Shown here: positions 1 to 64,000 of the stretch, one piece after another
How positions within the stretch are numbered: the first letter of the stretch is position 1
Layout: the number at the start of each line of letters is the position of its first letter
NCBI GenBank assembly: GCA_003225315.1
Contig: QHZD01000020.1
Location: 124,001 to 188,000 of the forward strand
DNA length: 64,000 nucleotides
Reading direction: 5' to 3'
From: Acidobacteriota bacterium
Lineage (GTDB): Bacteria > Acidobacteriota > Terriglobia > Acidiferrales > UBA7541
Program-made: the position numbers and the translations under genes
The notes under the pieces: model-generated
The model's input: only the letters and a program-made list of their open reading frames with translations
Told to the model about the DNA's origin: nothing
Databases searched by the model: none

Positions 1-315
1 TTCGGCGCGCAGGTGGTCGCCGTGGACGCGGCCGGCGGAGCGGTTGTGGGAGCGACAATTGGCGGGTGGAGCTGCGCCGCTCCGGGTCCCGCGCAATTTG
101 ACGGCACGTACGAAATCGATGGTCTGGCTGTGGGCCACAGCTACACGGTATATGCGGAAGCGCTGAATGGAGCGGTAGATCCTTCGCAGTTCGACAACGC
201 GATTGTCTCGCTATGCCGCAACGTCGTCCCCGACGCGGGCTGGCCGCCGTTGCAAGGTTGCGTTGTCCCTGCAGTGGACGTCAGCTTCACGGCTCGGACG
301 CGGCCCGGACCTTGA
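1..315 (+). CDS. C-terminal fragment of an exported-type protein with a carboxypeptidase-regulatory-like domain
   Basis: The reading frame is open at the left edge and ends with TGA at 313-315, so only the last 104 residues are visible. The stretch DGTYEIDGL followed by YTVYAEAL is typical of carboxypeptidase-regulatory-like beta-sandwich domains, which often sit at the C-terminus of secreted proteins in Acidobacteriota, including matrixin-like proteases. Three Cys residues (in WSCAAP, SLCRN and QGCVV) would suit an extracellular location. The catalytic part, if any, lies outside the window. The gene converges on the minus-strand KASIII-like gene 38 bases away. Confidence 0.6.
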   Translation, partial: FGAQVVAVDAAGGAVVGATIGGWSCAAPGPAQFDGTYEIDGLAVGHSYTVYAEALNGAVDPSQFDNAIVSLCRNVVPDAGWPPLQGCVVPAVDVSFTARTRPGP

Positions 316-352
316 AGAGAGTTCCGAGTTTCAAATTTCGAGTTTCCATTTT

Positions 353-1660
353 CTATTTTCCATTTTCGTGAGGGGTGAGCCAGCCACCGCCGAAGAGAAG
401 GCCAGGGCCAAGCGAAGCCAGGAAAATCGGCCTGCGATCGTCGCGCGGTTGCTTCTCAGCGATCCGCAAAGCTTCATGCAGTGCTGCGCCGCAGGTGGAT
501 GAGCCCAGATTCCCGGAAACCCGCGCGATCGGCGGAAAAGTGCTCGGGGAAACTCCGCACTGCTTCGCGATCAGAGCAACAAGGCGGGGATTCGGTTGGT
601 GCGTGGCAAACCCTCCGACGGAGCCGCGCGGGATGCCGCTGCGCAGCTCGACGGAAGCAAGGACCTTTTCCATGCGCGTGATCGCCGCGCGCGAAAGTGT
701 TTCTCCGTCGAACTGCACTTCGAGGGTGCCGTCCTTCGTATCGCTGACCTGGATGGCCGCGGCGTACTGGCCCGCGCAGCCAAAGAGAAATTCGCCGAGG
801 CGATAGGAGTTCTTGGAATCTTTATGAGCGGTGCTTCGCAAAATAAAAGCGCTGGCGCCGTCGCCGAAGAGTCCGCCGAATTCGCCCGCGACGCGGCCCG
901 GAGTGAGCGTTCGGCTGTGCACATCGGCGGTGACGACCGCGACGGTCTTGGCCTGTCCCGATCCAATCATCGATTGCGCGACGGCAAGGGCGTTGAGCAA
1001 ACCAAGACAAGCGCCTCCGGTGTCCAGCGCGACGCAATTTTCACGGACAAGCAACCGGGAATGCAGCTGGGCCGAGAGCGAAGGATAATTGTGATGCGTT
1101 TCACTGGTCGCGACGATCCAATCCAGATGTTGCGGTCCGCAGGAGGCACCGCGCAACGCTTCCTGCGCCGCTTTCGCCGCAAGCGTCAGCTCATTTTCGT
1201 CTTCGGCAACGTAGGCGAGCGATTCGATGCCGGCGCGCTTGCGAAGTTTCCCTACCGGCATCCCAAACGCGCGATCAACTTCCTCTGACGGAATGACCCG
1301 CGAACCTACCGCAGAAGACGAGGCCGCAAGGATGGCTGTAGCGGAAGAATAATCGAGCCCGCGAGGCGAGACTGGCGGCCTGAGTGCGGCGGGGGTGGAT
1401 TTTGAATCGCGCAACGCCTTCAAGAGAGCGGCGAAGCTTGCCGAGCGTTCATTCAGGTCCGAAGCCAGGTCGGGCGCGCCATTGGCTGTCTCGACGGCGC
1501 GAAGAAAACTCACCCAGCCCATGGAATCCAAGATTCCGGCCTCCACTAGATCCACGTCATCGCCGGGAATCGGAACCGCAGAACCTGCCTCGCGGCGAAA
1601 ACAATCCTCCAGGAGTCGGCGGCGCTTATCTTCAAACTGTGGGATGGAAGACCGTGGCAT
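353..1660 (-). CDS. ACP-like domain fused to a ketoacyl-ACP synthase III (FabH-like)
   Basis: 435 residues. Residues about 8-85 look like an acyl carrier domain: the motif EAGILDSMG places a Ser (about S46) where phosphopantetheine is attached. Residues about 105-430 look like a thiolase-fold KASIII with the full triad: Cys in DTGGACLG (about C218), His in ATHQPNP (about H354) and Asn in SGNLGSS (about N384). Such enzymes condense an acyl starter with malonyl-ACP or move acyl groups; here the carrier is covalently linked. Ordinary FabH is about 320-330 residues, so the extra N-terminus is real. The ATG overlaps the TGA of the upstream gene (TGATG), making it the last gene of a four-gene operon with two DUF488 genes. 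The substrate is unknown. Confidence 0.85.
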   Translation of the reverse strand: MPRSSIPQFEDKRRRLLEDCFRREAGSAVPIPGDDVDLVEAGILDSMGWVSFLRAVETANGAPDLASDLNERSASFAALLKALRDSKSTPAALRPPVSPRGLDYSSATAILAASSSAVGSRVIPSEEVDRAFGMPVGKLRKRAGIESLAYVAEDENELTLAAKAAQEALRGASCGPQHLDWIVATSETHHNYPSLSAQLHSRLLVRENCVALDTGGACLGLLNALAVAQSMIGSGQAKTVAVVTADVHSRTLTPGRVAGEFGGLFGDGASAFILRSTAHKDSKNSYRLGEFLFGCAGQYAAAIQVSDTKDGTLEVQFDGETLSRAAITRMEKVLASVELRSGIPRGSVGGFATHQPNPRLVALIAKQCGVSPSTFPPIARVSGNLGSSTCGAALHEALRIAEKQPRDDRRPIFLASLGPGLLFGGGWLTPHENGK

Positions 1661-2373
1661 CAGAACTCACCGAGCCATTCAGGCCGTGGCAAGGGAAATA
1701 GCGTATCCAGCATCAGCCAGCAATAATCATGATACGGGCGAGTGAGGCCGAGACGTACGAAATGATGCGGGCAGGACATGATCTTGTAATGAAAATGGGA
1801 ATTCAGGAAGCGTTCGAGGCGAGCAACTTGGTTGGCGCCGCGGCTGGGAGCGAGGGCGGCATCCACAAAGCCGCGCCAATCGTGATCCACCACGGGAAGG
1901 TCGCGCAGAACCTCTCCCGAAGGCAGAGCCAGAGTGGCACGAAGCTCATTGGCGCAAAGTTCCAGACGCAAATTTTGTGTTTCGCATCCGCAAATCGAAC
2001 GCTTGGCTTCGCCCGGAATCGCAAAGAGACCGCTGCCGGTCTTGTTTTCGTAAACCCGGCACCCGAACAGATCGGGCAGGGAGCGCGAGACCTCCGCCTT
2101 GCGGAGGTAGGTGACAACTTCGGTTTCGGGAATCGTCGTGGACTTCTGAAAACCGGAAGTGGCCACGCGGTCCTCAACATGGGGGCAGGGCGCGGGAAAC
2201 GGCGTAAGCGCGCAATCCAAAATATCGCAGCGCCGATGCGGGAAACGCAGCCAGCCATGGCCGCAGGAGGGGATGGGGCGGATAGACTGAATGCGATCCT
2301 TTTCGCGCTGGAGCCCGATGACGCAGAAGGCCGGGCCCATGCGCGTAATTTCGGTGATGAGCAATCTGCTCAC
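1660..2373 (-). CDS. putative dual OB-fold protein in a DUF488 operon
   Basis: 237 residues from a GTG start at 2373 that overlaps the preceding TGA (GTGA). This overlap makes it a better start than the longer frame reaching 2556, whose extra N-terminus only shadows the DUF488 gene. The sequence begins MSRLLITEITRMGPAFCVIG. It then has GHGWLRFP, CDILDCALTPF and a PCPHVED stretch, an order that resembles dual-OB proteins (GWIRP, then DIVEI, then PHxEN/D). OB folds usually bind nucleic acid or nucleotides. The assignment rests on recall of a loose family pattern and is tentative. Six or more Cys residues are present. It is co-translated with the DUF488 gene upstream and the ACP-KASIII gene downstream. 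Confidence 0.6.
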   Translation of the reverse strand: MSRLLITEITRMGPAFCVIGLQREKDRIQSIRPIPSCGHGWLRFPHRRCDILDCALTPFPAPCPHVEDRVATSGFQKSTTIPETEVVTYLRKAEVSRSLPDLFGCRVYENKTGSGLFAIPGEAKRSICGCETQNLRLELCANELRATLALPSGEVLRDLPVVDHDWRGFVDAALAPSRGANQVARLERFLNSHFHYKIMSCPHHFVRLGLTRPYHDYCWLMLDTLFPLPRPEWLGEF

Positions 2374-2879
2374 GTGACGACCCCGGCCGGCTTGCGCCGG
2401 GGCTTTGCGGGCTTTTGGGGTGACACAATGAGATGACGAATTTCGACGTCGTTGCCCTGCGCGCGCCAGTAGCCGGCGAGGAGATCGGCGACTAGGCGGC
2501 GATGGCACTTCTCCGGGCCAGGCTCGGAACAAAGAAGAGAGATACTTGGCGGCCACAAAGACGTGTCCAAGCTTGCCGGGATGCCGCGCTCTTTCATCAC
2601 CGCGAGAAAATCTGTTTCATACGAAGGCCAATCTTTCGTGCGGCGATAATTCTTGAGAAGTTCCGGAGGCGGAGCAAGAAGGGGATCATGGAGATACTCG
2701 ATTCCGGCGATTTCTTTCAAAAAGAAAGAGAGGTCCGGGTGCTTGGAGAAACCCGAAAGCTGCCCGCCGCGGTTCTGGCGGATGTCGATGACTTGGCGGA
2801 CGCGGGCATTCGTGAGCAAAGTGAAAAACTCTTCTGCGGTCTTTCCGGTGAAGCCGATGGTGCAGAGGAGCCGGTGCAT
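2370..2879 (-). CDS. DUF488 family protein (second copy)
   Basis: 169 residues. The start chosen is the ATG at 2879, five bases after the stop of the first DUF488 gene; the longer frame to 3161 only shadows that gene. It starts MHRLLCTIGFTGKTAEEF and keeps the DUF488 hallmarks: an N-terminal TIG, a strand with DIRQN, and near the C-terminus LLCSEPGPEKCHRR, matching the family pattern C-x-E-x5-CHR. DUF488 proteins are small (120-190 residues) and of unproven biochemistry; the conserved Cys/His/Arg set suggests a catalytic or ligand site. It is only distantly similar to its neighbour, so the two are diverged paralogues within one operon. Confidence 0.85.
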   Translation of the reverse strand: MHRLLCTIGFTGKTAEEFFTLLTNARVRQVIDIRQNRGGQLSGFSKHPDLSFFLKEIAGIEYLHDPLLAPPPELLKNYRRTKDWPSYETDFLAVMKERGIPASLDTSLWPPSISLLCSEPGPEKCHRRLVADLLAGYWRAQGNDVEIRHLIVSPQKPAKPRRKPAGVVT

Positions 2880-2884
2880 AATTT

Positions 2885-3499
2885 TCAGAAATATTCGGCC
2901 GCTTCGGGAGAAGCGCGGAAGGCGAAGTCCTTCGACTGGAGCGCCAGGGCGTCCCGCAGGGCCGCTTCGCGGCCGGCTACGAAGAGCGAAGTGCTGGTGA
3001 CGTCGTCGAAGCCGCGGAGAACGAGGAGGCGGTCCTCGGCGTCGCTTTGGGATTCGAGCGCACCGCCGCGACGGATGTGGACGGGACTGACTCCCTGTTC
3101 CAGGAGCGCCGGGCAGATCATCAAGAAGCGATGGCATTGCAGGGGATCTTCTTCGGCGCACATCAGGGCAGCGACGCTGGTCCTGGCGAGGGCAAGTGAA
3201 CGCTCGACGCCTACGACGAAATCAGGCGCGCGACGGCGCGCGGCGTAATCCACGAGGCCGTCTTCGCGATAGACGCGCGGATCAGCAGGCCTCCCACCTA
3301 GACTCTCACCGAAGAATTCGTAGCGAATTCCTGCAGAAGCAAGCGCAGCCTCGAGCGGCTCACGATTGAACTGTGGAAAGCGGAAACTAGCGGGCCGGCT
3401 GCGGACGTCGCATAGCGTCTCGATACGATGCTGGGTAAGAACTGCAAGAAAAGGCTCGATTTCAAGATTCGAGTGGCCGATGGTGAAGAGAGGATTCAT
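2885..3499 (-). CDS. DUF488 family protein (first copy)
   Basis: 204 residues. It begins MNPLFTIGHSN, the standard DUF488 N-terminus, followed by CDVRSRPASFRF, YEFFGESLGGRP and a C-terminal ALMCAEEDPLQCHRF that matches the conserved C-x-E-x5-CHR signature. About 40 residues beyond the core (AAEYF end) are not part of the usual domain. It is the first gene of a minus-strand cluster of four with 5-base, overlapping and TGATG junctions. The function of the family is not established. The association with an OB-like protein and an ACP-KASIII fusion is unusual. Confidence 0.9.
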   Translation of the reverse strand: MNPLFTIGHSNLEIEPFLAVLTQHRIETLCDVRSRPASFRFPQFNREPLEAALASAGIRYEFFGESLGGRPADPRVYREDGLVDYAARRRAPDFVVGVERSLALARTSVAALMCAEEDPLQCHRFLMICPALLEQGVSPVHIRRGGALESQSDAEDRLLVLRGFDDVTSTSLFVAGREAALRDALALQSKDFAFRASPEAAEYF

Positions 3500-3738
3500 T
3501 GGGACGAGCGGGTGTTCATGGAGGTTAGATAGCGGTCAAGTGTATTCTGCCGGAAGGCCGAAGCGACGGCAAGCGCATTGGCCTGAACTGCTGTTGCATT
3601 TTGCGGGCGAAGGCGGCCGGGAGCCGCAGAAATGAAACGAACTCCGTGCTAACGTGAATCAAGGCGCCGAACGGAGCGCTTCAAAGGAAAGATGCACAAA
3701 CAGCAGCTTGAGATGGCCGCTGCGAGCGGCCAATAACT

Positions 3739-6078
3739 ATGGGTCCATCGCAAATAACGCGGACGATCGGAATTCTCGCACTTCTCGTTTTGTACGGCGG
3801 GAGCGCGCGGGCGCAGCGCCTGCGGGGCGAACTGCGGCTGGAAGTGCATGACCCCCACGGGGCCGCGGTGTCGCCTGCTGGCGAATTGGTCAGCGAAGCC
3901 AACGGAGTTCGGCGAGCGTTTGTCGCCGGGCCGGAAGGGCGCTACGTTGCGCAGGATCTTCCGTTTGGAGTTTACCGGCTGAGTTTGCTGGCGGAAGGAT
4001 TCGCGCCGTGGAGCGATCTATTTGAAATTCGCTCCGAAGTTCCGGTGCGCGTCACGGTGACGCTGGGCGTCGCGCCGGTGACAACACAAGTGCAGGTAAA
4101 TGATTCAGCGACGCTGGTGGATCCTTATGCAACCGGATCGCTGTACTCTATCGGGCGGCAGGCGATCGAAGAACACGACGCCGCGCAGCCGGGACGCGAG
4201 TTGCTGGACCTAGTAGCCGAACAACCCGGCTGGGTGTACGAAGCCAACGGCGTGCTTCATCCGCGCGGCTCGGAGTACGACGTGCAGTTCGTGGTCGACG
4301 GGCTGCCGCTGACGCAGAACCGCTCGCCAGCGTTTGCGCCGTCGTTCGACGCGGGCGACGTGGAATCCTTGCGTGTATTGACCGCAAGTTTTCCCGCCGA
4401 ATACGGACGGAAACTCGGCGGCATCGTCGAGGTCATGACGAAGAAAGATGTCCCGGCAGGATGGCACGGACGGTTCGATGCGGGCGGAGGTAGTTTTTCC
4501 ACGACGAACGGCGCAGCGGGAATTTCCTACGCGCAAGGAGCGAACAGGTTTTTGGCGAGTGGAGAGGGACTTCACACCGAGCGCTACCTCGATCCTCCGG
4601 TGCTTGCAAATTACACGAACCGGGGAAATGCCGCGGGATTCGCGGCTTCCTATGAACGGGGTTTTTCGGCGAGCGATCGCTTGCGGGTGAGCGTGACGCA
4701 CAATGCGGTCCGCTTTCTCGTGCCCAACGAACTCGTGCAGCAGCAGGCCGGCCAGCGGCAGGACATCCGGAATTTGGAAACGAGCGGGCAGATTTTCTTC
4801 CAGCACACGATTTCTCCTGATTTGTTTTTGAGCTTCTCGGGAAGCGTACGGGATTCGAGCGCATCGCTGAAATCGAACTCGTTTGCAACGCCCGTGATCG
4901 TTTCGCAAGATCGCGGCTACCGCGAGGGATATGCGCGAGCCGACCTCGCCGGGCATCGCGGACACCACGATTGGAAAACGGGAGTGGACAGTATCTTCAG
5001 TCCGGTGCATGAGGCGCTGCAGTATGCGATCACCGATTCGACTCAATTCGATTCCGGGACGCAGTTGAATTTTACTTTTCCTTATCAGCGAAAATGGGAT
5101 GTGGAACCTTCGATCTACGCGCAAGACCAGATGCGTCTAGGCCAGTGGAACATCAGCGCAGGTCTCAGATTCGATCATTATGGATTCATCTTGCACGAGT
5201 CGGCATGGAGTCCGAGAATCGGCGTATCGAGATTCGTTCCGGCGCTCAATCTGTTGCTCCGCATTTCCTACGATCGTGTTTTTCAAACTCCCGCTGTCGA
5301 GAATCTCCTTCTCGCGAGCTCACCTCTGCTCGATGCCATCAGCCTTTCGGTGTTGCGATTGCCGGTGCGGCCGGGCCGCGGAAATTTTTACGAGGGCGGA
5401 ATAACGAAAGCATTCCTTGGCAAGCTGCGGCTGGATGCCAATGTTTTCAGGCGAGATTTTCGCCAGTATTCCGATGACGACGTCTTGTTAGATACGGGAG
5501 TGAGTTTCCCGATTGCGTTCGCGAAGGCCCGGATTTTCGGAGAAGAAATCCGCTTGGACGTTCCCCAGTGGGGGCGCTTCTCCGGCTACTTGAGCTACGC
5601 GAACCAGTCCGGCTACGGCCAAGGGGCCATCACCGGCGGATTGTTCCTTGGAAGCGATGCCGCCAATGCGCTTACCGATACGAGCAAATTCGCGGTCACG
5701 CAAGATCAGCGGAATTCGCTGCATGCTCGAGTGCGTTTTCAAGCGCCGCGGCGCGCGTGGCTGGCGATGGGCGCGCAGTACGGCAGCGGCTTGCCGGCAG
5801 ATATTGGCAACGCAAACGTCAGTGATCTGTTGGCGGCGTTTGGACAGCAGATTTTAGATCGCGTCGATTTGGTTCGCGGGCGCGTGCGGCCGAATTTTTC
5901 TCTTGACCTCGCGGCGGGAGCGGAGATTTATCACAGCGAGTCGAGGAGCGCTGCGCTGCAGATTCAAGTAGTGAATCTGGCGAACCGGCTCAACGTAATC
6001 AATTTTGCGAGTTTGTTTTCCGGGACCGCGCTCGGAGAACCCAGAAGCGTTTCAGCAAGCCTGCGGCTGACATTCTAA
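3739..6078 (+). CDS. TonB-dependent receptor with N-terminal carboxypeptidase-regulatory-like domain
   Basis: 779 residues. Residues 1-26 form a signal peptide ending ARAQ. Residues about 30-110 are a carboxypeptidase-regulatory-like sandwich (PEGRYVAQDLPFGVYRLSL), about 130-240 are a plug domain (QFVVDGLPLTQ, FPAEYGRKLGG), and the rest is alternating-residue beta-barrel ending SASLRLTF, with the terminal Phe typical of outer-membrane barrels. It would import a bulky substrate across the outer membrane using TonB energy. The ligand cannot be read from sequence. It is monocistronic and convergent with the HD-domain gene. The TonB-like protein at 36933-38267 is a possible partner. Confidence 0.9.
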   Translation: MGPSQITRTIGILALLVLYGGSARAQRLRGELRLEVHDPHGAAVSPAGELVSEANGVRRAFVAGPEGRYVAQDLPFGVYRLSLLAEGFAPWSDLFEIRSEVPVRVTVTLGVAPVTTQVQVNDSATLVDPYATGSLYSIGRQAIEEHDAAQPGRELLDLVAEQPGWVYEANGVLHPRGSEYDVQFVVDGLPLTQNRSPAFAPSFDAGDVESLRVLTASFPAEYGRKLGGIVEVMTKKDVPAGWHGRFDAGGGSFSTTNGAAGISYAQGANRFLASGEGLHTERYLDPPVLANYTNRGNAAGFAASYERGFSASDRLRVSVTHNAVRFLVPNELVQQQAGQRQDIRNLETSGQIFFQHTISPDLFLSFSGSVRDSSASLKSNSFATPVIVSQDRGYREGYARADLAGHRGHHDWKTGVDSIFSPVHEALQYAITDSTQFDSGTQLNFTFPYQRKWDVEPSIYAQDQMRLGQWNISAGLRFDHYGFILHESAWSPRIGVSRFVPALNLLLRISYDRVFQTPAVENLLLASSPLLDAISLSVLRLPVRPGRGNFYEGGITKAFLGKLRLDANVFRRDFRQYSDDDVLLDTGVSFPIAFAKARIFGEEIRLDVPQWGRFSGYLSYANQSGYGQGAITGGLFLGSDAANALTDTSKFAVTQDQRNSLHARVRFQAPRRAWLAMGAQYGSGLPADIGNANVSDLLAAFGQQILDRVDLVRGRVRPNFSLDLAAGAEIYHSESRSAALQIQVVNLANRLNVINFASLFSGTALGEPRSVSASLRLTF

Positions 6079-6124
6079 GCCGGATATGCGCGACGCGGTG
6101 AGTAGGGCTAAAGCTGCTGCGCGC

Positions 6125-6694
6125 TTACTTGGCCAGATGTTCGAGTTCGGTCACAACGCGGTCGAGTTCGTCGATGAGCGGGCTTGAGCCCGCCTTGCGA
6201 AATACATTGACCAGAGTTCTGTAGTACCAAAGCGTGCCGTCCTTGCGTCCGGTGAAGCGGTTGAAAACGGCATCGCCTTCCACGCGATAGTCGGAGAGAA
6301 TCTCGCGGGCGTTGGCCAGTTTGTCCGCGGCAGAAACAAGCCGAACATCTTCGGGTTCGTGCGCGACCTTCTCGATGTAGGCGCGCTTCCTTTCGCCCCA
6401 TTCGCGTTTTTCACCGGAGACTTCGTAGGAATCCGTGCAGCCATCGACGATGCGCGCGACGCGCTCGCCGAATTTGTCGCGGATTTCGTCGAGGCGCGGG
6501 AGGCCGCCCTGGTCTTCGACCGCGTCATGCAACAGCGCGGCGATGACTTCGTCTTCGCCGCCGCCATGTTGAATGACGATAGCCGCAACACTAAGCAAGT
6601 GGCCGACGTAGGGCTGGCCTTTGCCTTTTCGGCGCTGGTGCAGATGGAGTTCCGCCGCGTAACCAAGCGCTTCCACAAAACGGTTGGTGAGCAC
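6125..6694 (-). CDS. HD-domain phosphohydrolase, SpoT/Mesh1-like
   Basis: 189 residues from a GTG at 6694 (reads MLTNRFVEALGYAAELH). A TTG at 6727 is an alternative; any start further upstream would lie inside the Bax-inhibitor gene. Hallmarks are the first metal His in YVGHLL, the HD pair in ALLHDAVEDQGG, and a later Asp in VSAADKLANA, as in the ppGpp-hydrolase (SpoT-type) HD domain. Likely role: metal-dependent hydrolysis of (p)ppGpp or a related nucleotide in the cytoplasm. It follows the Bax-inhibitor gene closely. No synthetase domain is fused to it; a separate RelA/SpoT synthetase gene lies at 58270. Confidence 0.85.
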   Translation of the reverse strand: MLTNRFVEALGYAAELHLHQRRKGKGQPYVGHLLSVAAIVIQHGGGEDEVIAALLHDAVEDQGGLPRLDEIRDKFGERVARIVDGCTDSYEVSGEKREWGERKRAYIEKVAHEPEDVRLVSAADKLANAREILSDYRVEGDAVFNRFTGRKDGTLWYYRTLVNVFRKAGSSPLIDELDRVVTELEHLAK

Positions 6695-6735
6695 GGGCGC
6701 TTCGATGATGGATTGCGCGCGCGTCAAGTGTTTCG

Positions 6736-7482
6736 TTATCTGCGGCGAGCCTTGGCCAGCAAGCGAAGGATTTCCAGATAGAGCCAAATGAGCGTGACCA
6801 TGAGGCCGAATGCGCCGTACCACTCCATGTACTTCGGCGCCCCGCCCTGGACGCCACTTTCGATCATGTCAAAATCGAGAACCAAATTCAGGGCCGCGAG
6901 GACCACCACAAAGAGGCTGAAGCCGATTCCCACGGCGCCGCTGCCGTTGATCGCCGGGACCTGAATGTGAAAGAAGCCGCCAAGAACCATCTCCACGAGA
7001 TAGAGGAGCGCGATACCGCCCGTGGCGGCAATCACGCCGAGCTTGAAGCCCTGCGTGGCACGAATCATGCCGGTCTTGTAAGCGAGCAGCATTACGAAGA
7101 GCGTGCCGAAAGTGAGGCCAACGGCTTGAATCGCGACGCCTGGATATCGCAGCTCGAAAATGGCGGAGATGCCGCCGAGCGCCAGGCCTTCGAGGAGCGC
7201 ATAGATTGGCGCGGTGAGCGGAGCCCAATTGGGCTTGAAGATCGTAACCAGCGCGACGATGAAGCCGCCGAAAACACCACCCATCATCCACGGGATGGCC
7301 GCTCCCGGGACTGGAGAGTGCGACAAACCCCAGGTCCATGCTGCCGTGGCCACAACGCAGAGCAGGAGAAAGCCCGTCTTGTTGACAGTGCCCTGCAACG
7401 TCATCGCTTCGCCAAAAGCGACCTGGCCCTTGAAGGCTTTCTCATTAAGCGCCGGGTTGGAGGTGCGCATTAGATTCGCCAT
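6736..7482 (-). CDS. Bax inhibitor-1 / YccA family membrane protein
   Basis: 248 residues with about seven hydrophobic segments after a soluble N-terminus (MANLMRTSNPALNEKAF). The late segment YMEWYGAFGLMVTLIWLYLEILRLL is the characteristic BI-1 C-terminus. Family members are inner-membrane proteins linked to Ca2+/H+ leak and to FtsH-dependent proteolysis in some bacteria. A GGGAGA ribosome site precedes the ATG. The HD-domain gene follows on the same strand, so the two may be co-transcribed. Confidence 0.9.
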   Translation of the reverse strand: MANLMRTSNPALNEKAFKGQVAFGEAMTLQGTVNKTGFLLLCVVATAAWTWGLSHSPVPGAAIPWMMGGVFGGFIVALVTIFKPNWAPLTAPIYALLEGLALGGISAIFELRYPGVAIQAVGLTFGTLFVMLLAYKTGMIRATQGFKLGVIAATGGIALLYLVEMVLGGFFHIQVPAINGSGAVGIGFSLFVVVLAALNLVLDFDMIESGVQGGAPKYMEWYGAFGLMVTLIWLYLEILRLLAKARRR

Positions 7483-7571
7483 TTGGTGTCTCCCTGTTAG
7501 ATTGCAAATATCAGTTTACGCTGGCTTGAACCCAAGTTCAAAGTTGGCCGCAGCTCGAATGGGCGGCGCGC

Positions 7572-8081
7572 TCAATTTGCTCTGTCACCGGCGATTTGGC
7601 TTTGGACTTGTTCCCTGAACTTCAGGGGATTCTGGATTTTTTGGAACACTTCGGGCGTCCCGCCGGTGCCGCGCACAATTACCGTTCCGTAGCCTAGGAT
7701 TCTTCCCATGGCGGGCTCGTCCACCACGACACTTTCGATTCTGGAGAGGAGGATTTCCGTGGTGCGGCGTTCCGCAAGGCCGGTCTTTACGATGACTCTC
7801 TTGTTGGTGACAGCCATCTCCGTGATACTGCGCTTCAGCAGACCGATGCAAAAGAGGGTGGCTCCGATGAGGAAACAAATGAGAGCCCCGACATACATGG
7901 CGTCGCGCGAGGGCGCGGCTTTGGCTCCTGCCGGCTTGGAAAACGCCGCGACGAGAAATGTTATTGCGAGCAACTCGAAAACCGCGGCGATGGCAACGTG
8001 CCCCAACATGACAATCCAATGCAGCTTGGTTTGGTATTGGATGGATTCACCCGGAATGAGATGCTTTTCGACGTAGCCCAA
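7572..8081 (-). CDS. membrane protein with bacterial PH-like (bPH2/YdbS-type) domain
   Basis: 169 residues. The TTG start at 8081 is supported by AAGGAG seven bases upstream. The N-terminus (MGYVEKHLIPGESIQYQTK) and two transmembrane segments (about 25-48 and 65-85) are followed by a PH-like region: EMAVTNKRVIVKTGLAERRTTEI, then LLSRIESVVVD and VIVRGTGGTPEVF. Such proteins are membrane-anchored with no assigned enzymatic role. It stands between the Bax-inhibitor gene and tRNA-Glu on the same strand. Confidence 0.85.
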   Translation of the reverse strand: MGYVEKHLIPGESIQYQTKLHWIVMLGHVAIAAVFELLAITFLVAAFSKPAGAKAAPSRDAMYVGALICFLIGATLFCIGLLKRSITEMAVTNKRVIVKTGLAERRTTEILLSRIESVVVDEPAMGRILGYGTVIVRGTGGTPEVFQKIQNPLKFREQVQSQIAGDRAN

Positions 8082-8194
8082 GTGCGCTCCTTACACGCGG
8101 TAGCAACGACGATCCGCGAGTCTAAGCGAATCACGACTCCGAGTGGTTCAGGTCCATGATAAACGGGAAAACTAGGAATTCAGCCAGCGATCTT

Positions 8195-8269
8195 TGGTAG
8201 CGCTAACGGGAATCGAACCCGTATTTTAGCCTTGAAAGGGCTACGTGCTAACCGTTGCACCATAGCGCC
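8195..8269 (-). tRNA. tRNA-Glu (anticodon TTC)
   Basis: On the minus strand a full cloverleaf can be drawn: acceptor GGCGCTA pairing with TAGCGCT, a D arm GTGC..GCAC, an anticodon arm TAGCC-CTTTCAA-GGCTA with anticodon TTC, and a T arm CGGG-TTCGAAT-CCCG. The discriminator base is A and CCA is encoded (plus-strand bases 8195-8197). Confidence 0.97.
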
Positions 8270-8405
8270 ACCGGGGTGAGAAACGGAACCGTTCTAGAAT
8301 ACGAGAAATAGCGCGCGCGAACAAGCGCGGCGCGTGCATGGCAGCGAAAACGCCCGCACTATGTGGCGAGAGTTGCGGGCACGTGCATCCACCGGAGTTT
8401 TTAAT

Positions 8406-8475
8406 TGCCCCCCACCCCCCATCATTTTGTATGAATGTCAAAAGAAAGGGTTTACAAAATTTGCATTTCGTAAGT
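8406..8475 (-). repeat. dispersed repeat, copy B (ACTTACGAA core plus G tracts)
   Basis: Read on the minus strand this starts ACTTACGAAATGCAAATTT and runs to ATGATGGGGGGTGGGGGGCA. It aligns without gaps to the plus-strand segment 59771-59842 over about 62 bases with roughly 11 mismatches counted by eye. It lies between a terminator and tRNA-Glu, in non-coding DNA. A degenerate relative is upstream of trpE (47148-47208). Confidence 0.75.
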
Positions 8476-8529
8476 CGCTGATTCTAAAGGATGGGATTTT
8501 GACTGTTTGGACTAGCAAATGGCTGCCGG

Positions 8530-8557
8530 AAAAAGAAAAAACGGGAGCAAACTCCCG
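8530..8557 (-). terminator. intrinsic terminator after the 8706-9494 gene
   Basis: Minus-strand hairpin CGGGAG-TTTG-CTCCCG followed by TTTTTTCTTTTT, about 150 bases past the stop at 8706. It would close the downstream end of the isc transcription unit or of the exported-protein gene alone. Confidence 0.8.
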
Positions 8558-8705
8558 CACTCCAAACGCAGTTTCCTATGCAATTAATTATACCGGGGAA
8601 TAAGAAAAAGTCAAGGAAAACTTTCGGAAGTTTTTGGTGACGCGGCCGCTGCGGACAAAACTCTACTGCCGAGAACCCTGGGCGCGATAACGGGATTCGG
8701 AGCGA

Positions 8706-9494
8706 TCAATTGGGTGTTGCCGATGCTGAAGGTGAAGAGAGCTCAGGCGGCTTTCGCAAGTCCCGAATCTTGAAGCCGCCCGGTACTTCAAAGAGCTTGG
8801 CGTCCGGCTCGCCCAAAGTGATGTCTGAAACTTCGAAGTTTTGCGTGCCGGAGAACGGATCCTGCAGCTTGCTGATGAGGTTTACGCCAAGCCGGGGCGA
8901 AAACCAAAACTCCCGCTTGGACAAGAGAGGACTGTTGTTTCCGATGGTGCCAGCGGGAATGATAGTCGTCTCCCGCATGCCGACCGTCTCGAGCCCGCCG
9001 ATGGATTGCTTGCCAAGGTCCTCCGATTCCGAGGTTGAACCCTGCGCCATGTGCGCCTTGGCAGGCGGCGTGTACGGCAAAGACTCTGGCGGAGAAAATA
9101 TTTCTACCTGACAAGTGCGCCCGTGGGGCATACAAATGTAAAGTTCGCGCGTGACAGGGTCGCTGATCTCGATTTGGGTGACGCCCGACTGGGCCTTGCC
9201 ATCGTCCGGAACGAGCGCACGGCGTTCCTGGAAGATACGACCCGCCGCATCGCGCGCGATGGCGCGGCGGTTCTTGAGGGTGATGGTGCTGCCGTCCGGC
9301 AATTGGCGAATCCATTCCGTGTTTACTGTGGCGGTGAACGGCGCATTCGGCAAGGACGGAATGAGAATGCTGAGCAACACCTCGCGCGTGCCTCCATCCG
9401 GGATGCGTTGAGGTTGCTGCGGCGCTTGAGCCTGAGAAAAGGAGTTTGGCAGGATGAGGAAACAGGCAAGCGAAAGGATCGGGATGCTCTTCAT
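8706..9494 (-). CDS. exported protein of unknown function
   Basis: 262 residues from the ATG at 9494, chosen because GGGAGG lies just upstream. An N-terminal signal peptide (MKSIPILSLACFLILPNS..QAQA) is followed by a soluble region with strands such as TVNTEWIRQLPDGSTITL and a Cys pair in YICMPHGRTCQVEIF. The C-terminus is proline/serine rich (PPELSSPSASATPN). No family is recognised. It follows iscX by 75 bases on the same strand and ends before a strong terminator, so it may be the last gene of the isc unit or have its own promoter. Confidence 0.75.
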   Translation of the reverse strand: MKSIPILSLACFLILPNSFSQAQAPQQPQRIPDGGTREVLLSILIPSLPNAPFTATVNTEWIRQLPDGSTITLKNRRAIARDAAGRIFQERRALVPDDGKAQSGVTQIEISDPVTRELYICMPHGRTCQVEIFSPPESLPYTPPAKAHMAQGSTSESEDLGKQSIGGLETVGMRETTIIPAGTIGNNSPLLSKREFWFSPRLGVNLISKLQDPFSGTQNFEVSDITLGEPDAKLFEVPGGFKIRDLRKPPELSSPSASATPN

Positions 9495-9569
9495 GATACA
9501 GCCTCCCAAGTGCACGCGGATTATGACAGATTTTTCCGGGCTGCGCGACCCGGCGGACGACGGGGTTCG

Positions 9570-9788
9570 CTAGGCTTGGCGGTCCTGGAATTCCTCGTGC
9601 CAAGCCATTTGGATGGCTTCGAGTTTGGTTTCGTTGGAGGCCGCGGGATCGCCGGAGAAGCCCGGGAGCTCGGTGATCCATTTGTGCATGTCCGTGAAGC
9701 GAACGGTGAGCGGATCGACGTCAGGGAATTTGTCGGCCAAGCCGATGGCGATATCTTCGAAATTGTCCCAGCCGAAGGTTGGCGGCAT
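9570..9788 (-). CDS. iscX: IscX (YfhJ), Fe-S assembly adaptor
   Basis: 72 residues. The motifs DIAIGLADKFPDVDPLTVRF, DMHKWITELPGF and LEAIQMAWHEEF are the signature of IscX, a small acidic winged-helix-like protein that binds IscS and iron and modulates Fe-S cluster assembly. AGGAG precedes the ATG. It is the last recognisable isc gene, after fdx, as in the E. coli order hscB-hscA-fdx-iscX. Confidence 0.95.
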   Translation of the reverse strand: MPPTFGWDNFEDIAIGLADKFPDVDPLTVRFTDMHKWITELPGFSGDPAASNETKLEAIQMAWHEEFQDRQA

Positions 9789-9894
9789 ATGGGCTCCTGA
9801 AGGAAGTTTTCAGTTGTTAGTTGTAAGTTGTTAGTATGAAAAAAAAGAAGATATAGGTTGTTTCAGCCTGCGTACTGGGAACAAATAAGATCAC

Positions 9895-10305
9895 TCAATG
9901 GTCGAGTTCCTTGGCGTAATTTTTGTTCCAGTCGGGAATTTCGACGACGATGTCGGTAGTGCCGTCGGGAACGGTCTGGCAGCCGAGGCGCGACTTCGGC
10001 GTGATGCCAGGTGCTTCATCGAGCTCGTCGAGCTCGGCGTCGGTGGCTTCGTTGCAGGATTCGAGGCCTTCGCGCACGATGACGTGGCACGTGGAGCAGG
10101 CGCAGACGCCGCCGCACGCGTGGTCGAGGCCGGCTTTGATGCCTTCGGAGATGTCGAGAATGCTGCCCGGGAGGCCGTTGTGGCCGTAGGGAATCTTTTC
10201 CGGGTCAACTTCGATGGTCTTGCCGCTGGGAAGAAATGTGACTTTGTATTTCTTCGTGGCGGGTTTGTATCTGACTTCTTCGATGTATGGGTTGCTGCCG
10301 CCCAT
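9895..10305 (-). CDS. fdx: [2Fe-2S] ferredoxin of the ISC system
   Basis: 136 residues from the ATG at 10305, which has GGGGGA five bases upstream; a TTG at 10317 is possible but less likely. The cluster ligands are visible in HACGGVCACSTCHV (C-x5-C-x2-C) with the fourth Cys in RLGCQTV, as in adrenodoxin-type ferredoxins. It supplies electrons for sulfur reduction on IscU/IscS. Compared with E. coli Fdx (111 residues) it has a longer N-terminus (EEVRYKPATKKYKVTFLPSG). It lies between hscA and iscX. Confidence 0.95.
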   Translation of the reverse strand: MGGSNPYIEEVRYKPATKKYKVTFLPSGKTIEVDPEKIPYGHNGLPGSILDISEGIKAGLDHACGGVCACSTCHVIVREGLESCNEATDAELDELDEAPGITPKSRLGCQTVPDGTTDIVVEIPDWNKNYAKELDH

Positions 10306-10329
10306 GTTGTCCCCCAAAAAACCAAAGAT

Positions 10330-10353
10330 GGCGGCGTAAGGCCGCCGCTACAA
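10330..10353 (-). repeat. short palindromic element between hscA and fdx
   Basis: Minus strand: TTGTAG followed by a GC-rich hairpin with arms GGCGGC/GCCGCC around a 5-base loop. It is one of several intergenic elements in the isc cluster made of TGTAG plus a palindrome. There is no T tract, so it is not a typical terminator. Confidence 0.6.
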
Positions 10354-10433
10354 TTCGCGATGCTCAATCTACCTGCGGCGGATCGCGCCGCGATTTACGA
10401 TGGTAGAACAGGCTGAAGGCTATCCTACCAAAC

Positions 10434-12275
<1,842 letters not shown>

Positions 12276-12296
12276 GATTGCCAAGTACTTTCGAAA

Positions 12297-12325
12297 AGCC
12301 TCAGGCCTGAAGGCCTGAGCTACAG
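12297..12325 (-). repeat. short palindromic element overlapping the hscB stop
   Basis: Minus strand: CTGTAGCTCAGGCC-TTCA-GGCCTGAGG, followed by CTTTTCG. The TAG of the element's GTAG flank is the stop codon of hscB (12320-12322). The same element, with two base changes, lies after sucD on the plus strand (54846-54878), so this is a dispersed family. Confidence 0.75.
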
Positions 12326-12922
12326 CAACTCCTTTTGAACGTTGGCGACCAGATTTCTTATGTAGGAGCGGCGGTTCAGCAATTCATTCAGCTTGGCCAT
12401 GATTTTTTTCCGCGTGCCAGAGTCTGCTTGCAGGGCTGTGTCCCATTCTCGCGCCACCGTTTGAAGTTGCGCGTCGACTTCGCCGAGTTTTTGCTGAAAA
12501 TTTTTCTCGGCGACTTCGAGGCGGGACTTCAATGCGGCCAGGTCGTTTCCCGCAGCTTTTGCCTCACGCAGTTCGTCGAGCGATTCGTTGAGCTCGAAAA
12601 CTTCTTCGAGCAGCTCCGGCGGAGCCTGCTGCTTGTGTTCGCCTTCCTTGCGCGCGCCTTCGATGCCGAGGAGATATTCGACGCGGCCGACGGGATCGCG
12701 CAACGTGCGGTAGGCGTCGTTCAATTCCGAGCTGCGCTTAAGGGAGAGGTCGCGCTCTTCCTCTGACGCGTTTACAAAATTATCAGGGTGCAGCTTCCAG
12801 CTCATTTGCAAGAATTTCTGCTCGAGCGTGCTCATCTCAATCCAAAGCTTGCGCGGCAATCCGAAAATAGCAAAGTAATCCATGGTCTTGGATTGGGTCG
12901 TTGATGTCGGCGCCGTAGTCAT
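12320..12922 (-). CDS. hscB: J-domain co-chaperone HscB
   Basis: 200 residues from the ATG at 12922. The J domain (about 12-90) contains KLHPDNF with the HPD motif needed to stimulate HscA ATPase; the C-terminal half is a three-helix bundle ([18 protein letters not shown]) that binds IscU. Length and layout match HscB (171 in E. coli, slightly longer here). An intrinsic terminator lies between iscA and this gene, so expression probably depends on read-through or an unseen promoter. The stop codon is provided by a palindromic element. Confidence 0.93.
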
Positions 12923-12951
12923 GAAATGGTCTTCAAAAATCCCTAGAAGGC

Positions 12952-12990
12952 ACAAAAAAAGTGGCTGGCGGGTGCGGCTGCCAACCACTT
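12952..12990 (-). terminator. intrinsic terminator inside the isc cluster (iscA / hscB)
   Basis: Minus strand: AAGTGGTTGGC, a 10-base loop, GCCAGCCACTT, then TTTTT. The 11-bp stem has one G-U pair. It splits the regulated iscR-iscA part from the chaperone part hscB-hscA-fdx-iscX, and would lower expression of the latter. Confidence 0.85.
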
Positions 12991-13064
12991 GTTAGACTTG
13001 CTTGGTTGTTTCCCCCGCCGAAACCAATTTCAACGAAAAACCAAACCAATCAAAGACAAAAGAA

Positions 13065-13086
13065 GGCAGGCTCAAGCCTGTCCTAC
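13065..13086 (-). repeat. short palindromic element just after iscA
   Basis: Minus strand GTAGGACAGGCTTGAGCCTG: arms CAGGC/GCCTG with a GTAG flank, starting 3 bases after the iscA stop. It is similar in design to the other GTAG-plus-palindrome elements of the cluster. Confidence 0.5.
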
Positions 13087-13088
13087 TC

Positions 13089-13451
13089 CTAGGCCGTAAA
13101 GGAGCTGCCGCAGCCGCAGTTGCGCACCGCATTGGGATTCTGGAAGACGAATCCCTGGCGCATCAGCGTCTCTTCGTATTCGAGCGTCGTACCGTTCAGG
13201 TACAGAAAGCTTTTGGGGTCGACGAAGAGGCGCGCGCCAAATTCCTCGAAGATCTTGTCGCGGTCGCGAGCTCGCGTGTCCAGCCTCATGGCATAGGAAA
13301 GACCGGAGCAGCCCCCGCCCTGCACGCCCACGCGCAGGCCGCCGACTTCGGGAGACACGCCTTCCTTTTCAAGCAGCGCGCGGATTTTGAGAGCGGCGCG
13401 CTCGGTGAGGTGGATCTTCGCGATGTTCGGGCTTGCGACTTCTGTTGCCAT
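13089..13451 (-). CDS. iscA: A-type Fe-S carrier, IscA/ErpA family
   Basis: 120 residues from the ATG at 13451, preceded by GGGGA. The three conserved Cys are present: one in VQGGGCSGLSY and two in VRNCGCGSSF at the C-terminus. A-type carriers accept clusters or iron and pass them to apoproteins. Placement directly after iscU favours IscA, but an ErpA-like role cannot be excluded from sequence. It is the last gene before the internal terminator. Confidence 0.92.
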   Translation of the reverse strand: MATEVASPNIAKIHLTERAALKIRALLEKEGVSPEVGGLRVGVQGGGCSGLSYAMRLDTRARDRDKIFEEFGARLFVDPKSFLYLNGTTLEYEETLMRQGFVFQNPNAVRNCGCGSSFTA

Positions 13452-13495
13452 TTTCAATTCCCCAAATGCCTTACGACGTTAATCGCGCCAGGCAA

Positions 13496-13523
13496 GGGCG
13501 CAGCATGCTGCGTCCCTACAACT
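13496..13523 (-). repeat. short palindromic element between iscU and iscA
   Basis: Minus strand: AGTTGTAGGGACGCAGCA followed by TGCTGCGCCC, a near-perfect palindrome (CGCAGCA/TGCTGCG) with the TGTAG flank. It lies in the 102-base iscU-iscA gap and has no T tract. Confidence 0.65.
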
Positions 13524-13553
13524 GAGGCGCAAACAACTGCCACCTTACGAGGC

Positions 13554-13970
13554 TTAGTGCGACGCCTTTTCGTGGACCGGGACTTCGACGCCGTGCTTCT
13601 TCTTCCAGTCGCCGATGGCGGCCTTGATGGCGTCTTCGGCGAGCACGGAACAGTGAATCTTTACCGGCGGGAGCGAAAGCTCGCGCACGATGTCCGTGTT
13701 CTTGATCGAAAGCGCCTCTTCGACCGTCTTGCCCTTCACCCACTCGGTAGCGAGCGAGGAGCTGGCGATGGCCGATCCGCAACCGAAGGTCTTGAACTTG
13801 GCTTCTTCAATGACCTGGGTATTGGGATTGATTTTCATCTGCAGCTTCATCACGTCGCCGCACTCCGGCGCTCCGACGAGACCCGTGCCCACGTTGGGGT
13901 CTTCCTTCGAGAGGCTGCCGACGTTGCGGGGATTATTGTAGTGATCAACCACTTTATCGCTGTATGCCAT
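13554..13970 (-). CDS. iscU: Fe-S cluster scaffold IscU
   Basis: 138 residues. Cluster ligands Cys37 (APECGDV), Cys64 (TFGCGSA) and Cys107 (KIHCSVL) are all present with the Asp in CGDV. LPPVK (HscA-binding motif) precedes the third Cys. The scaffold builds [2Fe-2S] from IscS sulfur and passes it on through HscAB. The ATG overlaps the TAA of the unknown gene upstream (TAATG), so it is translationally coupled to it. The C-terminus (KKKHGVEVPVHEKASH) is about ten residues longer than the E. coli protein. Confidence 0.97.
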   Translation of the reverse strand: MAYSDKVVDHYNNPRNVGSLSKEDPNVGTGLVGAPECGDVMKLQMKINPNTQVIEEAKFKTFGCGSAIASSSLATEWVKGKTVEEALSIKNTDIVRELSLPPVKIHCSVLAEDAIKAAIGDWKKKHGVEVPVHEKASH

Positions 13971-14281
13971 TAGCCGTTGCTCCTTGCCAGATTCACGAGA
14001 TTACCGAAACCCGCGCTCTTGACTACCTTGTCCGTGAGCGAAACGTTCGGTACGGAAGCCGAACGGCCCGCGGTCAATTGACGAAGAGCGTCTTTGATGA
14101 ATTCCGCGCCAAGCCCAAGCATCTTCAGAAAGGCGCGCACCTGCTGAAGCTCATGGAAAGAGCGCTCGCCGGCGACGGCGGCCTCTTCTCCCTCTCCACC
14201 ATAGGGCACGAACGTCACGCGGAAAGCCGCGCCGGTGCCACCGATGGAGCGATGAATGCGAATTGTCCCTTCATTTGCCAT
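13970..14281 (-). CDS. unknown 103-residue protein between IscS and IscU
   Basis: No family is recognised. The protein has a basic N-terminus, a strand-like segment (FRVTFVPYGGEGEEAAV), a helical stretch (SFHELQQVRAFLKMLGLG) and a Ser/Val-rich end (SVPNVSLTDKVVKSAGFG). It has no Cys, so it is unlikely to carry a cluster itself. GGAAGAAAC lies before the ATG. It follows iscS by 15 bases and its TAA overlaps the iscU ATG. Coupling between the desulfurase and scaffold genes suggests a role in the IscS-IscU step, but this is inference. It does not resemble CyaY or IscX. Confidence 0.85.
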   Translation of the reverse strand: MANEGTIRIHRSIGGTGAAFRVTFVPYGGEGEEAAVAGERSFHELQQVRAFLKMLGLGAEFIKDALRQLTAGRSASVPNVSLTDKVVKSAGFGNLVNLARSNG

Positions 14282-14296
14282 GTTTCTTCCAGTCCT

Positions 14297-15517
14297 TTAG
14301 GCTGTTTGCCATTTCACCTTAGAAATATCGATTCCCTCTTTGGCCATTTCGTAAAGCGGGGAGAGCTCGCGCAGCTTGGTGACGACTTGAACCATCTTGT
14401 CGATGACGTAGTCGACCTCTTCCTGCGTGTTGAAACGGCCGAGGCCGAATCGGATCGAGGTGTGCGCGAGGTCTTCGCCAACACCTAATGCTTTGAGTAC
14501 ATAGCTTGGCTCCAGGGTTGCCGAAGTGCAGGCAGAACCGCTTGAAACCGCGATATCGTTGATGCCCATGAGGAGCGATTCGCCTTCCACATAAGCAAAG
14601 CTCATGTTCAGGTTGTTCGGCAAGCGGTGCTCCATCGAGCCGTTGATGAACACCTCGTCCAGCTTGGCTTCCAGGCCCTTGCGGAGCCGTTCGCGTAAGC
14701 CGAGCAAACGCGCCGCTTCTTCGGGCATCTCTTTCTGAGCGATTTCGCAGGCCTTGCCAAGGCCGACGATCCCAGGCACGTTCAGCGTGCCGGAGCGCAT
14801 GCCGCGCTCATGCCCGCCTCCGTCGATGATGGCGGAAAGCTGGACGCGCGGATTGCGGCGGCGAACGTACAATGCGCCGACGCCCTTTGGCCCATAAACC
14901 TTGTGGCCGCTGATGGCTAGCAGATCGATGTTGTCCTTCTGCACGTCGACGGGGACTTTGCCCACGGCCTGAACACCATCCACGGCGAAGAAGATGCCGT
15001 GTTCCTTGGCGATCTTGCCGATTTCCGCGATGGGATTGATCACGCCAATTTCGTTGTTGGCGTACATGATGGTAATCAGAATCGTCGAGGGCTTAATCGC
15101 CGCCTTCAAATCGTCCAAACTTACGCGGCCGTCGCGCTGGACAGGCAGATAGGTAACTTCAAAGCCGTGCTTTTCCAGGTTCTTGCAGGTATCGAGCACG
15201 GCCTTGTGCTCGATGGCCTGGGTGATAATGTGGTTGCCCTTTTCGCGGAACATTTCCGCGATGCCCTTGATCATCAGGTTATCGGATTCGGTAGCGCCGC
15301 TGGTGAAGATGATTTCCTTCGGCGTGGCATTGATCAGCGAAGCAATCTGCTGCCGCGCGGTTTCCACGGCCTCTTCGCCCGCCCAGCCGAACGAATGGTT
15401 ACGGCTGGCGGCGTTGCCGAACTTCTCGGTGAAATACGGCAGCATGGCATCGACGACGCGCGGATCGACCGGGGTGGTCGCGTGATTGTCCATGTAAATC
15501 GGTAGCTTGACGGCCAT
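14297..15517 (-). CDS. iscS: cysteine desulfurase IscS
   Basis: 406 residues. The PLP lysine is in [10 protein letters not shown] (about K206) and the persulfide-forming Cys is in [10 protein letters not shown] (about C330), both at the E. coli IscS positions. It starts [20 protein letters not shown]. The enzyme removes sulfur from cysteine and hands it to IscU and other acceptors. AGGAGAAGAGGA precedes the ATG. It follows iscR by 18 bases in the same operon. Confidence 0.97.
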
Positions 15518-15535
15518 ATTCCTCTTCTCCTAATC

Positions 15536-16006
15536 CTAAGTCGAACTCATCTGCGGCCCCGACCGAGTCGAGGCCGACAACGCCACGAGCGAAGGCTCGT
15601 GCGGCTCTTCACTCAACTGCGAGATCGTTACCGCGCCTAACACTTCTAAAATGCTTTCGTTCACACGGCGCAACGGCTCTTTGACGGAACAACGCTCGGT
15701 GGCGTCGCAATTCCCGTGATTGGTCACGCACGAAGTAATCAGCACGGGACCATCAATGGCCGAAATCACATCGAGGGCGCTAATCTGCGCTGGATCCTTA
15801 GCCAATTGGTAGCCCCCGCTGGAACCATGCTTTGCAGCCACGAGCGAATGATGCGCCAGTTTTTGCAGCACTTTGGCCATCAGCGTCGCGGAAATGCCAT
15901 ACTCCTCGGCAATCTCATTGGCACTACAAGCATGTTGCTGGCGATGCATCGCCAAGTGCTTGACGGCAATCAGGCCGTAGTCGGCTTTCTTGGAAAGCTT
16001 GAACAT
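15536..16006 (-). CDS. iscR: Rrf2-family regulator IscR
   Basis: 156 residues. The winged helix (MFKLSKKADYGLIAVKHLA) is followed by the cluster-binding loop with Cys at about 93, 100 and 106 (TSCVTNHGNC, ERCSV): C-x6-C-x5-C, one residue longer than in E. coli. With a [2Fe-2S] cluster, IscR represses the isc operon. Two palindromes in the upstream region match the IscR type 1 site, which supports autoregulation. It is the first gene of the isc operon. Confidence 0.95.
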   Translation of the reverse strand: MFKLSKKADYGLIAVKHLAMHRQQHACSANEIAEEYGISATLMAKVLQKLAHHSLVAAKHGSSGGYQLAKDPAQISALDVISAIDGPVLITSCVTNHGNCDATERCSVKEPLRRVNESILEVLGAVTISQLSEEPHEPSLVALSASTRSGPQMSST

Positions 16007-16045
16007 CGTTCGATAGACCTTAGACCTTCCGGACGCTCGGAATAT

Positions 16046-16062
16046 GCGACTGATTCAGTCGC
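16046..16062. promoter_or_regulatory. IscR type 1 operator-like palindrome (proximal)
   Basis: Perfect 8+1+8 palindrome GCGACTGA-T-TCAGTCGC. The core GACTGATTCAGTC fits the type 1 IscR core GACTRWWWYAGTC at every position. It overlaps the expected transcription start of the proximal iscR promoter, so binding should repress. Confidence 0.8.
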
Positions 16063-16068
16063 AGATGA

Positions 16069-16097
16069 AGTATATCCCTGGATTCTCGGAAAGTCAA
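16069..16097 (-). promoter_or_regulatory. proximal iscR promoter
   Basis: Minus strand: -35 TTGACT (16092-16097), 17-base spacer, -10 TATACT (16069-16074). The start would fall near 16062, at the edge of the operator palindrome, about 60 bases before the iscR ATG. Confidence 0.75.
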
Positions 16098-16146
16098 CCC
16101 AAAGTGATTCCATACTTCCATACAAGCCCTGTATTTCTAACAACTT

Positions 16147-16175
16147 ATAATAAGACCGAATCAGTCTTATATCAA
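16147..16175 (-). promoter_or_regulatory. distal iscR promoter with embedded IscR-like operator
   Basis: Minus strand: -35 TTGATA (16170-16175), 17-base spacer, -10 TATTAT (16147-16152). The spacer is almost filled by a 21-base imperfect palindrome (16150-16170) with plus-strand core GACCGAATCAGTC, one change from the IscR type 1 core. It may be a second repressed start. Confidence 0.65.
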
Positions 16176-16292
16176 CCATTTTTCAGCGAACGGTCTCCTA
16201 TGATATTGAACGGCCGGAAACCCAAGCAGAATTGCGATTAGCTCAGTTAGCTGGCCCAGCATGGTAGCCTACACGTTCGATGGAGGGGCTGG

Positions 16293-17300
16293 ATGCCCGG
16301 ATACATTCGGAAACGAAAAGAAATTGGGGGATCATGCTTCTGGGGGCTGATCCTGATGACCGTACTCGTTCCGACGCATGCACTCGCGCAAACGCGAGCG
16401 GCTCCGCCAGGCGACCATCCCAAGACCGGCAAGGTCGGGGCGATAAAAAAGCACACGCCGGAGCAGACCTTTGTTCTCGTTGGTGCGGGCGACATCGCTG
16501 GCTGCAAGAATCTGGAAGGCGCCAAAGCAACCGCCAAGCTGATCGAGCAAATTCCCGGCACAGTTTTTGCCGCAGGGGACCTGGCTTACGAAAGAGGGAG
16601 TGCGGAAAACTTCAAGAATTGCTACGACCCGACCTGGGGACGCTTCAAAGATCGGACGAAACCGGCCCTGGGTAATCATGAGTACGCAAATCGTACGGCG
16701 TCGGGCTATTTCCAATATTGGGGAGCACAGGCGGGGCCAGCGGGCAAAGGCTACTATAGCTACGACCTGGGTGACTGGCACATTGTGGCACTGAATACGA
16801 ATTGTGACGCGAAGTCCTTGGGAGGCTGCGCGGCTGGCTCGCCGGAAGAAACCTGGCTGAAGGGGGATCTTGCGAAACATCCTAACGCTTGCATTCTGGC
16901 CTATGGCCATCACGCGCTGTTCAGCAGCGGCGTGTTCAAAAGCCACGCCGTACATCCCAAATTGAAGCAGCTATGGGAAGACCTGTACGCCGCACACGCC
17001 GACCTGGTTCTTGCCGGACACGAACACTCCTACGAACGATTTGCGCCGCAGGATCCCGAGGGCAAACCAGATCCGGCAAATGGAATACGGGAGATTGTTG
17101 TTGGGACTGGAGGACGCAGCCACGATCTTCTCGGCTTCGCCACGCCGAATAGCGAAGCCCGCGAATGGGAAACTTACGGCGTGTTGAAGCTCACGCTCTC
17201 GCCGGGAAAATACACTTGGGAGTTTATCCCCGAAGAGGGCAAGACCTTTCATGATTCCGGCAGCGGCGTCTGCCACAACCATCCCACAGAATCGAACTGA
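16293..17300 (+). CDS. exported calcineurin-like metallophosphoesterase
   Basis: 335 residues. It has an N-terminal hydrophobic signal (LILMTVLVPTHALAQT). The metallophosphoesterase motifs occur in order: GAGDIAGC (about 65), AGDLAYE (about 95), GNHEY (about 129), YGHHAL and GHEHSYER. Together they bind a dinuclear metal centre, as in purple-acid-phosphatase-like enzymes. It probably hydrolyses phosphoesters in the periplasm or outside the cell. GGAGGGG lies before the ATG. It is monocistronic, divergent from iscR, and converges on the GH20 gene. Confidence 0.88.
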   Translation: MPGYIRKRKEIGGSCFWGLILMTVLVPTHALAQTRAAPPGDHPKTGKVGAIKKHTPEQTFVLVGAGDIAGCKNLEGAKATAKLIEQIPGTVFAAGDLAYERGSAENFKNCYDPTWGRFKDRTKPALGNHEYANRTASGYFQYWGAQAGPAGKGYYSYDLGDWHIVALNTNCDAKSLGGCAAGSPEETWLKGDLAKHPNACILAYGHHALFSSGVFKSHAVHPKLKQLWEDLYAAHADLVLAGHEHSYERFAPQDPEGKPDPANGIREIVVGTGGRSHDLLGFATPNSEAREWETYGVLKLTLSPGKYTWEFIPEEGKTFHDSGSGVCHNHPTESN

Positions 17301-17327
17301 GCAGCCTTTGCGCCGGCGCAATTCGCG

Positions 17328-19418
17328 CTATGGCTTCGAGCCAGAGCAAGGCCCGCCTCCGGCGGCAGCCTCGATCAATTTCTGAACTGCAGGCGCGGGA
17401 ATCATCAGTAACTGTGCTTTCGGTTTTTTCATCTGTTCCAGGGTCGCAAGCTGCTGCGCTTTCCACGTGTCGGGGGCTGGCTGGCCCTTTGCGATAGCGT
17501 CGAGAGCGGCAAGCGCTGCTGTGCCCAACGCGGAGAGATCCTGGGAGTTGGCCGCTACTTCTTTGACCAGGAAAGAGCGCTGCGCGAGGGGCTGGAGGAT
17601 GGCGTCGTTGTCGCGCCAAGCAGTGAGTTGCGCGCGGAGCCGTGCCTCCGCCGCCGCGTCATGGCAAGATGATGAGAGAAATTGATCGACCAACTCGCCA
17701 AAACGGCGGGCTGCATCGCTCTCAAGCGGAACCGCGTCTACGAGGCGATTCATGGGTGTGGCGCTTGTCGGTTCCGCAGGCGCGGTTCGTTCGCGAGTGT
17801 ACTCTTTCACCGGTTCGACGGCGTCGGCAAGAGTGCGAAGAGCGGCAAATTCCGCGCGTGAAGGGGAGCCAGCGAGGCGCTGCAACATGTGCCGCATGAC
17901 GGTCCGGTGCGTAAGACCCAGCCATTCCAGCCGGGCGCTGACGAAATCCAAGCGCGTATACATGGAAGCGGGGTCGCGGACTTCCCGCGGAGACCACAGA
18001 CGCTCGGCAATCGCGGCGTTCCTGGGCCAGATACGCGAATCCAAGTTCTCAGGGCTGACGTATTCGGCCCACATGCACGATTCACCCCCCAGAATTCGTT
18101 GCTTTTCTTCGGCAGAAAGATTGGCAGTGTCGCCGCTCATCGGGTCGACAGCATAGTGCCGCGCCGCAGGCCAACCCAAGTCCAGGTAATACCCGTTCGA
18201 CAAAATCCCGCGATAGCCCTGCTTTGCGGCTTGCGCCAGCGATGCTTGCCCGCGCCAGGATTGAATCACAATGTCTTTCGGCACGCCCGGCACCAGCACT
18301 TCATCCCAGCCAATCACCACCTTGCCATGCTTCACCACCAGCTTCTGGACGCGCCCGCTGAAATACGCCTGTAGCGCTTCATTGTTTTTGATCCCCTGCG
18401 CCTTCATAAACGCCTGAATTTTCGGGTTGGCGTCCCACTCCTTGCCGTTCACCTCGTCGCCGCCAATGTGGAAATAGTGGTCCGGAAAAATCCTTGCCAT
18501 TTCACCGATGAATTCATCGAGAAACTTGTAGACTCTCTCGTTCGTGGGGTCCATTGCCGGATCGAAGACGCCCCATCTCCGCTCGATTTCGTAGGGTCCT
18601 TTTCCGCTGGCCAGCTCGGGGTGCCCCACGAACCAGGCGGTGCTATGGCCGGGCATATCGAATTCCGGCACCACCCGAATGCCGCGATCGCGCGCGTAGG
18701 CGATCAGGTCGCGGATTTCATCCTGCGCGTAATAAAGGGAGTCGGAGCCCAATTCGTGAAGTTTCGGAAATTTCCTGCTCTCCGCGCGAAAGCCCTGGTT
18801 CTCCGAGAGGTGCCAGTGGAAAACGTTCATCTTCACGGCTTCCATGGCGTCGAGATTCCGGTGAATCACGTCGAGCGGAATAAAATGGCGGGCGGAATCG
18901 ATCATCAAGCCACGCCACGGGAAACGCGGCTTGTCTTGGATCGTGGCTGCGGGTACGGCAAATCCGTCGGACGACACATCCACGAGTTGCAGAAATGTTT
19001 GCAGCCCGTGCATCGTTCCGAGCGGCGTAGTGGCCCGGAGCCTTGCACTCGCGGTGCTCACATCAAGGATGTAGGATTCATCCTCGCCGACTTCCTGAAT
19101 CTCTTTGCTCGCGTGATCGGTCTGAATCACGAGCGTGGCTTTTCCGGTCTTCGAGGGCTTCAACGCGAGCGGGAGACCTGTTTGGCGCGCGAGTTGACGC
19201 AAGAATCGCTCACTGGCGCGCTCCAGGCGGGGCTCGATATATCCCGTGAACGCCACGGAAAACGCGGAGTCCACGCGCAGGCTGCCTGTTCCCGGCTGCA
19301 CGTTCGCGGGAAGGGGCATGAGATTCAATGCAGGCTGTTGAGCTATAGTCATTGCCGGGTGCAACAAACTGCAAAGAATGAGTATGCCAAGTCCTTGCAA
19401 ACGCGCATTCTGAGCCAT
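17328..19418 (-). CDS. exported beta-N-acetylhexosaminidase, GH20
   Basis: 696 residues from the ATG at 19418, chosen because a signal peptide (MAQNARLQGLGILILCSLL..AQQ) starts there and GGGAGG lies upstream; a longer frame to 19487 exists. An N-terminal GH20b-like domain is followed by the catalytic barrel with FHIGGDEVNGKEW; the Asp-Glu pair (about D321/E322) is the catalytic dyad of substrate-assisted GH20 hydrolysis. It cleaves terminal GlcNAc/GalNAc from chitin-type or glycan oligosaccharides. The roughly 150-residue C-terminal tail after the barrel is not assigned. Confidence 0.93.
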   Translation of the reverse strand: MAQNARLQGLGILILCSLLHPAMTIAQQPALNLMPLPANVQPGTGSLRVDSAFSVAFTGYIEPRLERASERFLRQLARQTGLPLALKPSKTGKATLVIQTDHASKEIQEVGEDESYILDVSTASARLRATTPLGTMHGLQTFLQLVDVSSDGFAVPAATIQDKPRFPWRGLMIDSARHFIPLDVIHRNLDAMEAVKMNVFHWHLSENQGFRAESRKFPKLHELGSDSLYYAQDEIRDLIAYARDRGIRVVPEFDMPGHSTAWFVGHPELASGKGPYEIERRWGVFDPAMDPTNERVYKFLDEFIGEMARIFPDHYFHIGGDEVNGKEWDANPKIQAFMKAQGIKNNEALQAYFSGRVQKLVVKHGKVVIGWDEVLVPGVPKDIVIQSWRGQASLAQAAKQGYRGILSNGYYLDLGWPAARHYAVDPMSGDTANLSAEEKQRILGGESCMWAEYVSPENLDSRIWPRNAAIAERLWSPREVRDPASMYTRLDFVSARLEWLGLTHRTVMRHMLQRLAGSPSRAEFAALRTLADAVEPVKEYTRERTAPAEPTSATPMNRLVDAVPLESDAARRFGELVDQFLSSSCHDAAAEARLRAQLTAWRDNDAILQPLAQRSFLVKEVAANSQDLSALGTAALAALDAIAKGQPAPDTWKAQQLATLEQMKKPKAQLLMIPAPAVQKLIEAAAGGGPCSGSKP

Positions 19419-19525
19419 GGTCCCGAGAATCCTCCCTCGCAGGGTAGCAAATCTCTGCTGACTGCTATGTAGCACGAGCCTTGGCATACTGTCATATCTT
19501 CATCATCCTGCGAAGAGGATTTCGC

Positions 19526-19603
19526 GTGGGACAGACATTCCTGTCTGTCTGCCGCTGAGTAGCAACCACTTACAAAGAGGACAGGCAGGAATGCCTGTCC
19601 CAC
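19526..19603. repeat. inverted repeat with 24-base arms
   Basis: Left arm 19526-19549 (GTGGGACAGACATTCC..) and right arm 19580-19603 are reverse complements with two mismatches, separated by 30 bases. Each arm contains its own smaller palindrome (ACAGGC..GCCTGT type). It lies between the GH20 gene and coaD; no coding content. It looks like a REP/MITE-type element. Confidence 0.75.
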
Positions 19604-19656
19604 AAAAGGCGGCTGGGTTAGAATAAACCGAGACGTGCGGCACCGATGACTCCACG

Positions 19657-20139
19657 ATGAAAACTTCAATTGCCATCTACCCGGGTTCGTTTGACCCGGT
19701 CACCAACGGACACCTCGACCTCATCGAGCGTGGGGAGAAGATGTTCGATTTGCTGATTGTCGCGGTGCTGCGAAACGCCGAGAAAGAGCCTTTGTTTTCC
19801 GTGAAGGAACGCGTCGAAATGCTGCGCGAAGTGACCAAACAGTGGACGAGCGTGGAGATCGACGTTTTCGATGGCCTCCTGGTGGACTACGCGCGGAAGC
19901 GCGGCGCCGGCGTCATCCTGCGGGGAATCCGCGCCGTTTCCGACTACGAATATGAATTGCAGATGGCGCTGATGAACCGGAAACTTGAGCCGCGGCTTGA
20001 GACAGTTTTTATGCTGCCGGGCTTGTCGTACAGCTACTTGAGCTCGAAGCTGGTGCGCGAAATTGCGCAGCTTGGCGCATCGCTCAAGGGCCTGGTGCCG
20101 GAAGTGGTGGAGCAGCGCTTGCGCGCGAAAGTTTCGTAA
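19657..20139 (+). CDS. coaD: phosphopantetheine adenylyltransferase CoaD
   Basis: 160 residues. The nucleotidyltransferase motif TNGH is in YPGSFDPVTNGHLDLI, and LRGIRAVSDYEYE and SYSYLSSKLVRE are typical of CoaD. It transfers AMP from ATP to 4-phosphopantetheine, the penultimate step of coenzyme A synthesis, in the cytoplasm. Length is normal (about 160). It precedes the aminotransferase gene by 49 bases. Confidence 0.97.
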   Translation: MKTSIAIYPGSFDPVTNGHLDLIERGEKMFDLLIVAVLRNAEKEPLFSVKERVEMLREVTKQWTSVEIDVFDGLLVDYARKRGAGVILRGIRAVSDYEYELQMALMNRKLEPRLETVFMLPGLSYSYLSSKLVREIAQLGASLKGLVPEVVEQRLRAKVS

Positions 20140-20188
20140 ACGAATTTGACGTGTGCTTTAGACAGTGAACTCTTTTCAAGGAGCGAAG

Positions 20189-21385
20189 GTGCAATTTACG
20201 GACCGTATCAATCGCATACAAATTTCGCCGACCGCGGCGGTGATCTCCGAAGCGGAGAAGCTGAAGTCGCGTGGAGTGGATATCGCGGACTTCGGCCCCG
20301 GCGAGCCGGACTTCCCCACGCCGGACCACATCAAGAAAGCCGCGATCAAGGCGATCGAGGAAAACAAATCTAAATATACGCCGACGGGCGGAATCATGCC
20401 GCTGCGCGAAGCGATTTGCGCGTGGCACAAGCGCGAACTGGGCTCTTCCTATGACGCAAAAGAATGCGTGGTCAGCGTTGGCGGCAAACATTCCATCTTT
20501 AATGTGATGAGCGTGCTGGTCCAGCAAGGCGACGAAATCATTATCCCCGCGCCATACTGGGTGAGCTTTCCGGACATCGTGAAATATGCGGGCGGGACAC
20601 CGGTCTTTGTTGAGACGAAACCGGAAGAGGGCTTCAGCGTGAAGGCTTCGGCCATCGAAAAAGCCGTCACTCCTCGGACAAAGTTGCTCATCCTTAATTC
20701 GCCCAGCAATCCAACGGGAGGCGTTGTTCCGCCGGATGAGTACGAGCGCATCCTCGCCGTTTGCAGGAAGCACAAAGTTTGGCTGATGGGCGACGAGTGC
20801 TATTCGCATTTCACGTACGAACCGCACAAGCCGTATTCGATCGCGAGCGCCGCGGGCTCCAAGGAAAACGTCGTCATCATCGGCTCGGTTTCGAAAACGT
20901 TCGCGATGACCGGCTGGCGTATCGGTTACACGCTTGGGCCGGAGGTGTTGATCCAAGCGCTCATCAAGCTGCAGAGCCAGTCCACGTCCAATGCGACCTC
21001 CATCGCGCAGTATGCGGCACTCGAAGCGATGCGCGGGACGATGGAAACGGTTCCCGTGATGCTGGCCGAATATGAAAAGCGCCGCAAACGCATCGTCGAG
21101 GGACTGCGCGCGATTCCTGGAATTACTTGCGAATGGCCGGGCGGCGCGTTTTACGCTTTTCCCAATGTGTCGGCGCATCTCGGGGAAGGCAGGCATGCAC
21201 ACGCCAAAACTTGCACCGCGCTTGCCAAGTTAGTCCTGGAGAAAGCGCACGTTGCGTTGGTGCCCGGAGAAGCTTTCGGCGCGCCCGGCTATCTGCGCCT
21301 TTCTTACGCCACTTCCATCGAACGCATCGAGGAAGGACTGCGCCGCCTCGAACGTTTTTTCTCTCGCGCTGAAGCCGCCGCCTGA
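20189..21385 (+). CDS. PLP aminotransferase class I (aspartate aminotransferase-like)
   Basis: 398 residues from a GTG at 20189 with AAGGAG five bases upstream; an earlier GTG at 20165 has no such site. It reads MQFTDRINRIQISPTAAV. PLP is bound through the Lys in GSVSKTFAMTGWRIG; NSPSNPTGG is the conserved loop. The group I-beta type (AspC of Thermus-like organisms) acts on aspartate or aromatic amino acids; the exact substrate is not set by sequence. coaD lies upstream, manA starts three bases after its stop. Confidence 0.9.
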   Translation: MQFTDRINRIQISPTAAVISEAEKLKSRGVDIADFGPGEPDFPTPDHIKKAAIKAIEENKSKYTPTGGIMPLREAICAWHKRELGSSYDAKECVVSVGGKHSIFNVMSVLVQQGDEIIIPAPYWVSFPDIVKYAGGTPVFVETKPEEGFSVKASAIEKAVTPRTKLLILNSPSNPTGGVVPPDEYERILAVCRKHKVWLMGDECYSHFTYEPHKPYSIASAAGSKENVVIIGSVSKTFAMTGWRIGYTLGPEVLIQALIKLQSQSTSNATSIAQYAALEAMRGTMETVPVMLAEYEKRRKRIVEGLRAIPGITCEWPGGAFYAFPNVSAHLGEGRHAHAKTCTALAKLVLEKAHVALVPGEAFGAPGYLRLSYATSIERIEEGLRRLERFFSRAEAAA

Positions 21386-21388
21386 AAC

Positions 21389-22459
21389 GTGAGTGCCTGG
21401 CCAATAGCGCCTGAGCCGTTTCGCATTAAACCCACGTTCTCCGAGCGTCTGTGGGGCAGCCGTTCACTGGCCCCTCTTTTCCCGGAAATGCATGATCTCA
21501 AGTCGCCAATTGGCGAGGCTTGGTTGACTGGTCTTGATTGCCGCATAGCCAATGGCCCATTTGTCGACAAAACACTGGGCGAAGCTTGGAAAGAAATGAC
21601 TACAGCTTGGCGCGGCCTGAAATTCCGAGATGAAACTGACTTTCCTCTTCTCTTAAAATTCATCTTTCCTACCGACAAGCTCTCCATTCAAGTTCATCCA
21701 GATGACGCCTACGCAGCTGTGCACGAAGCAGCTGCAGGTGGTCGCGGCAAGACGGAGATGTGGCACGTCGTTTCTGCGGAACCTGGGGCTCGATTGCTCG
21801 CGGGCCTCAAACCGGGCGCGACAAAGGAGCGAGTGCTCGCGGCGCTTAGCGATCACACTTTGGAAGACCTCTTTCAATCCTACGAGGTTCAGGCAGGTGA
21901 TACCTTCTTCATTCCTGCCGGGACACCGCACACCATTGGCCCCGGTATGATTATTTGCGAGGTACAGGAATACTCTGACCTCACCTATCGCCTCTATGAC
22001 TATGAGCGGGTCGACGCCAAAGGAAAAGCGCGCGAGCTCCACGTTGAAAAGGCTATGGAGGTCCTGAATTTCAACTCCAACGCTGGCGGGAAGGTAGCGA
22101 CTCGCCCGCGACTAATCCGGAATAAGAAGTTTTGGGAAGATTTGGTTGACTGCCCCTACTTCTCAACGTCGAAACGCGAAATTGACGAGCCAACCCACCT
22201 GAAGTCGATCGGCAAACCCAGCCATGAATTTAGTTTGTGGGTTTTTCTGGAAGGCGAAGGGAAAATTGGCTGGTCTAGCAATCCACAGGATATGACCAGA
22301 AGCAATTTTGGCGAGTTTTCTTATACGCAAGGAGAGTGCTGGTTTATTCCTGCGGTGTTTGGGAGCCATGGCTACTATCCGAAGAAGAAAACTAACGTGC
22401 TTATGGCTTCTCCTCTTAATCAGAAGAATGAGCTAAAGAAGAACGGTGATGCGGACTGA
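21389..22459 (+). CDS. manA: mannose-6-phosphate isomerase, class I
   Basis: 356 residues from a GTG. Type I PMI features include zinc ligands in IQVHPDD and the later Glu/His in KTEMWHV and IPAGTPHTIG. It converts fructose-6-phosphate and mannose-6-phosphate. It overlaps manC by 11 bases. With manC and the phosphohexomutase it completes the route to GDP-mannose. By eye it is less GC-rich and has more A/T-ending codons than its neighbours, which could reflect separate acquisition. Confidence 0.92.
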   Translation: MSAWPIAPEPFRIKPTFSERLWGSRSLAPLFPEMHDLKSPIGEAWLTGLDCRIANGPFVDKTLGEAWKEMTTAWRGLKFRDETDFPLLLKFIFPTDKLSIQVHPDDAYAAVHEAAAGGRGKTEMWHVVSAEPGARLLAGLKPGATKERVLAALSDHTLEDLFQSYEVQAGDTFFIPAGTPHTIGPGMIICEVQEYSDLTYRLYDYERVDAKGKARELHVEKAMEVLNFNSNAGGKVATRPRLIRNKKFWEDLVDCPYFSTSKREIDEPTHLKSIGKPSHEFSLWVFLEGEGKIGWSSNPQDMTRSNFGEFSYTQGECWFIPAVFGSHGYYPKKKTNVLMASPLNQKNELKKNGDAD

Positions 22460-23561
22460 AAAGCTTACAATCCACGCCGTGATCCTTGCCGGGGGCCGCG
22501 GCACACGCTTTTGGCCGCGCAGCCGCACACGCACACCAAAGCAACTGTTGAACATCATCGGCAAGGACACCATGCTGCAGCAGACCGCCGCGCGTCTGAA
22601 GCCGCTGATTTCCGCCGAACGCATCTGGACGGTCACGAATGCGGAGCAGGCCTCGGCCGTCCGCAAACAGGTTCCCACAGCTGCTCGCAAGCGCGTGCTG
22701 ATCGAGCCCATGGGAATGAATACTGCGGTGGCAATCGGCCTGGCGGCCATTCATGTGCGCCATGTGGCGCGGGGCGACTCGTTGATGGCGGTGCTCCCAG
22801 CTGACCATTACATCGAGCAACCGCAAAAGTTCCGGGAGATTGTGACTGCCGCACTCGATGCAGCACGCGAACCGAGACGAATGGTGGTACTTGGTATACC
22901 CCCAACCCGACCGGAGACTGGTTTCGGCTATATCGAGCGGATGGGTGAACCTGTCACTTCGCGCAACTTCCCGGTTTTTGCCGTCTGCCGCTTCACGGAG
23001 AAACCCGAACTGAAACTCGCGCAAGAGTATGTCGCTTCAGGCAACTATCATTGGAACGCCGGCATGTTTTTCTGGCGGATATCCGCGTTCCTGGAGAATC
23101 TGAAGAGCTTTCTGCCGAAGACGCATGCCGCGCTGGAAAAGCTAGCAGAATTCATTGGGACACGTACCTACGAGCGCAGATTGCGCTCGATTTATCCGAA
23201 GCTCGAAAATATTTCAGTGGACTACGCCGTGCTCGAACCCGCGACTCGCGTCGAGGGACCGCCGCGCGTTTTTGTGATTCCGGCAGAAGTGGGCTGGAGC
23301 GATATTGGCTCCTGGGCGGCCGTTTATGAACTGCTGGCAAAGAAAACCGGCGAGAACGTCCTTGCCGGACAAGGCCACACGCTTGATGCGGAAGGCAATT
23401 TTTTCTGGAGCCCGTCCAAATTCGTTGCCGCCATCGGCGTCCGTGATCTGGTGGTGGTTGAGACACCGGATGCGCTGCTTATCTGCCCGCGCGACCGCGC
23501 CCAAGATGTGGGAAAAATCGTGAAATGGCTCGAAGCGCAGCGCCGGAAGGAACTTCTCTAG
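22449..23561 (+). CDS. manC: mannose-1-phosphate guanylyltransferase
   Basis: 370 residues from the ATG at 22449 (GTG at 22446 also possible). The nucleotidyltransferase signature AVILAGGRGTRFWPRSR and TPKQLL near the N-terminus, VLPADHYI, and FTEKPELKLAQEY followed by NAGMFFW are typical. It makes GDP-mannose from mannose-1-phosphate and GTP for polysaccharide or glycolipid synthesis. It lacks the fused isomerase domain of bifunctional ManC proteins, in line with a separate manA immediately upstream. Confidence 0.93.
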   Translation: MRTEKLTIHAVILAGGRGTRFWPRSRTRTPKQLLNIIGKDTMLQQTAARLKPLISAERIWTVTNAEQASAVRKQVPTAARKRVLIEPMGMNTAVAIGLAAIHVRHVARGDSLMAVLPADHYIEQPQKFREIVTAALDAAREPRRMVVLGIPPTRPETGFGYIERMGEPVTSRNFPVFAVCRFTEKPELKLAQEYVASGNYHWNAGMFFWRISAFLENLKSFLPKTHAALEKLAEFIGTRTYERRLRSIYPKLENISVDYAVLEPATRVEGPPRVFVIPAEVGWSDIGSWAAVYELLAKKTGENVLAGQGHTLDAEGNFFWSPSKFVAAIGVRDLVVVETPDALLICPRDRAQDVGKIVKWLEAQRRKELL

Positions 23562-23619
23562 CAGGCCAATCCGGCTGTTTTGGGAAAATATCGCTTCGCG
23601 TATACTTTTCCCGGCACAC

Positions 23620-25029
23620 ATGTCCTCAATCAAGTTTGGAACCGACGGCTGGCGCGGTGTTATCGCGGAAGATTTCACTTTTGCGAACGCCCGCATCGTC
23701 GCGCATGCCATCGCGCGCTACGTGGTGCGAAATGAGGACGCGCGTAAAGGCGTGCTCGTCGGCTACGACCATCGTTACGCCGCGGATCGCGTGGCCGCAG
23801 CGGTCGCGGAAGTAATCAGCGCCAGCGGCACTCCCGTATGGCTGGCGGATAAGCCCTGCCCGACGCCGGCGATTTCCTATCTGGTGAGGCACCGCGGCGC
23901 GGCCGGCGGCATCGTCATCACCGCCAGCCACAATCCTTATCGCTGGAACGGCATCAAGTACAAAGCCAGCTACGGCAGCAGCGCTCTCCCTTCCATCGTC
24001 GCTCAGATCGAACAGGAACTCGACGCAGTGTTGCAGAAGGGCGTGCCACCCCTGCCGCCCCGCCAGAATCTGATACACCCTCTCGAGCCACGCGCGCCAT
24101 ATCTCGATGCGCTCGAAAAACTGGTGGATTGGAAACGCCTGCGCGATGCGAAGTTCCGTTTTGTCTTTGATCCTATGCACGGATCAGCAGCGGGGCTGCT
24201 GCCGGAGCTTTTCCGCCGCAACAGGATCTCCTGCGAGGAAATTCGCGGCACACGCGATCCGCGTTTCGGCGGCGTGCATCCGGAGCCGATCGAACCGCAC
24301 ATTGAAGCGCTGCGCCAGGCGGTGTGCGCGGGAAAATGCGACGCCGGATTCTGCGCTGACGGGGATGGCGACCGCATCGGTGCCATCGACCGCGACGGCG
24401 CGTTCATCAATCCTCACCAGATTTTTTCGCTGCTCGTCTGGCACCTCGCAGGAACCCGCGACCTGCCCGGCGATATCGCAAAAACATTTTCCGTCACGAA
24501 GCTCATCGACAAACTCGCCACAAAATTCGGGCGCAAACTCCACGAAGTGCCCATTGGCTTCAAATATATTTGCGAACTAATGCTGGAACAGAACATTTTG
24601 ATTGGCGGCGAAGAAAGCGGCGGCATCGGCACGAGCCTGTATCTGCCGGAACGCGACGCCACGGTTTCCGCGCTTTTCCTCGCGGAATTGATGGCCTGGC
24701 ACGGCAAGTCTCTAGGAGAGCTGCTGACCGCGCTGCATGCGGAATTCGGCGAGTATCATTACGGCCGCGTCGATCTCGATTTGAAACCTGGGCAAAAAGA
24801 AAAAGCTATCGCTCACTTTTCGAATGGAAAACTGGACCGACTCCTTGGTTTGCCGGTCGTACGCCGCGAGGACATGGACGGCATCAAGGTCTATCTCGGC
24901 GAGGCCGGATGGGTAATGGTGCGCGCCTCAGGAACAGAAAATCTTTTGCGGGTGTATTCAGAAACGTCAAAGCCTGAAACCACGCACCGCGTTCTCAATG
25001 CTGTAACACAAATCGTTCACGAGCTATAG
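23620..25029 (+). CDS. phosphoglucomutase/phosphomannomutase family enzyme
   Basis: 469 residues. The four alpha-D-phosphohexomutase motifs occur in order: active-site Ser in ITASHNPYRWNG (about 105), metal loop ADGDGDRIG, sugar-binding GGEESGG, and phosphate-binding RASGTENLLRVY. It interconverts hexose 6- and 1-phosphates. Next to manA and manC it most likely acts as the mannomutase for GDP-mannose, although glucose-1-phosphate use is possible. Confidence 0.92.
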   Translation: MSSIKFGTDGWRGVIAEDFTFANARIVAHAIARYVVRNEDARKGVLVGYDHRYAADRVAAAVAEVISASGTPVWLADKPCPTPAISYLVRHRGAAGGIVITASHNPYRWNGIKYKASYGSSALPSIVAQIEQELDAVLQKGVPPLPPRQNLIHPLEPRAPYLDALEKLVDWKRLRDAKFRFVFDPMHGSAAGLLPELFRRNRISCEEIRGTRDPRFGGVHPEPIEPHIEALRQAVCAGKCDAGFCADGDGDRIGAIDRDGAFINPHQIFSLLVWHLAGTRDLPGDIAKTFSVTKLIDKLATKFGRKLHEVPIGFKYICELMLEQNILIGGEESGGIGTSLYLPERDATVSALFLAELMAWHGKSLGELLTALHAEFGEYHYGRVDLDLKPGQKEKAIAHFSNGKLDRLLGLPVVRREDMDGIKVYLGEAGWVMVRASGTENLLRVYSETSKPETTHRVLNAVTQIVHEL

Positions 25030-25036
25030 GTGCCCC

Positions 25037-25396
25037 ATGAACACGATAAATCTGAAAGAAAAATTCAACCTCATTTCCGAGCACTACAAACCCTGCATCA
25101 TCGGTGAAGTCAATAATTGCCTGGTGAAAGCCGTCAAGTTCAAAGGAGAATTCCTCTGGCATCATCACGACAGCGAAGATGAACTTTTTCTCGTAGTGAA
25201 AGGCTCTTTCCGCATGAAATTCCGCGATCGTGAACGTGTCGTGCGCGAGGGCGAATTCATTGTCGTCCCGCACGGCGTCGAGCACTGTCCCGTGGCGGAC
25301 GAAGAGGTCCACGTTATCCTGATCGAGCCGAATTCGACGTTGAACACCGGGAACGTCACCAACGAAAGGACCATCGCCCAGCTCGAGCGCATCTGA
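25037..25396 (+). CDS. small cupin-domain protein
   Basis: 119 residues forming one cupin barrel: WHHHDSEDELFLVVKG (motif 1 with His and Glu metal ligands) and GEFIVVPHGVEHCPVADEE (motif 2 with His). Single-domain cupins of this type bind a metal and may be isomerases, dioxygenases or sensors; the function is not known. It lies 7 bases after the mutase gene and 32 bases before the PhzF gene, probably in one transcript. Confidence 0.88.
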   Translation: MNTINLKEKFNLISEHYKPCIIGEVNNCLVKAVKFKGEFLWHHHDSEDELFLVVKGSFRMKFRDRERVVREGEFIVVPHGVEHCPVADEEVHVILIEPNSTLNTGNVTNERTIAQLERI

Positions 25397-25428
25397 CATT
25401 TGCTCCCGCGGCGAATCTACGACCAGTC

Positions 25429-26310
25429 ATGGAACATCGCTTCTACACGCTCGATGTTTTCACCAACAACCGTTTCGAGGGCAACCCGCTCGCGGTATTT
25501 ACTGACGGGGACGGCCTCACCGACGATCAAATGCTCGCTATCGCGCGCGAAATGAATCTTTCGGAAACGGTTTTTGTACAAAAGCCCACGGACGAAGAAG
25601 CCCTCGCGCGCCTGCGCATCTTCACGACCAAGGAAGAACTCAAACTCGCCGGTCATCCTGTAATTGGAACTTGGTTCCTACTCGCGGAACTGGGCGTGGT
25701 TCCCGCGCAGGACGGCGGCGTGCACATCCTGCAAGAAACCGGAGCCGGTGTGTTGCCGGTGGAAATCCGTTTTAAGGATGGCCGCCCGCAGCGCGTCACC
25801 ATGACGCAAAAGGAAGCGATCTTCAAGCCTGCGAAAATCAACAAGAAGAAACTCGCTACAGCGCTGGGACTCTCGCCCAAGGATTTTGACACGAACCTGC
25901 AACCTGAATTTGTGTCCACCGGGATCTTCAACCTGATGGTGCCGCTGCGCAATCGCGCCGCACTTGGCAAGATTGTCATGAACATGGCCGAACTCCGCCG
26001 CCTTCAGGGAAAGAATGCGACGATGGCTTACTGCTTCGCTCTCAGTGGAAATGACAAGGCATTTTCGCGCGGCATGCTGCCGTGGGAACTTTATGAGGAT
26101 GCCGCGACGGGGTCCGCCGCCGGATCGCTGGGCGCATATCTTGTGCGAAACGGAAGACTGGCGCCCGGCCACACGCTGACCATTCTCCAAGGCCAGGAAA
26201 TGGGCCGCCCAAGCCACCTCGAAGTGGAGGTCACGCAAAGCGGAAAGAAACTCGTGCCGCGCGTCAGCGGGGCCGCCGTGAGAGTATTTGAAGGAACGAT
26301 TCGCGCCTGA
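25429..26310 (+). CDS. PhzF-family isomerase-like protein
   Basis: 293 residues. The N-terminus MEHRFYTLDVFTNNRFEGNPLAVF, the Glu in REMNLSETVFV and the repeated DAP-epimerase-like fold (LAGHPVIGTWF; EDAATGSAAGSLGAYL) match PhzF/YddE proteins. PhzF itself isomerises a phenazine precursor, but most homologues outside phenazine clusters have unknown substrates, and no other phz gene is present here. It ends 27 bases before a hairpin that serves the convergent gene. Confidence 0.92.
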   Translation: MEHRFYTLDVFTNNRFEGNPLAVFTDGDGLTDDQMLAIAREMNLSETVFVQKPTDEEALARLRIFTTKEELKLAGHPVIGTWFLLAELGVVPAQDGGVHILQETGAGVLPVEIRFKDGRPQRVTMTQKEAIFKPAKINKKKLATALGLSPKDFDTNLQPEFVSTGIFNLMVPLRNRAALGKIVMNMAELRRLQGKNATMAYCFALSGNDKAFSRGMLPWELYEDAATGSAAGSLGAYLVRNGRLAPGHTLTILQGQEMGRPSHLEVEVTQSGKKLVPRVSGAAVRVFEGTIRA

Positions 26311-26327
26311 CGCAGATTCGCGCTAAC

Positions 26328-26362
26328 AAATGAAAAGGCCGCGCGTCTTCTTGCGCGCGGCC
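26328..26362 (-). terminator. intrinsic terminator after the repeat-rich exported protein
   Basis: 9-bp stem GGCCGCGCG/CGCGCGGCC with an 8-base loop. On the minus strand it is followed by TTTTCATTTG. On the plus strand it could also weakly stop transcription from the PhzF gene. Confidence 0.75.
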
Positions 26363-26385
26363 CTTCACTTCTGCAAAACAAATAC

Positions 26386-27030
26386 TTACTTGTGGCCCTT
26401 GCGGTCCTGCCTCAGATCCTTGCGATCCTTGTGCAGGTCTTTCTTGTCTTTGTTGATGTCTTTCTGGTCCTTGTTGCGGTCTTTGCGATCCTTGGCCAGG
26501 TCCTTCTTGTCGTGGTTGATATCGCGCTGATCGGCATTGCGGTCCGCGCGGTCCTTGTTCAAATCACGCCGGTCATGATTAATGTCCCGCTGGTCTTTGT
26601 TGCGGTCAACGCGATCCGCACGAAGATCCTTGCGATCAGCCTGCGCCTGCGCGCTGTTGGCGCCGAACTTCTGGTCGTCGCGGGCAAGCTTCGTCTTGTC
26701 GTGATTGATGTCGCGCTGATCGGCATTGCGGTCCGCGCGGTCCTTGTTCAAATCGCGCCTATCGTGATTGATGTCCCGTTGGTCGGCGTTGCGGTCGGCG
26801 CGATCCTTCGCCAGATCCCTCTTATCATGATTGATATCGCGCTGATCGCCGTTGCGATCCGCACGATCCTTTGCCAGATCTTTCCTATCGCTTCGAATGT
26901 CTTTCTTGTCACTCTGGATGTCCTGCGGCTGCGGAGCCGGATCCTGGCTCTTCGCATACGCACCGCCGGCCAGCAAACCGGCAAAAGCAATCGCGAGCAC
27001 CCCTCGACGGACCACATGTTCTGCGTTCAT
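26386..27030 (-). CDS. exported, highly charged protein built of 21-residue repeats
   Basis: 214 residues. A signal peptide (MNAEHVVRRGVLAIAFAGLL..AYA) is followed by about seven tandem 21-residue units of the form DKRDLAKDRADRN-xDQRDINH, rich in Asp, Lys and Arg and lacking hydrophobic core residues. One unit in the middle (KFGANSAQAQ) is degenerate. The pattern predicts long helices or a disordered polyampholyte in the periplasm. No function is recognised. Because the repeat is near-identical at the DNA level (63-base period), copy number may vary between strains. Confidence 0.82.
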   Translation of the reverse strand: MNAEHVVRRGVLAIAFAGLLAGGAYAKSQDPAPQPQDIQSDKKDIRSDRKDLAKDRADRNGDQRDINHDKRDLAKDRADRNADQRDINHDRRDLNKDRADRNADQRDINHDKTKLARDDQKFGANSAQAQADRKDLRADRVDRNKDQRDINHDRRDLNKDRADRNADQRDINHDKKDLAKDRKDRNKDQKDINKDKKDLHKDRKDLRQDRKGHK

Positions 27031-27170
27031 GGTTGTCTCCTATTGAATTGAATACTTCCTGGCGTTACCACCACACTTACAGAGTCAAACACCGTTGGCG
27101 AAGCAAAGTTTCGCCATCGGACGCGCAAAATGTATTGACGAAGAACTAAAAGCAAGTGAAGTGGACGTAA

Positions 27171-27608
27171 CTAATTTAGGTTCAATGACTTATGGACGGA
27201 GTCAAGGATGCCATTCACAAACGACCCGGACTCTTCCGAGGAGAACTTTTTCGCCAATTCAACGGCCTCATTCAGGATGACCTTGGGGGGCGTGTCCGTA
27301 TCGTTCAATTCATGAATTGCAAGGCGCAAGATCGCGCGATCGATGGCGGCGAGCCGTTCGAACCGCCAGTTGTCCGCGTGTTTTACGATGATCGCGTCTA
27401 GCGCGGTAACGTCTTTCGCTGCGCCTTCAAAGAGTTTGTTCGCAAACGCCCGCGTATTGTCCGCCGCCTTCGCACTTTTCCAGAACTTCACCTCCAGTTT
27501 GGTGAAATCCTGCTGGCTCATGTCCCACTGGAACAACATCTGCATCGCAAATTCGCGGGATTTTGTGCGGAGAGACACGTTACTTGCGCCGAGGCTTTCC
27601 AGAGGCAT
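27171..27608 (-). CDS. nusB: transcription antitermination factor NusB
   Basis: 145 residues. SLRTKSREFAMQMLFQWD near the start and AIDRAILRLAIHEL plus VILNEAVELAKKFSSEESGSFVNGILD match NusB. It binds boxA RNA with NusE for rRNA antitermination. The ATG at 27608 overlaps ribH by 29 bases; a GTG at 27578, directly after the ribH stop, is an equally plausible start. ribH-nusB order is very common in bacteria. Confidence 0.95.
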   Translation of the reverse strand: MPLESLGASNVSLRTKSREFAMQMLFQWDMSQQDFTKLEVKFWKSAKAADNTRAFANKLFEGAAKDVTALDAIIVKHADNWRFERLAAIDRAILRLAIHELNDTDTPPKVILNEAVELAKKFSSEESGSFVNGILDSVHKSLNLN

Positions 27609-28107
27609 CCGGTATGGAACCAGCAGTGCGAAGCTTGCGTGACAGTTGTGCCATTTCGATGGCGGCGAGCCCCGCTTCGAATCCCTTGTTCCCGCCCTTC
27701 ACCCCGGCGCGGTCAATGGCTTGCTCCAGCGTTTCGCACGTCAGCACGCAAAATATGATGGGCAAGCTGCTGTCCATCTGCGCGAGCTGCAATCCTCGTG
27801 CCGTCTCCGAGCAAACGTAATCATAGTGCGTCGTTTCGCCGCGAAGCACGCATCCGATGGCGATCAGTGCGTCGTACTTTCCGGTCGCCGCCAGTTTTTT
27901 TGCCGCCAGCGGCAATTCGAACGCTCCCGGAACGTGCACAACATCAACCTCTTTGCTGGTAGCGCCCGCGCGATCCAGCACATCTACAGCCGCCGCAAGA
28001 AGCCGCTCAGTGATAAAACTATTGAACCGGCTCACGATAATTCCAAAGCGAAGACCCACGGCGCTCAATGCGCCACTAATCTTCCCAGGCTGTAATTTTT
28101 CCGCCAT
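27580..28107 (-). CDS. ribH: 6,7-dimethyl-8-ribityllumazine synthase
   Basis: 175 residues. Typical RibH elements are SRFNSFITERLLAAAVDVL, HVPGAFELPLAAKKLA, ALIAIGCVLRGETTHYDYVC (with the active-site His) and IIFCVLTCETLEQAIDRAG. It condenses the ribityl-uracil amine with dihydroxybutanone phosphate in riboflavin synthesis. A C-terminal basic tail (DASGKPRRK) goes beyond the usual length. nusB overlaps its end. Confidence 0.96.
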   Translation of the reverse strand: MAEKLQPGKISGALSAVGLRFGIIVSRFNSFITERLLAAAVDVLDRAGATSKEVDVVHVPGAFELPLAAKKLAATGKYDALIAIGCVLRGETTHYDYVCSETARGLQLAQMDSSLPIIFCVLTCETLEQAIDRAGVKGGNKGFEAGLAAIEMAQLSRKLRTAGSIPDASGKPRRK

Positions 28108-28138
28108 CGCCGGTCTATGCTGTTCCTTCCCGCATCCC

Positions 28139-28921
28139 TTACTTCCCTTTGAATTGCGGCACCCTCTTCTCCAGAAACGCTTTGGTTCCCTCGCGCATAT
28201 CTTCGGTCGCGCAAGCTACGCCAAACAGCGTCGCCTCCAGGAACAATCCTTCTTCCTGCGGCATTTCCATTCCACGCTCGATCGCTTCCATGGTGAATTT
28301 CACCGCAAGCGGCCCGTTCGCGATGATTTTCTTCGCGATCGCTTCTGCGGCGGGAATCAACTCCGCCGGCTCATGGACGTGATTGACCAGCCCGATGCGC
28401 TGTGCTTCTTCCGCCGTAATCATTTCGCCGGTCAAGCACAGTTCGTGCGCCACGCCTTTGCCGCACAATCGCGCCAGGCGCTGCGATCCGCCGTATCCCG
28501 GCAAAATCCCCAGCTTTACTTCCGGCTGCCCGAGCTTCGCGGTCTTGCTTGCGATTCTGATGGTGCACGAAAGCGCCAGCTCGCACCCGCCGCCCAGCGC
28601 AAATCCATTGATCGCGCAGATCGACGGCTTCCCCATCGTCTCCAGCAAATGAAAAACACTCTGCCCGAAAAGCGAAAATTCCTTGCCATTGACCGGTGTT
28701 TGCAGGGCCAGTTCGCTGATGTCCGCACCAGCCACAAACGCCTTTTCTCCTGCGCCCGTGAGGATCAGCACGCGCACCGCTGAGTCATCGCGCGCGTCGA
28801 GCAGCGCATGCCGCAGTTCTTCGACGGTCTTGCGGTTCAGCGCATTCTGCACCTTCGGCCGGTTGAAGGTGATGTAGGCAATCCCGTCTTTCTTTTCGTA
28901 CAAAATGTTCTCGTAGCCCAT
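28139..28921 (-). CDS. enoyl-CoA hydratase/isomerase family protein
   Basis: 260 residues. The crotonase fold is shown by AGADISEL, GFALGGGCELALSC (first catalytic Glu) and QPEVKLGILPGYGGSQRL (second catalytic Glu), so true hydratase chemistry is likely. The following same-strand genes, read from the other end of the cluster, are a thiolase and a 3-hydroxyacyl-CoA dehydrogenase. The set could degrade fatty acids or interconvert acetyl-CoA and crotonyl-CoA. Confidence 0.92.
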   Translation of the reverse strand: MGYENILYEKKDGIAYITFNRPKVQNALNRKTVEELRHALLDARDDSAVRVLILTGAGEKAFVAGADISELALQTPVNGKEFSLFGQSVFHLLETMGKPSICAINGFALGGGCELALSCTIRIASKTAKLGQPEVKLGILPGYGGSQRLARLCGKGVAHELCLTGEMITAEEAQRIGLVNHVHEPAELIPAAEAIAKKIIANGPLAVKFTMEAIERGMEMPQEEGLFLEATLFGVACATEDMREGTKAFLEKRVPQFKGK

Positions 28922-28949
28922 TTCTTCCCTCTTCTCGGCCTAGCGCTCC

Positions 28950-29003
28950 TCAGCGTTTCTTCCGCGAGTTCTTTGTCCTCAGCGCCCTCTGTGTTAATTC
29001 TTT
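28950..29003. repeat. dispersed CTCTGTGTTAA-type intergenic repeat, copy 1
   Basis: The plus-strand text runs from TAGCGCTCCTCAGCGTTTCT to GCCCTCTGTGTTAATTC. It shares its order and wording with 49891-49950 (CTCGGCGTTTCTCTGTGG, then GCCCTCTGTGTTAAG). It sits between the crotonase and dehydrogenase genes, in non-coding DNA. Confidence 0.6.
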
Positions 29004-29009
29004 TTTCTT

Positions 29010-29891
29010 TCAGAATTTCAGCGCCTTCGGATTCGCCGGATCGGAATAATCGTAAAACCCGCGTCCCGACTTCCTACCATTCCATCCCGCCAGGACCATG
29101 CGTTTCAACAGCGGCGGCGCCCCAAATCGTCGTTCCTTGAATTCCTCAAACATAATCTGCGAAATGTAATACGTCGTGTCCAGCCCCACAAAATCCAGCA
29201 ATGTCAGGGGTCCCATCGGATGCCCGCACCCCAGCTTCATCGAATTATCGATGTCCTCGATGGAACCGACGCCCTCTTCCAGCGCGCGAATCGCATCCAG
29301 CAGATACGGCACCAGCAGCCGATTCACGATAAAACCCGTGCTGTCATTCGCGCGCACCGCCGTTTTGCCCAGTTTCACGCCGAACGCCACCATCTCTTCA
29401 TACACCGCAGGATCCGTCGCAATCGTTCGAACCACCTCGACCAGCTTCATCACCGGCACAGGGTTAAAGAAGTGCAGCCCCACAAAACGTTGCGGCCGCT
29501 TGGTCGCCGTCGCAATTTCCGTGATCGTCAGCGAAGAGGTGTTGCTGGCAAAAATTGTCGATGCCGGACAGATTTTATCCAGTGCGCTGAATAGTTCTCG
29601 CTTCGGGGGCAGTTGCTCGATGATCGCTTCCACGATGACGTCGCAACTCTTCAGGTCGTCAATGGAAGTCGTACCCTTCAGCCGGCTCCGGATTTGCCCC
29701 TTTACCGCGTCGGTGATCGTCCCCTTCTCCACCAATCGATTCAGATTCTTCTCGATGCCCTTGAGCCCTTTTTCCACCAGCTCCGCGTTCACTTCACGCA
29801 CCGTGGTCTCGAATCCTGCCACAGCCACCACCTGCGCGATTCCTGAGCCCATCAGCCCACACCCCACGACTCCCACTCTCTGAATCGCCAT
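29010..29891 (-). CDS. 3-hydroxybutyryl-CoA (3-hydroxyacyl-CoA) dehydrogenase
   Basis: 293 residues. A Rossmann motif GVVGCGLMGSGIAQV binds NAD(P), RFVGLHFFNPVPVMKLVEV carries the catalytic His, and STGFIVNRLL opens the C-terminal helical domain. The length (about 285-295) is that of the stand-alone short dehydrogenases (Hbd/PaaH type), not of the multifunctional FadB. It lies between thiolase and crotonase genes. Confidence 0.94.
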   Translation of the reverse strand: MAIQRVGVVGCGLMGSGIAQVVAVAGFETTVREVNAELVEKGLKGIEKNLNRLVEKGTITDAVKGQIRSRLKGTTSIDDLKSCDVIVEAIIEQLPPKRELFSALDKICPASTIFASNTSSLTITEIATATKRPQRFVGLHFFNPVPVMKLVEVVRTIATDPAVYEEMVAFGVKLGKTAVRANDSTGFIVNRLLVPYLLDAIRALEEGVGSIEDIDNSMKLGCGHPMGPLTLLDFVGLDTTYYISQIMFEEFKERRFGAPPLLKRMVLAGWNGRKSGRGFYDYSDPANPKALKF

Positions 29892-29985
29892 TTTTTCCTC
29901 TTAGATGATTTCGCCGCCCAATCGGCAATATGGCCGGGAGGGAACCGCGTATCCCGAATGCGAAAGTGTAACAGAAATAGTGTGG

Positions 29986-31176
29986 CTAGTTGTTCAGGGC
30001 CTCAACAATCATCGCGATTCCCTGCCCGCCGCCGATGCATGCCGTCGCCAACCCGTACCGCAATCCATTTCGCCGCAACTCATTCAGAATTGTAATCACT
30101 AGCCGCGTCCCCGAAGCCCCCAGCGGATGCCCGAGCGCTATCGCTCCGCCGTTCACATTTGTCTTATCACGCTTCAATCCCAGCACCTTTTCCACGGCAA
30201 GGTATTGCGCCGCGAACGCCTCGTTCACTTCCACGCGATCCATCTGCTCCAGCGTGAGTCCCGCGAGCTTCAACGCCTTCTGCGAAGACGGCACGGGACC
30301 GATCCCCATGATGCTGGGATCGACTCCCGCCACTGCCCACGAAACAATGCGACCCACCGGCTTCAGCCCGCGCTCCTTCGCGGTTTTCTCTCGCGTCACC
30401 ACTACCGCCGCTCCGCCGTCAACAATCCCGCTGGCGTTCCCCGCTGTCACAATCCCGTCTTTCTTGAACGACGGCGGCAATTTTTCCAGCGTCTCCATCG
30501 TCGTTTCCGGCCGCCGGTGATCGTCTTCGCTCACGACTGTAGTTTTCTTTCCCTGCTTCACTTCGACCGGTACCAGCTCTTCCTTGATGCGGCACGCCTT
30601 GTAAGCCGCATCCGCTGCCTGCTGGCTGCGCAGCGCATACGCGTCCGCATCTTTTCGCGTGATGCCCTGTTGCTCGGCCAGTTTTTCGGCTGTCAGCGCC
30701 ATCGGCAATCCGCAATACGTATCCGTCAGCCCGGCCATCAACGAATCTTCCAGCGTCCCGCCGCCGAGTTTCAAGCCAGTCCGCGCCCCGCGAATCACGA
30801 ACGGCGCTTGCGTCATGTTTTCCATGCCGCCCGCCAGCACCATGTTCGCTTCGCCAAGCAGCAACCGCTGCGCTGCCTGCGCAATCGCCTCAATCCCCGA
30901 TCCGCATAGCCGGTTCACCGTCACCGCCGGAGTTTCGATTTTCAGCCCCGCCTTCAATCCCACGTGCCGCGCACCGTACAGCGCGTCCGCACTCGTCTGC
31001 ATCACGTTGCCCAAAATCGCATGGTCAAACTCGCTTGGGTCTACTCCAGAACGTCGAATCGCCTCTTTCGAGGCGTGCGCGGCCAAATCAATCGCGCTTA
31101 CGTCCGAAAACGCCCCGTTGTACCGCGCCATTGGCGTGCGCGCTCCGGCCACAATCACCACATCTGTCGGAAACAT
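29986..31176 (-). CDS. acetyl-CoA C-acetyltransferase (thiolase)
   Basis: 396 residues. Both catalytic Cys are present: VNRLCGSGIEA (acyl-enzyme) and TACIGGGQG (proton donor), with the His in GHPLGASG. It begins MFPTDVVIVAGARTPMARYNG. It interconverts two acetyl-CoA with acetoacetyl-CoA, or cleaves longer ketoacyl-CoA. First gene of the minus-strand set with the dehydrogenase and crotonase. Confidence 0.95.
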   Translation of the reverse strand: MFPTDVVIVAGARTPMARYNGAFSDVSAIDLAAHASKEAIRRSGVDPSEFDHAILGNVMQTSADALYGARHVGLKAGLKIETPAVTVNRLCGSGIEAIAQAAQRLLLGEANMVLAGGMENMTQAPFVIRGARTGLKLGGGTLEDSLMAGLTDTYCGLPMALTAEKLAEQQGITRKDADAYALRSQQAADAAYKACRIKEELVPVEVKQGKKTTVVSEDDHRRPETTMETLEKLPPSFKKDGIVTAGNASGIVDGGAAVVVTREKTAKERGLKPVGRIVSWAVAGVDPSIMGIGPVPSSQKALKLAGLTLEQMDRVEVNEAFAAQYLAVEKVLGLKRDKTNVNGGAIALGHPLGASGTRLVITILNELRRNGLRYGLATACIGGGQGIAMIVEALNN

Positions 31177-31284
31177 AAGTTCCTCAATTCTTCAAAATCG
31201 CCATCCCTAGTCTACTGCTTTACTCCAAAACGCAGAAACGCACGTTCATCTCTGCTCCGGCGTAAAACCTCACGAGGTTTCCCC

Positions 31285-31674
31285 TTACCAGATGGTCTTG
31301 AGCTGTTTGGAACTGCGGATATTCCGGTCTTTCGTCACAAGCGCGATGCCCTCGGCCAGGGCCGTGGCTCCAATGAGTCGGTCGCATGGATCGCTTGGAT
31401 AACTAGGTGGAAACTGAGTTGCAAGCACAGCAATCTTCGGAGTGATGAGGCGAACTGCTGTCCGCGCCGCAATTTCTTCCACAAATGCCTCTGCGGTTCC
31501 GCTGATATCCAATCGTCCATTGGTCATCAGCCACGCCAATTCCCACAGCGTGATCGCAGAGATTCCAATTCCCCCTTCGCGGCCTGCTTTACGAATCGCG
31601 TCACCGGCTGTCCTCGAGAGCCTTCCGGGATCGCTTGCCATCCAGACCACTACGTGCGTGTCCAGAAGAATCAC
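31285..31674 (-). CDS. PIN-domain ribonuclease toxin, VapC family
   Basis: 129 residues from a GTG at 31674 that overlaps the antitoxin TGA (GTGA) and yields the standard N-terminus MILLDTHVVVWMA; a GTG at 31692 would add six residues. The PIN acidic residues are present: Asp in LLDTH, Glu in TLWELAWL, Asp in SDPCDRLIGATA and Asp in LVTKDRNI. VapC toxins cleave specific RNAs, often tRNA. It pairs with the Phd/YefM-type antitoxin gene upstream. Confidence 0.92.
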   Translation of the reverse strand: MILLDTHVVVWMASDPGRLSRTAGDAIRKAGREGGIGISAITLWELAWLMTNGRLDISGTAEAFVEEIAARTAVRLITPKIAVLATQFPPSYPSDPCDRLIGATALAEGIALVTKDRNIRSSKQLKTIW

Positions 31675-31907
31675 TTCTTCAAGACCTTCCACTCTTTCAG
31701 CCGCACGACTGGCGACTCGATGTCGCCGACAATCTTCATCCGGCCAACCATGAATCCGAAGAGATCGCCGTTATCCCTCGCCATGGGCACTACTTTCACA
31801 ACCGGTTTCCCGCGCTTCGTCACGACTACCGGCTCTCCCGTAGCTTGTACGTCGTCCATTACCGCCAGGCAGCGTGCCTTGAAAACGCTTGCTCGCATCT
31901 GTTTCAT
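31671..31907 (-). CDS. antitoxin, Phd/YefM family
   Basis: 78 residues. MKQMRASVFKARCLAVMDDVQ and GEPVVVTKRGKPVVKVVPM are the Phd/YefM DNA-binding and dimerisation core; the C-terminal part (VRLKEWKVLKK) would wrap the toxin. It overlaps the VapC gene by four bases, in the usual antitoxin-first order, and should autoregulate the pair. Confidence 0.9.
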   Translation of the reverse strand: MKQMRASVFKARCLAVMDDVQATGEPVVVTKRGKPVVKVVPMARDNGDLFGFMVGRMKIVGDIESPVVRLKEWKVLKK

Positions 31908-31947
31908 GGTGTCCTCTTCACGTCCATAGTCATTTTACCATGACCTA

Positions 31948-32397
31948 TTGAGCTTAGCCACCTCCCTTGCCATTGGCTATTGCGAAATTGTGAGGCTCGA
32001 CTACGGAATCGCTTGGCCGCGAAACACTCTGAATCTTAAGAAAATTAAGAAAGACTTAGGAAAGAAAACCGGAGTTTATGTCCTCACTCATGGGGCGATG
32101 CCCATGTACGTTGGGAAAGGCCAGATCGCAAAACGAGTTAAGGGGCACGCGAGACCAGGCTCCTCGAAGACTAAATACTGGGACCACTTTTCTTGGTTTG
32201 TCATCGATAATTCTCGATTTGAGAGTCAGCTAGAAGTCATACTCTTGAGGACTCTTCCTTTCTACGTCCGTAGTCTAAATCGGCAGACAGGATCATTGGG
32301 CAAGAAGAATCGAATCGAGCCAGTACCTAAGAGTAGGCCCGATTGGATCAAGCTTCCTCGATTGGGTCATAAGAGAAAAAATAAGAAAAAGAAATAA
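31948..32397 (+). CDS. stand-alone GIY-YIG-like nuclease-domain protein
   Basis: 149 residues from a TTG; a GTG at 31990 (MRLDYGIAWPR) is an alternative and neither has a clear ribosome site. The core reads KTGVYVLTHGAMPMYVGKGQIAKRV, giving the two GIY-YIG motif strands (GVY..YVG) and a following Arg. YWDHFSWFVID and a Glu in RFESQLEVILL follow; the tail is Lys-rich. It may be a single-domain endonuclease. It is divergent from VapBC and more AT-rich than its surroundings. The WDHFS motif is shared with the protein at 61388-61786. Confidence 0.7.
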   Translation: MSLATSLAIGYCEIVRLDYGIAWPRNTLNLKKIKKDLGKKTGVYVLTHGAMPMYVGKGQIAKRVKGHARPGSSKTKYWDHFSWFVIDNSRFESQLEVILLRTLPFYVRSLNRQTGSLGKKNRIEPVPKSRPDWIKLPRLGHKRKNKKKK

Positions 32398-32418
32398 GGA
32401 AATCTTGCGCTCCGGATT

Positions 32419-33576
32419 TCAGGATTTCGCAAGAAGAGCGGCTAAGAGCGCGGCGCGTTGGGGCATGGTGTTGATGAGCACGTGCTCGTGCGAAGAATGA
32501 GCGCCGTCGCCGACGGCTCCTAGGCCGTCCAGCGTGGGGATCCCGAGCGCGGCCGTGAAATTTCCGTCCGAGCCTCCGCCGGCGGTGCATTCGCCCAGCG
32601 AGACATTCATTTGCTTGGCGAGCAATTGGGCGCGGGCGAAGAGACTCGCGCTCATTTTGCGCTCGAGCGGAGGGCGGTCGAAGCCGCCGGTGATTTCAAG
32701 CCGAGCGCCAGCTTGAACCGCGCGCAAGCCGCGCAGACGAACTTCGAGGTTGCGCATGTCGGAAACACGAAGCGCACGCAGATCGAGGACAGCGCGAGCG
32801 CGTTCCGGAATTACGTTGGTGCGCGTACCGCCTTCGATGATCCCGGCGTTGATGGTGACTCCGCGGTGAAGATCATTCCATTTTTCAATGCGCGTGATTT
32901 GCCGCGCCAGTTCGTGAATGGCGTTGACGCCTTCTTGTGGTGCAAGGCCTGCATGCGAAGCGCGGCCATGCACGATCAATGCGGCTTCGCCAACTCCTTT
33001 GCGCGCCGTCTTCAGCAGCCCGTGCTGGCCAAAGGAAGGTTCCAGGACAAAAACAGCGTCACTGCGGCGCGCCTCCGCTTCGAAATGCTTGCGAGAAGAT
33101 TCGCTCCCGATCTCCTCATCGGAAGTCCAAAGGAAGACGATGCGTTTCTGAAGTTGCACTCGCAAGTGTTGAAGTGCCCGCAGCGCGAATAGCGCCTGCA
33201 CGATTCCGGCCTTCATGTCGAAAGTTCCCGGGCCGTAAGCTTTACCGCCCTTTACATGAAACGGCATTTTGGCGAGTGTTCCGGTTGAATAGACCGTATC
33301 GTAGTGGCCCAGGACCAGGAGTTGGCCCGAGGTACGAGACTTGGCGCCCGCATAGGTGATGCGTAGAAGGTCCCCACGATGCTTCTGCGCTATGCGGTCG
33401 ACGCGCACAGCGTGCTTGCTCCATTCTTGGGCGATGACGCCACAGCAGCGATCGGCCGCGCCTTTTTCCAGGCTGGGGGATTCCGCCGTCACGAACCGGC
33501 GCAGCGTCGCAAGCATCTCCGGCAAACGCGGCTTCAAGAAACGAAGGAATTCCTTGGGCGAATGGAAATCTGGCAT
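32419..33576 (-). CDS. M20 family metallopeptidase (carboxypeptidase G2-like)
   Basis: 385 residues with no signal peptide. Metal ligands and catalytic residues are visible in LVLGHYDTVYS (His, Asp), GPGTFDMKAG (bridging Asp) and LWTSDEEIGSESS (catalytic Glu). A dimerisation domain is inserted at about 190-300 (GRASHAGLAPQEGVNAIHEL). It most resembles the glutamate carboxypeptidase group and probably cleaves C-terminal residues or acyl-amino acids in the cytoplasm. It converges on the GIY-YIG gene. Confidence 0.88.
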   Translation of the reverse strand: MPDFHSPKEFLRFLKPRLPEMLATLRRFVTAESPSLEKGAADRCCGVIAQEWSKHAVRVDRIAQKHRGDLLRITYAGAKSRTSGQLLVLGHYDTVYSTGTLAKMPFHVKGGKAYGPGTFDMKAGIVQALFALRALQHLRVQLQKRIVFLWTSDEEIGSESSRKHFEAEARRSDAVFVLEPSFGQHGLLKTARKGVGEAALIVHGRASHAGLAPQEGVNAIHELARQITRIEKWNDLHRGVTINAGIIEGGTRTNVIPERARAVLDLRALRVSDMRNLEVRLRGLRAVQAGARLEITGGFDRPPLERKMSASLFARAQLLAKQMNVSLGECTAGGGSDGNFTAALGIPTLDGLGAVGDGAHSSHEHVLINTMPQRAALLAALLAKS

Positions 33577-33794
33577 GGTGCGGAGATGCTATCAACGCGA
33601 CGCACCCAGAGCAATGTCGCAATCAGGCGCGCAGGAAGAAATTCTCGCAATCGACCAGGCATTCGCGTTCAGAGCCAGAGACGTTGACTTTACCGGAGAG
33701 CGCGTATCGCGCAGGGCAGGGCTTCGCATATAATTAAAGGTTTACCGGGGAAGAGCGCCGCCGAACGGGTGTGCGGCGGGACGGGGAAACACGA

Positions 33795-34262
33795 ATGATA
33801 CTGGACGCTGTGGGAATTCAGAAAATTCTGCCGCACCGCTATCCCTTTTTGATGGTGGACGCCATCCTGGAAATCGATCGGCTGAAGCGCATCGTAGGCG
33901 TGAAAAACGTCACGATCAACGAATCCCACTTTCAAGGACACTTTCCGGGAGCGCCGGTGATGCCTGGCGTGTTGATTATCGAATCCATGGCGCAAACCGG
34001 CGGTTTGCTGTTGCTGCAGGAAGTTCCCGATCGGGAAAAGAAGCTGCTCTACTTTGTAGCAGTGGATGGCGCGCGGTTCCGTCGGCCGGTCGTGCCCGGC
34101 GACCAATTGAGAGTGGAGATGAAAGTGCTCTCATGGCGCGGCGACTTCTGCAAACTCGAAGGCAAAGCGACCGTGAACGGGCAATTGGCCGCGGAAGCGA
34201 CGCTGATGTGCAAGATGGTGGACCGCGAGGTCGTAGCCAAGGCGGAAAAATCCGCGAAATGA
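33795..34262 (+). CDS. fabZ: (3R)-hydroxyacyl-ACP dehydratase FabZ
   Basis: 155 residues from the ATG at 33795, preceded by GGGGAAAC. The hot-dog fold signature is complete: ILPHRYPFLMVD with the catalytic His, then HFPGAPVMPGVLIIESMAQ with the catalytic Glu. It removes water from hydroxyacyl-ACP in fatty acid synthesis and competes with lpxA for the hydroxyacyl pool. First gene of a coupled operon; its TGA overlaps the lpxA ATG (ATGA). Confidence 0.96.
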   Translation: MILDAVGIQKILPHRYPFLMVDAILEIDRLKRIVGVKNVTINESHFQGHFPGAPVMPGVLIIESMAQTGGLLLLQEVPDREKKLLYFVAVDGARFRRPVVPGDQLRVEMKVLSWRGDFCKLEGKATVNGQLAAEATLMCKMVDREVVAKAEKSAK

Positions 34263-35044
34263 AAAAGCAAGAGATTCACCCGCAAGCCATCGTGGCGCCC
34301 GGCGCGAAACTTGGCAAAGGCGTCAAAGTTGGCGCTTATGCGATGGTTGGCGAGGATGTGGAATTGGGCGAAGGTTGTACGCTGCACTCGCACGCTGTGG
34401 TGCAGGGACCATCCAAGTTCGGAAAGAACAATGTTTTTCACCCCTTCAGCGTGATCGGCGGCGACCCGCAGGACTACACCTTTCGTGGCGAGCGCGTGCA
34501 ACTGGTTGCAGGTGACGGCAACATTTTCCGCGAATACGTGACGGTGAGCCGCGGAACGAAAAAGGGCGGAGGCCGGACCTCCCTGGGCAACGAGAACTTT
34601 TTTCTTTCCTACGCACACGTGGGACACGATTGCCAGGTAGGCAGCAACACGCTGTTCGTGAACGGTGCAACCCTCGCGGGGCACGTCACCGTGGAAGATT
34701 TCGTGACCATAGGCGCGTTTTGTCCGGTGCACCAATTCTGCCGCATCGGCCGGTACGCCTACATCGGTGCGTCTACCGTGATTACGCAGGACGTTCCGCC
34801 ATTTTCCAAAATCGTCACCGAGCGCGAGACAAAAAGTTTTGGCATCAACACCATCGGCCTGGAACGCAAAGGATTTTCTCCCGAGCGCCTGCAAACTCTA
34901 AAGCGCGCCTATCGTTTGCTGCTGCGCGCGAAGTTGAATACCACGCAGGCGCTTGCCGAGATGCGGGAATCGCTGGGCGATTCCGCGGACGTGCGGGAAT
35001 TGATCAAGTTTATCGAAAGCGCCGAGCGCGGCATTGTGAAGTGA
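34259..35044 (+). CDS. lpxA: UDP-GlcNAc O-acyltransferase LpxA
   Basis: 261 residues from the ATG overlapping fabZ. The left-handed beta-helix hexapeptide repeats are clear (IVAPGAKLGKGVKVGAYAMV), and the catalytic His lies in AHVGHDCQVGSNT. The C-terminal helical part starts near IGLERKGFSPERL. It transfers a hydroxyacyl chain to UDP-GlcNAc, the first step of lipid A synthesis. Length is normal. lpxI follows after 18 bases. Confidence 0.96.
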   Translation: MKKQEIHPQAIVAPGAKLGKGVKVGAYAMVGEDVELGEGCTLHSHAVVQGPSKFGKNNVFHPFSVIGGDPQDYTFRGERVQLVAGDGNIFREYVTVSRGTKKGGGRTSLGNENFFLSYAHVGHDCQVGSNTLFVNGATLAGHVTVEDFVTIGAFCPVHQFCRIGRYAYIGASTVITQDVPPFSKIVTERETKSFGINTIGLERKGFSPERLQTLKRAYRLLLRAKLNTTQALAEMRESLGDSADVRELIKFIESAERGIVK

Positions 35045-35062
35045 CGCCTGAACGCTGATTTC

Positions 35063-35941
35063 ATGCCGGACCCAAATACCAATACGACAGGCTGGGGACT
35101 CATCGCGGGAAACGGACGCTTTCCCTTCCTGGTGCTGGAGGGCGCTCGCAGCCAGGGAATCGACATGGCAGTGATCGCGTTGAAGGAAGAGGCGTCTCAA
35201 GAGCTGGAAAAAATCGCCAAGCGGCTGCATTGGGTGAGCCTCGGCGAGCTGAGCAAGACGATTGACCTGATGCATCAGGAAGGCGTGAAGCAGGCGGTCA
35301 TGGCCGGCCAAGTGAAGCACAACAAAATCTTCAGCGCCATCCGGCCGGATTGGAAACTGGCGAAGCTGCTTTTCTCGCTGCCGCGCAAAAATACGGATGC
35401 GCTGATCGGTGCTGTCGCCCGCGTGCTGGAGGACGAAGGGATTCGCCTGGTGGATTCGACGTTGTTCCTGAAGCCTTTGGTGCCCGATCCCGGCGTGCTG
35501 ACGCGGCGGGCCCCGAACGACCATGAAGCGGAGGATATTGCTTACGGACTCGGAGTGGCCAGGCACATTGCGAGCATGGACATCGGCCAGACAGTTGTCA
35601 TTGCGGATCACGCTTGCGTGGCGGTGGAAGCCATGGAAGGCACCGATGAGACTATCGCGCGCGCGGCCCGCATTGCGGATGGCAAGCCTCTGGTTGTCGT
35701 TAAAGTCAGCAAGCCCGGCCAGGATATGCGTTTTGACGTACCCGTTGTTGGTTTGCCCACCATCGAACAGATGAGGGGTGCGGGTGCGACTGCTCTTGCC
35801 ATAGACGCCGGGCGGACGCTTCTTTTTGACCGGGAAAAACTGATCGAGCTGGCGGATGGAGCGGGAATAGCGATTCAAGCTTTCAGTCCGCTCGCTACGC
35901 CGGAACCTATCGCAGCTTTGAAGGGAATGAAGAAAGAATGA
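35063..35941 (+). CDS. lpxI: UDP-2,3-diacylglucosamine diphosphatase LpxI
   Basis: 292 residues. The N-terminus WGLIAGNGRFPFLVLEGAR, the segment AVMAGQVKHNKIF, and QTVVIADHACVAVEAMEGTDETI with VVVKVSKPGQDMRFDVPVVG are the LpxI (formerly DUF1009) signature. It cleaves UDP-2,3-diacylglucosamine to lipid X and UMP, replacing LpxH. It overlaps the Gfo/Idh gene by four bases. Confidence 0.95.
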   Translation: MPDPNTNTTGWGLIAGNGRFPFLVLEGARSQGIDMAVIALKEEASQELEKIAKRLHWVSLGELSKTIDLMHQEGVKQAVMAGQVKHNKIFSAIRPDWKLAKLLFSLPRKNTDALIGAVARVLEDEGIRLVDSTLFLKPLVPDPGVLTRRAPNDHEAEDIAYGLGVARHIASMDIGQTVVIADHACVAVEAMEGTDETIARAARIADGKPLVVVKVSKPGQDMRFDVPVVGLPTIEQMRGAGATALAIDAGRTLLFDREKLIELADGAGIAIQAFSPLATPEPIAALKGMKKE

Positions 35942-36936
35942 CTCCGGCGGCGGGAGATTCGAAGAAGATCCGTGTCGCCGTCGTGGGCACAGGGGAATTT
36001 GGGCGCAACCACGCTCGCGTGTATCGCGAACTCGATGGCGCGGAACTCGTGGGAGTCTTCGACGAGAATCCCCAGCGTGCCGCTGCTGTCGCCGCAGAAT
36101 TCCAGACTCTAGTCTTAACGAGAATAGAGGAATTGCCCGGACGCGCGGAAGCCGCAAGCGTCGCTGTCCCGACGGTCGCGCATGCGGAGGTGGGCTGTCG
36201 CCTTCTGGGAATGGGGCTCGACGTCCTGGTTGAGAAGCCCATGGCCGTGAATCTTGCCGAGGCCGACGCTCTGCTCCATGCCGCGAAAAAAAACGGGCGG
36301 ATTCTGCAGGTAGGCCACGTCGAGCGCTTCAATCCTGCGGTGACTGCCGTTGAGCCGATCCTGAACCGGCCGCTGTTCTTCGAAGTACACCGATTAGGCG
36401 TCTTTACGCCGCGCAGCCTCGACGTGGACGTAATCTACGATTTGATGATTCACGATCTGGACATTTTGCTGGCGATGGTCAATGAACCTGTGGTCGAAGT
36501 CAAAGCCGTTGGAATCCCGGTCCTTACAGAAAAAGTTGACATTGCGCACGCGCGCCTGGAATTTGCCGGAGGAGCGGTAGCCAATATCACCGCCAGCCGG
36601 GTTTCTACCGAACGCGTGCGTAAAATGCGCTTCTTCCAGCAGCATGAGTACATTTCGCTGGATTATGCCCGGCGCGATGCGCTGCGCATCGGCGTAAAGA
36701 AGCCCGGTCCGCAGCCTGAGTTTGGGTTTGAGAAGCTGAATGCGCCGGCAGTCGAGCCGTTACATGCGGAGCTCGAAGCGTTCGTCAACTCCTCGCGCTC
36801 GCGCAAGGAGCCGCGCACAAACGGGACAGCGGGACGTGCGGCGCTCGAATTGGCCACTCGTGTAATGGCAAGCATCCAAGAGCACGCCGCGCGCGTCCAA
36901 ATAGGCTCATTCGCTACACAAGACAAAACAAGATGA
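35938..36936 (+). CDS. Gfo/Idh/MocA-family NAD(P) oxidoreductase in the lipid A operon
   Basis: 332 residues. A Rossmann start RVAVVGTGEFGRNHARVY is followed by the family motif LVEKPMAVN and QVGHVERFNPAV; the C-terminal half is the alpha/beta substrate domain. Its ATG overlaps lpxI and its end overlaps the TonB-like gene. Relatives in lpx operons include GnnA, which oxidises UDP-GlcNAc at C3 so that GnnB can make the 3-amino sugar for amide-linked lipid A. That role is possible here, but no GnnB-type aminotransferase is next to it. Confidence 0.9.
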   Translation: MTPAAGDSKKIRVAVVGTGEFGRNHARVYRELDGAELVGVFDENPQRAAAVAAEFQTLVLTRIEELPGRAEAASVAVPTVAHAEVGCRLLGMGLDVLVEKPMAVNLAEADALLHAAKKNGRILQVGHVERFNPAVTAVEPILNRPLFFEVHRLGVFTPRSLDVDVIYDLMIHDLDILLAMVNEPVVEVKAVGIPVLTEKVDIAHARLEFAGGAVANITASRVSTERVRKMRFFQQHEYISLDYARRDALRIGVKKPGPQPEFGFEKLNAPAVEPLHAELEAFVNSSRSRKEPRTNGTAGRAALELATRVMASIQEHAARVQIGSFATQDKTR

Positions 36937-38267
36937 TTTCACGGATTCTGGTCCCGTTCGATGCCCGTCCATCTGCGACCGTGGATGCACCAACACAGCG
37001 CCGCCGTCCCACTACAATGGACGAGCGCACGCTGGTCCCGGCGATGCTGCCCATCGTGCACTTGAACGGGAACTCAACGATCCCCTCGAATCTGCCTCTT
37101 GAATCCATTGCAGCGCGCGTTGTTGTGCCCCGCGACGTGAATCGTGAAGCCTATGGCGTCAGGGAGGATTATTCGACGCCGCTGCAGCCCACAGACCTGG
37201 ACTCGCGTATTGCCGTGCCTGCTGGCTCCGCGCCGCCGGAAATGAGCGAGCATCCGCTGCACGTTCCGGAAGACCTGGTCGATCCGGACATATTCAGTAC
37301 CGGGGAAGTTCAGCTAATCGTTCCGGAGCAGCGGGAGGAAAAGACCAGGTGGCAACTCGCTACGCGTTTGATTTCGATCACGTTTCACACTCTCCTGTTT
37401 ATCTTCCTGATTTTCCAGTCAAGGCTTTTTCCACCACACCAGCCGACGCAAGCCGAAATAGAACTCGCGCAAAGGCAATTGACGCCGTTGCTCCCGCCAT
37501 GGAGGCTGGAATCGTTAAAGCCATCGACTCGTCCGGTGCAACCTCCGCCCAAAGTGCATGTCAATCCGCGCGTGTTGCGCGAAGTTGCGCCGCCCAGCAT
37601 TCCAGCGCCCCAGCCGGAACGTCCGGTGAAAGAATTGCCAAGCGCGCCCGAGCCCAAGCCAAACGTTGCGCAAGCTTCTCCGCAGACGCAAGATGATGCA
37701 CCAGTAGCGAAAGCTCCGCTAAAGCTTGAAGCCCCCGATGCTCCGCAGCCTCGACCGAACCTGGTCCTGCCAAAAGAAACTTCACCGAGCCAAAGCATTC
37801 AAGACTCTTTGAGAGCCACTCGCCCTTCCGGTCCCCGGCCCATCGGAGGGGGCGGCCAGCTTCCCGGCGGTGGTGCACGCGGGGGCGGAGGCGGGGGAGG
37901 GACGGCCTACGGGGGCCTGGAGATGCTCACGCCTGATCAAGGCGTGGATTTCAACAGCTATCTCCAGCGCGTTTATGTTACGGTGAAGCGCAATTGGTTT
38001 GCAGTCATGCCCGGGTCCGTCGAGCTTGGTGAGAGAGGCATAGTTGTGCTCACGTTTAGAATCATGCAGAACGGCAGCGTGCCTTCCGACGAGCCGGTGA
38101 TCCAGCGCAACTCGGGGAAGGAGCCGCTGGACCGCGCCGCGTTCTCTTCCGTGCGCGCGTCGAATCCCTTCGAGCCGCTGCCCGCGCAGTTCAAGGGGCC
38201 TTATATCGAGCTGCGCTACACCTATCTCTACAACATTCCCCTAGAGTCTTATTACCAGCAAAAGTGA
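36933..38267 (+). CDS. TonB-like energy transducer with an unusual N-terminal region
   Basis: 444 residues. One transmembrane segment (about 147-163) divides a cytoplasmic N-terminal region from a proline-rich periplasmic span and a C-terminal TonB/TolA-like domain (LQRVYVTVKRNWFAVMPGS.., FRIMQNGSVPSDEPVI). A Gly-rich linker precedes that domain. The first 131 residues carry six spaced short motifs ending VP (ILVP, TLVP, VVVP, IAVP, HVP, LIVP), which is not a usual TonB feature. No ExbB/ExbD genes are nearby. Both ends overlap neighbouring genes by four bases. Confidence 0.85.
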   Translation: MISRILVPFDARPSATVDAPTQRRRPTTMDERTLVPAMLPIVHLNGNSTIPSNLPLESIAARVVVPRDVNREAYGVREDYSTPLQPTDLDSRIAVPAGSAPPEMSEHPLHVPEDLVDPDIFSTGEVQLIVPEQREEKTRWQLATRLISITFHTLLFIFLIFQSRLFPPHQPTQAEIELAQRQLTPLLPPWRLESLKPSTRPVQPPPKVHVNPRVLREVAPPSIPAPQPERPVKELPSAPEPKPNVAQASPQTQDDAPVAKAPLKLEAPDAPQPRPNLVLPKETSPSQSIQDSLRATRPSGPRPIGGGGQLPGGGARGGGGGGGTAYGGLEMLTPDQGVDFNSYLQRVYVTVKRNWFAVMPGSVELGERGIVVLTFRIMQNGSVPSDEPVIQRNSGKEPLDRAAFSSVRASNPFEPLPAQFKGPYIELRYTYLYNIPLESYYQQK

Positions 38268-38362
38268 AAGTCCCGCGCCAACAGGTTTTGGGTAGTCTTC
38301 TCCTCGCGCTTTTTGTGCTGATCTTTCTTTTTGTTCGCGCGCGGCATCTTCTCTTTCGATGA
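38264..38362 (+). CDS. 32-residue single-pass membrane peptide coupled to TonB and miaA
   Basis: A GTG at 38264 overlaps the TonB-like gene stop (GTGA), and its TGA at 38360-38362 overlaps the miaA ATG (ATGA). The peptide has a basic start (MKVPRQQVLG), one strongly hydrophobic segment (SLLLALFVLIFLFV) and a basic end (RARHLLFR), so it should span the inner membrane once with positive flanks. Coupling at both ends argues for translation. No family is recognised. Without it miaA would not be coupled to the operon. Confidence 0.65.
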   Translation: MKVPRQQVLGSLLLALFVLIFLFVRARHLLFR

Positions 38363-39324
38363 ACGAAAGCAACACGCTCTTGCCTCTCGTGGCCATCGTC
38401 GGCCCCACGGCTTCGGGAAAGTCGGCGCTCGCCGTGAAGCTTGCGGAGCGGCTCGGCGGGGAAGTGGTGGCCTGCGATTCGACGCAGCTCTACCGCGGCT
38501 TTGATATTGGTACTGCAAAGCCCGCCCTCGACGAACGCCGCGGCATACCGCATCACTTGGTTAACGTTCTCGATCCGCAGGACGACGCAACAGCAGGCGG
38601 GTACCGTCAAATGGCTTTGCAAATTCTGCAAGGCCTGAGAAAGCGGGGACGTCTGCCGATCTTCACAGTCGGCACCGGATTGTATTTGCGCGCGCTGCTC
38701 GAAGGTCTTGCGGATGTTCCACAACGTTCAGAAGAGTTGCGCGAACGGCTCCGTTCCACTATTGATGAGCATCCCCCGGGCCATCTCCATCGCATTTTGA
38801 AACGGCTCGACCCGCAAGCAGCCAGGAAAATCGCGCCTGCGGACGAACAGAAGCTCATCCGCGCGGTCGAAGTATGTATCCTTGCGCGCAAGCCGATATC
38901 GGCCGTGCACAGTTCCGGACGCGTCCCGCTCGAAGGCTGGCACGTTCTGAAAGTTGGATTGATGCCCTTGCGCGAAAAACTCAATGAACGCATTCACTCC
39001 AGAACGGACGCTATGCTCGAACAGGGCTGGATGCGCGAAGTGCAGGCGCTGCTTGATAGCGGGCTGAATGAGAATGCGAAACCGTTCGATTTTATCGGCT
39101 ACCGGGAATTGCGCGCAGTACTGCGAGGCGAGACGACTCTGAAGGAAGCCACAGAAGCAATTCAGCAGGCCACGCGCCGCTACGCCAAACGCCAGCTCAC
39201 GTGGTTTCGCAAGGAGCCGGGCGTCCACTGGTTTTCAGGATTTGGCGATGATGCCGCCGTGCAGGTCAGCGTACTCGAATGGCTTCAGGCAGAAGAACTG
39301 AAGCAGCACAAGCTTTTCAGCTAA
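38359..39324 (+). CDS. miaA: tRNA dimethylallyltransferase MiaA
   Basis: 321 residues. The P-loop VAIVGPTASGKSALAVKLAE, the substrate motif ACDSTQLYRGFDIGTAKP and FTVGTGLYLRALLEGL identify MiaA; KRQLTWFRKEPGVHWF closes the protein. It adds a dimethylallyl group to A37 of tRNAs reading UNN codons. It is the last gene of the fabZ-lpxA operon and is translationally coupled to the 32-residue peptide. Confidence 0.96.
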   Translation: MNESNTLLPLVAIVGPTASGKSALAVKLAERLGGEVVACDSTQLYRGFDIGTAKPALDERRGIPHHLVNVLDPQDDATAGGYRQMALQILQGLRKRGRLPIFTVGTGLYLRALLEGLADVPQRSEELRERLRSTIDEHPPGHLHRILKRLDPQAARKIAPADEQKLIRAVEVCILARKPISAVHSSGRVPLEGWHVLKVGLMPLREKLNERIHSRTDAMLEQGWMREVQALLDSGLNENAKPFDFIGYRELRAVLRGETTLKEATEAIQQATRRYAKRQLTWFRKEPGVHWFSGFGDDAAVQVSVLEWLQAEELKQHKLFS

Positions 39325-39358
39325 GCCGAGTTTCCGAGGCCGGCGACGGCAAACTTGC

Positions 39359-40225
39359 TCATTTGTCCGGCGATTTCGGTGCTACTTCTGTTTTTGCCTT
39401 TTCTTGGATGGAAAGCAGCTCCACTTCGAAGACGAGGGTTGCGCCGGGGCCAATGCCCGAGCGCGGGTCCGCTCCGCGATCGCCGTAAGCCAGGTCCGAG
39501 GGAATGAAAAGCTGCCACTTCGATCCCACAGGCATGAGTTGCAGAGCTTCCGTCCAGCCCTTGATGACGCCAGTCACAGGAAATGACGCCGGCTGCCCGC
39601 GCTTGTAGGAGCTATCGAATTCCGTGCCGTCCAGAAGTGTGCCCCTGTAGTTGCAAGAGACCGTGTCGGCCGCTGTAGGCTTTGGTCCCGTACCTTCGGT
39701 CAAGATCTTGTATTGCAAGCCGCTCGGGAGCGTGACGACGCCTTCCTTGGCTTTGTTCGCCTCCAGAAATTCTGTGCCTGCTTTCTTATTCAGATCCATC
39801 GCCTCTTTCATTTTTTCCATCTGTTTGTTGCGCAAGTCCGTTTGTAGTTGTGTGAGCGCGGCTTTGGCTTCATCATCCGTCAACAGCAACTTGCCTCCTG
39901 CGAGCGCGTCTTTTAGACCCCGCAACACAATGGTGGTGTCTACTTCCACGGACTGTTTGTGCAGGTTCATCCCCAGGTTGGCTCCCAGAGCGTAGCTGAC
40001 TTTGTCTTTCTGCGTCTTCAGACTTAGAACGGGCTGCGTTCTTGGCTTGGCTGCCTGTCCCGTCTTTGCTGCAGGCGTCTTTTGAGCGCCAGGAGCGGGC
40101 GCTGGCGCAGCCTTCGCGGGAGCTTGTTGCGCGCTTGCCGCCGGTGTCTGCTGAGCCTGAATGTCCTCGATCAGCATCATTCCTGCCGACAAAAATAACA
40201 AAACATTGAGAGTTAGTTTTCGCAT
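39359..40225 (-). CDS. exported FKBP-type peptidyl-prolyl isomerase
   Basis: 288 residues. A signal peptide (MRKLTLNVLLFLSAGMMLIEDIQAQ) is followed by an Ala/Pro/Gln-rich linker (about 27-65), an FkpA/Mip-like N-terminal dimerisation helix domain (KVSYALGANLGMNLHKQ..) and the FKBP domain (LPSGLQYKILTEGTGPKP; YRGTLLDGTEFDSSYKRG; GWTEALQLMPVGSKW). It should catalyse proline isomerisation and chaperone folding in the periplasm. It is divergent from hflX and monocistronic. Confidence 0.93.
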   Translation of the reverse strand: MRKLTLNVLLFLSAGMMLIEDIQAQQTPAASAQQAPAKAAPAPAPGAQKTPAAKTGQAAKPRTQPVLSLKTQKDKVSYALGANLGMNLHKQSVEVDTTIVLRGLKDALAGGKLLLTDDEAKAALTQLQTDLRNKQMEKMKEAMDLNKKAGTEFLEANKAKEGVVTLPSGLQYKILTEGTGPKPTAADTVSCNYRGTLLDGTEFDSSYKRGQPASFPVTGVIKGWTEALQLMPVGSKWQLFIPSDLAYGDRGADPRSGIGPGATLVFEVELLSIQEKAKTEVAPKSPDK

Positions 40226-40393
40226 GAATCATCTTCCCACGGGTCCGCAGGCTTCGCAAACCGCCGTTTTTCCGACCAAGATTCACGCAGTGAGAGACGG
40301 ATCGCCGGGCCGGGAAGAGAGGCGTATAATTGCTTCCGGGATGATCCCGGCAAGAAATGCGACAATCCGCACGATGATTCCCGGCCGAACTCA

Positions 40394-41785
40394 GTGACGA
40401 AAACACAGCATCAGGTTTCGAACGCAGAGCGCGCTTTGCTCGTAGGGGTGGGATGGAAACGTGCACCGCGCTTTCCTGGCATGCCCGCTGGCGAACAAGG
40501 CCGCGAGTCGCTCGCAGAACTCGTTGAACTGGCGCGTAGCGCGGGCGCGGAGATCGCCGGAACCGTCTTCCAGATGCGCGATGCCGCCGATCCTGCCACG
40601 CTCGTCGGCCGCGGTAAGCTGGATGAAATTCGCGCCGAAGCCACGGCACACCGTGCGCCGCTGATCATTTTCGACACCAATCTTTCGCCCGTGCAGCAGC
40701 GCAACATTGAAGAAACCACGGAACGCCGTGTGATCGACCGCACACAGTTGATTCTCGACATTTTCGCGCGGCATGCGCGGAGCCGTGAAGGCCAACTGCA
40801 AGTCGAGCTGGCGCAATTGAATTACATGCTTCCCCGCCTGACGGGAAAGGGAACCGCGATGTCGCGCCTCGGCGGTAAGAGCGGTGGAGGTGGCGCTGGG
40901 GGAGCGGGCGGCGGAGCCGGACGCATCGGCGTGCGAGGCCCTGGCGAAAAGAAACTGGAGACCGACCGGCGCCGGATTCGCGACCGCGTCCGCAAAATCG
41001 AGATCAGCATTGATGAAGTTCGCAAGCAGCGGGCGTTGCGCCGTGAAGCCCGCAATGCTGTCCCTCTCGGCGCCATCGCGCTGGTGGGCTACACCAACGC
41101 GGGCAAGTCCACGTTGTTCAATGCCCTGAGCCGCGCGGAGGTGCTGGTTTCGTCTCGGATGTTTGCCACGCTTGATCCCACGATCCGCGCGCTGCGTCTT
41201 CCCTCGAACCGTCGTGTGTTGGTTTCCGATACCGTAGGGTTTATCCGCGACTTGCCCAAAGGGTTGCTTACAGCGTTTCGCGCCACTCTCGAAGAAGTGC
41301 AGGAAGCTGCCTTGATCCTGCACGTGAGTGACGTCTCGAATCCGCACCACGATGAGCTTGACGAGGAAGTCGACAAGATCTTGCGTGAATTGCATGTCGA
41401 CAGCCGTCCCAGGCTGCGTGTGCTCAACAAGATGGATCGGCTTTCACCCGAAGAGCAAAAAGTAGCCACGAATGGCGCAGGGAGATGTGCTGGTACCGGT
41501 AGCACGCCAGTGCTTATGTCCGCTCTGACCGGCGAAGGAATCGAGGAATTGCTGCGACGCATGGATGCCGAGATGCCCACAGATCCCGTTGTAACCCTCT
41601 CAATCCGCTTACCGCTTGCGGAGGGCCGCACGTTGGCCATGATTCACGCTCTTGGCCGCGTCCTTCATTCGGAAATTGACGATTCGCACATGCGGCTCGA
41701 CGCGGAAGTACCCGCGTCCATCGCCACGCGCCTGCGGCTCAAAGAGTATGCCGTCGAGGAAACATTTCCGCGGGTACTTTCGTAA
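40394..41785 (+). CDS. hflX: ribosome-splitting GTPase HflX
   Basis: 463 residues from a GTG. The HflX N-terminal domain (LVGRGKLDEIRAEA; FDTNLSPVQQRNIEE) precedes the G domain: GYTNAGKSTLFNAL (G1), ATLDPT (G2 region), DTVGFIRDLP (G3) and LNKMD (G4). HflX binds GTP and splits stalled or hibernating 70S ribosomes. The linker between domains has a Gly-rich insertion (GGKSGGGGAGGAGGGAG) before RIGVRGPGEKKLETDRR, longer than in most homologues. Confidence 0.95.
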   Translation: MTKTQHQVSNAERALLVGVGWKRAPRFPGMPAGEQGRESLAELVELARSAGAEIAGTVFQMRDAADPATLVGRGKLDEIRAEATAHRAPLIIFDTNLSPVQQRNIEETTERRVIDRTQLILDIFARHARSREGQLQVELAQLNYMLPRLTGKGTAMSRLGGKSGGGGAGGAGGGAGRIGVRGPGEKKLETDRRRIRDRVRKIEISIDEVRKQRALRREARNAVPLGAIALVGYTNAGKSTLFNALSRAEVLVSSRMFATLDPTIRALRLPSNRRVLVSDTVGFIRDLPKGLLTAFRATLEEVQEAALILHVSDVSNPHHDELDEEVDKILRELHVDSRPRLRVLNKMDRLSPEEQKVATNGAGRCAGTGSTPVLMSALTGEGIEELLRRMDAEMPTDPVVTLSIRLPLAEGRTLAMIHALGRVLHSEIDDSHMRLDAEVPASIATRLRLKEYAVEETFPRVLS

Positions 41786-41858
41786 GATAGAATTGAGAGT
41801 GGCGGATCTGCGGTCGTGTTCTGGATTCGATTTAGCAGTCGCCACAAACGAGGTTGCC

Positions 41859-42059
41859 ATGGCTGCTTTCTTCTTGTGGATCATTCTTTTCATTTTGTGC
41901 TGGCCGATTGCGTTGCTCGCTCTCGTGCTGTATCCAATCGTCTGGCTGTTGACGCTGCCTTTCCGCATTGTGGGAATTGCTGTTCACGGCATTCTCGGTC
42001 TTTTTAGCGCCATGTTTATGCTTCCAATAAGACTTCTCCGCGGTCAGCGCGCCATTTGA
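41859..42059 (+). CDS. 66-residue membrane protein of unknown function
   Basis: The ATG at 41859 has GAGGTT upstream. Nearly the whole protein is hydrophobic: one segment at about 3-28 (FFLWIILFILCWPIALLALV), a second at about 34-58 (FRIVGIAVHGILGLFSAMFM), and a basic end (LPIRLLRGQRAI). It probably crosses the inner membrane twice. No family is recognised with confidence. It follows hflX by 73 bases. Confidence 0.7.
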   Translation: MAAFFLWIILFILCWPIALLALVLYPIVWLLTLPFRIVGIAVHGILGLFSAMFMLPIRLLRGQRAI

Positions 42060-42581
42060 AAGAGCAGGCCTGCTAACTATAGAGTAAGATTGCGCAAAAC
42101 CCGTGTTTTTATTCACTTGCAGCATTTTGTGAGGGGTTTTTCTTACTAAAATGCAGTGCCGCTCCTCTGTGGAAAACGTTGTGGAAACCGTAGTCACGAG
42201 ACAGAGGTTTTTCTTGGCGTCTTACTGCGTTCACGCGCGAACTCAATAGATATCTTCTTGTATTTAATTGAAAACAAAATAGTTATCTATAGCCCAGAGG
42301 CCTTCATGAGAGTCGTTTTGACTCCTGAGTCACAGAGGCGTTCGTTTCACATTTGCACAGATCTGCAGCAGCCGCATTACGAATGAGTATAGGTTTCTTT
42401 GCCAGTCTGCCTGTAGGGCTGTTAATCCCGAAGTTACTAAAAAACGCCAAACGTCCAGCGCATTCGCTCTCCTGTGTTGAACGCGAACCCGCCTTTGGTG
42501 TGTTGACGCCTCCTCACTCCAAGTCTATAGTGAAACTGCGGTGGCTGATGCCACGGGGCGGCACCCCCGCCGTCATTCGCC
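42060..42581. other. 522-base intergenic region before pgsA
   Basis: No convincing gene. It contains a hairpin with arms GCATTTT/AAAATGC (42122-42154), two TGTGGAAA repeats 12 bases apart (42168, 42180), and is AT-richer than its neighbours. Short open frames here lack ribosome sites and family resemblance. Confidence 0.55.
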
Positions 42582-43208
42582 ATGAATCTTCCTAACTCAC
42601 TGACGCTATTGCGGATCTTTTTCGTTCCCGTCCTCATCGTGATTCTCCTTACCCGCAGCCCCAACTTCGAATTCTGGGGTTTTTCCGTGCACTTCGAGGT
42701 CTGGGGCGTCCTGATCTTGCTTTTGGCGGCAGCGACGGATTGGGCGGATGGGTACTTGGCCCGGCGGCGCCTCCAGATAACGACTCTTGGCATTCTTCTC
42801 GACCCTATTGCCGACAAGCTTTTGATCTCCGCTGCGTTCGTTTCGCTCGTGGACATGCACCTTGTTCCTGCTTGGATGGTGGTCATCATCATTGGCAGGG
42901 AATTCACCGTTCTCGGTCTGCGCAACATCGCTTCCGCCGAAGGTTTCACGATTGAAGCCTCCACTCTTGGAAAGACGAAGATGGTTTTGCAGGTGTGCGC
43001 CGTTGCAGTGCTGATTGTCGGAGCACGTCATCCGTCTTTCAAGCCTCTCGCGCGAATTTTGTTGTGGCTTGTTGTCATCAGCGCGCTAGTCTCCGCCGCC
43101 CAGTATTTCCGGCGGTTTTGGAGCCACGTGGACGACAGTATCAAGCAACGCCGCCGGCTCCGCATGCTAGAAGCCCGCAAGAAGCCCGAGGATGCCGTCC
43201 CTCTCTGA
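42582..43208 (+). CDS. pgsA: CDP-diacylglycerol-glycerol-3-phosphate 3-phosphatidyltransferase
   Basis: 208 residues. The CDP-alcohol phosphotransferase signature D-G-x2-A-R-x8-G-x3-D-x3-D is read in WADGYLARRR..TLGILLDPIADK. It starts MNLPNSLTLLRIFFVPVLIV, typical of PgsA, and has about five membrane segments. It makes phosphatidylglycerol phosphate at the inner membrane. It overlaps the AMMECR1 gene by 17 bases. Confidence 0.94.
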   Translation: MNLPNSLTLLRIFFVPVLIVILLTRSPNFEFWGFSVHFEVWGVLILLLAAATDWADGYLARRRLQITTLGILLDPIADKLLISAAFVSLVDMHLVPAWMVVIIIGREFTVLGLRNIASAEGFTIEASTLGKTKMVLQVCAVAVLIVGARHPSFKPLARILLWLVVISALVSAAQYFRRFWSHVDDSIKQRRRLRMLEARKKPEDAVPL

Positions 43209-43755
43209 AGCGGACCAGCGCGCCGCCCTGCAACTGGCCAGGACGGCTGTGGTCGATGCTGTCTCCCACCGCAAGCTTCCGGATGTGTTCCCTCGCGAGG
43301 GAGTCTTCGCGGAGTGCCGCGGCGTCTTCGTGACACTTCACGTGCGCAATCGCTTGCAAGGTTGCATCGGTGTCATTGAAGCGAAAGAGCCGCTGGGAGA
43401 AGCCATTATTCGTTGTGCTGCCAGTGCGGCGCTGGAAGATCCGCGCTTCGCTCCCATGAAGCCGGACCAGCTTGCTGACCTGAGCATTGAAATCTCACTC
43501 CTGTCAGCTATGGAACCAATCTTCCCGGAATCCATCGAAATCGGGCGTCATGGACTCCTCGTCCGCCTCCACGCGCAGCGCGGGCTTCTTCTTCCCCAAG
43601 TGGCGATCGAACACCGGCTGACGCGCGAACAATTTCTCGAGGAGACCTGCCACAAGGCCGGGCTGCCTCGCGAAGCTTGGCGCGATCCCGAAGCCCATCT
43701 CTTCGGATTCACCTGCGAAGTATTTTCCGAAAGTTCTTATCGCGGAGGTGTCTGA
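43192..43755 (+). CDS. AMMECR1-domain protein (AmmeMemoRadiSam system protein A)
   Basis: 187 residues. The AMMECR1 core is clear: VFVTLHVRNRLQGCIGVIEAK with the conserved LRGCIG-type strand, AASAALEDPRFAPM, and IEISLLSAMEPI. In many genomes it is paired with MEMO and radical-SAM genes, but neither is in this window. It overlaps pgsA, so it is co-transcribed with it. Its biochemical role is not established. Confidence 0.93.
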   Translation: MPSLSEADQRAALQLARTAVVDAVSHRKLPDVFPREGVFAECRGVFVTLHVRNRLQGCIGVIEAKEPLGEAIIRCAASAALEDPRFAPMKPDQLADLSIEISLLSAMEPIFPESIEIGRHGLLVRLHAQRGLLLPQVAIEHRLTREQFLEETCHKAGLPREAWRDPEAHLFGFTCEVFSESSYRGGV

Positions 43756-43794
43756 AGTATTTGGCCATTCGTGAAGATTGCCATCGAGCGACAA

Positions 43795-43834
43795 TGCAAA
43801 AACAAAGGCCCGCGCGGGGAACCGCAACGGGCCT
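43795..43834 (-). terminator. intrinsic terminator after the 43860-44735 gene
   Basis: Arms AGGCCCG/CGGGCCT with a GC-rich internal loop. On the minus strand the hairpin is followed by TTGTTTTTGC. It lies in the convergent gap with the AMMECR1 gene. Confidence 0.75.
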
Positions 43835-43859
43835 GACAATTTAATAATGAGCTGGACTT

Positions 43860-44735
43860 CTATTCGATTTCGACGTAGTCCCCAGCGAACACTTCGGATG
43901 AACAAAAGGTGACAAACATCGTTGACGAGTTCCGGCTGACATTGATGACTATTCCCTCGCCCAGAACTTCACGCGGCAGGTCGTTCCATTCGTACCGCGC
44001 CGGGGCGCTCCCGAAACCGTACGTCGCATACTGATAACCTCTTTCTTGCGCCACTGTCTCCGCCCTCGAGCCTTGATAGCGGAAGATTCGGAAGTAATCG
44101 CCGACCTTGACTCCTTGATTGGTCCCAAGGTTTACATAGGCTGTGTTGAGTCTGCCGAAAACCTGTCCGTAATCTTTTCCGGCCACTACCATGGCCACCG
44201 GCTTGCCGCTTACAGGCGCGAAGTGATCGAAGTTGGAAGCATCCTTATACGGCGGCGTTGGGCGATCCGAATAAGGCACGACGATATCCCCGCGCTGCAC
44301 GTAATCGCATGAGAAGATGACCTGCGCCACGGAAACCTTGGGCTGGACGTTGACTACTTTTATCTGCCCCGCGTCCATATACGACGTACCCATGGCTCTC
44401 AGAAGCTTCTCCTGCCACGTGAACCAATGTACCTCCGTCGGATCTTTGACAGGGCGCACCACGGAGAACCTGTCGCCTACGCGCACACCTTTGTCTTGGC
44501 CTCGATTGATGTGCACATAGTCGCCGCGGCCAAAAACGATCTTGTAGTTCGATTGCTCCCCGGAGACTAGCCGAGTTTCGTCCGGCACTCTCTGGTCCGT
44601 AACGAATCCTGAGCAATTCACCGCGCTGTAGTCGACCGGACGGTTTTGCGGAGCAGCCTGGGGCGCGTCCTGCGCCGAGGCTAATGTCGCTCCCAGGAAA
44701 ACCGATAGAGACAAGACAACGATTTTAGCGCGCAT
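43860..44735 (-). CDS. exported protein with two copies of a FlgT-C-like motif
   Basis: 291 residues with a signal peptide (MRAKIVVLSLSVFLGATLASAQ) and AAGGAG before the ATG. Two halves share one pattern: YVHINRGQDKGVRVGDRFSV (about 75) and AYVNLGTNQGVKVGDYFRI (about 205), a beta-rich motif seen at the C-terminus of FlgT-like proteins. The second half ends GEGIVINVSRNSSTMFV. It may be an envelope-associated protein with duplicated domains. No enzymatic motif is visible and no flagellar gene lies nearby. Confidence 0.75.
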   Translation of the reverse strand: MRAKIVVLSLSVFLGATLASAQDAPQAAPQNRPVDYSAVNCSGFVTDQRVPDETRLVSGEQSNYKIVFGRGDYVHINRGQDKGVRVGDRFSVVRPVKDPTEVHWFTWQEKLLRAMGTSYMDAGQIKVVNVQPKVSVAQVIFSCDYVQRGDIVVPYSDRPTPPYKDASNFDHFAPVSGKPVAMVVAGKDYGQVFGRLNTAYVNLGTNQGVKVGDYFRIFRYQGSRAETVAQERGYQYATYGFGSAPARYEWNDLPREVLGEGIVINVSRNSSTMFVTFCSSEVFAGDYVEIE

Positions 44736-44903
44736 CCCGTAACTCCTTCGAAAACACGCCCGATGGGCCGTGTATGGACTTTATCTTAGCGAAAGTATCA
44801 GGGCCTGCCCCACGCGTCAACCACATGGCCGAGGTTGCTTTACACTTTTGATACGGCATACTACTAGCTGCATTTTCAATGGCTTGGCGGCACAGGGCGG
44901 GAT

Positions 44904-46421
44904 ATGAGCCTCTTCGGCACGGGCTTACAGCGGATTTGTGCGGTCGTGGCTGCCTCCAAGGCGGCGGAAATGGCCAAGCTGCTGCGCTTCGCGCTACAGG
45001 AAACCAGCACCGTCGAATTGCGTCTCGACTGGCTCAGCAGTGACGCAGAACGCGCTCAATTCCTCCGCTGGCTGCGCAAAAGCCATCCTCGGAACGCCGC
45101 CTTTCTCGCTACCTGCCGCCGCCGTGAGGGCGGAGGCAAGCTCACCGGTGGTGTTGACCGTGAACTCTACTGGTTGACTCAGGCCTGCGAAGCCGGATGC
45201 CAATGGTGCGACCTTGAAGTGGAGACCTTGCGCAAGCTTCCCGGCCAGTCCGTGCGGGAATATGCCGTGCCGCGGCGCGTCATGCTTTCCATGCACGACT
45301 TTGAGCGCACGCCGGATTTACCTCGAAGCGTGAGTCCGCCGGCGCATGGCGGAGTCGACGCCGTGAAGATCGCCGCTGAGGCGCGGACCATCCGCGACAG
45401 CGTCCGGCTCCTCCACTTGGCTCGTAATTCCAAAAGTTTCGTTGCCGTTCCGATGGGAGAAGCCGGCCTGCCCGCCAGAATTCTCGCCCTGCGCGAGGGA
45501 AGTGCGTTGGCTTATGCGCCCGTTGCCAGCGCGACCGCTCCGGGCCAGGTTTCTCTGCATGACATGAAGTATCTCTACCGCGCGCACGCCCTCACGCGCC
45601 GCACGCAAGTCTACGGAGTGATTGGCGATCCCGTCGGCCATTCCCTTTCCCCGTTGCTCCACAACACGGGATTCATAGCGCGTCGCATCGATGCCGTCTA
45701 TCTCCCTTTCCTTGTGCATGACCTTCGCGATTTTCTGGCGGCTGTCCCCGAATTTGGCCTCCGTGGATTCAGCGTCACTCATCCGCACAAGCAGGCCATT
45801 CTCAAGTATCTGAAGGAGTGCGATCCTCTCGCAGCGGAAATTGGCGCTGTTAACACCGTAGTCGTTCGCCGCAACGGGTCTCTCTACGGCGGCAACACGG
45901 ACTGCCTCGGCTTGCTCCGTGCGCTCGAGAAGAAACTCCGCATCAAAGGCAGCCGCGTCCTGGTCTTCGGCGCGGGCGGTGCTGCGCGAGCAGCCGTTTT
46001 TGCGCTGGCTCGTTCCGGAGCAAGCGTCGCTATTTGCGCCCGCCGTGAGGAAGCTGCACGGCAACTCGCCCGCGCCTTCGGCGCAGAGTCTTTGCCCCGC
46101 GCTGCTTTGCGCACGGAGTCCTTTGACGCCATTTTGAACGCCACCCCGGTCGGGATGCATCCCCACGACGGCGTTTCTCCGCTCGCTCCCAGCGAGTTGC
46201 ATTGCCGGCTCGTCATGGACATGATCAATCGTCCTCGGGAGACACAGCTTTTGAAGATTGCCGCTCGGAAGGGCATCGCCACGGTCCCAGGCATCGAAAT
46301 GCTGATCGCTCAAGGTGTCGCCCAGTGGCAAATCTGGATGGGAAAGCGCGCGCCCGAAGCGCGCATGCGCCGCGCCGTTCTCGCCGCCCTCCGCGCCGAA
46401 GAGAACTCCCGCCCTCGTTAG
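44904..46421 (+). CDS. aroDE: bifunctional 3-dehydroquinate dehydratase (type I) / shikimate dehydrogenase
   Basis: 505 residues. Residues about 8-225 are type I dehydroquinase: the Schiff-base Lys in VDAVKIAAEA and the catalytic His in LSMHDFERT. Residues about 235-500 are shikimate dehydrogenase: YGVIGDPVGHSLSPLLHN, the catalytic Lys in SVTHPHKQ (usually SVTIPHK), Asp in GGNTDCLG and NADP loop VFGAGGAARA. The fusion performs steps 3 and 4 of the shikimate pathway in one chain, as in plants and some bacteria. It is monocistronic. Confidence 0.94.
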   Translation: MSLFGTGLQRICAVVAASKAAEMAKLLRFALQETSTVELRLDWLSSDAERAQFLRWLRKSHPRNAAFLATCRRREGGGKLTGGVDRELYWLTQACEAGCQWCDLEVETLRKLPGQSVREYAVPRRVMLSMHDFERTPDLPRSVSPPAHGGVDAVKIAAEARTIRDSVRLLHLARNSKSFVAVPMGEAGLPARILALREGSALAYAPVASATAPGQVSLHDMKYLYRAHALTRRTQVYGVIGDPVGHSLSPLLHNTGFIARRIDAVYLPFLVHDLRDFLAAVPEFGLRGFSVTHPHKQAILKYLKECDPLAAEIGAVNTVVVRRNGSLYGGNTDCLGLLRALEKKLRIKGSRVLVFGAGGAARAAVFALARSGASVAICARREEAARQLARAFGAESLPRAALRTESFDAILNATPVGMHPHDGVSPLAPSELHCRLVMDMINRPRETQLLKIAARKGIATVPGIEMLIAQGVAQWQIWMGKRAPEARMRRAVLAALRAEENSRPR

Positions 46422-46451
46422 CCGCGCAAGCGCGGTACCATAGGCAGTATC

Positions 46452-46883
46452 ATGAAGGATTATCTGCGTCTCTGGGCTGAAGGGTTGCCGAATCAACCCT
46501 CTCGACTTTTGTCTATACCAATTACTGTTCTCGGTAAATGCATAAGACAAATTGGTCCTAGAGGTGAGTTTGCAAAGGTCAAATTGACGGTCCACCCTTC
46601 CGACTCGTTTGAAGTTACGGATCGTGTTGCAGAAAGGAGCGAGCTTGTGAAATTAGGGGTAGGATGGCCAGACTGTGCCATTTTTGGATTACTCGATGTG
46701 TTGATGTTCGCGGAATTTGGGCCGCTCTTCAAGGTATGCGTCGTCTTAGAAGAGGTGTGGTATCACGAAGTTGACTCGTCCTGGCAGGCGTTCCGGTACG
46801 CGGGGCGTGATGCCGGGCGGAAAATCATTGAAGCCATCGGGGATGATGCATCTGGCTCCCAAGTGGACGGAGTGGCTGTTTAA
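46452..46883 (+). CDS. stand-alone EF-G domain IV-like protein
   Basis: 143 residues. SDSFEVTDRV, VGWPDCAIFGLLDVL, KVCVVLEEVWYHEVDSSWQAF and YAGRDAGRKIIEA resemble EF-G domain IV, where YHEVDSSxxAF is the conserved loop that reaches the decoding centre. There is no GTPase domain. It might act on ribosomes or be a repurposed fold; this is inferred from motif similarity alone. The gene is more AT-rich than aroDE upstream and stands alone, which could mean transfer. Confidence 0.65.
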   Translation: MKDYLRLWAEGLPNQPSRLLSIPITVLGKCIRQIGPRGEFAKVKLTVHPSDSFEVTDRVAERSELVKLGVGWPDCAIFGLLDVLMFAEFGPLFKVCVVLEEVWYHEVDSSWQAFRYAGRDAGRKIIEAIGDDASGSQVDGVAV

Positions 46884-47098
46884 CGCGCCCGTACCGGGAG
46901 AAGACCGTTACGTTGATTTTCTAGCTGACACAGCGGTCAGTAATCTGGTATATTATCTTTGTGAAGCAGTTCGCCTTTCCGTAGGGAACTCCGGTTACAA
47001 CCTGAACGGCTCTTTTTGCGGATTTGGGCGTTTGCTCAGCGCCCGAGGCACAGACTTTGGCATTCCTTTGCCTCTCGGTTCACTGCCGGACTAACCCA

Positions 47099-47145
47099 TT
47101 TAGAATCAACATTTATGGGAAGTGTCCGCAAGTGTTGATTCTAAA
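47099..47145. repeat. inverted repeat with perfect 13-base arms
   Basis: TTTAGAATCAACA (47099-47111) and its exact reverse complement (47133-47145) flank a 21-base loop. Directly after it comes CCACTTACGAAG, the core of the dispersed repeat. No T tract follows, so termination is unlikely. Confidence 0.7.
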
Positions 47146-47213
47146 CCACTTACGAAGATTCCAAGTCCTTTAGATGCAACACTTATGAAAAACACAGGGA
47201 GGGGGTACGAGTT

Positions 47214-47324
47214 ATGGTTAACCAGAAATCCTTTCGGAGTGCGGCGGCTTGCCGCTTTTCCTCCTGCTCCTTCCTAAATACTGTCGGGCTGCTGAATAAT
47301 CCGGGCCAACTGGAAGTAATGTAA
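47214..47324 (+). CDS. possible 36-residue leader peptide before trpE
   Basis: The ATG at 47214 lies nine bases after a G-rich block (GGGAGGGGG) that could serve as ribosome site. It encodes MVNQKSFRSAAACRFSSCSF and ends NNPGQLEVM. It has no Trp codons, so it is not a classical trp leader, and the G-rich block is also part of a dispersed repeat. Translation is unproven. Confidence 0.25.
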   Translation: MVNQKSFRSAAACRFSSCSFLNTVGLLNNPGQLEVM

Positions 47325-47401
47325 TAATAGGTCTCTTTTTTTGTGAACTGAAAACGATCGATCGAAGATTCCGACTCGGTCGGGACTGTCAGCTTATTCC
47401 T

Positions 47402-48892
47402 ATGATCCAGCCGGACTTCCGCGAATTTCAGCGTCTCGCGAAACAGGGCAACCTTATCCCTGTCTATGACGTTTTTTCCGCGGATTTGCTGACTCCTGTC
47501 AGCGCCTATCTGCGCATCGCCCAGGGTGCGCGGTATTCGTTCCTTCTCGAAAGCGTCGAGGGCGGCGAAAAAATTGCGCGCTACACCTTTGCTGGAGCGC
47601 ACCCCGAGGAAATCTTCCGCTACGCCAACAGCGCCTGCGTTCTCGAAAGCCGCGACCGTGTCCTCTGGGAAGAGCGCGATCCCATCTCGTTCCTGCGCGA
47701 GCGTATCGAGCGTTTTCGTCCCGTGCGGCTTCCCGGATTGCCGCCGCTGGTTGCCGGCGCCATCGGCTATTTCAGCTATGACATGGTGCGGCTGATCGAG
47801 CGCATCCCCAAGCGCCTTCGCGATGAAATCGGCCTGTATGACGCCATGCTGATGTTCTACCACGGCCTCATCGCGTTCGATCACGTGCAGCATCGCTTGT
47901 GGGTCGTTCGCAACGTTTTCACCGAGGGCAGCGGCAGCCTCCGCGCGAAATACGATGACGCCGTGCGCGAAATCAAGAAGACACGCCGGTTGCTTGATGT
48001 ACCTGTAGCCGCCGAACGCCCGAAGAAGCCGTCGAAGTCAAAGAAACGTGGACCCCTGAAAGTGACTTCCAATTTTCGCCGGCCCGAATATCTCGCTGCC
48101 GTGCAAAAAGCGAAGCAGTACATTCGCGCCGGCGACATCTTTCAAGTCGTGTTGAGCCAGCGCTTTTCCGCGAAGACGAAAGCGGAACCATTTGAGATCT
48201 ATCGCGAGCTCCGCGCGTTGAATCCGTCGCCCTATCTTTTCTACCTGCAGCTGAACGATGTCGCTGTCGTGGGCAGTTCGCCGGAAATGCTCGTCAAAGT
48301 CCAGGGACGCGACGTCTTTTACCGCCCGATCGCGGGCACGCGTTGGCGCGGCAAGGATGAAGCCGAGGACCAGCGCCTCGAACAGGAAATGCTGGCCAGC
48401 GAAAAGGAGCGCGCCGAGCACATCATGCTCGTCGATCTTGGACGCAACGATCTCGGGCGCGTCTGCGATTACGGCACGGTGAAGCCCGAAAAGTTGCTCA
48501 CCGTCGAGCGCTACTCCCATGTGATGCATTTGGTTTCCAGCCTCCGCGGCCGCTTGCGAGAAGACGTGGATTGTTTTGACGCCCTGATGGCTTGTTTTCC
48601 AGCCGGCACCGTTTCCGGCGCGCCAAAAGTTCGCGCCATGGAAATCATCGAGGAGTTGGAGCGCACGCGCCGCGGAATTTATGCCGGCGGCATTCTGTAC
48701 CTCGATTTCGCGGGCAATCTTGATTCCTGCATCGCGCTTCGCACCATGTTGGTGAAAAACGGTGTGGCCTACGTTCAAGCCGGCGGCGGCATAGTTGCGG
48801 ATTCCACGCCGGAGGGGGAATATCAGGAGAGCGTGAATAAGTCGAAAGCGTTGCTTACAGCGCTGGAGAAGGCGCATGGGAGAGGAGGATAA
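47402..48892 (+). CDS. trpE: anthranilate synthase component I
   Basis: 496 residues. Chorismate-binding enzyme motifs are complete: SPSPYLFYLQL-type (NPSPYLFYLQLND), SSPEMLVKV, PIAGTRWRGKDE, LVDLGRNDLGRV, FPAGTVSGAPKVRAMEIIEELE and AGGGIVADSTPEGEYQESVNK. It converts chorismate and ammonia or glutamine to anthranilate with TrpG. A membrane-protein gene is inserted between trpE and trpG on the same strand. Confidence 0.95.
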   Translation: MIQPDFREFQRLAKQGNLIPVYDVFSADLLTPVSAYLRIAQGARYSFLLESVEGGEKIARYTFAGAHPEEIFRYANSACVLESRDRVLWEERDPISFLRERIERFRPVRLPGLPPLVAGAIGYFSYDMVRLIERIPKRLRDEIGLYDAMLMFYHGLIAFDHVQHRLWVVRNVFTEGSGSLRAKYDDAVREIKKTRRLLDVPVAAERPKKPSKSKKRGPLKVTSNFRRPEYLAAVQKAKQYIRAGDIFQVVLSQRFSAKTKAEPFEIYRELRALNPSPYLFYLQLNDVAVVGSSPEMLVKVQGRDVFYRPIAGTRWRGKDEAEDQRLEQEMLASEKERAEHIMLVDLGRNDLGRVCDYGTVKPEKLLTVERYSHVMHLVSSLRGRLREDVDCFDALMACFPAGTVSGAPKVRAMEIIEELERTRRGIYAGGILYLDFAGNLDSCIALRTMLVKNGVAYVQAGGGIVADSTPEGEYQESVNKSKALLTALEKAHGRGG

Positions 48893-49270
48893 ATGGAAAC
48901 AGCTCTCTTAGTAGCTGCTTTCGGGATTGCAGCTCTATGTGCTTTCCTTCTTCTCTTCGGGATTATCAACTCATTGCGTGGCAGGCGTTCGACTGCAGGT
49001 CGTATTGCCGTCACAACTGTCGGCATGTCATGGGCTGTATGGCAAGTTTACGTTTTGAATCCGGTTGCCGGCAAGAACTTGACCTACCTGCTGGCGCCGA
49101 TAGCTTTCGCGAGCGTGTTGCTGATTCTGTCCTGGGCAGTTAAAGATGCCATGAGCAGGCCACCATCGGAAGGGCCTAACGTAAAAGTCCCTGCAATGAC
49201 AATGCGCAAGCCCGCAGGGTTGTCCCACGAATCTGAAGATGAGCAGGGAAGGATTGCAGTAGGAGAATGA
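48893..49270 (+). CDS. membrane protein of unknown function between trpE and trpG
   Basis: 125 residues; the ATG directly follows the trpE TAA. Hydrophobic segments at about 3-27 (LLVAAFGIAALCAFLLLFGI) and about 61-83 (LTYLLAPIAFASVLLILSW), with another weaker one around 40-55, suggest a small inner-membrane protein with an acidic tail (SHESEDEQGRIAVGE). No family is recognised and no link to tryptophan synthesis is evident. Lower GC than trpE and trpG, possibly an insertion. Confidence 0.6.
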   Translation: METALLVAAFGIAALCAFLLLFGIINSLRGRRSTAGRIAVTTVGMSWAVWQVYVLNPVAGKNLTYLLAPIAFASVLLILSWAVKDAMSRPPSEGPNVKVPAMTMRKPAGLSHESEDEQGRIAVGE

Positions 49271-49319
49271 ACTTAGAGTGGATAAGAGTATCCGTATAGC
49301 AAATTAGGAACCAATCGCC

Positions 49320-49883
49320 ATGATTCTCTTGTTGGACAACTACGATTCCTTTACCTACAACCTCGCGCAGTATCTTGGCGAGCTGGGTTGTCAGGTCGAA
49401 GTCCATCGCAACGACAAAATTACCGTGGAAGAAATCATACGTCGCAAGCCCGAACGCATCGTGATTTCTCCCGGCCCTTGCACGCCGCAGGAGGCGGGCA
49501 TTTCCGTGGAACTGGTCGAGCGACTGGCAGGAAAATTTCCTATTCTCGGTGTATGCCTAGGCCATCAAGCCATTGGCGCCGCGTTCGGCGGGAAAATCGT
49601 CCGCGCTCCGAAACTCTTTCACGGCAAGACCAGCCAGATCCATCACGACGGCAAAAACATTTTCCGCAAGCTGCCGGATCCCTTCACCGCCACACGCTAT
49701 CATTCGTTGATCGTCGAGAAAAAATCCCTGCCGCGCGAATTGGCGATCACGGCGGAGACCGACGACGGCATCATCATGGGCTTCCGTCACCGCCGCCACA
49801 AAATCGAAGGCGTCCAATTCCATCCCGAGTCCGTTCTTACCGATTCCGGCAAGCAGCTCTTGCAGAATTTTTTGTCCCTCTGA
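49320..49883 (+). CDS. trpG: anthranilate/aminodeoxychorismate synthase glutamine amidotransferase
   Basis: 187 residues. [19 protein letters not shown] is the standard start, the catalytic Cys is in [10 protein letters not shown], and His-Glu are in [10 protein letters not shown]. It supplies ammonia to TrpE and may also serve PabB. AGGAACC precedes the ATG. It is separated from trpE by the 125-residue membrane-protein gene. Confidence 0.95.
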
Positions 49884-49890
49884 CTTTAGT

Positions 49891-49950
49891 GCGAGGTTCC
49901 TCTCGGCGTTTCTCTGTGGTCTCTGTGCCCTCTGTGTTAAGTTTTCTGTT
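49891..49950. repeat. dispersed CTCTGTGTTAA-type intergenic repeat, copy 2
   Basis: Plus strand: CTCGGCGTTTCTCTGTGG, CTCTGTGCCCTCTGTGTTAAG. It is the counterpart of 28950-29003 and lies in the convergent gap between trpG and the exported peptidase gene. There is no clear hairpin. Confidence 0.6.
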
Positions 49951-49952
49951 TT

Positions 49953-51506
49953 TCACCAATTTAGATCCGCCAGGATCGCGCCATAGATCTCCATCCCGCG
50001 CCAGAAATGGCCGAGCTGCAAATTCTCATCCGAACTGTGCTGATGATTGTCGGCATTGACGATGGGCACTCCAATCACTGGAAGGCCCAGCTCTTCAAAT
50101 ATGTACATGGGAGCTGTTCCGCCGAGGGTTGGCATTTTCACAGCGGGGCCTGCGGCTCCTTCGACGACCTCGACCACTTTCTTAGAAACTGGAAGGTCCA
50201 TCGGCGTCCGCGAAGCGCGATAACCTCCTTCATTGATGACTTTTGCGATGCGCGGATACGTCCGCCTTTCTTCCATCGTGGGCTCGCGATCGATGACGTA
50301 GAAGCCTTGCTTTCGTATAAACAAGGCGATCTGATCGAATTTCTGCTGAGGGTCCTCTCCTCTTACAAGACGAGCATCGAGCGAAGCCTCCGCACGATCG
50401 GGAACAATGTTCTGCGCCTGTTCGCCCACGTACGCGCTGCGCAGTCCGCGGATATTCAGCGAAGGCTGCATAATGAGTTCAACAAGCTTTTTCCCGCCGC
50501 CTTCCGGTTTGGCAATGCCCAGCTCCCGTTCTAAATCGGCGTCGTTGATGGGCAATTCCGCAAGGGCCTTTTTCTCCGCGTCGCCCAGCGGCGTGACGTC
50601 GTCGTAATAGCCATCAATCAGCACGCGCCCATCCGCATCCTTCATCGATGCCAGCAGCCGCGACAACTCCATCGCCGGATTCGGCGCCCAGTTTCCATAA
50701 TGCCCGCTGTGCAGCGCTCGCACCGGACCGAATACAGTGATGCCGATCCCGATGTCTCCGCGGTTGCCAAAGAAAACCAACGGCCGTCCGCTCTGGTGCA
50801 CCGGGCCATCGGCGGTGATCAGCAAGTCCGCTCCCAGCAAATTCTTGTGCAGCTCCAGCGTTCGCTGCAGATTCGACGAGCCCGCCTCTTCTTCTCCCTC
50901 AAAGATGACCTTCAAGTTCACAGCCAACGGAATCTTCTTCGTTCGCAGCGCATCGATCGCTGCCAGCAGCGCCACGATTGGCGATTTATCATCCGAGGAC
51001 GAACGCGCGTAAATCCGCCAATTGTCGTTATAGACCGCACGGCGTTGCGCGCTATTTGGTGGAAACGGAATGCGCTTCCCGCCGGCTTCGATAGCTGCAT
51101 CGCGAAGCACCGGCTCGAATGGTTTCCCATCCGTCCAGGCTGTTGGGTCGACGGGCTGCCCGTCGTAATGCGCGTAGAAAATCACAGTGCGCTTCGCTTC
51201 GGGCGAAATCAATTTGCCGTAGACGACCGGCCCGCGCCCGGTGATCGGCAGCAAATGCGCTTCGACCCCGCGCGCCTCCAACATCTCCACTAGGTGCGCT
51301 GCATTTTTCTGGATGTTCGACGTGTCGCTCGCAATGTTGGGGATCGCAAGGAATTCGCTCAGCTCGCGCATAATGCGTTCCTCGTTGTCCATCCGGTATT
51401 CGCGAATTTCCTGCGCGACCTGTGCCGGCGCCGGAGGAGTTTGCTTCTGCGCGAACGCCTTAGTCGCCAGAAACGCAATCAACAGCGTGGCCACGATATT
51501 TCTCAA
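49953..51506 (-). CDS. exported M20 family metallopeptidase
   Basis: 517 residues from a TTG at 51506 with GAGGAGAG upstream. Signal peptide MRNIVATLLIAFLATKAFAQ. M20 motifs: VIFYAHYDGQPVD (metal His and Asp), ARSSSDDKSPIVA (bridging Asp), FEGEEEAGSSN (catalytic Glu), and a late HQHSSDENL metal His. It resembles the dipeptidase/CNDP-like subgroup and probably degrades peptides in the periplasm or outside. It sits between trpG and trpD without an obvious link to tryptophan. Confidence 0.9.
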   Translation of the reverse strand: MRNIVATLLIAFLATKAFAQKQTPPAPAQVAQEIREYRMDNEERIMRELSEFLAIPNIASDTSNIQKNAAHLVEMLEARGVEAHLLPITGRGPVVYGKLISPEAKRTVIFYAHYDGQPVDPTAWTDGKPFEPVLRDAAIEAGGKRIPFPPNSAQRRAVYNDNWRIYARSSSDDKSPIVALLAAIDALRTKKIPLAVNLKVIFEGEEEAGSSNLQRTLELHKNLLGADLLITADGPVHQSGRPLVFFGNRGDIGIGITVFGPVRALHSGHYGNWAPNPAMELSRLLASMKDADGRVLIDGYYDDVTPLGDAEKKALAELPINDADLERELGIAKPEGGGKKLVELIMQPSLNIRGLRSAYVGEQAQNIVPDRAEASLDARLVRGEDPQQKFDQIALFIRKQGFYVIDREPTMEERRTYPRIAKVINEGGYRASRTPMDLPVSKKVVEVVEGAAGPAVKMPTLGGTAPMYIFEELGLPVIGVPIVNADNHQHSSDENLQLGHFWRGMEIYGAILADLNW

Positions 51507-51582
51507 AGTTCTCTCCTCTAACTGTTTCGTACCGGCGGCTCGTAATTCCGACTCTGTTCTTGAAACGCAATCGATTGCGAAT

Positions 51583-52608
51583 CTACTTCTCGCTGGTGAA
51601 CGCGGCCAAAGCCGCTAGTTTCTCACTTGCCGCCCCTGACGAAATCACAAAACTCGCCAGTCCCGCTCCTTCGCGAAAATCAGCCGCGGCGCCTGCTGCA
51701 ACCAGCGCCGCCGCCGCGTTAACCACCACAATGTCGCGCGCCGGCCCGTCTTCGCCGTCCAGCACTCGCCGAATGAGCACTGCATTTTCGGCCGGCGTAC
51801 CGCCACGAATGGATTCGAGCGGCGCACGCGCCAGGCCAAAATCCTCCGGCGTCACCGTAAATCGCCGGCCGCCGCCGCCCCGCACCTCAGCCACTAGCGT
51901 CTCTCCTGAGAGCGAGATTTCATCCAATCCGCCCGCGCCGTGAACTACAAACGCGCGGTTGACACCCAGCTCGGCAAGCGTTGCTGCCACCACATCAATC
52001 ACATCTCTTGAAAACACGCCCAGCAACTGCGCTTGAGCCCCCGCTGGATTTGTCAGCGGTCCAAGCAGATTAAACACAGTGCGCACGCCAATTTGTTTTC
52101 GCGCCGGAGCCGCATGCCGCGTCGCTGTATGCGCGGCCTGCGCGAACAGAAATCCAATGCCAATCTCCCTAATCGCCCGTCCATACCGTTCGAACGGCAG
52201 GTCGATTCGCACCCCCAGTTCTTCCAATACGTCTGCCGAACCGCTCCGCGAACTTGCCGCGCGATTCCCATGCTTGGCCACGCGCGCGCCTGCCGCCGCC
52301 GCAACAATCGCCGCCGCCGTCGAAATATTAAACGTGTTCGCGCCGTCCCCGCCCGTTCCGCAAGTGTCCACCATGTTTGTGGGACGCGCTTCGCCGTCCG
52401 CAAACACGCGCGTCGCGTGCTTCCGCATCACGCGCGCAAATCCCGCGAGCTCTTGCGCTTCAACGGGCCGTCGGTTCAGCGCTTCCAGCAAGCGCACAAT
52501 CTTCGGCGTCTTGACGCGTCCCGAAAGCAGCTCCTCCATCGTCGCTTCCGCTTCCGCGCGCTCCAGGACGTGCCCGGCCTCGACTCTTTCGATCAGCGAT
52601 TTCGTCAT
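51583..52608 (-). CDS. trpD: anthranilate phosphoribosyltransferase
   Basis: 341 residues from the ATG at 52608 ([15 protein letters not shown]), the normal family length. The phosphate loop [37 protein letters not shown] and [14 protein letters not shown] are diagnostic. It joins anthranilate to phosphoribosyl pyrophosphate. It is transcribed opposite to trpEG, so the pathway is not one operon here. Confidence 0.95.
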
Positions 52609-52798
52609 CGCAATGCCACCGCTCGATGGCATCTTGATTCGCGACGACACGCGTAAGCGTAACTATTCATCAATTCTTGCGCCATTTCGCGCGTCCTTGC
52701 TCCGTTTTCGCCTTCCGGGTAAACTTCTATGTTTCCATTGCCGTCAAAATTCTAACACTAGCAGACTGCTTCAATCTCAAACGGAAAACGGAACCGCG

Positions 52799-53974
52799 AT
52801 GAAGATTCACGAGTATCAAGCAAAGGCGATTCTGTCTCGCTACGGCGTCACCACTCCCCGCGGCGAAGTCGCTTTCACCAAGGAAGAGGCGCGCGAGGCC
52901 GCGCACCGTCTGCGATCGCACGCCAACGTCGTCGTCGTTAAAGCGCAAATTCACGCCGGTGGCCGCGGCAAAGCAGGCGGCGTCAAGCTGGCCCACTCCT
53001 CCGACGAAGCTGCCGACATCGCCAGCCACATTCTCGGCATGAAGCTCGTCACTCCGCAAACCGGCCCCGCGGGCCGCATCGTCAAGCGCCTGCTTGTCGA
53101 AGAAGGCCTCGACATCAAGCGCGAACTTTATCTTGGCCTGCTTGTCGATCGTGGCACCGGCTGCGTCGTCTTCATGGCCAGCGCCGCAGGCGGCATGGAA
53201 ATTGAGGAAGTCGCAAAAGATGACCCTGGTGCCATTTTGCGCGAATCGATTCATCCGGCCGTGGGATTGCAGCCTTACCAGGCCCGCAAAATCGCCTTTG
53301 GCCTGGGATTGCCGAGCGAAGTAGCGAATTCTGCAATCCCGTTCCTCCAGTCGCTCCACCGCGCTTTCATTGACACTGATGCCTCCATGCTCGAAATCAA
53401 TCCTTGCGTGCTCACCGGCGACGGCAAACTTGTCGCGCTGGACGCCAAAATGACTTTTGACGACAACGCGCTCTTCCGCCACAAGGATCTTCGCGAACTC
53501 CGCGACCTCGATGAAGAGGACCCCCTCGAAGTCGAAGCTTCCAAGTACGGGCTCAATTACATCAAGCTCGATGGCAGCGTCGCCTGCATGGTCAATGGCG
53601 CCGGTCTCGCCATGGCTACCATGGACATCATCAAGTACGCTGGCGGCTCTCCCGCGAACTTTCTCGATGTCGGCGGCGGCGCCTCTGCTGAACAAGTCAA
53701 GAATGCTTTCCGCATTCTCATGAGCGATCCGGAAGTCAAAGCCGTGTTCATCAATATTTTTGGCGGCATCTTACGCTGCGATGTTCTCGCTACCGGTGTC
53801 GTCTCCGCCGCGAAAGAATTGCATTTGCAAGTCCCTGTCGTCATTCGCATGGAAGGAACCAACGTCGAAGCGGGGCAGAAAATTCTCCGCGAAAGCGGCT
53901 TGAATTTCACTATCGCTGACGGCATGAAAGACGGCGCCCAAAAAGTCGTTGCTCTTGCCGGAGGTGCGCGATGA
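52799..53974 (+). CDS. sucC: succinyl-CoA synthetase beta subunit
   Basis: 391 residues from the ATG at 52799 ([17 protein letters not shown]). The ATP-grasp region [34 protein letters not shown] and [16 protein letters not shown] are typical. With SucD it makes succinate and ATP or GTP from succinyl-CoA in the citric acid cycle. The sucD ATG overlaps its TGA (ATGA). Confidence 0.96.
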
Positions 53975-54840
53975 GCGTCCTCGTCAACGAAAAAACTCGC
54001 CTCATCGTCCAGGGTTTCACCGGCCGCGAAGGTACTTTTCACGCGCAACAAATGATCGAATACGGCACCAACGTTGTCGGCGGCGTCACGCCCGGCAAAG
54101 GTGGCACCAAGCATCTTGAACGCCCGGTCTTCAACACTGTCGCCGAGGCCGCCAAAGCCACTGGCGCAAACGCCTCGGTCATTTTCGTTCCGCCTCCGTA
54201 CGCCGCCGATGCCATCCTCGAGGCCGACGACGCCAAAATTCCCCTCGTCGTCTGCATCACCGAAGGCATTCCCGCCCTTGACATGGTGCGTGTCGCCTCC
54301 GTCGTCGATTTCAAGAAAACGCGTCTCATCGGTCCGAACTGCCCGGGCATCATCTCCCCTGGGAAATGCAAAATCGGCATCATGCCCGGCCGCATCCACA
54401 AGCAGGGCAACGTCGGCGTCGTCAGCCGCAGCGGCACGCTCACCTACGAAGCCGTCCATCAATTGACGCAACTTGGCATCGGCCAATCCACCTGCATCGG
54501 CATCGGTGGCGATCCCATCATCGGCACCACGTTTCTCGACGCCATCCAGTTTTTCAACGACGATCCGGACACGCACGCCATTATTTTGATCGGCGAAATC
54601 GGCGGCAACGCCGAAGAGCGCGCCGCCGAATGGATCAAGGCCAACGTGAAGAAGCCGGTCGTCGGCTTCATCGCCGGACAGACCGCTCCGCCGGGACGCC
54701 GCATGGGCCATGCTGGCGCGATCATCAGCGGCGGCCAGGGCACTGCCAAGGACAAGTACGCCGCGATGGCCGCAGCCGGTATCCGCACCGTCGAAACTCC
54801 CGCGGATCTCGGCTCGACTCTTGCCGCGACATTGAAATGA
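53971..54840 (+). CDS. sucD: succinyl-CoA synthetase alpha subunit
   Basis: 289 residues. The CoA-binding Rossmann part ([20 protein letters not shown]) is followed by the ligase domain; the phosphohistidine lies in [19 protein letters not shown]. It partners with SucC, with which it overlaps by four bases. A palindromic repeat begins six bases after its stop. Confidence 0.96.
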
Positions 54841-54845
54841 AGAAT

Positions 54846-54912
54846 CTGTAGCTCGGGCCTTCAGGCCCGAGGCTTTTTCCTGATCGCGTACCGCCGGGCT
54901 TCAGCCCGGCAT
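54846..54912 (+). repeat. palindromic repeat pair between sucD and ndk
   Basis: First unit (54846-54878): CTGTAGCTCGGGCCTTCAGG, then CCCGAGGCTTTTT. It matches the hscB/hscA element at 12297-12325 apart from compensating A/G and T/C changes that keep the stem. Second unit (54891-54908): CCGGGC-TTCA-GCCCGG-like palindrome. The T tract after the first unit could give some termination. Confidence 0.75.
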
Positions 54913-54943
54913 CTTGGATTTGATACTTCGGAGGAATTTCTTC

Positions 54944-55363
54944 GTGGCAATCGAACGCACATTCGCAATCATCAAGCCCGACGCCGTCAGTCGCGGCCAG
55001 CAAGGCGAGATCCTCGCCCGCATTCATAAGGCCGGTTTTAGAATCGTTGCCATTAAATCCATGCGCCTCACAAAAGAAGAAGCCGGCGGCTTCTACGCCG
55101 TCCACAAAGCGCGCCCCTTCTTCGGCGAGCTTACGGACTTCATGAGTTCCGGCAAAATCTTCGCCATGGTTCTCGAAGCCGAAGGCGCCATTCTCAAGTG
55201 GCGCGACACCATGGGCGCCACCGATCCGAAAAAAGCTGCCCCCGGCACGATTCGCCACGACCTTGGCACTAGCATTGGCAACAATTGCACTCACGGCTCC
55301 GACGCACCGGAAACCGCCGCCTTCGAAATCGGTTATTTCTTCTCCGGCCTCGAACTTATTTAG
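54944..55363 (+). CDS. ndk: nucleoside diphosphate kinase
   Basis: 139 residues from a GTG at 54944 with GGAGGAA seven bases upstream, giving the normal start [18 protein letters not shown]. The phosphoacceptor His is in [14 protein letters not shown]. It balances nucleoside triphosphate pools by transferring the gamma phosphate. It follows sucCD, a frequent neighbour because succinyl-CoA synthetase can produce GTP. Confidence 0.96.
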
Positions 55364-55463
55364 CCGCGAGCGATTGGACGTAAGTAGGGTTACGATACAT
55401 CGTGCCCCTCTTTCTTTCGCTCCCTCATTACTTCTTTACTTCATTTCTTCTAGAATCTCTCTC

Positions 55464-55697
55464 GTGGACCCCCTCCGCGAACTTGGCCGCATGCTCCTCG
55501 TTCTCGGCGTCTTCCTGGTCATTCTCGGCGCTCTCTTTTACTTCGGCGGCAAGCTCCCGTTGCGCCTCGGCCGCCTGCCTGGCGACATTGTCCACCGCGG
55601 CGAGCACACTACGTTCTATTTCCCCATCGTTACCTGTCTCGTCCTCAGCGCCGCTTTCTCTCTGCTCCTTTGGCTCTTTGGACATCTCCGCAAGTAA
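55464..55697 (+). CDS. DUF2905 family small membrane protein
   Basis: 77 residues from a GTG at 55464. MLLVLGVFLVILGALFYF and a second hydrophobic segment (YFPIVTCLVLSAAFSLLLWL) flank the conserved loop RLGRLPGDIVHRGEHTTFYF, the DUF2905 signature (GRLPGDI). It is a two-pass inner-membrane protein of unknown function. It lies 100 bases after ndk. Confidence 0.85.
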   Translation: MDPLRELGRMLLVLGVFLVILGALFYFGGKLPLRLGRLPGDIVHRGEHTTFYFPIVTCLVLSAAFSLLLWLFGHLRK

Positions 55698-55725
55698 CTC
55701 CGTCTTTTCCTTAACTTCCTTTACC

Positions 55726-56190
55726 TCATTTTTCTATCTTGAACTCCGCCCGTATGAACGCCTTGATCCCTTCTTCTCCCGTCAATCGTAAACACGCCAG
55801 TTTCCCTTCGCGTTCCAAATCAATGTGAAAATCAAAAAACGGGCAGCACTTGCTCTCCGCCACCACCCACTCCGCCAATTCCGCAAGTGTCGCGTCACCT
55901 GGACTGAATTGAAACTCATACCCTTTTTCCGTCTCCACGATCTCTTTCCTTGCCGCCATCAATTTCTCGCTCAATTGCTTGTGCCGCGCCCGCTCTTCGG
56001 GCGTCAGCGCTTTGATGTTGCAATAGAATTTGCTTTGCACCGTGGCCACCTGCCTCTCGGGTTTTACGACGAACGTCGAGCCTTGCGCCGCAAGCCCCAT
56101 CGCTCCGCCGCTTCCCATCAAAAGCGCCAGCGTCACGCCTGCCAAGCTCTTCTTACTCATTCTCACAAACTGCTCTTTCCCGTTCTTCAT
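55726..56190 (-). CDS. exported CCPFF-motif protein, probable MerR target
   Basis: 154 residues from the ATG at 56190, which has GGAGGAAA upstream. It has a signal peptide (MSKKSLAGVTLALLMGSGGAMGLAAQ within the first 36 residues). The mature part has FYCNIKALTPEERARHKQ, a helical region, AESKCCPFFDFHIDLEREG and GIKAFIRAEF. The Cys-Cys-Pro-Phe-Phe motif and single upstream Cys could bind a metal. Similar small proteins accompany mercury or heavy-metal regulators. A MerR-type promoter with a 19-base spacer drives it, and merR is divergent. Confidence 0.78.
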   Translation of the reverse strand: MKNGKEQFVRMSKKSLAGVTLALLMGSGGAMGLAAQGSTFVVKPERQVATVQSKFYCNIKALTPEERARHKQLSEKLMAARKEIVETEKGYEFQFSPGDATLAELAEWVVAESKCCPFFDFHIDLEREGKLACLRLTGEEGIKAFIRAEFKIEK

Positions 56191-56230
56191 GGCTTTCCTC
56201 CAATTAGGATTTGCCACGTCCCATCCCCGG

Positions 56231-56261
56231 ATGCTAAAACTTAAAGTCAGCTTTAAGTCAA
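56231..56261 (-). promoter_or_regulatory. MerR-type promoter and operator
   Basis: Minus strand: -35 TTGACT (56256-56261) and -10 TAGCAT (56231-56236) with a 19-base spacer, the overlong spacing typical of MerR-activated promoters. Within it is a perfect palindrome ACTTAAAG-TCAG-CTTTAAGT (56239-56258). It would drive the CCPFF-motif protein gene. Confidence 0.82.
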
Positions 56262-56298
56262 GCCCCATTTTCAAAGAGAAAGATCAGGAAGGACCAAT

Positions 56299-56718
56299 AT
56301 GAAAATCGGCCAACTCGCTCGCAGCGCCGGCCTCAACGCCTCCGCCATCCGCTACTACGAAAAACGCGGCCTGCTCGCCGCGCCCCAGCGCACGGGCGGC
56401 CAGCGCCGTTACGCAAGCGATGCCCTTTCGCGCGTGCTCTTGATCCGCTTCGCCACCGACATGGGTTTTACCCTCAGCGAAATCAAGCTTTTCCTCAGCG
56501 GCCTCCGCGACAATACTCCCGTCGGCCCGCGTTGGAAAAAGCTCGCCACTCGCAAGCTCATCGAAGTCGAGCAAAACATCGCGCGCTCCCTCAAGCTCAA
56601 ATCCCTTCTCCAGGGCCTCCTCCACTGCCACTGCCCCTCACTCCAGTTCTGCGTCAATTGCCTCCGCCTCAGCCCCAAACTGTGTCGCTTTGACAGCATC
56701 CGGCTGAAGCGCCGTTAA
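56299..56718 (+). CDS. MerR-family transcriptional regulator
   Basis: 139 residues. The winged-helix start MKIGQLARSAGLNASAIRYY, EKRGLL and GGQRRYASDAL identify MerR, followed by a dimerisation helix and a Cys-rich end: HCHCPSLQFCVNCL plus a later KLC. Such Cys could bind a metal ion or a [2Fe-2S] cluster as in SoxR, but the spacing (CxC-x5-CxxC) does not fit SoxR exactly. GGAAGGACC precedes the ATG. It most likely binds the palindrome at 56239-56258 and activates the divergent gene. Confidence 0.92.
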   Translation: MKIGQLARSAGLNASAIRYYEKRGLLAAPQRTGGQRRYASDALSRVLLIRFATDMGFTLSEIKLFLSGLRDNTPVGPRWKKLATRKLIEVEQNIARSLKLKSLLQGLLHCHCPSLQFCVNCLRLSPKLCRFDSIRLKRR

Positions 56719-56773
56719 TCCACAAAAGGAGCGAAGTTGCAAAGGCGCAAGCGCAACCTGCAAGCTGATAAGC

Positions 56774-57673
56774 ATGCCGGAACTGCCGGATATCGCCGCG
56801 TACATTACTGCGCTCGAACCACGCATCGTCGCGCAGCCGCTCATTCGAGTACGGCTGGCAAGCCCCTTTTTGCTTCGAACCGCACAACCGCCCATCAAGA
56901 GTGTGGAGGGCCGCGTCGTGCGCGAACTGCGGCGAGTCGGCAAGCGCATCGCGATTGGAGTAGAAGGCAATCTTTGGCTGGTGCTGCACTTGATGATTGC
57001 AGGCCGGTTGCATTGGCGGCTGCCGGGGGCAAAGCTGGCGGGCCGCAACAGTCTGGCAGCCTTCGATTTTCCCAACGGTTCTCTCGTTCTGACCGAAGCC
57101 GGCACAAAGCACCGCGCATCGTTACATGTGCTCACTGGCGAGGAAGGCTTGCGTTCCATTGACCCGGGAGGAATCGACATCTTTGCGAGCGATCTCAGCT
57201 CGTTTCGCGACGCACTTACGTTCGAAAACCGCACACTCAAGAGAGCTCTCACCGATCCGCGCGTGGTCAGCGGGATCGGCAACGCGTATTCGGATGAAAT
57301 CCTGCACGCGGCGCAACTGTCGCCCATCGCCCTCACGCGCAAGCTGGAAGCGCACGAGTGGGAAAGGCTGTTCGCTGCGGCGCGCAATACACTCAAAGTC
57401 TGGATAGACCGGCTGCGCACGGAAGCCGAAGCTGGCTTTCCCGAAAAGGTGACCGCGTTTCGCAAGGAAATGGCGGTTCACGGCCGCTATGGACAGCCTT
57501 GTCCGAAGTGTGGAGCGAAGATCCAGCGCATTCGTTACGCGGACAACGAAACGAACTACTGTGCGCGGTGCCAAACGGGTGGAAAAGTTCTCGCGGACCG
57601 CGCTTTGTCGCGGCTGTTGGGATCGGACTGGCCGCGCACGCTCGAGGAACTCGAAGTCCTCAAACGCCGCTAA
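56774..57673 (+). CDS. formamidopyrimidine-DNA glycosylase family (Fpg/Nei)
   Basis: 299 residues. MPELPDIAAYITAL gives the catalytic N-terminal Pro and Glu after Met removal. The H2TH region VSGIGNAYSDEILHAAQLSP and a C-terminal zinc finger with Cys in QPCPKCGAK and NYCARCQTGG are present. It excises oxidised bases and cuts the abasic site. PELPD with an Ile rather than Val/Glu at the next positions puts it outside strict MutM; Nei-like specificity is possible. Confidence 0.9.
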   Translation: MPELPDIAAYITALEPRIVAQPLIRVRLASPFLLRTAQPPIKSVEGRVVRELRRVGKRIAIGVEGNLWLVLHLMIAGRLHWRLPGAKLAGRNSLAAFDFPNGSLVLTEAGTKHRASLHVLTGEEGLRSIDPGGIDIFASDLSSFRDALTFENRTLKRALTDPRVVSGIGNAYSDEILHAAQLSPIALTRKLEAHEWERLFAAARNTLKVWIDRLRTEAEAGFPEKVTAFRKEMAVHGRYGQPCPKCGAKIQRIRYADNETNYCARCQTGGKVLADRALSRLLGSDWPRTLEELEVLKRR

Positions 57674-57927
57674 TTCGTGTGCCTTTCTGAATGTCATGGA
57701 TCGCGCCGTCCGCTCGCCGTCATGGACATGTTCATGGCGGCCTCTACCCTCATCCTCGTTACAAGCGGCCGCTCCTTCCGTTCCCTCCGTCCCCGCCTTC
57801 GTCTGGCTGATGGGTCAAGCTCCCTCTAATTGAGTTCGGGCTTCATCCCAAGCTTCTCTTGCGAAAACTTTGCGTCTAGAATCGCTAGATGGCTCAACTT
57901 TTCAACCAGAGAGAACAAGGACTTACG

Positions 57928-58254
57928 ATGGACGGTTTATGGACGACCGAGTTCGGCAGCAGCACAGGAATATTCGGCGGTGGCGTGGCAGTTTTCCGGG
58001 ATGGGAAAATATTGGGCGGCGACGCGACCTACTACTACATCGGAGAATACACCCTGACAGGGAACGCCTTCAAAGCCACGCTAAGGATTTCTCCCTTTAT
58101 CGAAGGCGCGGAAAGTGTATTCAAGACCGTGGGCAGAGACCTTACGTTAGATTTGGAGGGGTCCCTGACAAGTAAGGACCAAGCGATTGCTCAGGGGCAT
58201 CCCAGAGGGACGCCAGGTCTCAATTTTGGAGCAAAGCTAACCAGGCGCGCGTAA
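57928..58254 (+). CDS. GrlR-like small protein upstream of a RelA/SpoT-synthetase gene
   Basis: 108 residues from the ATG at 57928, preceded by AAGGA; an earlier start at 57889 is possible. MDGLWTTEFGSSTGIFGGGV, VAVFRDGKILGGDATYYYIGEY and a later FKATLRISPF match the beta-barrel pattern of GrlR-like proteins. GrlR is a regulator of virulence genes in enteropathogenic E. coli, but homologues are widespread and mostly uncharacterised. It ends 15 bases before the RelA/SpoT gene, so the two form an operon in which this protein could neutralise or regulate the synthetase. Confidence 0.75.
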   Translation: MDGLWTTEFGSSTGIFGGGVAVFRDGKILGGDATYYYIGEYTLTGNAFKATLRISPFIEGAESVFKTVGRDLTLDLEGSLTSKDQAIAQGHPRGTPGLNFGAKLTRRA

Positions 58255-58269
58255 AGCCGTGGGCGAAAG

Positions 58270-59373
58270 ATGACGGGTTCAGAAAGCCGAGCAAGCATCG
58301 AAGATGTTCTTGCCGAATTCGACCGCAGGCAGGAGATGCTTGCGGCACTTTGCGCCAAGACAAAGAGTCTGATCGAGGCGAGTTTACAAGACGCCAACAT
58401 CCGGTACCAATCTGTGCAGGCTCGCGTCAAAACGAGGAAAAAACTTAAGGAAAAGTATCTCGATCCGTCAAAGAATTATCGGCAACTGGAGGACATAACG
58501 GATTTGGCTGGGTTGCGGATCATTACATACTACGAAAATGATGTGGACCGCGTAGCCGAGGTGATTAAGAGAGAATTTGATCTTGACGCGAAAAATTCTG
58601 TCGACAAAAGAGACACCGAACCGGACAGGTTCGGATACAGTGCGTTGAACTACGTATGCCGGCACTTGCAAAAGCGGACATCTGATGTCGAATATAAGAG
58701 GTTCGCCGGGTCCTGCTGCGAGATACAAATTACGTCGATCCTGAGCCACGCTTGGTCTGAAATGGAACATGAGTGGTACGACCTGAAGGACGCCTACCCG
58801 AACGAAATCAAAAGGAAATTCTCTCGACTAGCCGCGCTGTTGGAGCTTGCTGAATCGGAGTTCCTCGGCATCAGGACAAGCCGGACCCAATTCGAGCGAT
58901 CTGTCGCCGTGCGTGTTGAGGCGAGAGTCCCAAATCTTCCCGCTGATGCCGTCTCATTAAGGTCATTTATTGAACAGGAGCCTATTGTCGCCGAACTTGA
59001 TAAATCTCTTGCACAGATCATGGGAGCAAGCCTAAGAGAAAACCTCCCCGATAGTGTCGTAGAGGAGAGGGCGAGGGCCGCAACGCTAGCTGGGATGGCG
59101 AAATTGCAAGACGTTCGGGACTCCCTGGCGAAATACAGAACGGCGCTTCCCGAGTTCGTGCGTCGATGCTATGGAGAATTGTGGCCCAAGCCACCACAAG
59201 GCTTTGAAGCATCTAAGGGCATATCCATTTTTCACTTAGGTTTGATGCTCGTCGGCGCTAAGGGAGCGGATGCAACTACCGAATATTTGAAGAGATTTCG
59301 GTTGAATCCTGGCTGGGACGTAGAGCGTCAGGTGGCCATCGCCAGTGAGGCCGCTGGCAAGTATCCAAAATAA
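58270..59373 (+). CDS. RelA/SpoT synthetase-domain protein with C-terminal extension
   Basis: 367 residues. Residues about 40-190 hold the alarmone synthetase domain: SVQARVKTRKKLKEKYLDP, LEDITDLAGLRIITYYEND, DRFGYSALNYVCRHL and CEIQITSILSHAWSEMEHEW, with the Glu-x-Gln pair of the active site. There is no HD hydrolase or TGS domain. Residues about 200-367 are helical and unassigned. Lone synthetases may make (p)ppGpp or, as toxSAS toxins, modify tRNA or adenine nucleotides. GC content is visibly lower than in the flanking fpg-like and xseA genes. The short GrlR-like gene is directly upstream. Confidence 0.9.
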   Translation: MTGSESRASIEDVLAEFDRRQEMLAALCAKTKSLIEASLQDANIRYQSVQARVKTRKKLKEKYLDPSKNYRQLEDITDLAGLRIITYYENDVDRVAEVIKREFDLDAKNSVDKRDTEPDRFGYSALNYVCRHLQKRTSDVEYKRFAGSCCEIQITSILSHAWSEMEHEWYDLKDAYPNEIKRKFSRLAALLELAESEFLGIRTSRTQFERSVAVRVEARVPNLPADAVSLRSFIEQEPIVAELDKSLAQIMGASLRENLPDSVVEERARAATLAGMAKLQDVRDSLAKYRTALPEFVRRCYGELWPKPPQGFEASKGISIFHLGLMLVGAKGADATTEYLKRFRLNPGWDVERQVAIASEAAGKYPK

Positions 59374-59516
59374 GATCAGTTTCAATGGACTTTGGAAAAC
59401 GAATTCGGCAACAGAGTCGCACGCATGCTAAGGACCGTTTTTTCCTTTGGGCTGGTCTCAATTCAAACCGACACCTCTGCCATCCCTCAGCAAACAAACC
59501 ACTTACCAGTAATTCC

Positions 59517-59544
59517 TTGACAAACAGTAACGATATGCTATAAT
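59517..59544 (+). promoter_or_regulatory. near-consensus sigma-70 promoter
   Basis: TTGACA (59517-59522), 16-base spacer, TATAAT (59539-59544): both hexamers match the consensus fully. The next accepted start codon is xseA at 60017, so the transcript would have a leader of about 465 bases or be a non-coding RNA. Confidence 0.7.
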
Positions 59545-59770
59545 AGTCTTTGAGTTTCACGCTGCAAACTCGTCTTGCCTTCCAACCGTTTTCTGAAGTT
59601 CGTCCGCTCAGAAAACCCCCACGTTCCACTAACTCTTTTGGAATCACATCGTTTGCAGACCCCCACCCGTTAACCCCAATCGAATCATATCGTTTAAAGA
59701 ATCCGGAGGAGGGGCAGGCCCGAATCACTCTCTCTTCATCAACGGCAATGGCTGCCCTTTCTTTTCATAC

Positions 59771-59842
59771 ACTTACGAATTGCAATTCTAGCAACTCCTT
59801 TGTTTTGATATTCATGCAAATTGATGGGGGGGTAGGGGGGTA
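59771..59842 (+). repeat. dispersed repeat, copy A (ACTTACGAA core plus G tracts)
   Basis: Starts ACTTACGAATTGCAATTC and ends TTGATGGGGGGGTAGGGGGG with TA following. It aligns without gaps to the minus-strand segment 8475-8406. It lies in non-coding DNA about 175 bases before xseA. Confidence 0.75.
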
Positions 59843-60016
59843 CCTTCGCCTTTCTTCGACCAACGTCGTTCATTCCCCTCTCGCAACTCTCAACTTTCAA
59901 TCGAAGATCCCGAGCGGCTCGGGGCTTTCAACTTTTAACTTTAGATCGCTTGTCGACCGCATATTTGCATCCTTACTTCCTTACTTCATTATTTCGTCTT
60001 TTCGGGGTCTCTCCTC

Positions 60017-61384
60017 ATGACCCAGCAACTCACCTTCAACCTCATGCCCACGCGCCACACCTTCACCGTCAGCGAGCTGACCGGGAAAATTCGCGACCTC
60101 CTCGCAAAAAACTTCACCGACATCAGCGTGCAAGGCGAAATCTCCAACTGCCGCGCAGCGCAGTCCGGCCATATCTATTTCACTTTGAAAGACGATCGCG
60201 CCCAGGTCCGCTGCGTTTATTTCAAGCAGCAGCAGCGCGGCATCAAATTCCATCCCGAAGACGGATTGCAAATCACCGTGCGCGGCTCCATCAGCGTCTA
60301 CGAGCAGCGCGGCGAATATCAGATTTACGTCGAGAAAATCGACCTGGTGGGGCAAGGCGCTCTGCAGCTCGCCTTCGAGCAATTGAAAAAGCGCCTCGAA
60401 GCCGAGGGACTCTTCGATGCCGCGCGCAAAAAACCGCTGCCGCTTCTTCCCAGCCGCATCGGCATCATCACTTCGCCAAAGGGCGCCGCTGTCCGCGACG
60501 TCGCGCGCATCCTCACGCGCCGCTTTCCCAATGTCCATCTCATGCTTTATCCCGTGCGCGTGCAGGGAGAAGGCTCGGCCGAAGAAATTGTCAAGGCCCT
60601 GAAGTTTTTCAATAAAGCGAAACTCGTTGACGTGCTCATTCTCACGCGCGGCGGCGGCTCCATGGAAGATTTGTGGTCCTTCAACGAGGAAATCGTCGCG
60701 CGCGCTATCTTCGCTTCCGAGATTCCTGTCATCTCCGGGGTCGGCCACGAAACTGATTTTACCATCGCCGATTTTGTCGCCGATGTCCGCGCTTCCACGC
60801 CTTCCGCCGCCGCTGAACTCGTGGTTCAGACCCGGCGCGAATTTGACAAGCACATCGCCGAACTTCGCGGCGCTCTCGCCGAACAAATGCGCTATCGCAT
60901 CTTGGTTCTCAGCCGCCGCATTCACGAGCTTGCCGCCCGCCGCGGATTCCGCCGTCCGCTCGATCTGCTCCGCCAGCAGCGCCAGCGCGCCGACGAAATG
61001 ACTTCGCGCCTCGCGCTCGGCCTGCGCGCGCGCCTTGAGCAAGCGCGCAAGCGCTTCACCGCTGCGCACCTGCGCATCGCCACTTTCGATTTTCGCGTGA
61101 AGATCGCCGCATTCCGTCTGCGTCTCGAAAAGCGCACCGCCGAACTCGGCCTCCGCATCGAGCGATTGCTCCGCGCCAAGCGCGAACGCTGGCAGCGCCT
61201 CGCATTGCAGCTCCAGGAACGCGGCCCCTTGAAAGTCCTCGAACGCGGCTACGCCATCGCCACCGACGCCGGCGGCAACCTCCTCCGCTCCGCGGATCAA
61301 GTTCAGGTCGGCGACGACGTCGCCATCCAGCTCCACCGCGGCCGCTTGTCCACTGAAGTTAAGAGGAAGGAAGAGCAGAGGTGA
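60017..61384 (+). CDS. xseA: exodeoxyribonuclease VII large subunit
   Basis: 455 residues. The OB-fold start FTVSELTGKIRDLLAKNFTD, VQGEISNCRAAQSGHIYF and LPSRIGIITSPKGAAVRDV, ILTRGGGSMEDLWSFNEE and GHETDFTIADFVADVRASTP are all XseA signatures. A long Arg-rich coiled coil (about 270-400) follows. With XseB it degrades single-stranded DNA. No xseB gene follows; the next gene is a GIY-YIG-like protein three bases downstream. Confidence 0.95.
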   Translation: MTQQLTFNLMPTRHTFTVSELTGKIRDLLAKNFTDISVQGEISNCRAAQSGHIYFTLKDDRAQVRCVYFKQQQRGIKFHPEDGLQITVRGSISVYEQRGEYQIYVEKIDLVGQGALQLAFEQLKKRLEAEGLFDAARKKPLPLLPSRIGIITSPKGAAVRDVARILTRRFPNVHLMLYPVRVQGEGSAEEIVKALKFFNKAKLVDVLILTRGGGSMEDLWSFNEEIVARAIFASEIPVISGVGHETDFTIADFVADVRASTPSAAAELVVQTRREFDKHIAELRGALAEQMRYRILVLSRRIHELAARRGFRRPLDLLRQQRQRADEMTSRLALGLRARLEQARKRFTAAHLRIATFDFRVKIAAFRLRLEKRTAELGLRIERLLRAKRERWQRLALQLQERGPLKVLERGYAIATDAGGNLLRSADQVQVGDDVAIQLHRGRLSTEVKRKEEQR

Positions 61385-61387
61385 TCT

Positions 61388-61786
61388 ATGCCAGCCAGTC
61401 CCACAAGGTTTATTGAGAAATGCGCACAATGGCTTCCGAAAGAACAATGTTCCCTCGTACCCAGGGGTACGAGGGGCGTCTACGCACTGCTTCAGTCTCA
61501 ACCACGCAGAGACAAGTACGACGTAGTCTACATTGGCATGTCTGCAAGCGGCATCCGGGGTCGCCTGATGGGACATAAGAAGAGCGAGATAAAGATCTGG
61601 GATCACTTCTCCATATTCAAAGTGTGGGACAACATTAGCGATAGCGAAGTCGAAGAGTTGGAGGGGCTGTTCCGAGAAATCTACAGGAAAGACACGACAG
61701 CCAATCGATTCAACAAGCAAAAGAAATATAAGAAACTCCAAGACGTGCAGGTAAATAAGCTTTCGAAATGGAAAAGAATAAAATAG
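61388..61786 (+). CDS. second stand-alone GIY-YIG-like nuclease-domain protein
   Basis: 132 residues. The GIY-YIG pattern is GTRGVYALLQ and DVVYIGMSASGIRGRL (with a following Arg), then a Glu in VEELEGLFREIY that fits the catalytic Glu position. IKIWDHFSIF is shared with the protein at 31948-32397 (KYWDHFSWF), showing the two belong to one subfamily. The tail is Lys-rich. It starts three bases after xseA but is much more AT-rich than it, suggesting a recent insertion into this site. Confidence 0.75.
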   Translation: MPASPTRFIEKCAQWLPKEQCSLVPRGTRGVYALLQSQPRRDKYDVVYIGMSASGIRGRLMGHKKSEIKIWDHFSIFKVWDNISDSEVEELEGLFREIYRKDTTANRFNKQKKYKKLQDVQVNKLSKWKRIK

Positions 61787-61806
61787 CTCCGGCAGCTAAT
61801 CGAAGC

Positions 61807-63615
61807 CTATTCTTCGTCGGAGGAGGAAACTTTGAGGACGGCGAGGAAGGCTTCTTGCGGGATGTCCACCTGGCCGACGCGCTTCATGCGGCGCTTGCCT
61901 TCTTTTTGTTTTTCGAGGAGTTTGCGTTTGCGCGAAATGTCGCCGCCGTAGCACTTGGCGAGAACGTTTTTGCGAATTGCTGCGACCGTTTCGCGCGCAA
62001 TCACGCGGCTGCCAATCGCAGCCTGAATCGGCACTTCAAACATTTGGCGCGGAATCAGTTTTCGCAAACGCGTTACCAATTCACGTCCGCGCTCGGCCGC
62101 AAAGTCGCGGTGAATAATCAGCGCGAGCGCATCGACAGGTTCACCCGCAACCAGCACGTCCAGCTTAATCAGGTCGGACTCGCTGTAACCCGCGAGGTGG
62201 TAATCGAGCGAGGCGTAGCCGCGTGAAGTGGATTTCAGGCGGTCGTAAAAGTCGAGCACGATTTCGTTGAGCGGCAATTCGTAGGTGAGCATGACGCGCG
62301 TTGGCGAAAGGTACTCGAACTTTTTTTGGGTGCCGCGCTTTTCTTGGCAGAGATGCAAGATTCCGCCGATGGAGTCTTCGTTGGTGATGATCATCGCGGT
62401 GATGATGGGTTCTTCGATTTTTTCGATGTCGCTGGGATTCGGGAATTTCGCCGGGCTGTCGACTTCGATCGCTTCGCCGGTCACGCGCGTGATGCGGTAG
62501 CGCACGCTCGGCGCCGTAGTAATTAAATTGAGGCCGAATTCGCGCTCCAGCCGCTCCTGCACGATTTCCATGTGCAGCAAGCCGAGGAAGCCGCAGCGAA
62601 AACCGAAGCCGAGCGCCACGGAATTTTCCGGCTCGTAAAAGAACGCCGCGTCGTTCAATTGCAGTTTTCCGAGCGCGTCGCGCAATGGTTCGTAGTCGTC
62701 GGCAAGCACCGGAAACAGTCCGGCGAAAACCATCGGCTTGATGGCTTCGAATCCCGGCAACGCGGGAGCAGGACGCGCCACTTCGATCACCGTGTCGCCC
62801 ATGCGCGCATCGGCCACGCGTTTGATGTTCGCCACGATGAAGCCAACGTCGCCGGCTTCGAGTTCCTCGAGCGCGACAGGTTTTGGAGTCAGCGTGCCGA
62901 GCTGCTCGACTTCGTAGGTTTCGTTACCGGCGACCAGCTTGATTTTCTGGTGGTTCGAAACGCGGCCTTCCATCACGCGCACCAGCACGACCGCCCCGCG
63001 ATAAATGTCGAACCACGAATCGAAAATCAGCGCTTGCAACGGATTTTCCGCGCTGCCTTTGGGCGGCGGGACGCGAGCAACAATCGCTTCCAGAACTTCT
63101 TCGACGCCGAGCCCGCTTTTTGCGCTGATCAGCAGCGCGTCTTCCGCGGGAATCGCCAGCACGCTTTCGATTTGTTCCTTGGCGAAATCCGGTTGCGCGG
63201 CAGGCAAATCAATTTTGTTGATCAACGGAATAATCGCGAGGTTGTGTCCGGCGGCAAGAAAAGTATTCGCGACGGTTTGCGCTTCGACGCCCTGCGAAGC
63301 GTCCACGACGAGGAGAGCGCCCTCGCAAGCGGAAAGCGCGCGCGAAACCTCGTAGGAGAAATCCACATGACCCGGAGTGTCGATCAAATTCAACCGGTAC
63401 GTGTTTCCGTCTTTTGCTTTGTAGTGCAGGCGGATACTCTTTGCCTTGATGGTGATGCCGCGCTCGCGCTCGAGGTCCATGGAGTCGAGAACCTGTTCGT
63501 GCATTTCGCGCTGCGAGAGCGCACCGGTCATTTCGAGGAGACGGTCCGCAAGCGTGGATTTGCCGTGGTCAATGTGCGCGATGATGCAGAAATTTCGGAT
63601 GAACTTCGGGTCCAT
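61807..63615 (-). CDS. lepA: elongation factor 4 (LepA)
   Basis: 602 residues. GTPase motifs [43 protein letters not shown] and [14 protein letters not shown] are followed by domain II, EF-G-like domains and the LepA-specific C-terminus ([46 protein letters not shown]). It acts on ribosomes to assist translation or assembly. Length is normal. It converges on the GIY-YIG gene. Confidence 0.97.
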
Positions 63616-64000
63616 TGTTCTCGCTTAGAAAATGCTCTCGCTTACCAATTTTCTCAATTGCAGGCAGGATTCGGATGGCCCAGCCGATTTTCCGGAGGGC
63701 CTGCTGCAATCAAACGAGCGACACACGCAGCGCTAAGACCGTGCCATGTAAACAGTCAGTTTGCCACAATTCGAATGGCGCGTCAGCTTGCCGCCTGATC
63801 CAAGCAAAACGCAAAGTTGCGAAGCGCGACCAGGAAGAGCGGCCCGCTTCTCCCGACGAAGAGCCGGGGGAAGACGCCCGGAGGGCGCCACTGAGTAACC
63901 GCGGGCGTGCTCATCCTTGCGGGAATTTGAGGAGGCAAGAGCGGAGTTTTGCTTCACTGGAACGGGGGGTAGACGGTCAGTTTCCGAATAGCCGACCACC
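63616..64000. other. 385-base terminal region with spaced GTCAGTTT repeats
   Basis: No gene is supported. GTCAGTTTGCC (63755), GTCAGCTTGCC (63782) and GTCAGTTTCC (63976) recur on the plus strand with short flanking similarities (CAATTCGAATGG, CCGAATAGCC). Such arrays occur near the ends of IS21-like elements, so this may be the edge of an insertion sequence that continues beyond the window. Confidence 0.4.

What the first reader, a model, noticed from the sequence alone, without database searches (positions are those of the whole stretch)
353..3499. Four-gene operon: two DUF488 proteins, an OB-like protein and an ACP-KASIII fusion
The four genes are joined by a 5-base gap, a GTGA overlap and a TGATG overlap, so they are made together. 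DUF488 has no proven function, and its coupling to an acyl carrier/ketosynthase is not something I know from described systems. Diverged paralogues keep the same C-x-E-x5-CHR motif. A lipid- or acyl-modifying system, possibly linked to nucleic acid or nucleotide binding, is a possibility (inference).
Basis: partly seen in the sequence, partly recalled or inferred. Interest (0 to 1): 0.65.

Follow-up and report, generated by a model that had tools for sequence, protein, structure and literature searches.

The report
DUF488–OB module with acyl-carrier arm
A four-gene unit in soil Acidobacteria joins a three-gene cluster (two DUF488 enzymes and an OB-fold protein), known elsewhere as a candidate phage-defence module, to a fused acyl-carrier/ketosynthase protein, and the carrier part is kept almost only where the rest of the module is kept.

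Summary
The four genes are real and tightly coupled (5-base gap, GTGA and TGATG overlaps). The two DUF488 proteins are PADLOC families PDC-M45B and PDC-M45C (E 5.7e-52, 1.6e-45). The 237-residue protein is a highly diverged DuOB (dual OB) protein, the third part of PDC-M45. So the core is a variant of an already catalogued but untested candidate defence module. The new part is its fusion to an ACP-KASIII gene. The same four-gene order occurs across the window's genus, in other genera of its family, and in a second family of the class with unrelated flanking genes. In the window's family the KASIII gene sits at one chromosomal place even when the cassette is gone (about nine changes on a tree). 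It then keeps its Cys-His-Asn triad under purifying selection but has no ACP: ACP is present in 20/20 loci with DuOB and 1/22 without. One genome with a mostly deleted second DUF488 gene has lost exactly the ACP serine region. The ACP therefore looks dedicated to the DUF488/DuOB part. My best mechanism is that KASIII loads a beta-ketoacyl group on the ACP and the ACP delivers it to the DUF488/DuOB enzymes acting on nucleic acid or nucleotides. The chemistry and target are inferred.

The parts
2885..3499 (-). DUF488 protein 1 (204 aa), PDC-M45B type; C-x-E-x5-CHR motif at 3128-3160
   Evidence: PF04343 70.9 bits; PADLOC PDC-M45B E 5.7e-52; motif in all complete homologues
2370..2879 (-). DUF488 protein 2 (169 aa), PDC-M45C type; C-x-E-x5-CHR motif at 2499-2531
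   Evidence: PF04343 55.4 bits and PF22751 DUF488-N3a 38.4 bits; PADLOC PDC-M45C E 1.6e-45
1660..2373 (-). Diverged dual-OB (DuOB) protein, 237 aa, GTG start; takes the place of PDC-M45A
   Evidence: No Pfam or PADLOC hit alone; profile-profile with canonical DuOB 94-96%; residues 1-93 model as an OB barrel, Z up to 6.8
353..1660 (-). ACP-KASIII fusion, 435 aa
   Evidence: PF08545 49.1 bits, PF08541 30.2 bits; model pLDDT 73
1391..1660 (-). ACP domain (about residues 1-90) with phosphopantetheine serine S46 at 1523-1525
   Evidence: Carrier proteins in the PDB at E 2.4e-5; D45-S46 invariant; four helices, S46 at the start of the second
356..1348 (-). KASIII domain (residues 105-435); Cys218 at 1007-1009, His354 at 599-601, Asn384 at 509-511
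   Evidence: Triad present in all 46 aligned copies
2370..2373 (-). GTGA overlap of the DUF488-2 stop and DuOB start
   Evidence: 4-base overlap also seen in most same-genus relatives
1658..1662 (-). TGATG overlap of the DuOB stop and ACP-KASIII start
   Evidence: 10 of 10 complete same-genus loci

Best explanation
This is a variant of the candidate module PDC-M45 (DuOB plus two DUF488 proteins) that has taken on a fourth, dedicated component: an acyl-carrier domain fused to a KASIII condensing enzyme. Supported by the data: the four genes are inherited as one tightly coupled unit, and the ACP domain is kept almost only where the DUF488/DuOB part is kept, while KASIII also has a life of its own. 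Inferred: KASIII uses its Cys-His-Asn triad to condense an acyl primer with malonyl on the fused ACP. The holo-ACP then presents the beta-ketoacyl thioester to the DuOB/DUF488 enzymes. DuOB binds nucleic acid or a nucleotide, and the cysteine-based DUF488 pair acts on it, so the acyl group (or a product made from it) ends up on, or is released with, that substrate.
For: Module identity: PDC-M45B/C hits; DuOB relation by profile. Canonical M45 triplets lie beside type III CRISPR genes, CBASS and SNF2 genes on plasmids, and a DuOB-RecQ fusion exists: nucleic-acid context. Four-gene unit: same order in about a dozen genomes of the genus, in G489 and (contig-split) G446 of other genera, and in six genomes of a second family with different flanks. 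Distances of all five domains correlate (same-genus r 0.68-0.87). ACP dedication: ACP in 20/20 loci with DuOB, 1/22 without; about 9 changes on the KASIII tree, at least 7 forced by well-supported branches in the first tree; 6 independent pairs, ACP follows DuOB in 5.5 on average, never opposite. KASIII-only copies keep the triad (26/26), with dN/dS about 0.1 between KASIII-only pairs. In L120 the second DUF488 gene is mostly deleted and the ACP has lost its serine region, while KASIII stays open.
Against: No experiment. Delivery of acyl groups to DUF488/DuOB is not shown by any sequence feature. ACP lies between DuOB and KASIII, so one deletion can remove both: part of the co-loss is expected from position alone. 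KASIII survives without the ACP and cassette in many genomes, so its own job is not the module's. G444 (L139) keeps an ACP-KASIII without the cassette. The DuOB part is below Pfam and PADLOC cut-offs and its second OB is unresolved. Canonical M45 loci in the same phylum have no KASIII nearby, so acyl chemistry is not needed for M45 in general.
Confidence: 0.5

Rival explanations
1. KASIII is an independent specialised condensing enzyme of these bacteria, and the M45-like cassette is only parked in front of it. The fused ACP serves KASIII alone; ACP goes with the cassette because deletions that start upstream run through it until they hit the selected KASIII domain.
For: KASIII sits at one conserved chromosomal place with or without the cassette, is under purifying selection alone and is distinct from the true FabH of the genome (379.8 bits elsewhere). 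G444 has ACP-KASIII with no cassette.
Against: The four-gene order recurs in a second family with different flanks. Intermediates keep DUF488-1 or DUF488-2 but not DuOB or ACP (L131, L132, L129). L120 has a separate internal deletion inside the ACP. If the ACP served KASIII alone, the many KASIII-only copies should not have lost it.
Confidence: 0.28
2. The whole unit is an anti-phage defence system in which the acyl arm is the effector: on sensing phage nucleic acid through DuOB/DUF488, it makes an acyl product that harms the membrane or modifies phage nucleic acid.
For: PDC-M45 is listed as candidate defence; canonical triplets lie in defence-rich plasmid stretches; frequent loss and decay.
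Against: In the window's genus the locus is chromosomal, syntenic and surrounded by housekeeping genes, not an island. The PADLOC listing is as a candidate; no test is known to me. KASIII is kept when the rest is lost.
Confidence: 0.15
3. A lipid or acyl-tailoring metabolic route with no nucleic-acid role: the DUF488 enzymes act as phosphatase- or sulfurtransferase-like enzymes on an acyl product, and the OB protein is a binding subunit.
For: ACP and KASIII are acyl enzymes; DUF488 chemistry is not proven; OB folds do not always bind nucleic acid.
Against: The same DUF488/DuOB trio occurs without any acyl gene and next to CRISPR, CBASS, SNF2 or fused to RecQ. No other lipid gene is in the unit.
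Confidence: 0.07

Closest known systems
PDC-M45 (PADLOC-DB phage-defence candidate: DuOB + two DUF488 proteins)
   Same: Two paired DUF488 genes of types M45B and M45C plus a DuOB-like gene in one operon.
   Different: DuOB is downstream and too diverged for the M45A or PF22557 models; a fourth gene, ACP-KASIII, is translationally coupled; chromosomal and syntenic instead of in mobile defence stretches.
[quoted passage not shown] not held here, recalled from memory)
   Same: DUF488 domain with the C-x-E-x5-CHR motif; predicted there to act on nucleic-acid ends or nucleotides.
   Different: No acyl-carrier or ketosynthase partner is known to me from that work.
FabH / KASIII
   Same: Cys-His-Asn triad and both Pfam halves.
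   Different: Far below the FabH family cut-off (121.3 against 292.1 bits), not the FabH of this genome, N-terminal ACP fusion.
DltC-like and peptidyl carrier proteins
   Same: D-S-[ML] attachment site and carrier fold; best PDB profile matches.
   Different: Fused to a KASIII and kept almost only with DUF488/DuOB.

Membership tests
PDC-M45 (PADLOC) | M45B and M45C DUF488 proteins adjacent | tested here: met
   E 5.7e-52 and 1.6e-45, 5-base gap
PDC-M45 (PADLOC) | M45A (DuOB) protein matching its model | tested here: not met
   Window protein and 9 relatives: no hit. So it is called M45-like, not a member
PDC-M45 (PADLOC) | Protection against phage | not testable with these tools
   No experiment; the PADLOC entry is itself a candidate
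DuOB (PF22557) | Score over the gathering cut-off of 27 bits | tested here: not met
   Window protein 0 hits; relative L138 14.4 bits
DuOB (PF22557) | Profile similarity to confirmed DuOB proteins | tested here: met
   hhalign 94.1% over 199 columns and 96.4% over 114 columns
DuOB (PF22557) | Two OB barrels | tested here: inconclusive
   N-terminal OB barrel, Z up to 6.8 with OB proteins; second half unresolved; mean pLDDT 55.9; Foldseek best hits are HIN domains but weak, E 0.04
DUF488 (PF04343) | Gathering score and C-x-E-x5-CHR motif | tested here: met
   70.9 and 55.4 bits against 22.2; motif present
KASIII superfamily | Both ACP_syn_III Pfam halves and Cys-His-Asn triad | tested here: met
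   49.1 and 30.2 bits over cut-offs 24 and 26.6; triad in 46/46
FabH (TIGR00747) | Family cut-off 292.1 bits | tested here: not met
   121.3 bits; a true FabH is elsewhere at 379.8 bits
Acyl/peptidyl carrier domain (PF00550) | Gathering score 20.8 bits | tested here: not met
   15.2 bits for the window copy; 9 of 13 relatives match weakly
Acyl/peptidyl carrier domain (PF00550) | Attachment serine and four-helix fold | tested here: met
   S46 invariant, helices 6-25, 46-60, 65-68, 76-85; PDB carriers E 2.4e-5

The most novel reading that the evidence does not exclude
The unit is a new kind of acyl-dependent nucleic-acid or nucleotide modification system: a KASIII builds an acyl group on a dedicated carrier domain, and a DUF488 pair with a dual-OB protein installs it on, or uses it to act upon, nucleic acid or a nucleotide.
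Probability: 0.2. Interest if true: 0.88.

Novelty: new variant of a known kind. Interest (0 to 1): 0.6.

Why it matters
DUF488 enzymes are widespread and have no proven biochemical role that I could find. Here evolution gives a handle: a carrier domain that is lost with the DUF488/DuOB part while its fused enzyme stays. That points to an acyl thioester as a candidate co-substrate for one branch of the family and makes DUF488 function testable in vitro with four purified proteins. If true it would connect fatty-acid type chemistry with a candidate nucleic-acid defence or repair module.

Tried and rejected
P0003 single-sequence searches found nothing outside the genome; only the alignment and neighbourhood route gave relatives. 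Viral contigs with DUF488-2: no relative. The DuOB subtype is not found in the rest of the phylum: 2 of 396 genomes, one the own genome and one a weak chance-like hit. PDB sequence search for DUF488: nothing significant, DJ-1 hits at E 0.3 are noise. Papers: 25 mention DUF488, none on this system in its title; no PDC-M45 or PF22557 mention; the Burroughs and Aravind 2023 paper is not held. Promoter scan found nothing above shuffles. I considered that KASIII is simply the housekeeping FabH and rejected it. I considered chance adjacency and rejected it because the order recurs in another family with other flanks. L119 and L173 were left out of the ACP count, since the contig ends at or close to the KASIII start.

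Full report
Observation. The four genes exist at the stated coordinates on the minus strand, with a 5-base gap, a GTGA overlap and a TGATG overlap. Both DUF488 proteins pass the Pfam cut-off and carry the family motif C-x-E-x5-CHR.

Identity of the first three genes. PADLOC assigns the DUF488 proteins to PDC-M45B and PDC-M45C. The third part of PDC-M45 elsewhere is a DuOB protein, PDC-M45A. The 237-residue window protein has no Pfam or PADLOC hit, nor do its close relatives pass. Its alignment matches confirmed DuOB proteins by profile-profile comparison (94.1% over 199 columns; 96.4% over 114 columns with a wider alignment). The AlphaFold model is poor overall (pLDDT 55.9) but residues 1-80 form five strands at usable confidence. 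The structural neighbours of residues 1-93 are nearly all OB-fold proteins, many of them single-strand DNA binders, with Z up to 6.8. Z under 8 can reflect a common arrangement only, so this supports an OB fold but not a function. The Foldseek list is headed by HIN domains, which to my knowledge are dual-OB DNA binders, at weak E-values. Canonical M45 triplets on plasmids lie next to type III CRISPR genes, CBASS genes or SNF2; one chromosomal relative fuses DuOB to a RecQ-like helicase (the helicase was recognised by eye).

The fourth gene. Residues 105-435 are a KASIII with Cys218, His354 and Asn384, invariant in all 46 aligned copies. It is not the FabH of this genome, which is elsewhere with 379.8 bits. 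Residues 1-90 are a carrier domain: below the PP-binding cut-off alone, but the family profile finds peptidyl and D-alanyl carrier proteins in the PDB (E 2.4e-5). S46 is invariant in the aligned intact copies and sits at the start of the second helix in a four-helix model.

Conservation. A search of 95 genomes of the order found the KASIII in 37 and a protein like the second DUF488 in 20. Around the KASIII the gene order is conserved: HscA-type chaperone, bacterial PH-domain protein, Bax-inhibitor-like protein, HD_4 hydrolase, TonB-type outer membrane protein, then the cassette if present, then KASIII. The full array DUF488-DUF488-DuOB-ACP-KASIII occurs in about a dozen genomes of the genus, in G489 and, split over contigs, in G446, both of other genera. 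A wider search found it in six genomes of a second family of the class, with unrelated flanking genes (in one of the six the contig ends inside the second DUF488 gene). It was not found elsewhere in a sample of the phylum, and canonical M45 loci of the phylum have no KASIII.

Gain and loss. On a KASIII tree of 44 rows the cassette state changes at least 10 times by parsimony, at least 7 times on well-supported branches; with two contig-edge loci removed, 9 times. The ACP is present in 20 of 20 loci with DuOB and in 1 of 22 without. In 6 independent pairs on supported branches ACP goes the same way as DuOB in 5.5 on average and never the other way, sign test median p 0.031. KASIII-only copies keep the triad in 26 of 26; dN/dS between KASIII-only pairs is 0.08-0.14, and 0.26 for the pair of the window with its nearest KASIII-only relative. 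Partial states exist: DUF488-1 with KASIII (L131, L132), DUF488-2 with KASIII (L129), and DUF488-1/2 with a truncated DuOB and no KASIII (L141). In L120 the first DUF488 gene has a frame shift in a run of G (possibly an assembly error), the second is mostly deleted into DuOB, and the ACP has an internal deletion that removes the serine site, while the KASIII frame is open. Distances of the five domains correlate in the complete loci (same-genus r 0.68-0.87), as expected for joint vertical inheritance.

Reading. KASIII has its own selected role. The ACP is different: it is kept almost only with DuOB and the DUF488 pair. Because ACP lies between DuOB and KASIII, single deletions explain part of this, so the statistic alone does not prove function. 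The separate lesion inside the ACP of L120, the partial states, and the recurrence of the four-gene order in another family with other flanks make a functional tie the better reading. I infer that KASIII loads a beta-ketoacyl group on the ACP and that the ACP serves the DUF488/DuOB part, which by its relatives' context acts on nucleic acid or nucleotides. No step of this chemistry is shown. The placing of DUF488 in the rhodanese-phosphatase superfamily, with predicted nucleic-acid-end chemistry, is recalled from Burroughs and Aravind 2023, which could not be read here.

Limits. Most genomes are MAGs with contig breaks, so some absences may be assembly gaps. Taxon names of the G genomes are hidden; named relatives from GTDB are Acidobacteria gp2 / Terriglobia MAGs, so the window is probably from that group (inference).

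Noticed in passing
L144 3276-5033 and L145 5736-7522: Two genomes of the same genus carry the canonical PDC-M45 triplet (DuOB, DUF488, DUF488) at other places, without KASIII; one of them (G425) also has a KASIII-only locus.
   Followed up: partly
L051 7765-10374: A DuOB domain fused to a RecQ-like helicase directly after two DUF488 genes, in a distant genome of the phylum.
   Followed up: partly
L039, L041, L043 (upstream of the DuOB gene): Canonical M45 triplets preceded by a conserved gene of about 410 aa that looks like an AlbA_2/Schlafen-type ATP-binding protein (by eye, not scanned).
   Followed up: no
L178, L179: Canonical M45 triplets on plasmids lie within a few kb of type III CRISPR genes (Csm6, Csx16, Cas1) or of a CBASS operon (cyclase, HORMA).
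   Followed up: no
L120 1500-3450: A decaying copy of the array: frame shift in DUF488-1, DUF488-2 mostly deleted into DuOB, internal ACP deletion removing the serine site, intact KASIII frame.
   Followed up: yes
window 6125-8081: HD_4 hydrolase, Bax-inhibitor-like membrane protein and bacterial PH-domain protein form a conserved co-directional neighbourhood before the array across the genus; the first two genes overlap.
   Followed up: partly
G000:C50:47827-48642 (L165): A third KASIII-like gene in the same genome, 69.9 bits to FabH, not examined.
   Followed up: no

Follow-up and report, generated by a model that had tools for sequence, protein, structure and literature searches.

A divergent MerR and CCxFF gene pair in Acidobacteriota: a new protein family that is probably a catcher of toxic metals

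Organization of the locus

A MerR-family regulator (P0002) and a small protein with a Cys-Cys-Pro-Phe-Phe motif (P0001) are encoded by a divergent gene pair in the stretch of 64,000 nucleotides of Acidobacteriota DNA that was analysed here (the window). The ORF coordinates were checked and the features of the locus are the following.

55726..56190, minus strand: CCPFF protein gene (P0001, 154 aa); signal-like N-terminal segment, then a domain of ~100 aa with C57, E112, C115 and C116
56231..56236, minus strand: -10 box TAGCAT
56239..56258, no strand assigned: predicted MerR-type operator, inverted repeat ACTTAAAG-(4)-CTTTAAGT, between and overlapping the promoter boxes
56256..56261, minus strand: -35 box TTGACT, with a 19-nt spacer to the -10 box
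56299..56718, plus strand: MerR-family regulator gene (P0002, 139 aa), with C110-x-C112-x5-C118

The CCPFF reading frame starts with an ATG at 56190, directly preceded by GGAGG, and ends with a stop codon at 55726-55728. The source genome is a draft of 4.98 Mb in 57 contigs that is 98% complete. Its nearest named relatives, as judged by the CCPFF protein, are Acidobacteria gp2 and Candidatus Acidiferrum MAGs. The pair is bracketed in the window by an Fpg-type glycosylase gene on one side and, on the other, by a DUF2905 gene, ndk and a gene identified from its sequence as sucD. These neighbours are housekeeping genes and no mer or ars gene adjoins the pair in the window. Both sucD and ndk are within reach of the pair in 11 of the 17 loci that code close homologues (L028-L044; L numbers designate loci throughout). 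An Rfam search of window positions 54000-58000 gave no match.

The promoter and its operator

The two ORFs and a MerR-type promoter with a 19-nt spacer had been read from the sequence in an earlier note, and both are borne out. The promoter is on the minus strand, directed toward the CCPFF gene, and is composed of TTGACT (56261-56256), the 19-nt spacer and TAGCAT (56236-56231). The inverted repeat ACTTAAAG/CTTTAAGT (56239-56258) has 8-bp arms that are 100% complementary, a 4-bp centre, and an overlap of three bases with the -35 box. The description of the repeat as a perfect palindrome holds for the arms only; the centre, TCAG, is non-palindromic. A generic sigma-70 scan found 0 sites, but its spacers were restricted to 16-18 nt.

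The dyad, allowing up to 3 mismatches, has a chance expectation of 0.01 per window. A TTGAC-box, a 19-nt spacer and a TA-box combined with a perfect 8-4-8 dyad occur once in the window and in none of 100 dinucleotide shuffles, while perfect 8-4-8 dyads by themselves are not rare (6 in the window versus a shuffle mean of 1.7). The full 31-nt site, with up to 3 mismatches, has a single occurrence in the draft genome. A regulon search of this genome with up to 2-3 mismatches detected no second operator; in the looser form of this search the reversed control pattern matched twice.

The motif TTG[AC]C[TC]-N(15..23)-TAnnnT combined with a dyad was scanned in 772 kb of DNA, mostly loci around CCxFF homologues plus the window. 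Of the 43 box pairs at spacing 19, 24 include a dyad, or 20 once four duplicate loci are discounted. Every one of the 24 falls between a MerR gene and a CCxFF gene or its operon. They come from Acidobacteriota, from Sinorhizobium and from plasmids of Bacillota (Paenibacillus, Peribacillus, Cytobacillus). No dyad accompanies the boxes at spacings 15-18, 22 and 23. Spacing 20 has four (two upstream of the MerR-CCxFF fusions of Rhodococcus, two next to mer genes) and spacing 21 has one, which is a shifted reading of the L050 site. Among the close loci L028-L044, 15 of 17 keep both boxes, the 19-nt spacer and the left half-site; L034 retains boxes and spacer but its half-site is altered, and in L037 the dyad is present with boxes that do not match. 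Dyads in 19-20-nt spacers serve activation through promoter distortion in MerR biology, as described in the accessible portions of PMC1526738 and PMC4411124.

The MerR-family regulator

P0002 is a MerR-family regulator. Its Pfam scores exceed the cut-offs (in brackets) of MerR_1 with 63.9 bits (21.6), MerR with 47.5 (28.2) and MerR-DNA-bind with 41.5 (25.4). The dyad inside the 19-nt promoter spacer agrees with the operator organization that the accessible part of PMC1526738 gives for the family, a dyad within a 19- or 20-bp promoter spacer. The NCBIfam models rank in the order SoxR, MerR, CueR and ZntR, all below cut-off: P0002 scores 84.2 bits for SoxR TIGR01950 (cut-off 116.9) and 77.8 bits for the mercury-specific MerR TIGR02051 (cut-off 150.85). 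The single PADLOC match of P0002, to mad1, covers only its first 45 residues, which are the HTH.

C110, C112 and C118 of P0002 align with C122, C124 and C130, three of SoxR's four [2Fe-2S] cysteines, and Leu107 occupies the first Cys position. This position is Cys in none of 30 aligned regulators (34 minus 4 truncated or doubtful). C110 is Cys in 30 of them, C112 in 28 and C118 in 27, with all three present in 25. Three thiolates lacking the fourth would suggest that the regulator senses a soft metal and not, by way of an Fe-S cluster, the redox state.

The CCxFF protein family

The CCxFF family is defined here by C57, E112 and C115-C116 within a domain of ~100 aa, as found in P0001. These residues are the columns that never vary when 25 diverse members are aligned. 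Among 61 extracted domains, all 59 that have a letter at position 57 carry Cys there, and E112 is Glu in 59 of the 61; the extraction was anchored on CC and the 61/61 score of C115/C116 is partly by construction. The earlier note had missed the third invariant cysteine C57, the invariant E112 and the three conserved cysteines of the regulator. By inspection, the amino terminus of P0001 is basic, then hydrophobic. It is probably a signal peptide, the protein being probably exported. Some relatives have no evident signal segment and therefore export is not a family trait.

P0001 has nothing above cut-off in Pfam and no match in NCBIfam or PADLOC. DUF4439 (E 0.11, 13.5 bits versus a cut-off of 28.8) was not taken. 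At E 0.01 the 25 diverse members gave no match to Pfam and NCBIfam, the HMA/MerP and MerB models included. A relation to MerB, prompted by a CC...FF motif in MerB, is not supported, given the lack of a Pfam/NCBIfam match in the 25 members and an hhalign probability of 1.2% against 3 MerB sequences, a comparison of low power. A search for PDB relatives of P0001 returned chance-level rows only.

The AlphaFold model of the domain, made from 21 mostly close sequences, has a mean pLDDT of 94 and a pTM of 0.84. Along the chain it predicts a helix, two strands, a second helix, two more strands and a third helix (alpha-bb-alpha-bb-alpha), with C115-C116 at the end of the second helix. Foldseek comparison of two AlphaFold models to the PDB gave no match with E up to 0.001. 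The best VIA-align row is AhrC/ArgR (Z 7.3-7.5, rmsd 3.1, 80 aligned), a score that is middling by the tool's own scale, and no fold claim is made from it. No HMA chain is among the VIA-align and Foldseek matches listed, which does not speak against an HMA (ferredoxin-like) fold, and the model has no clear PDB match.

No paper was recognised as describing the CCxFF family in a partial search of the open-access literature, and the accessible part of PMC8261052 does not mention it. CCxFF is a real, conserved and uncharacterised new family inside a known type of circuit.

Distribution and coupling to MerR

CCxFF relatives are found in 25 of 396 sampled genomes of the phylum and in 24 of 89 genomes of the family, the own genome being included in both counts. 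The genome collection holds 21 loci, and there are 17 distinct plasmid records. An adjoining divergent MerR gene accompanies 17/17 close homologues (L028-L044), two with truncated MerR frames. The MerR frame next to CCxFF appears truncated or shifted in the MAGs of L037 (4642-4980) and L040 (4367-4693), either by assembly error or by decay. CCxFF is not obligately coupled to MerR, since no MerR is seen within about 1.5 kb at 15 of the 26 Acidobacteriota loci from whole genomes; two of the 15, L016 and L017, are truncated by the ends of their contigs. Near the haloarchaeal copies there are helix-turn-helix regulators of other kinds, and Adhaeribacter copies have no MerR in the region shown. The CCxFF protein is the constant element while MerR is a frequent, not universal, partner.

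The contig of L044 is labelled as a Betaproteobacteria MAG; it codes a 49%-identical CCxFF protein and an Acidobacteriota-like regulator, and is possibly mis-binned. The annotation of CCxFF in the plasmid records examined is 'hypothetical protein' or 'Zn-dependent oxidoreductase', or it is hidden within MerR-regulator labels.

Fusions and gene neighbourhoods on plasmids

Three plasmids, two from Rhodococcus and one from Streptomyces, encode MerR and CCxFF as a single chain, the MerR part being Pfam-supported in two of the three. The annotation of these genes as MerR or heavy-metal-responsive regulators leaves the C-terminal CCxFF domain unmentioned (L078 4497-5288, L079 4509-5288, L080 4518-5300). 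A gene for a small Cys-Cys membrane protein follows the fusion directly in R. pseudokoreensis and Streptomyces, and all three plasmids have a bile-acid-symporter-like gene downstream. In a Sinorhizobium meliloti plasmid (L085 3737-4327) a small Cys-Cys membrane segment is itself fused to the CCxFF domain, followed by genes for a thioredoxin, CcdA, a bile-acid-symporter-like protein and a GDCCVxC protein. Paenibacillus and Peribacillus have a similar Cys-Cys membrane protein gene between MerR and CCxFF. By eye, the unannotated gap between the two genes in Cytobacillus (L051 5653-5970) resembles such a gene, possibly degraded.

Four separate membrane proteins compared with MerT, MerTP and MerC showed weak or no resemblance (best E 0.0015, all below cut-off), and 'MerT/MerF-like' is used for them as a lead. 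The two symporter-like proteins that were tested both belong to the SBF family and among the NCBIfam models score highest, though below the cut-off, for ACR3. The SBF-type gene of Peribacillus, which bears the label 'arsenic resistance protein', is assigned to SBF by Pfam. Same-strand thioredoxin-fold genes adjoin CCxFF in L055, L062 and L085 (by Pfam) and in L056 (by eye, from a WCAPC motif). In L055 (4214-6767), from a relative of the same class, MerR is divergent from a series of genes in which three for thioredoxin-fold proteins surround CCxFF.

In 12 of the 13 plasmid regions examined, one or more of merA, merB, ars, ACR3 and SBF-type genes lie in the flanks of 4-6 kb, Paenibacillus being the exception; merA or merB is found in 4/13 and an SBF-type gene in 9/13. 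Offset control regions of the same plasmids have none of these genes (0/13); they hold one cation P-type ATPase with ArsR, one lone ArsR-type regulator and one RND efflux set, the record of which states no substrate. These counts are of plasmid neighbours only, with gene classes picked after the loci were seen, slightly different flank and control lengths, and two related pairs of plasmids (two from Rhodococcus, two from Adhaeribacter). The homologues of Streptomyces, Sinorhizobium, Haloarcula and Halorussus are weak single matches (E 3e-4 to 5e-4) united by the C..E..CC pattern. In Halorussus merB overlaps the start of the CCxFF gene and in Haloarcula a merB-type gene is nearby. A gene of organomercurial-lyase type lies close to the CCxFF gene labelled 'Zn-dependent oxidoreductase' in the haloarchaeal plasmids L083 (2603-4306) and L086 (3438-4312).

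The statement in the earlier note that no transporter or reductase is present is correct locally; at other loci the company of the family also includes a small Cys-Cys membrane protein, a transporter like ACR3 or bile-acid symporters, thioredoxins, merA or merB. In the own genome the best match to MerA has 376 bits (cut-off 454), from an ORF without the C-terminal Cys pair, and was rejected. Searches for MerB and MerT gave no match in the own genome, nor in any control genome. ACR3 is absent from the own genome by a search that was positive in 7 of 14 control genomes.

Proposed function

The locus is somewhat more likely than not a self-contained soft-metal stress module, for Hg(II)/organomercurials or for As/Sb(III). 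This reading draws on the gene layout, the promoter architecture with its recurrence in other phyla, the invariant cysteines, the fusions and the mer/ars linkage, all of which are observed. The MerR-type dimer would occupy the dyad in the over-long 19-nt spacer. Binding of a soft metal by the C-x-C-x5-C thiolates of the regulator would realign the promoter and switch on CCxFF as the single target. The exported CCxFF protein would then accumulate and capture the ion via the thiols of Cys57 and of the vicinal Cys115-Cys116 pair, together with Glu112, for sequestration outside the cytoplasm or for handing it on. It might work like the periplasmic mercury binder MerP, without matching the MerP family models. 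For the CCxFF module we infer export, induction and metal binding, as well as the identity of the metal: mercury or organomercury is favoured by the merA/merB linkage and the Cys-Cys membrane partners, arsenic or antimony by the ars and ACR3-like linkage.

Several observations count against a metal module. The pair has no mer or ars neighbour in the window, SoxR is the best model for the regulator, and the L055/L056 operators are SoxR-box-like. Moreover, the genome has no MerA over cut-off and no ACR3, and the CCxFF model has no fold match for metal binding. Some relatives have neither MerR nearby nor an evident signal segment, or lack one of the two, and several of the plasmid homologues behind the linkage argument are the weak single matches named above. 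A switch related to SoxR, responding to redox or thiol stress, is unlikely. Its regulator would sense oxidants or redox-cyclers, and CCxFF would be an exported thiol protein that periplasmic thioredoxins keep reduced. In its favour are the rank of the SoxR model (84 bits, cut-off 117), the alignment of C110, C112 and C118 with three of SoxR's four cysteines, the thioredoxin-fold genes that adjoin CCxFF in L055, L062, L085 and L056, and the L056 site TTCAAGTTAACTTGAAG, which is similar to the SoxR box that PMC4411124 gives for E. coli. The first cluster position, never Cys in the 30 aligned regulators, and the clustering of plasmid relatives with mer, ars or ACR3-like genes in 12 of 13 regions argue against it.

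It is also improbable, more so than the redox switch, that CCxFF is an enzyme and not a binder, such as a thiol-dependent reductase or an organometal lyase-like protein with Cys57, Cys115-116 and Glu112 as active site. Three cysteines with one acidic residue are reminiscent of MerB chemistry, merB or a merB-type gene is overlapping or nearby in Halorussus and Haloarcula, and thioredoxin partners could recycle the protein. Yet merB is a separate gene in both haloarchaeal loci, 0/25 members match MerB or another Pfam/NCBIfam model, and the profile comparison with three MerB sequences has the low probability, and low power, given above. The single MerR-CCxFF polypeptides of two Rhodococcus plasmids and one Streptomyces plasmid could mean that the domain is mainly a co-sensor of MerR, as ligand donor or co-regulator. 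This is the least probable alternative; the signal-like segment of the window protein would put it outside the cytoplasm with no contact with MerR.

The soft-metal module remains the preferred reading. The minimal MerR-controlled metal-type response that the earlier note cautiously suggested is partly supported and gains strength here; it fits the conserved promoter, the one genomic site, the thiols on both proteins, the mer/ars clusters and the MerR fusions. The Acidobacteriota pair looks like the minimal form of a broader module. The plasmid-borne relatives of CCxFF are mostly beside mercury or arsenic resistance genes, so that it probably catches toxic metals as a protein of a new kind. More tentatively, it may be a previously undescribed soft-metal carrier, unrelated to HMA/MerP and common to bacteria and haloarchaea. 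It would replace MerP beside MerT/MerF-like membrane proteins and ACR3-like exporters in mercury/organomercury detoxification, be part of MerR in Actinobacteria, and stand alone as a regulator-plus-scavenger in Acidobacteriota.

Across several bacterial phyla and haloarchaea, the promoter, fusions and neighbours of CCxFF would assign it a role in the handling of mercury or arsenic. If so, a thiol protein of mer/ars cassettes has gone unnoticed, and the pair in Acidobacteriota forms a natural metal-sensor circuit of very small size, with a single operator and a single target.

Comparison with known systems

SoxR is the best model for the regulator, shares three of four C-terminal cysteines with it by alignment, and has two box-like operators in the set (L055/L056); a 19-bp spacer is also given for SoxR-regulated mfsA in the accessible part of PMC4411124. 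In contrast to SoxR, P0002 is below the model cut-off, the first cluster Cys is missing in 30/30 regulators, and CCxFF is not among the known targets of SoxR.

The separate membrane proteins match the MerTP and MerT-CopZ fusion models (NF033556, NF045683) weakly, below cut-off, and the Sinorhizobium fusion has no NCBIfam match. This fusion resembles MerTP and MerT-CopZ in joining a Cys-Cys membrane segment to a soluble domain, which is CCxFF in Sinorhizobium instead of the HMA domain of the two models.

Unlike MerP and other HMA proteins, CCxFF has no Pfam/NCBIfam match and has the predicted order alpha-bb-alpha-bb-alpha. No merA, merB or transporter gene adjoins the pair in the window, and the MerR operator consensus TCCGTAC-4-GTACGGA, as stated in the accessible part of PMC1526738, differs from the window operator. 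The locus shares with the MerR/MerP arrangement of the mer operon a MerR-type regulator, a dyad in a 19-nt spacer and an apparently exported Cys-pair protein, and some CCxFF relatives adjoin merA or merB and small Cys-Cys membrane proteins.
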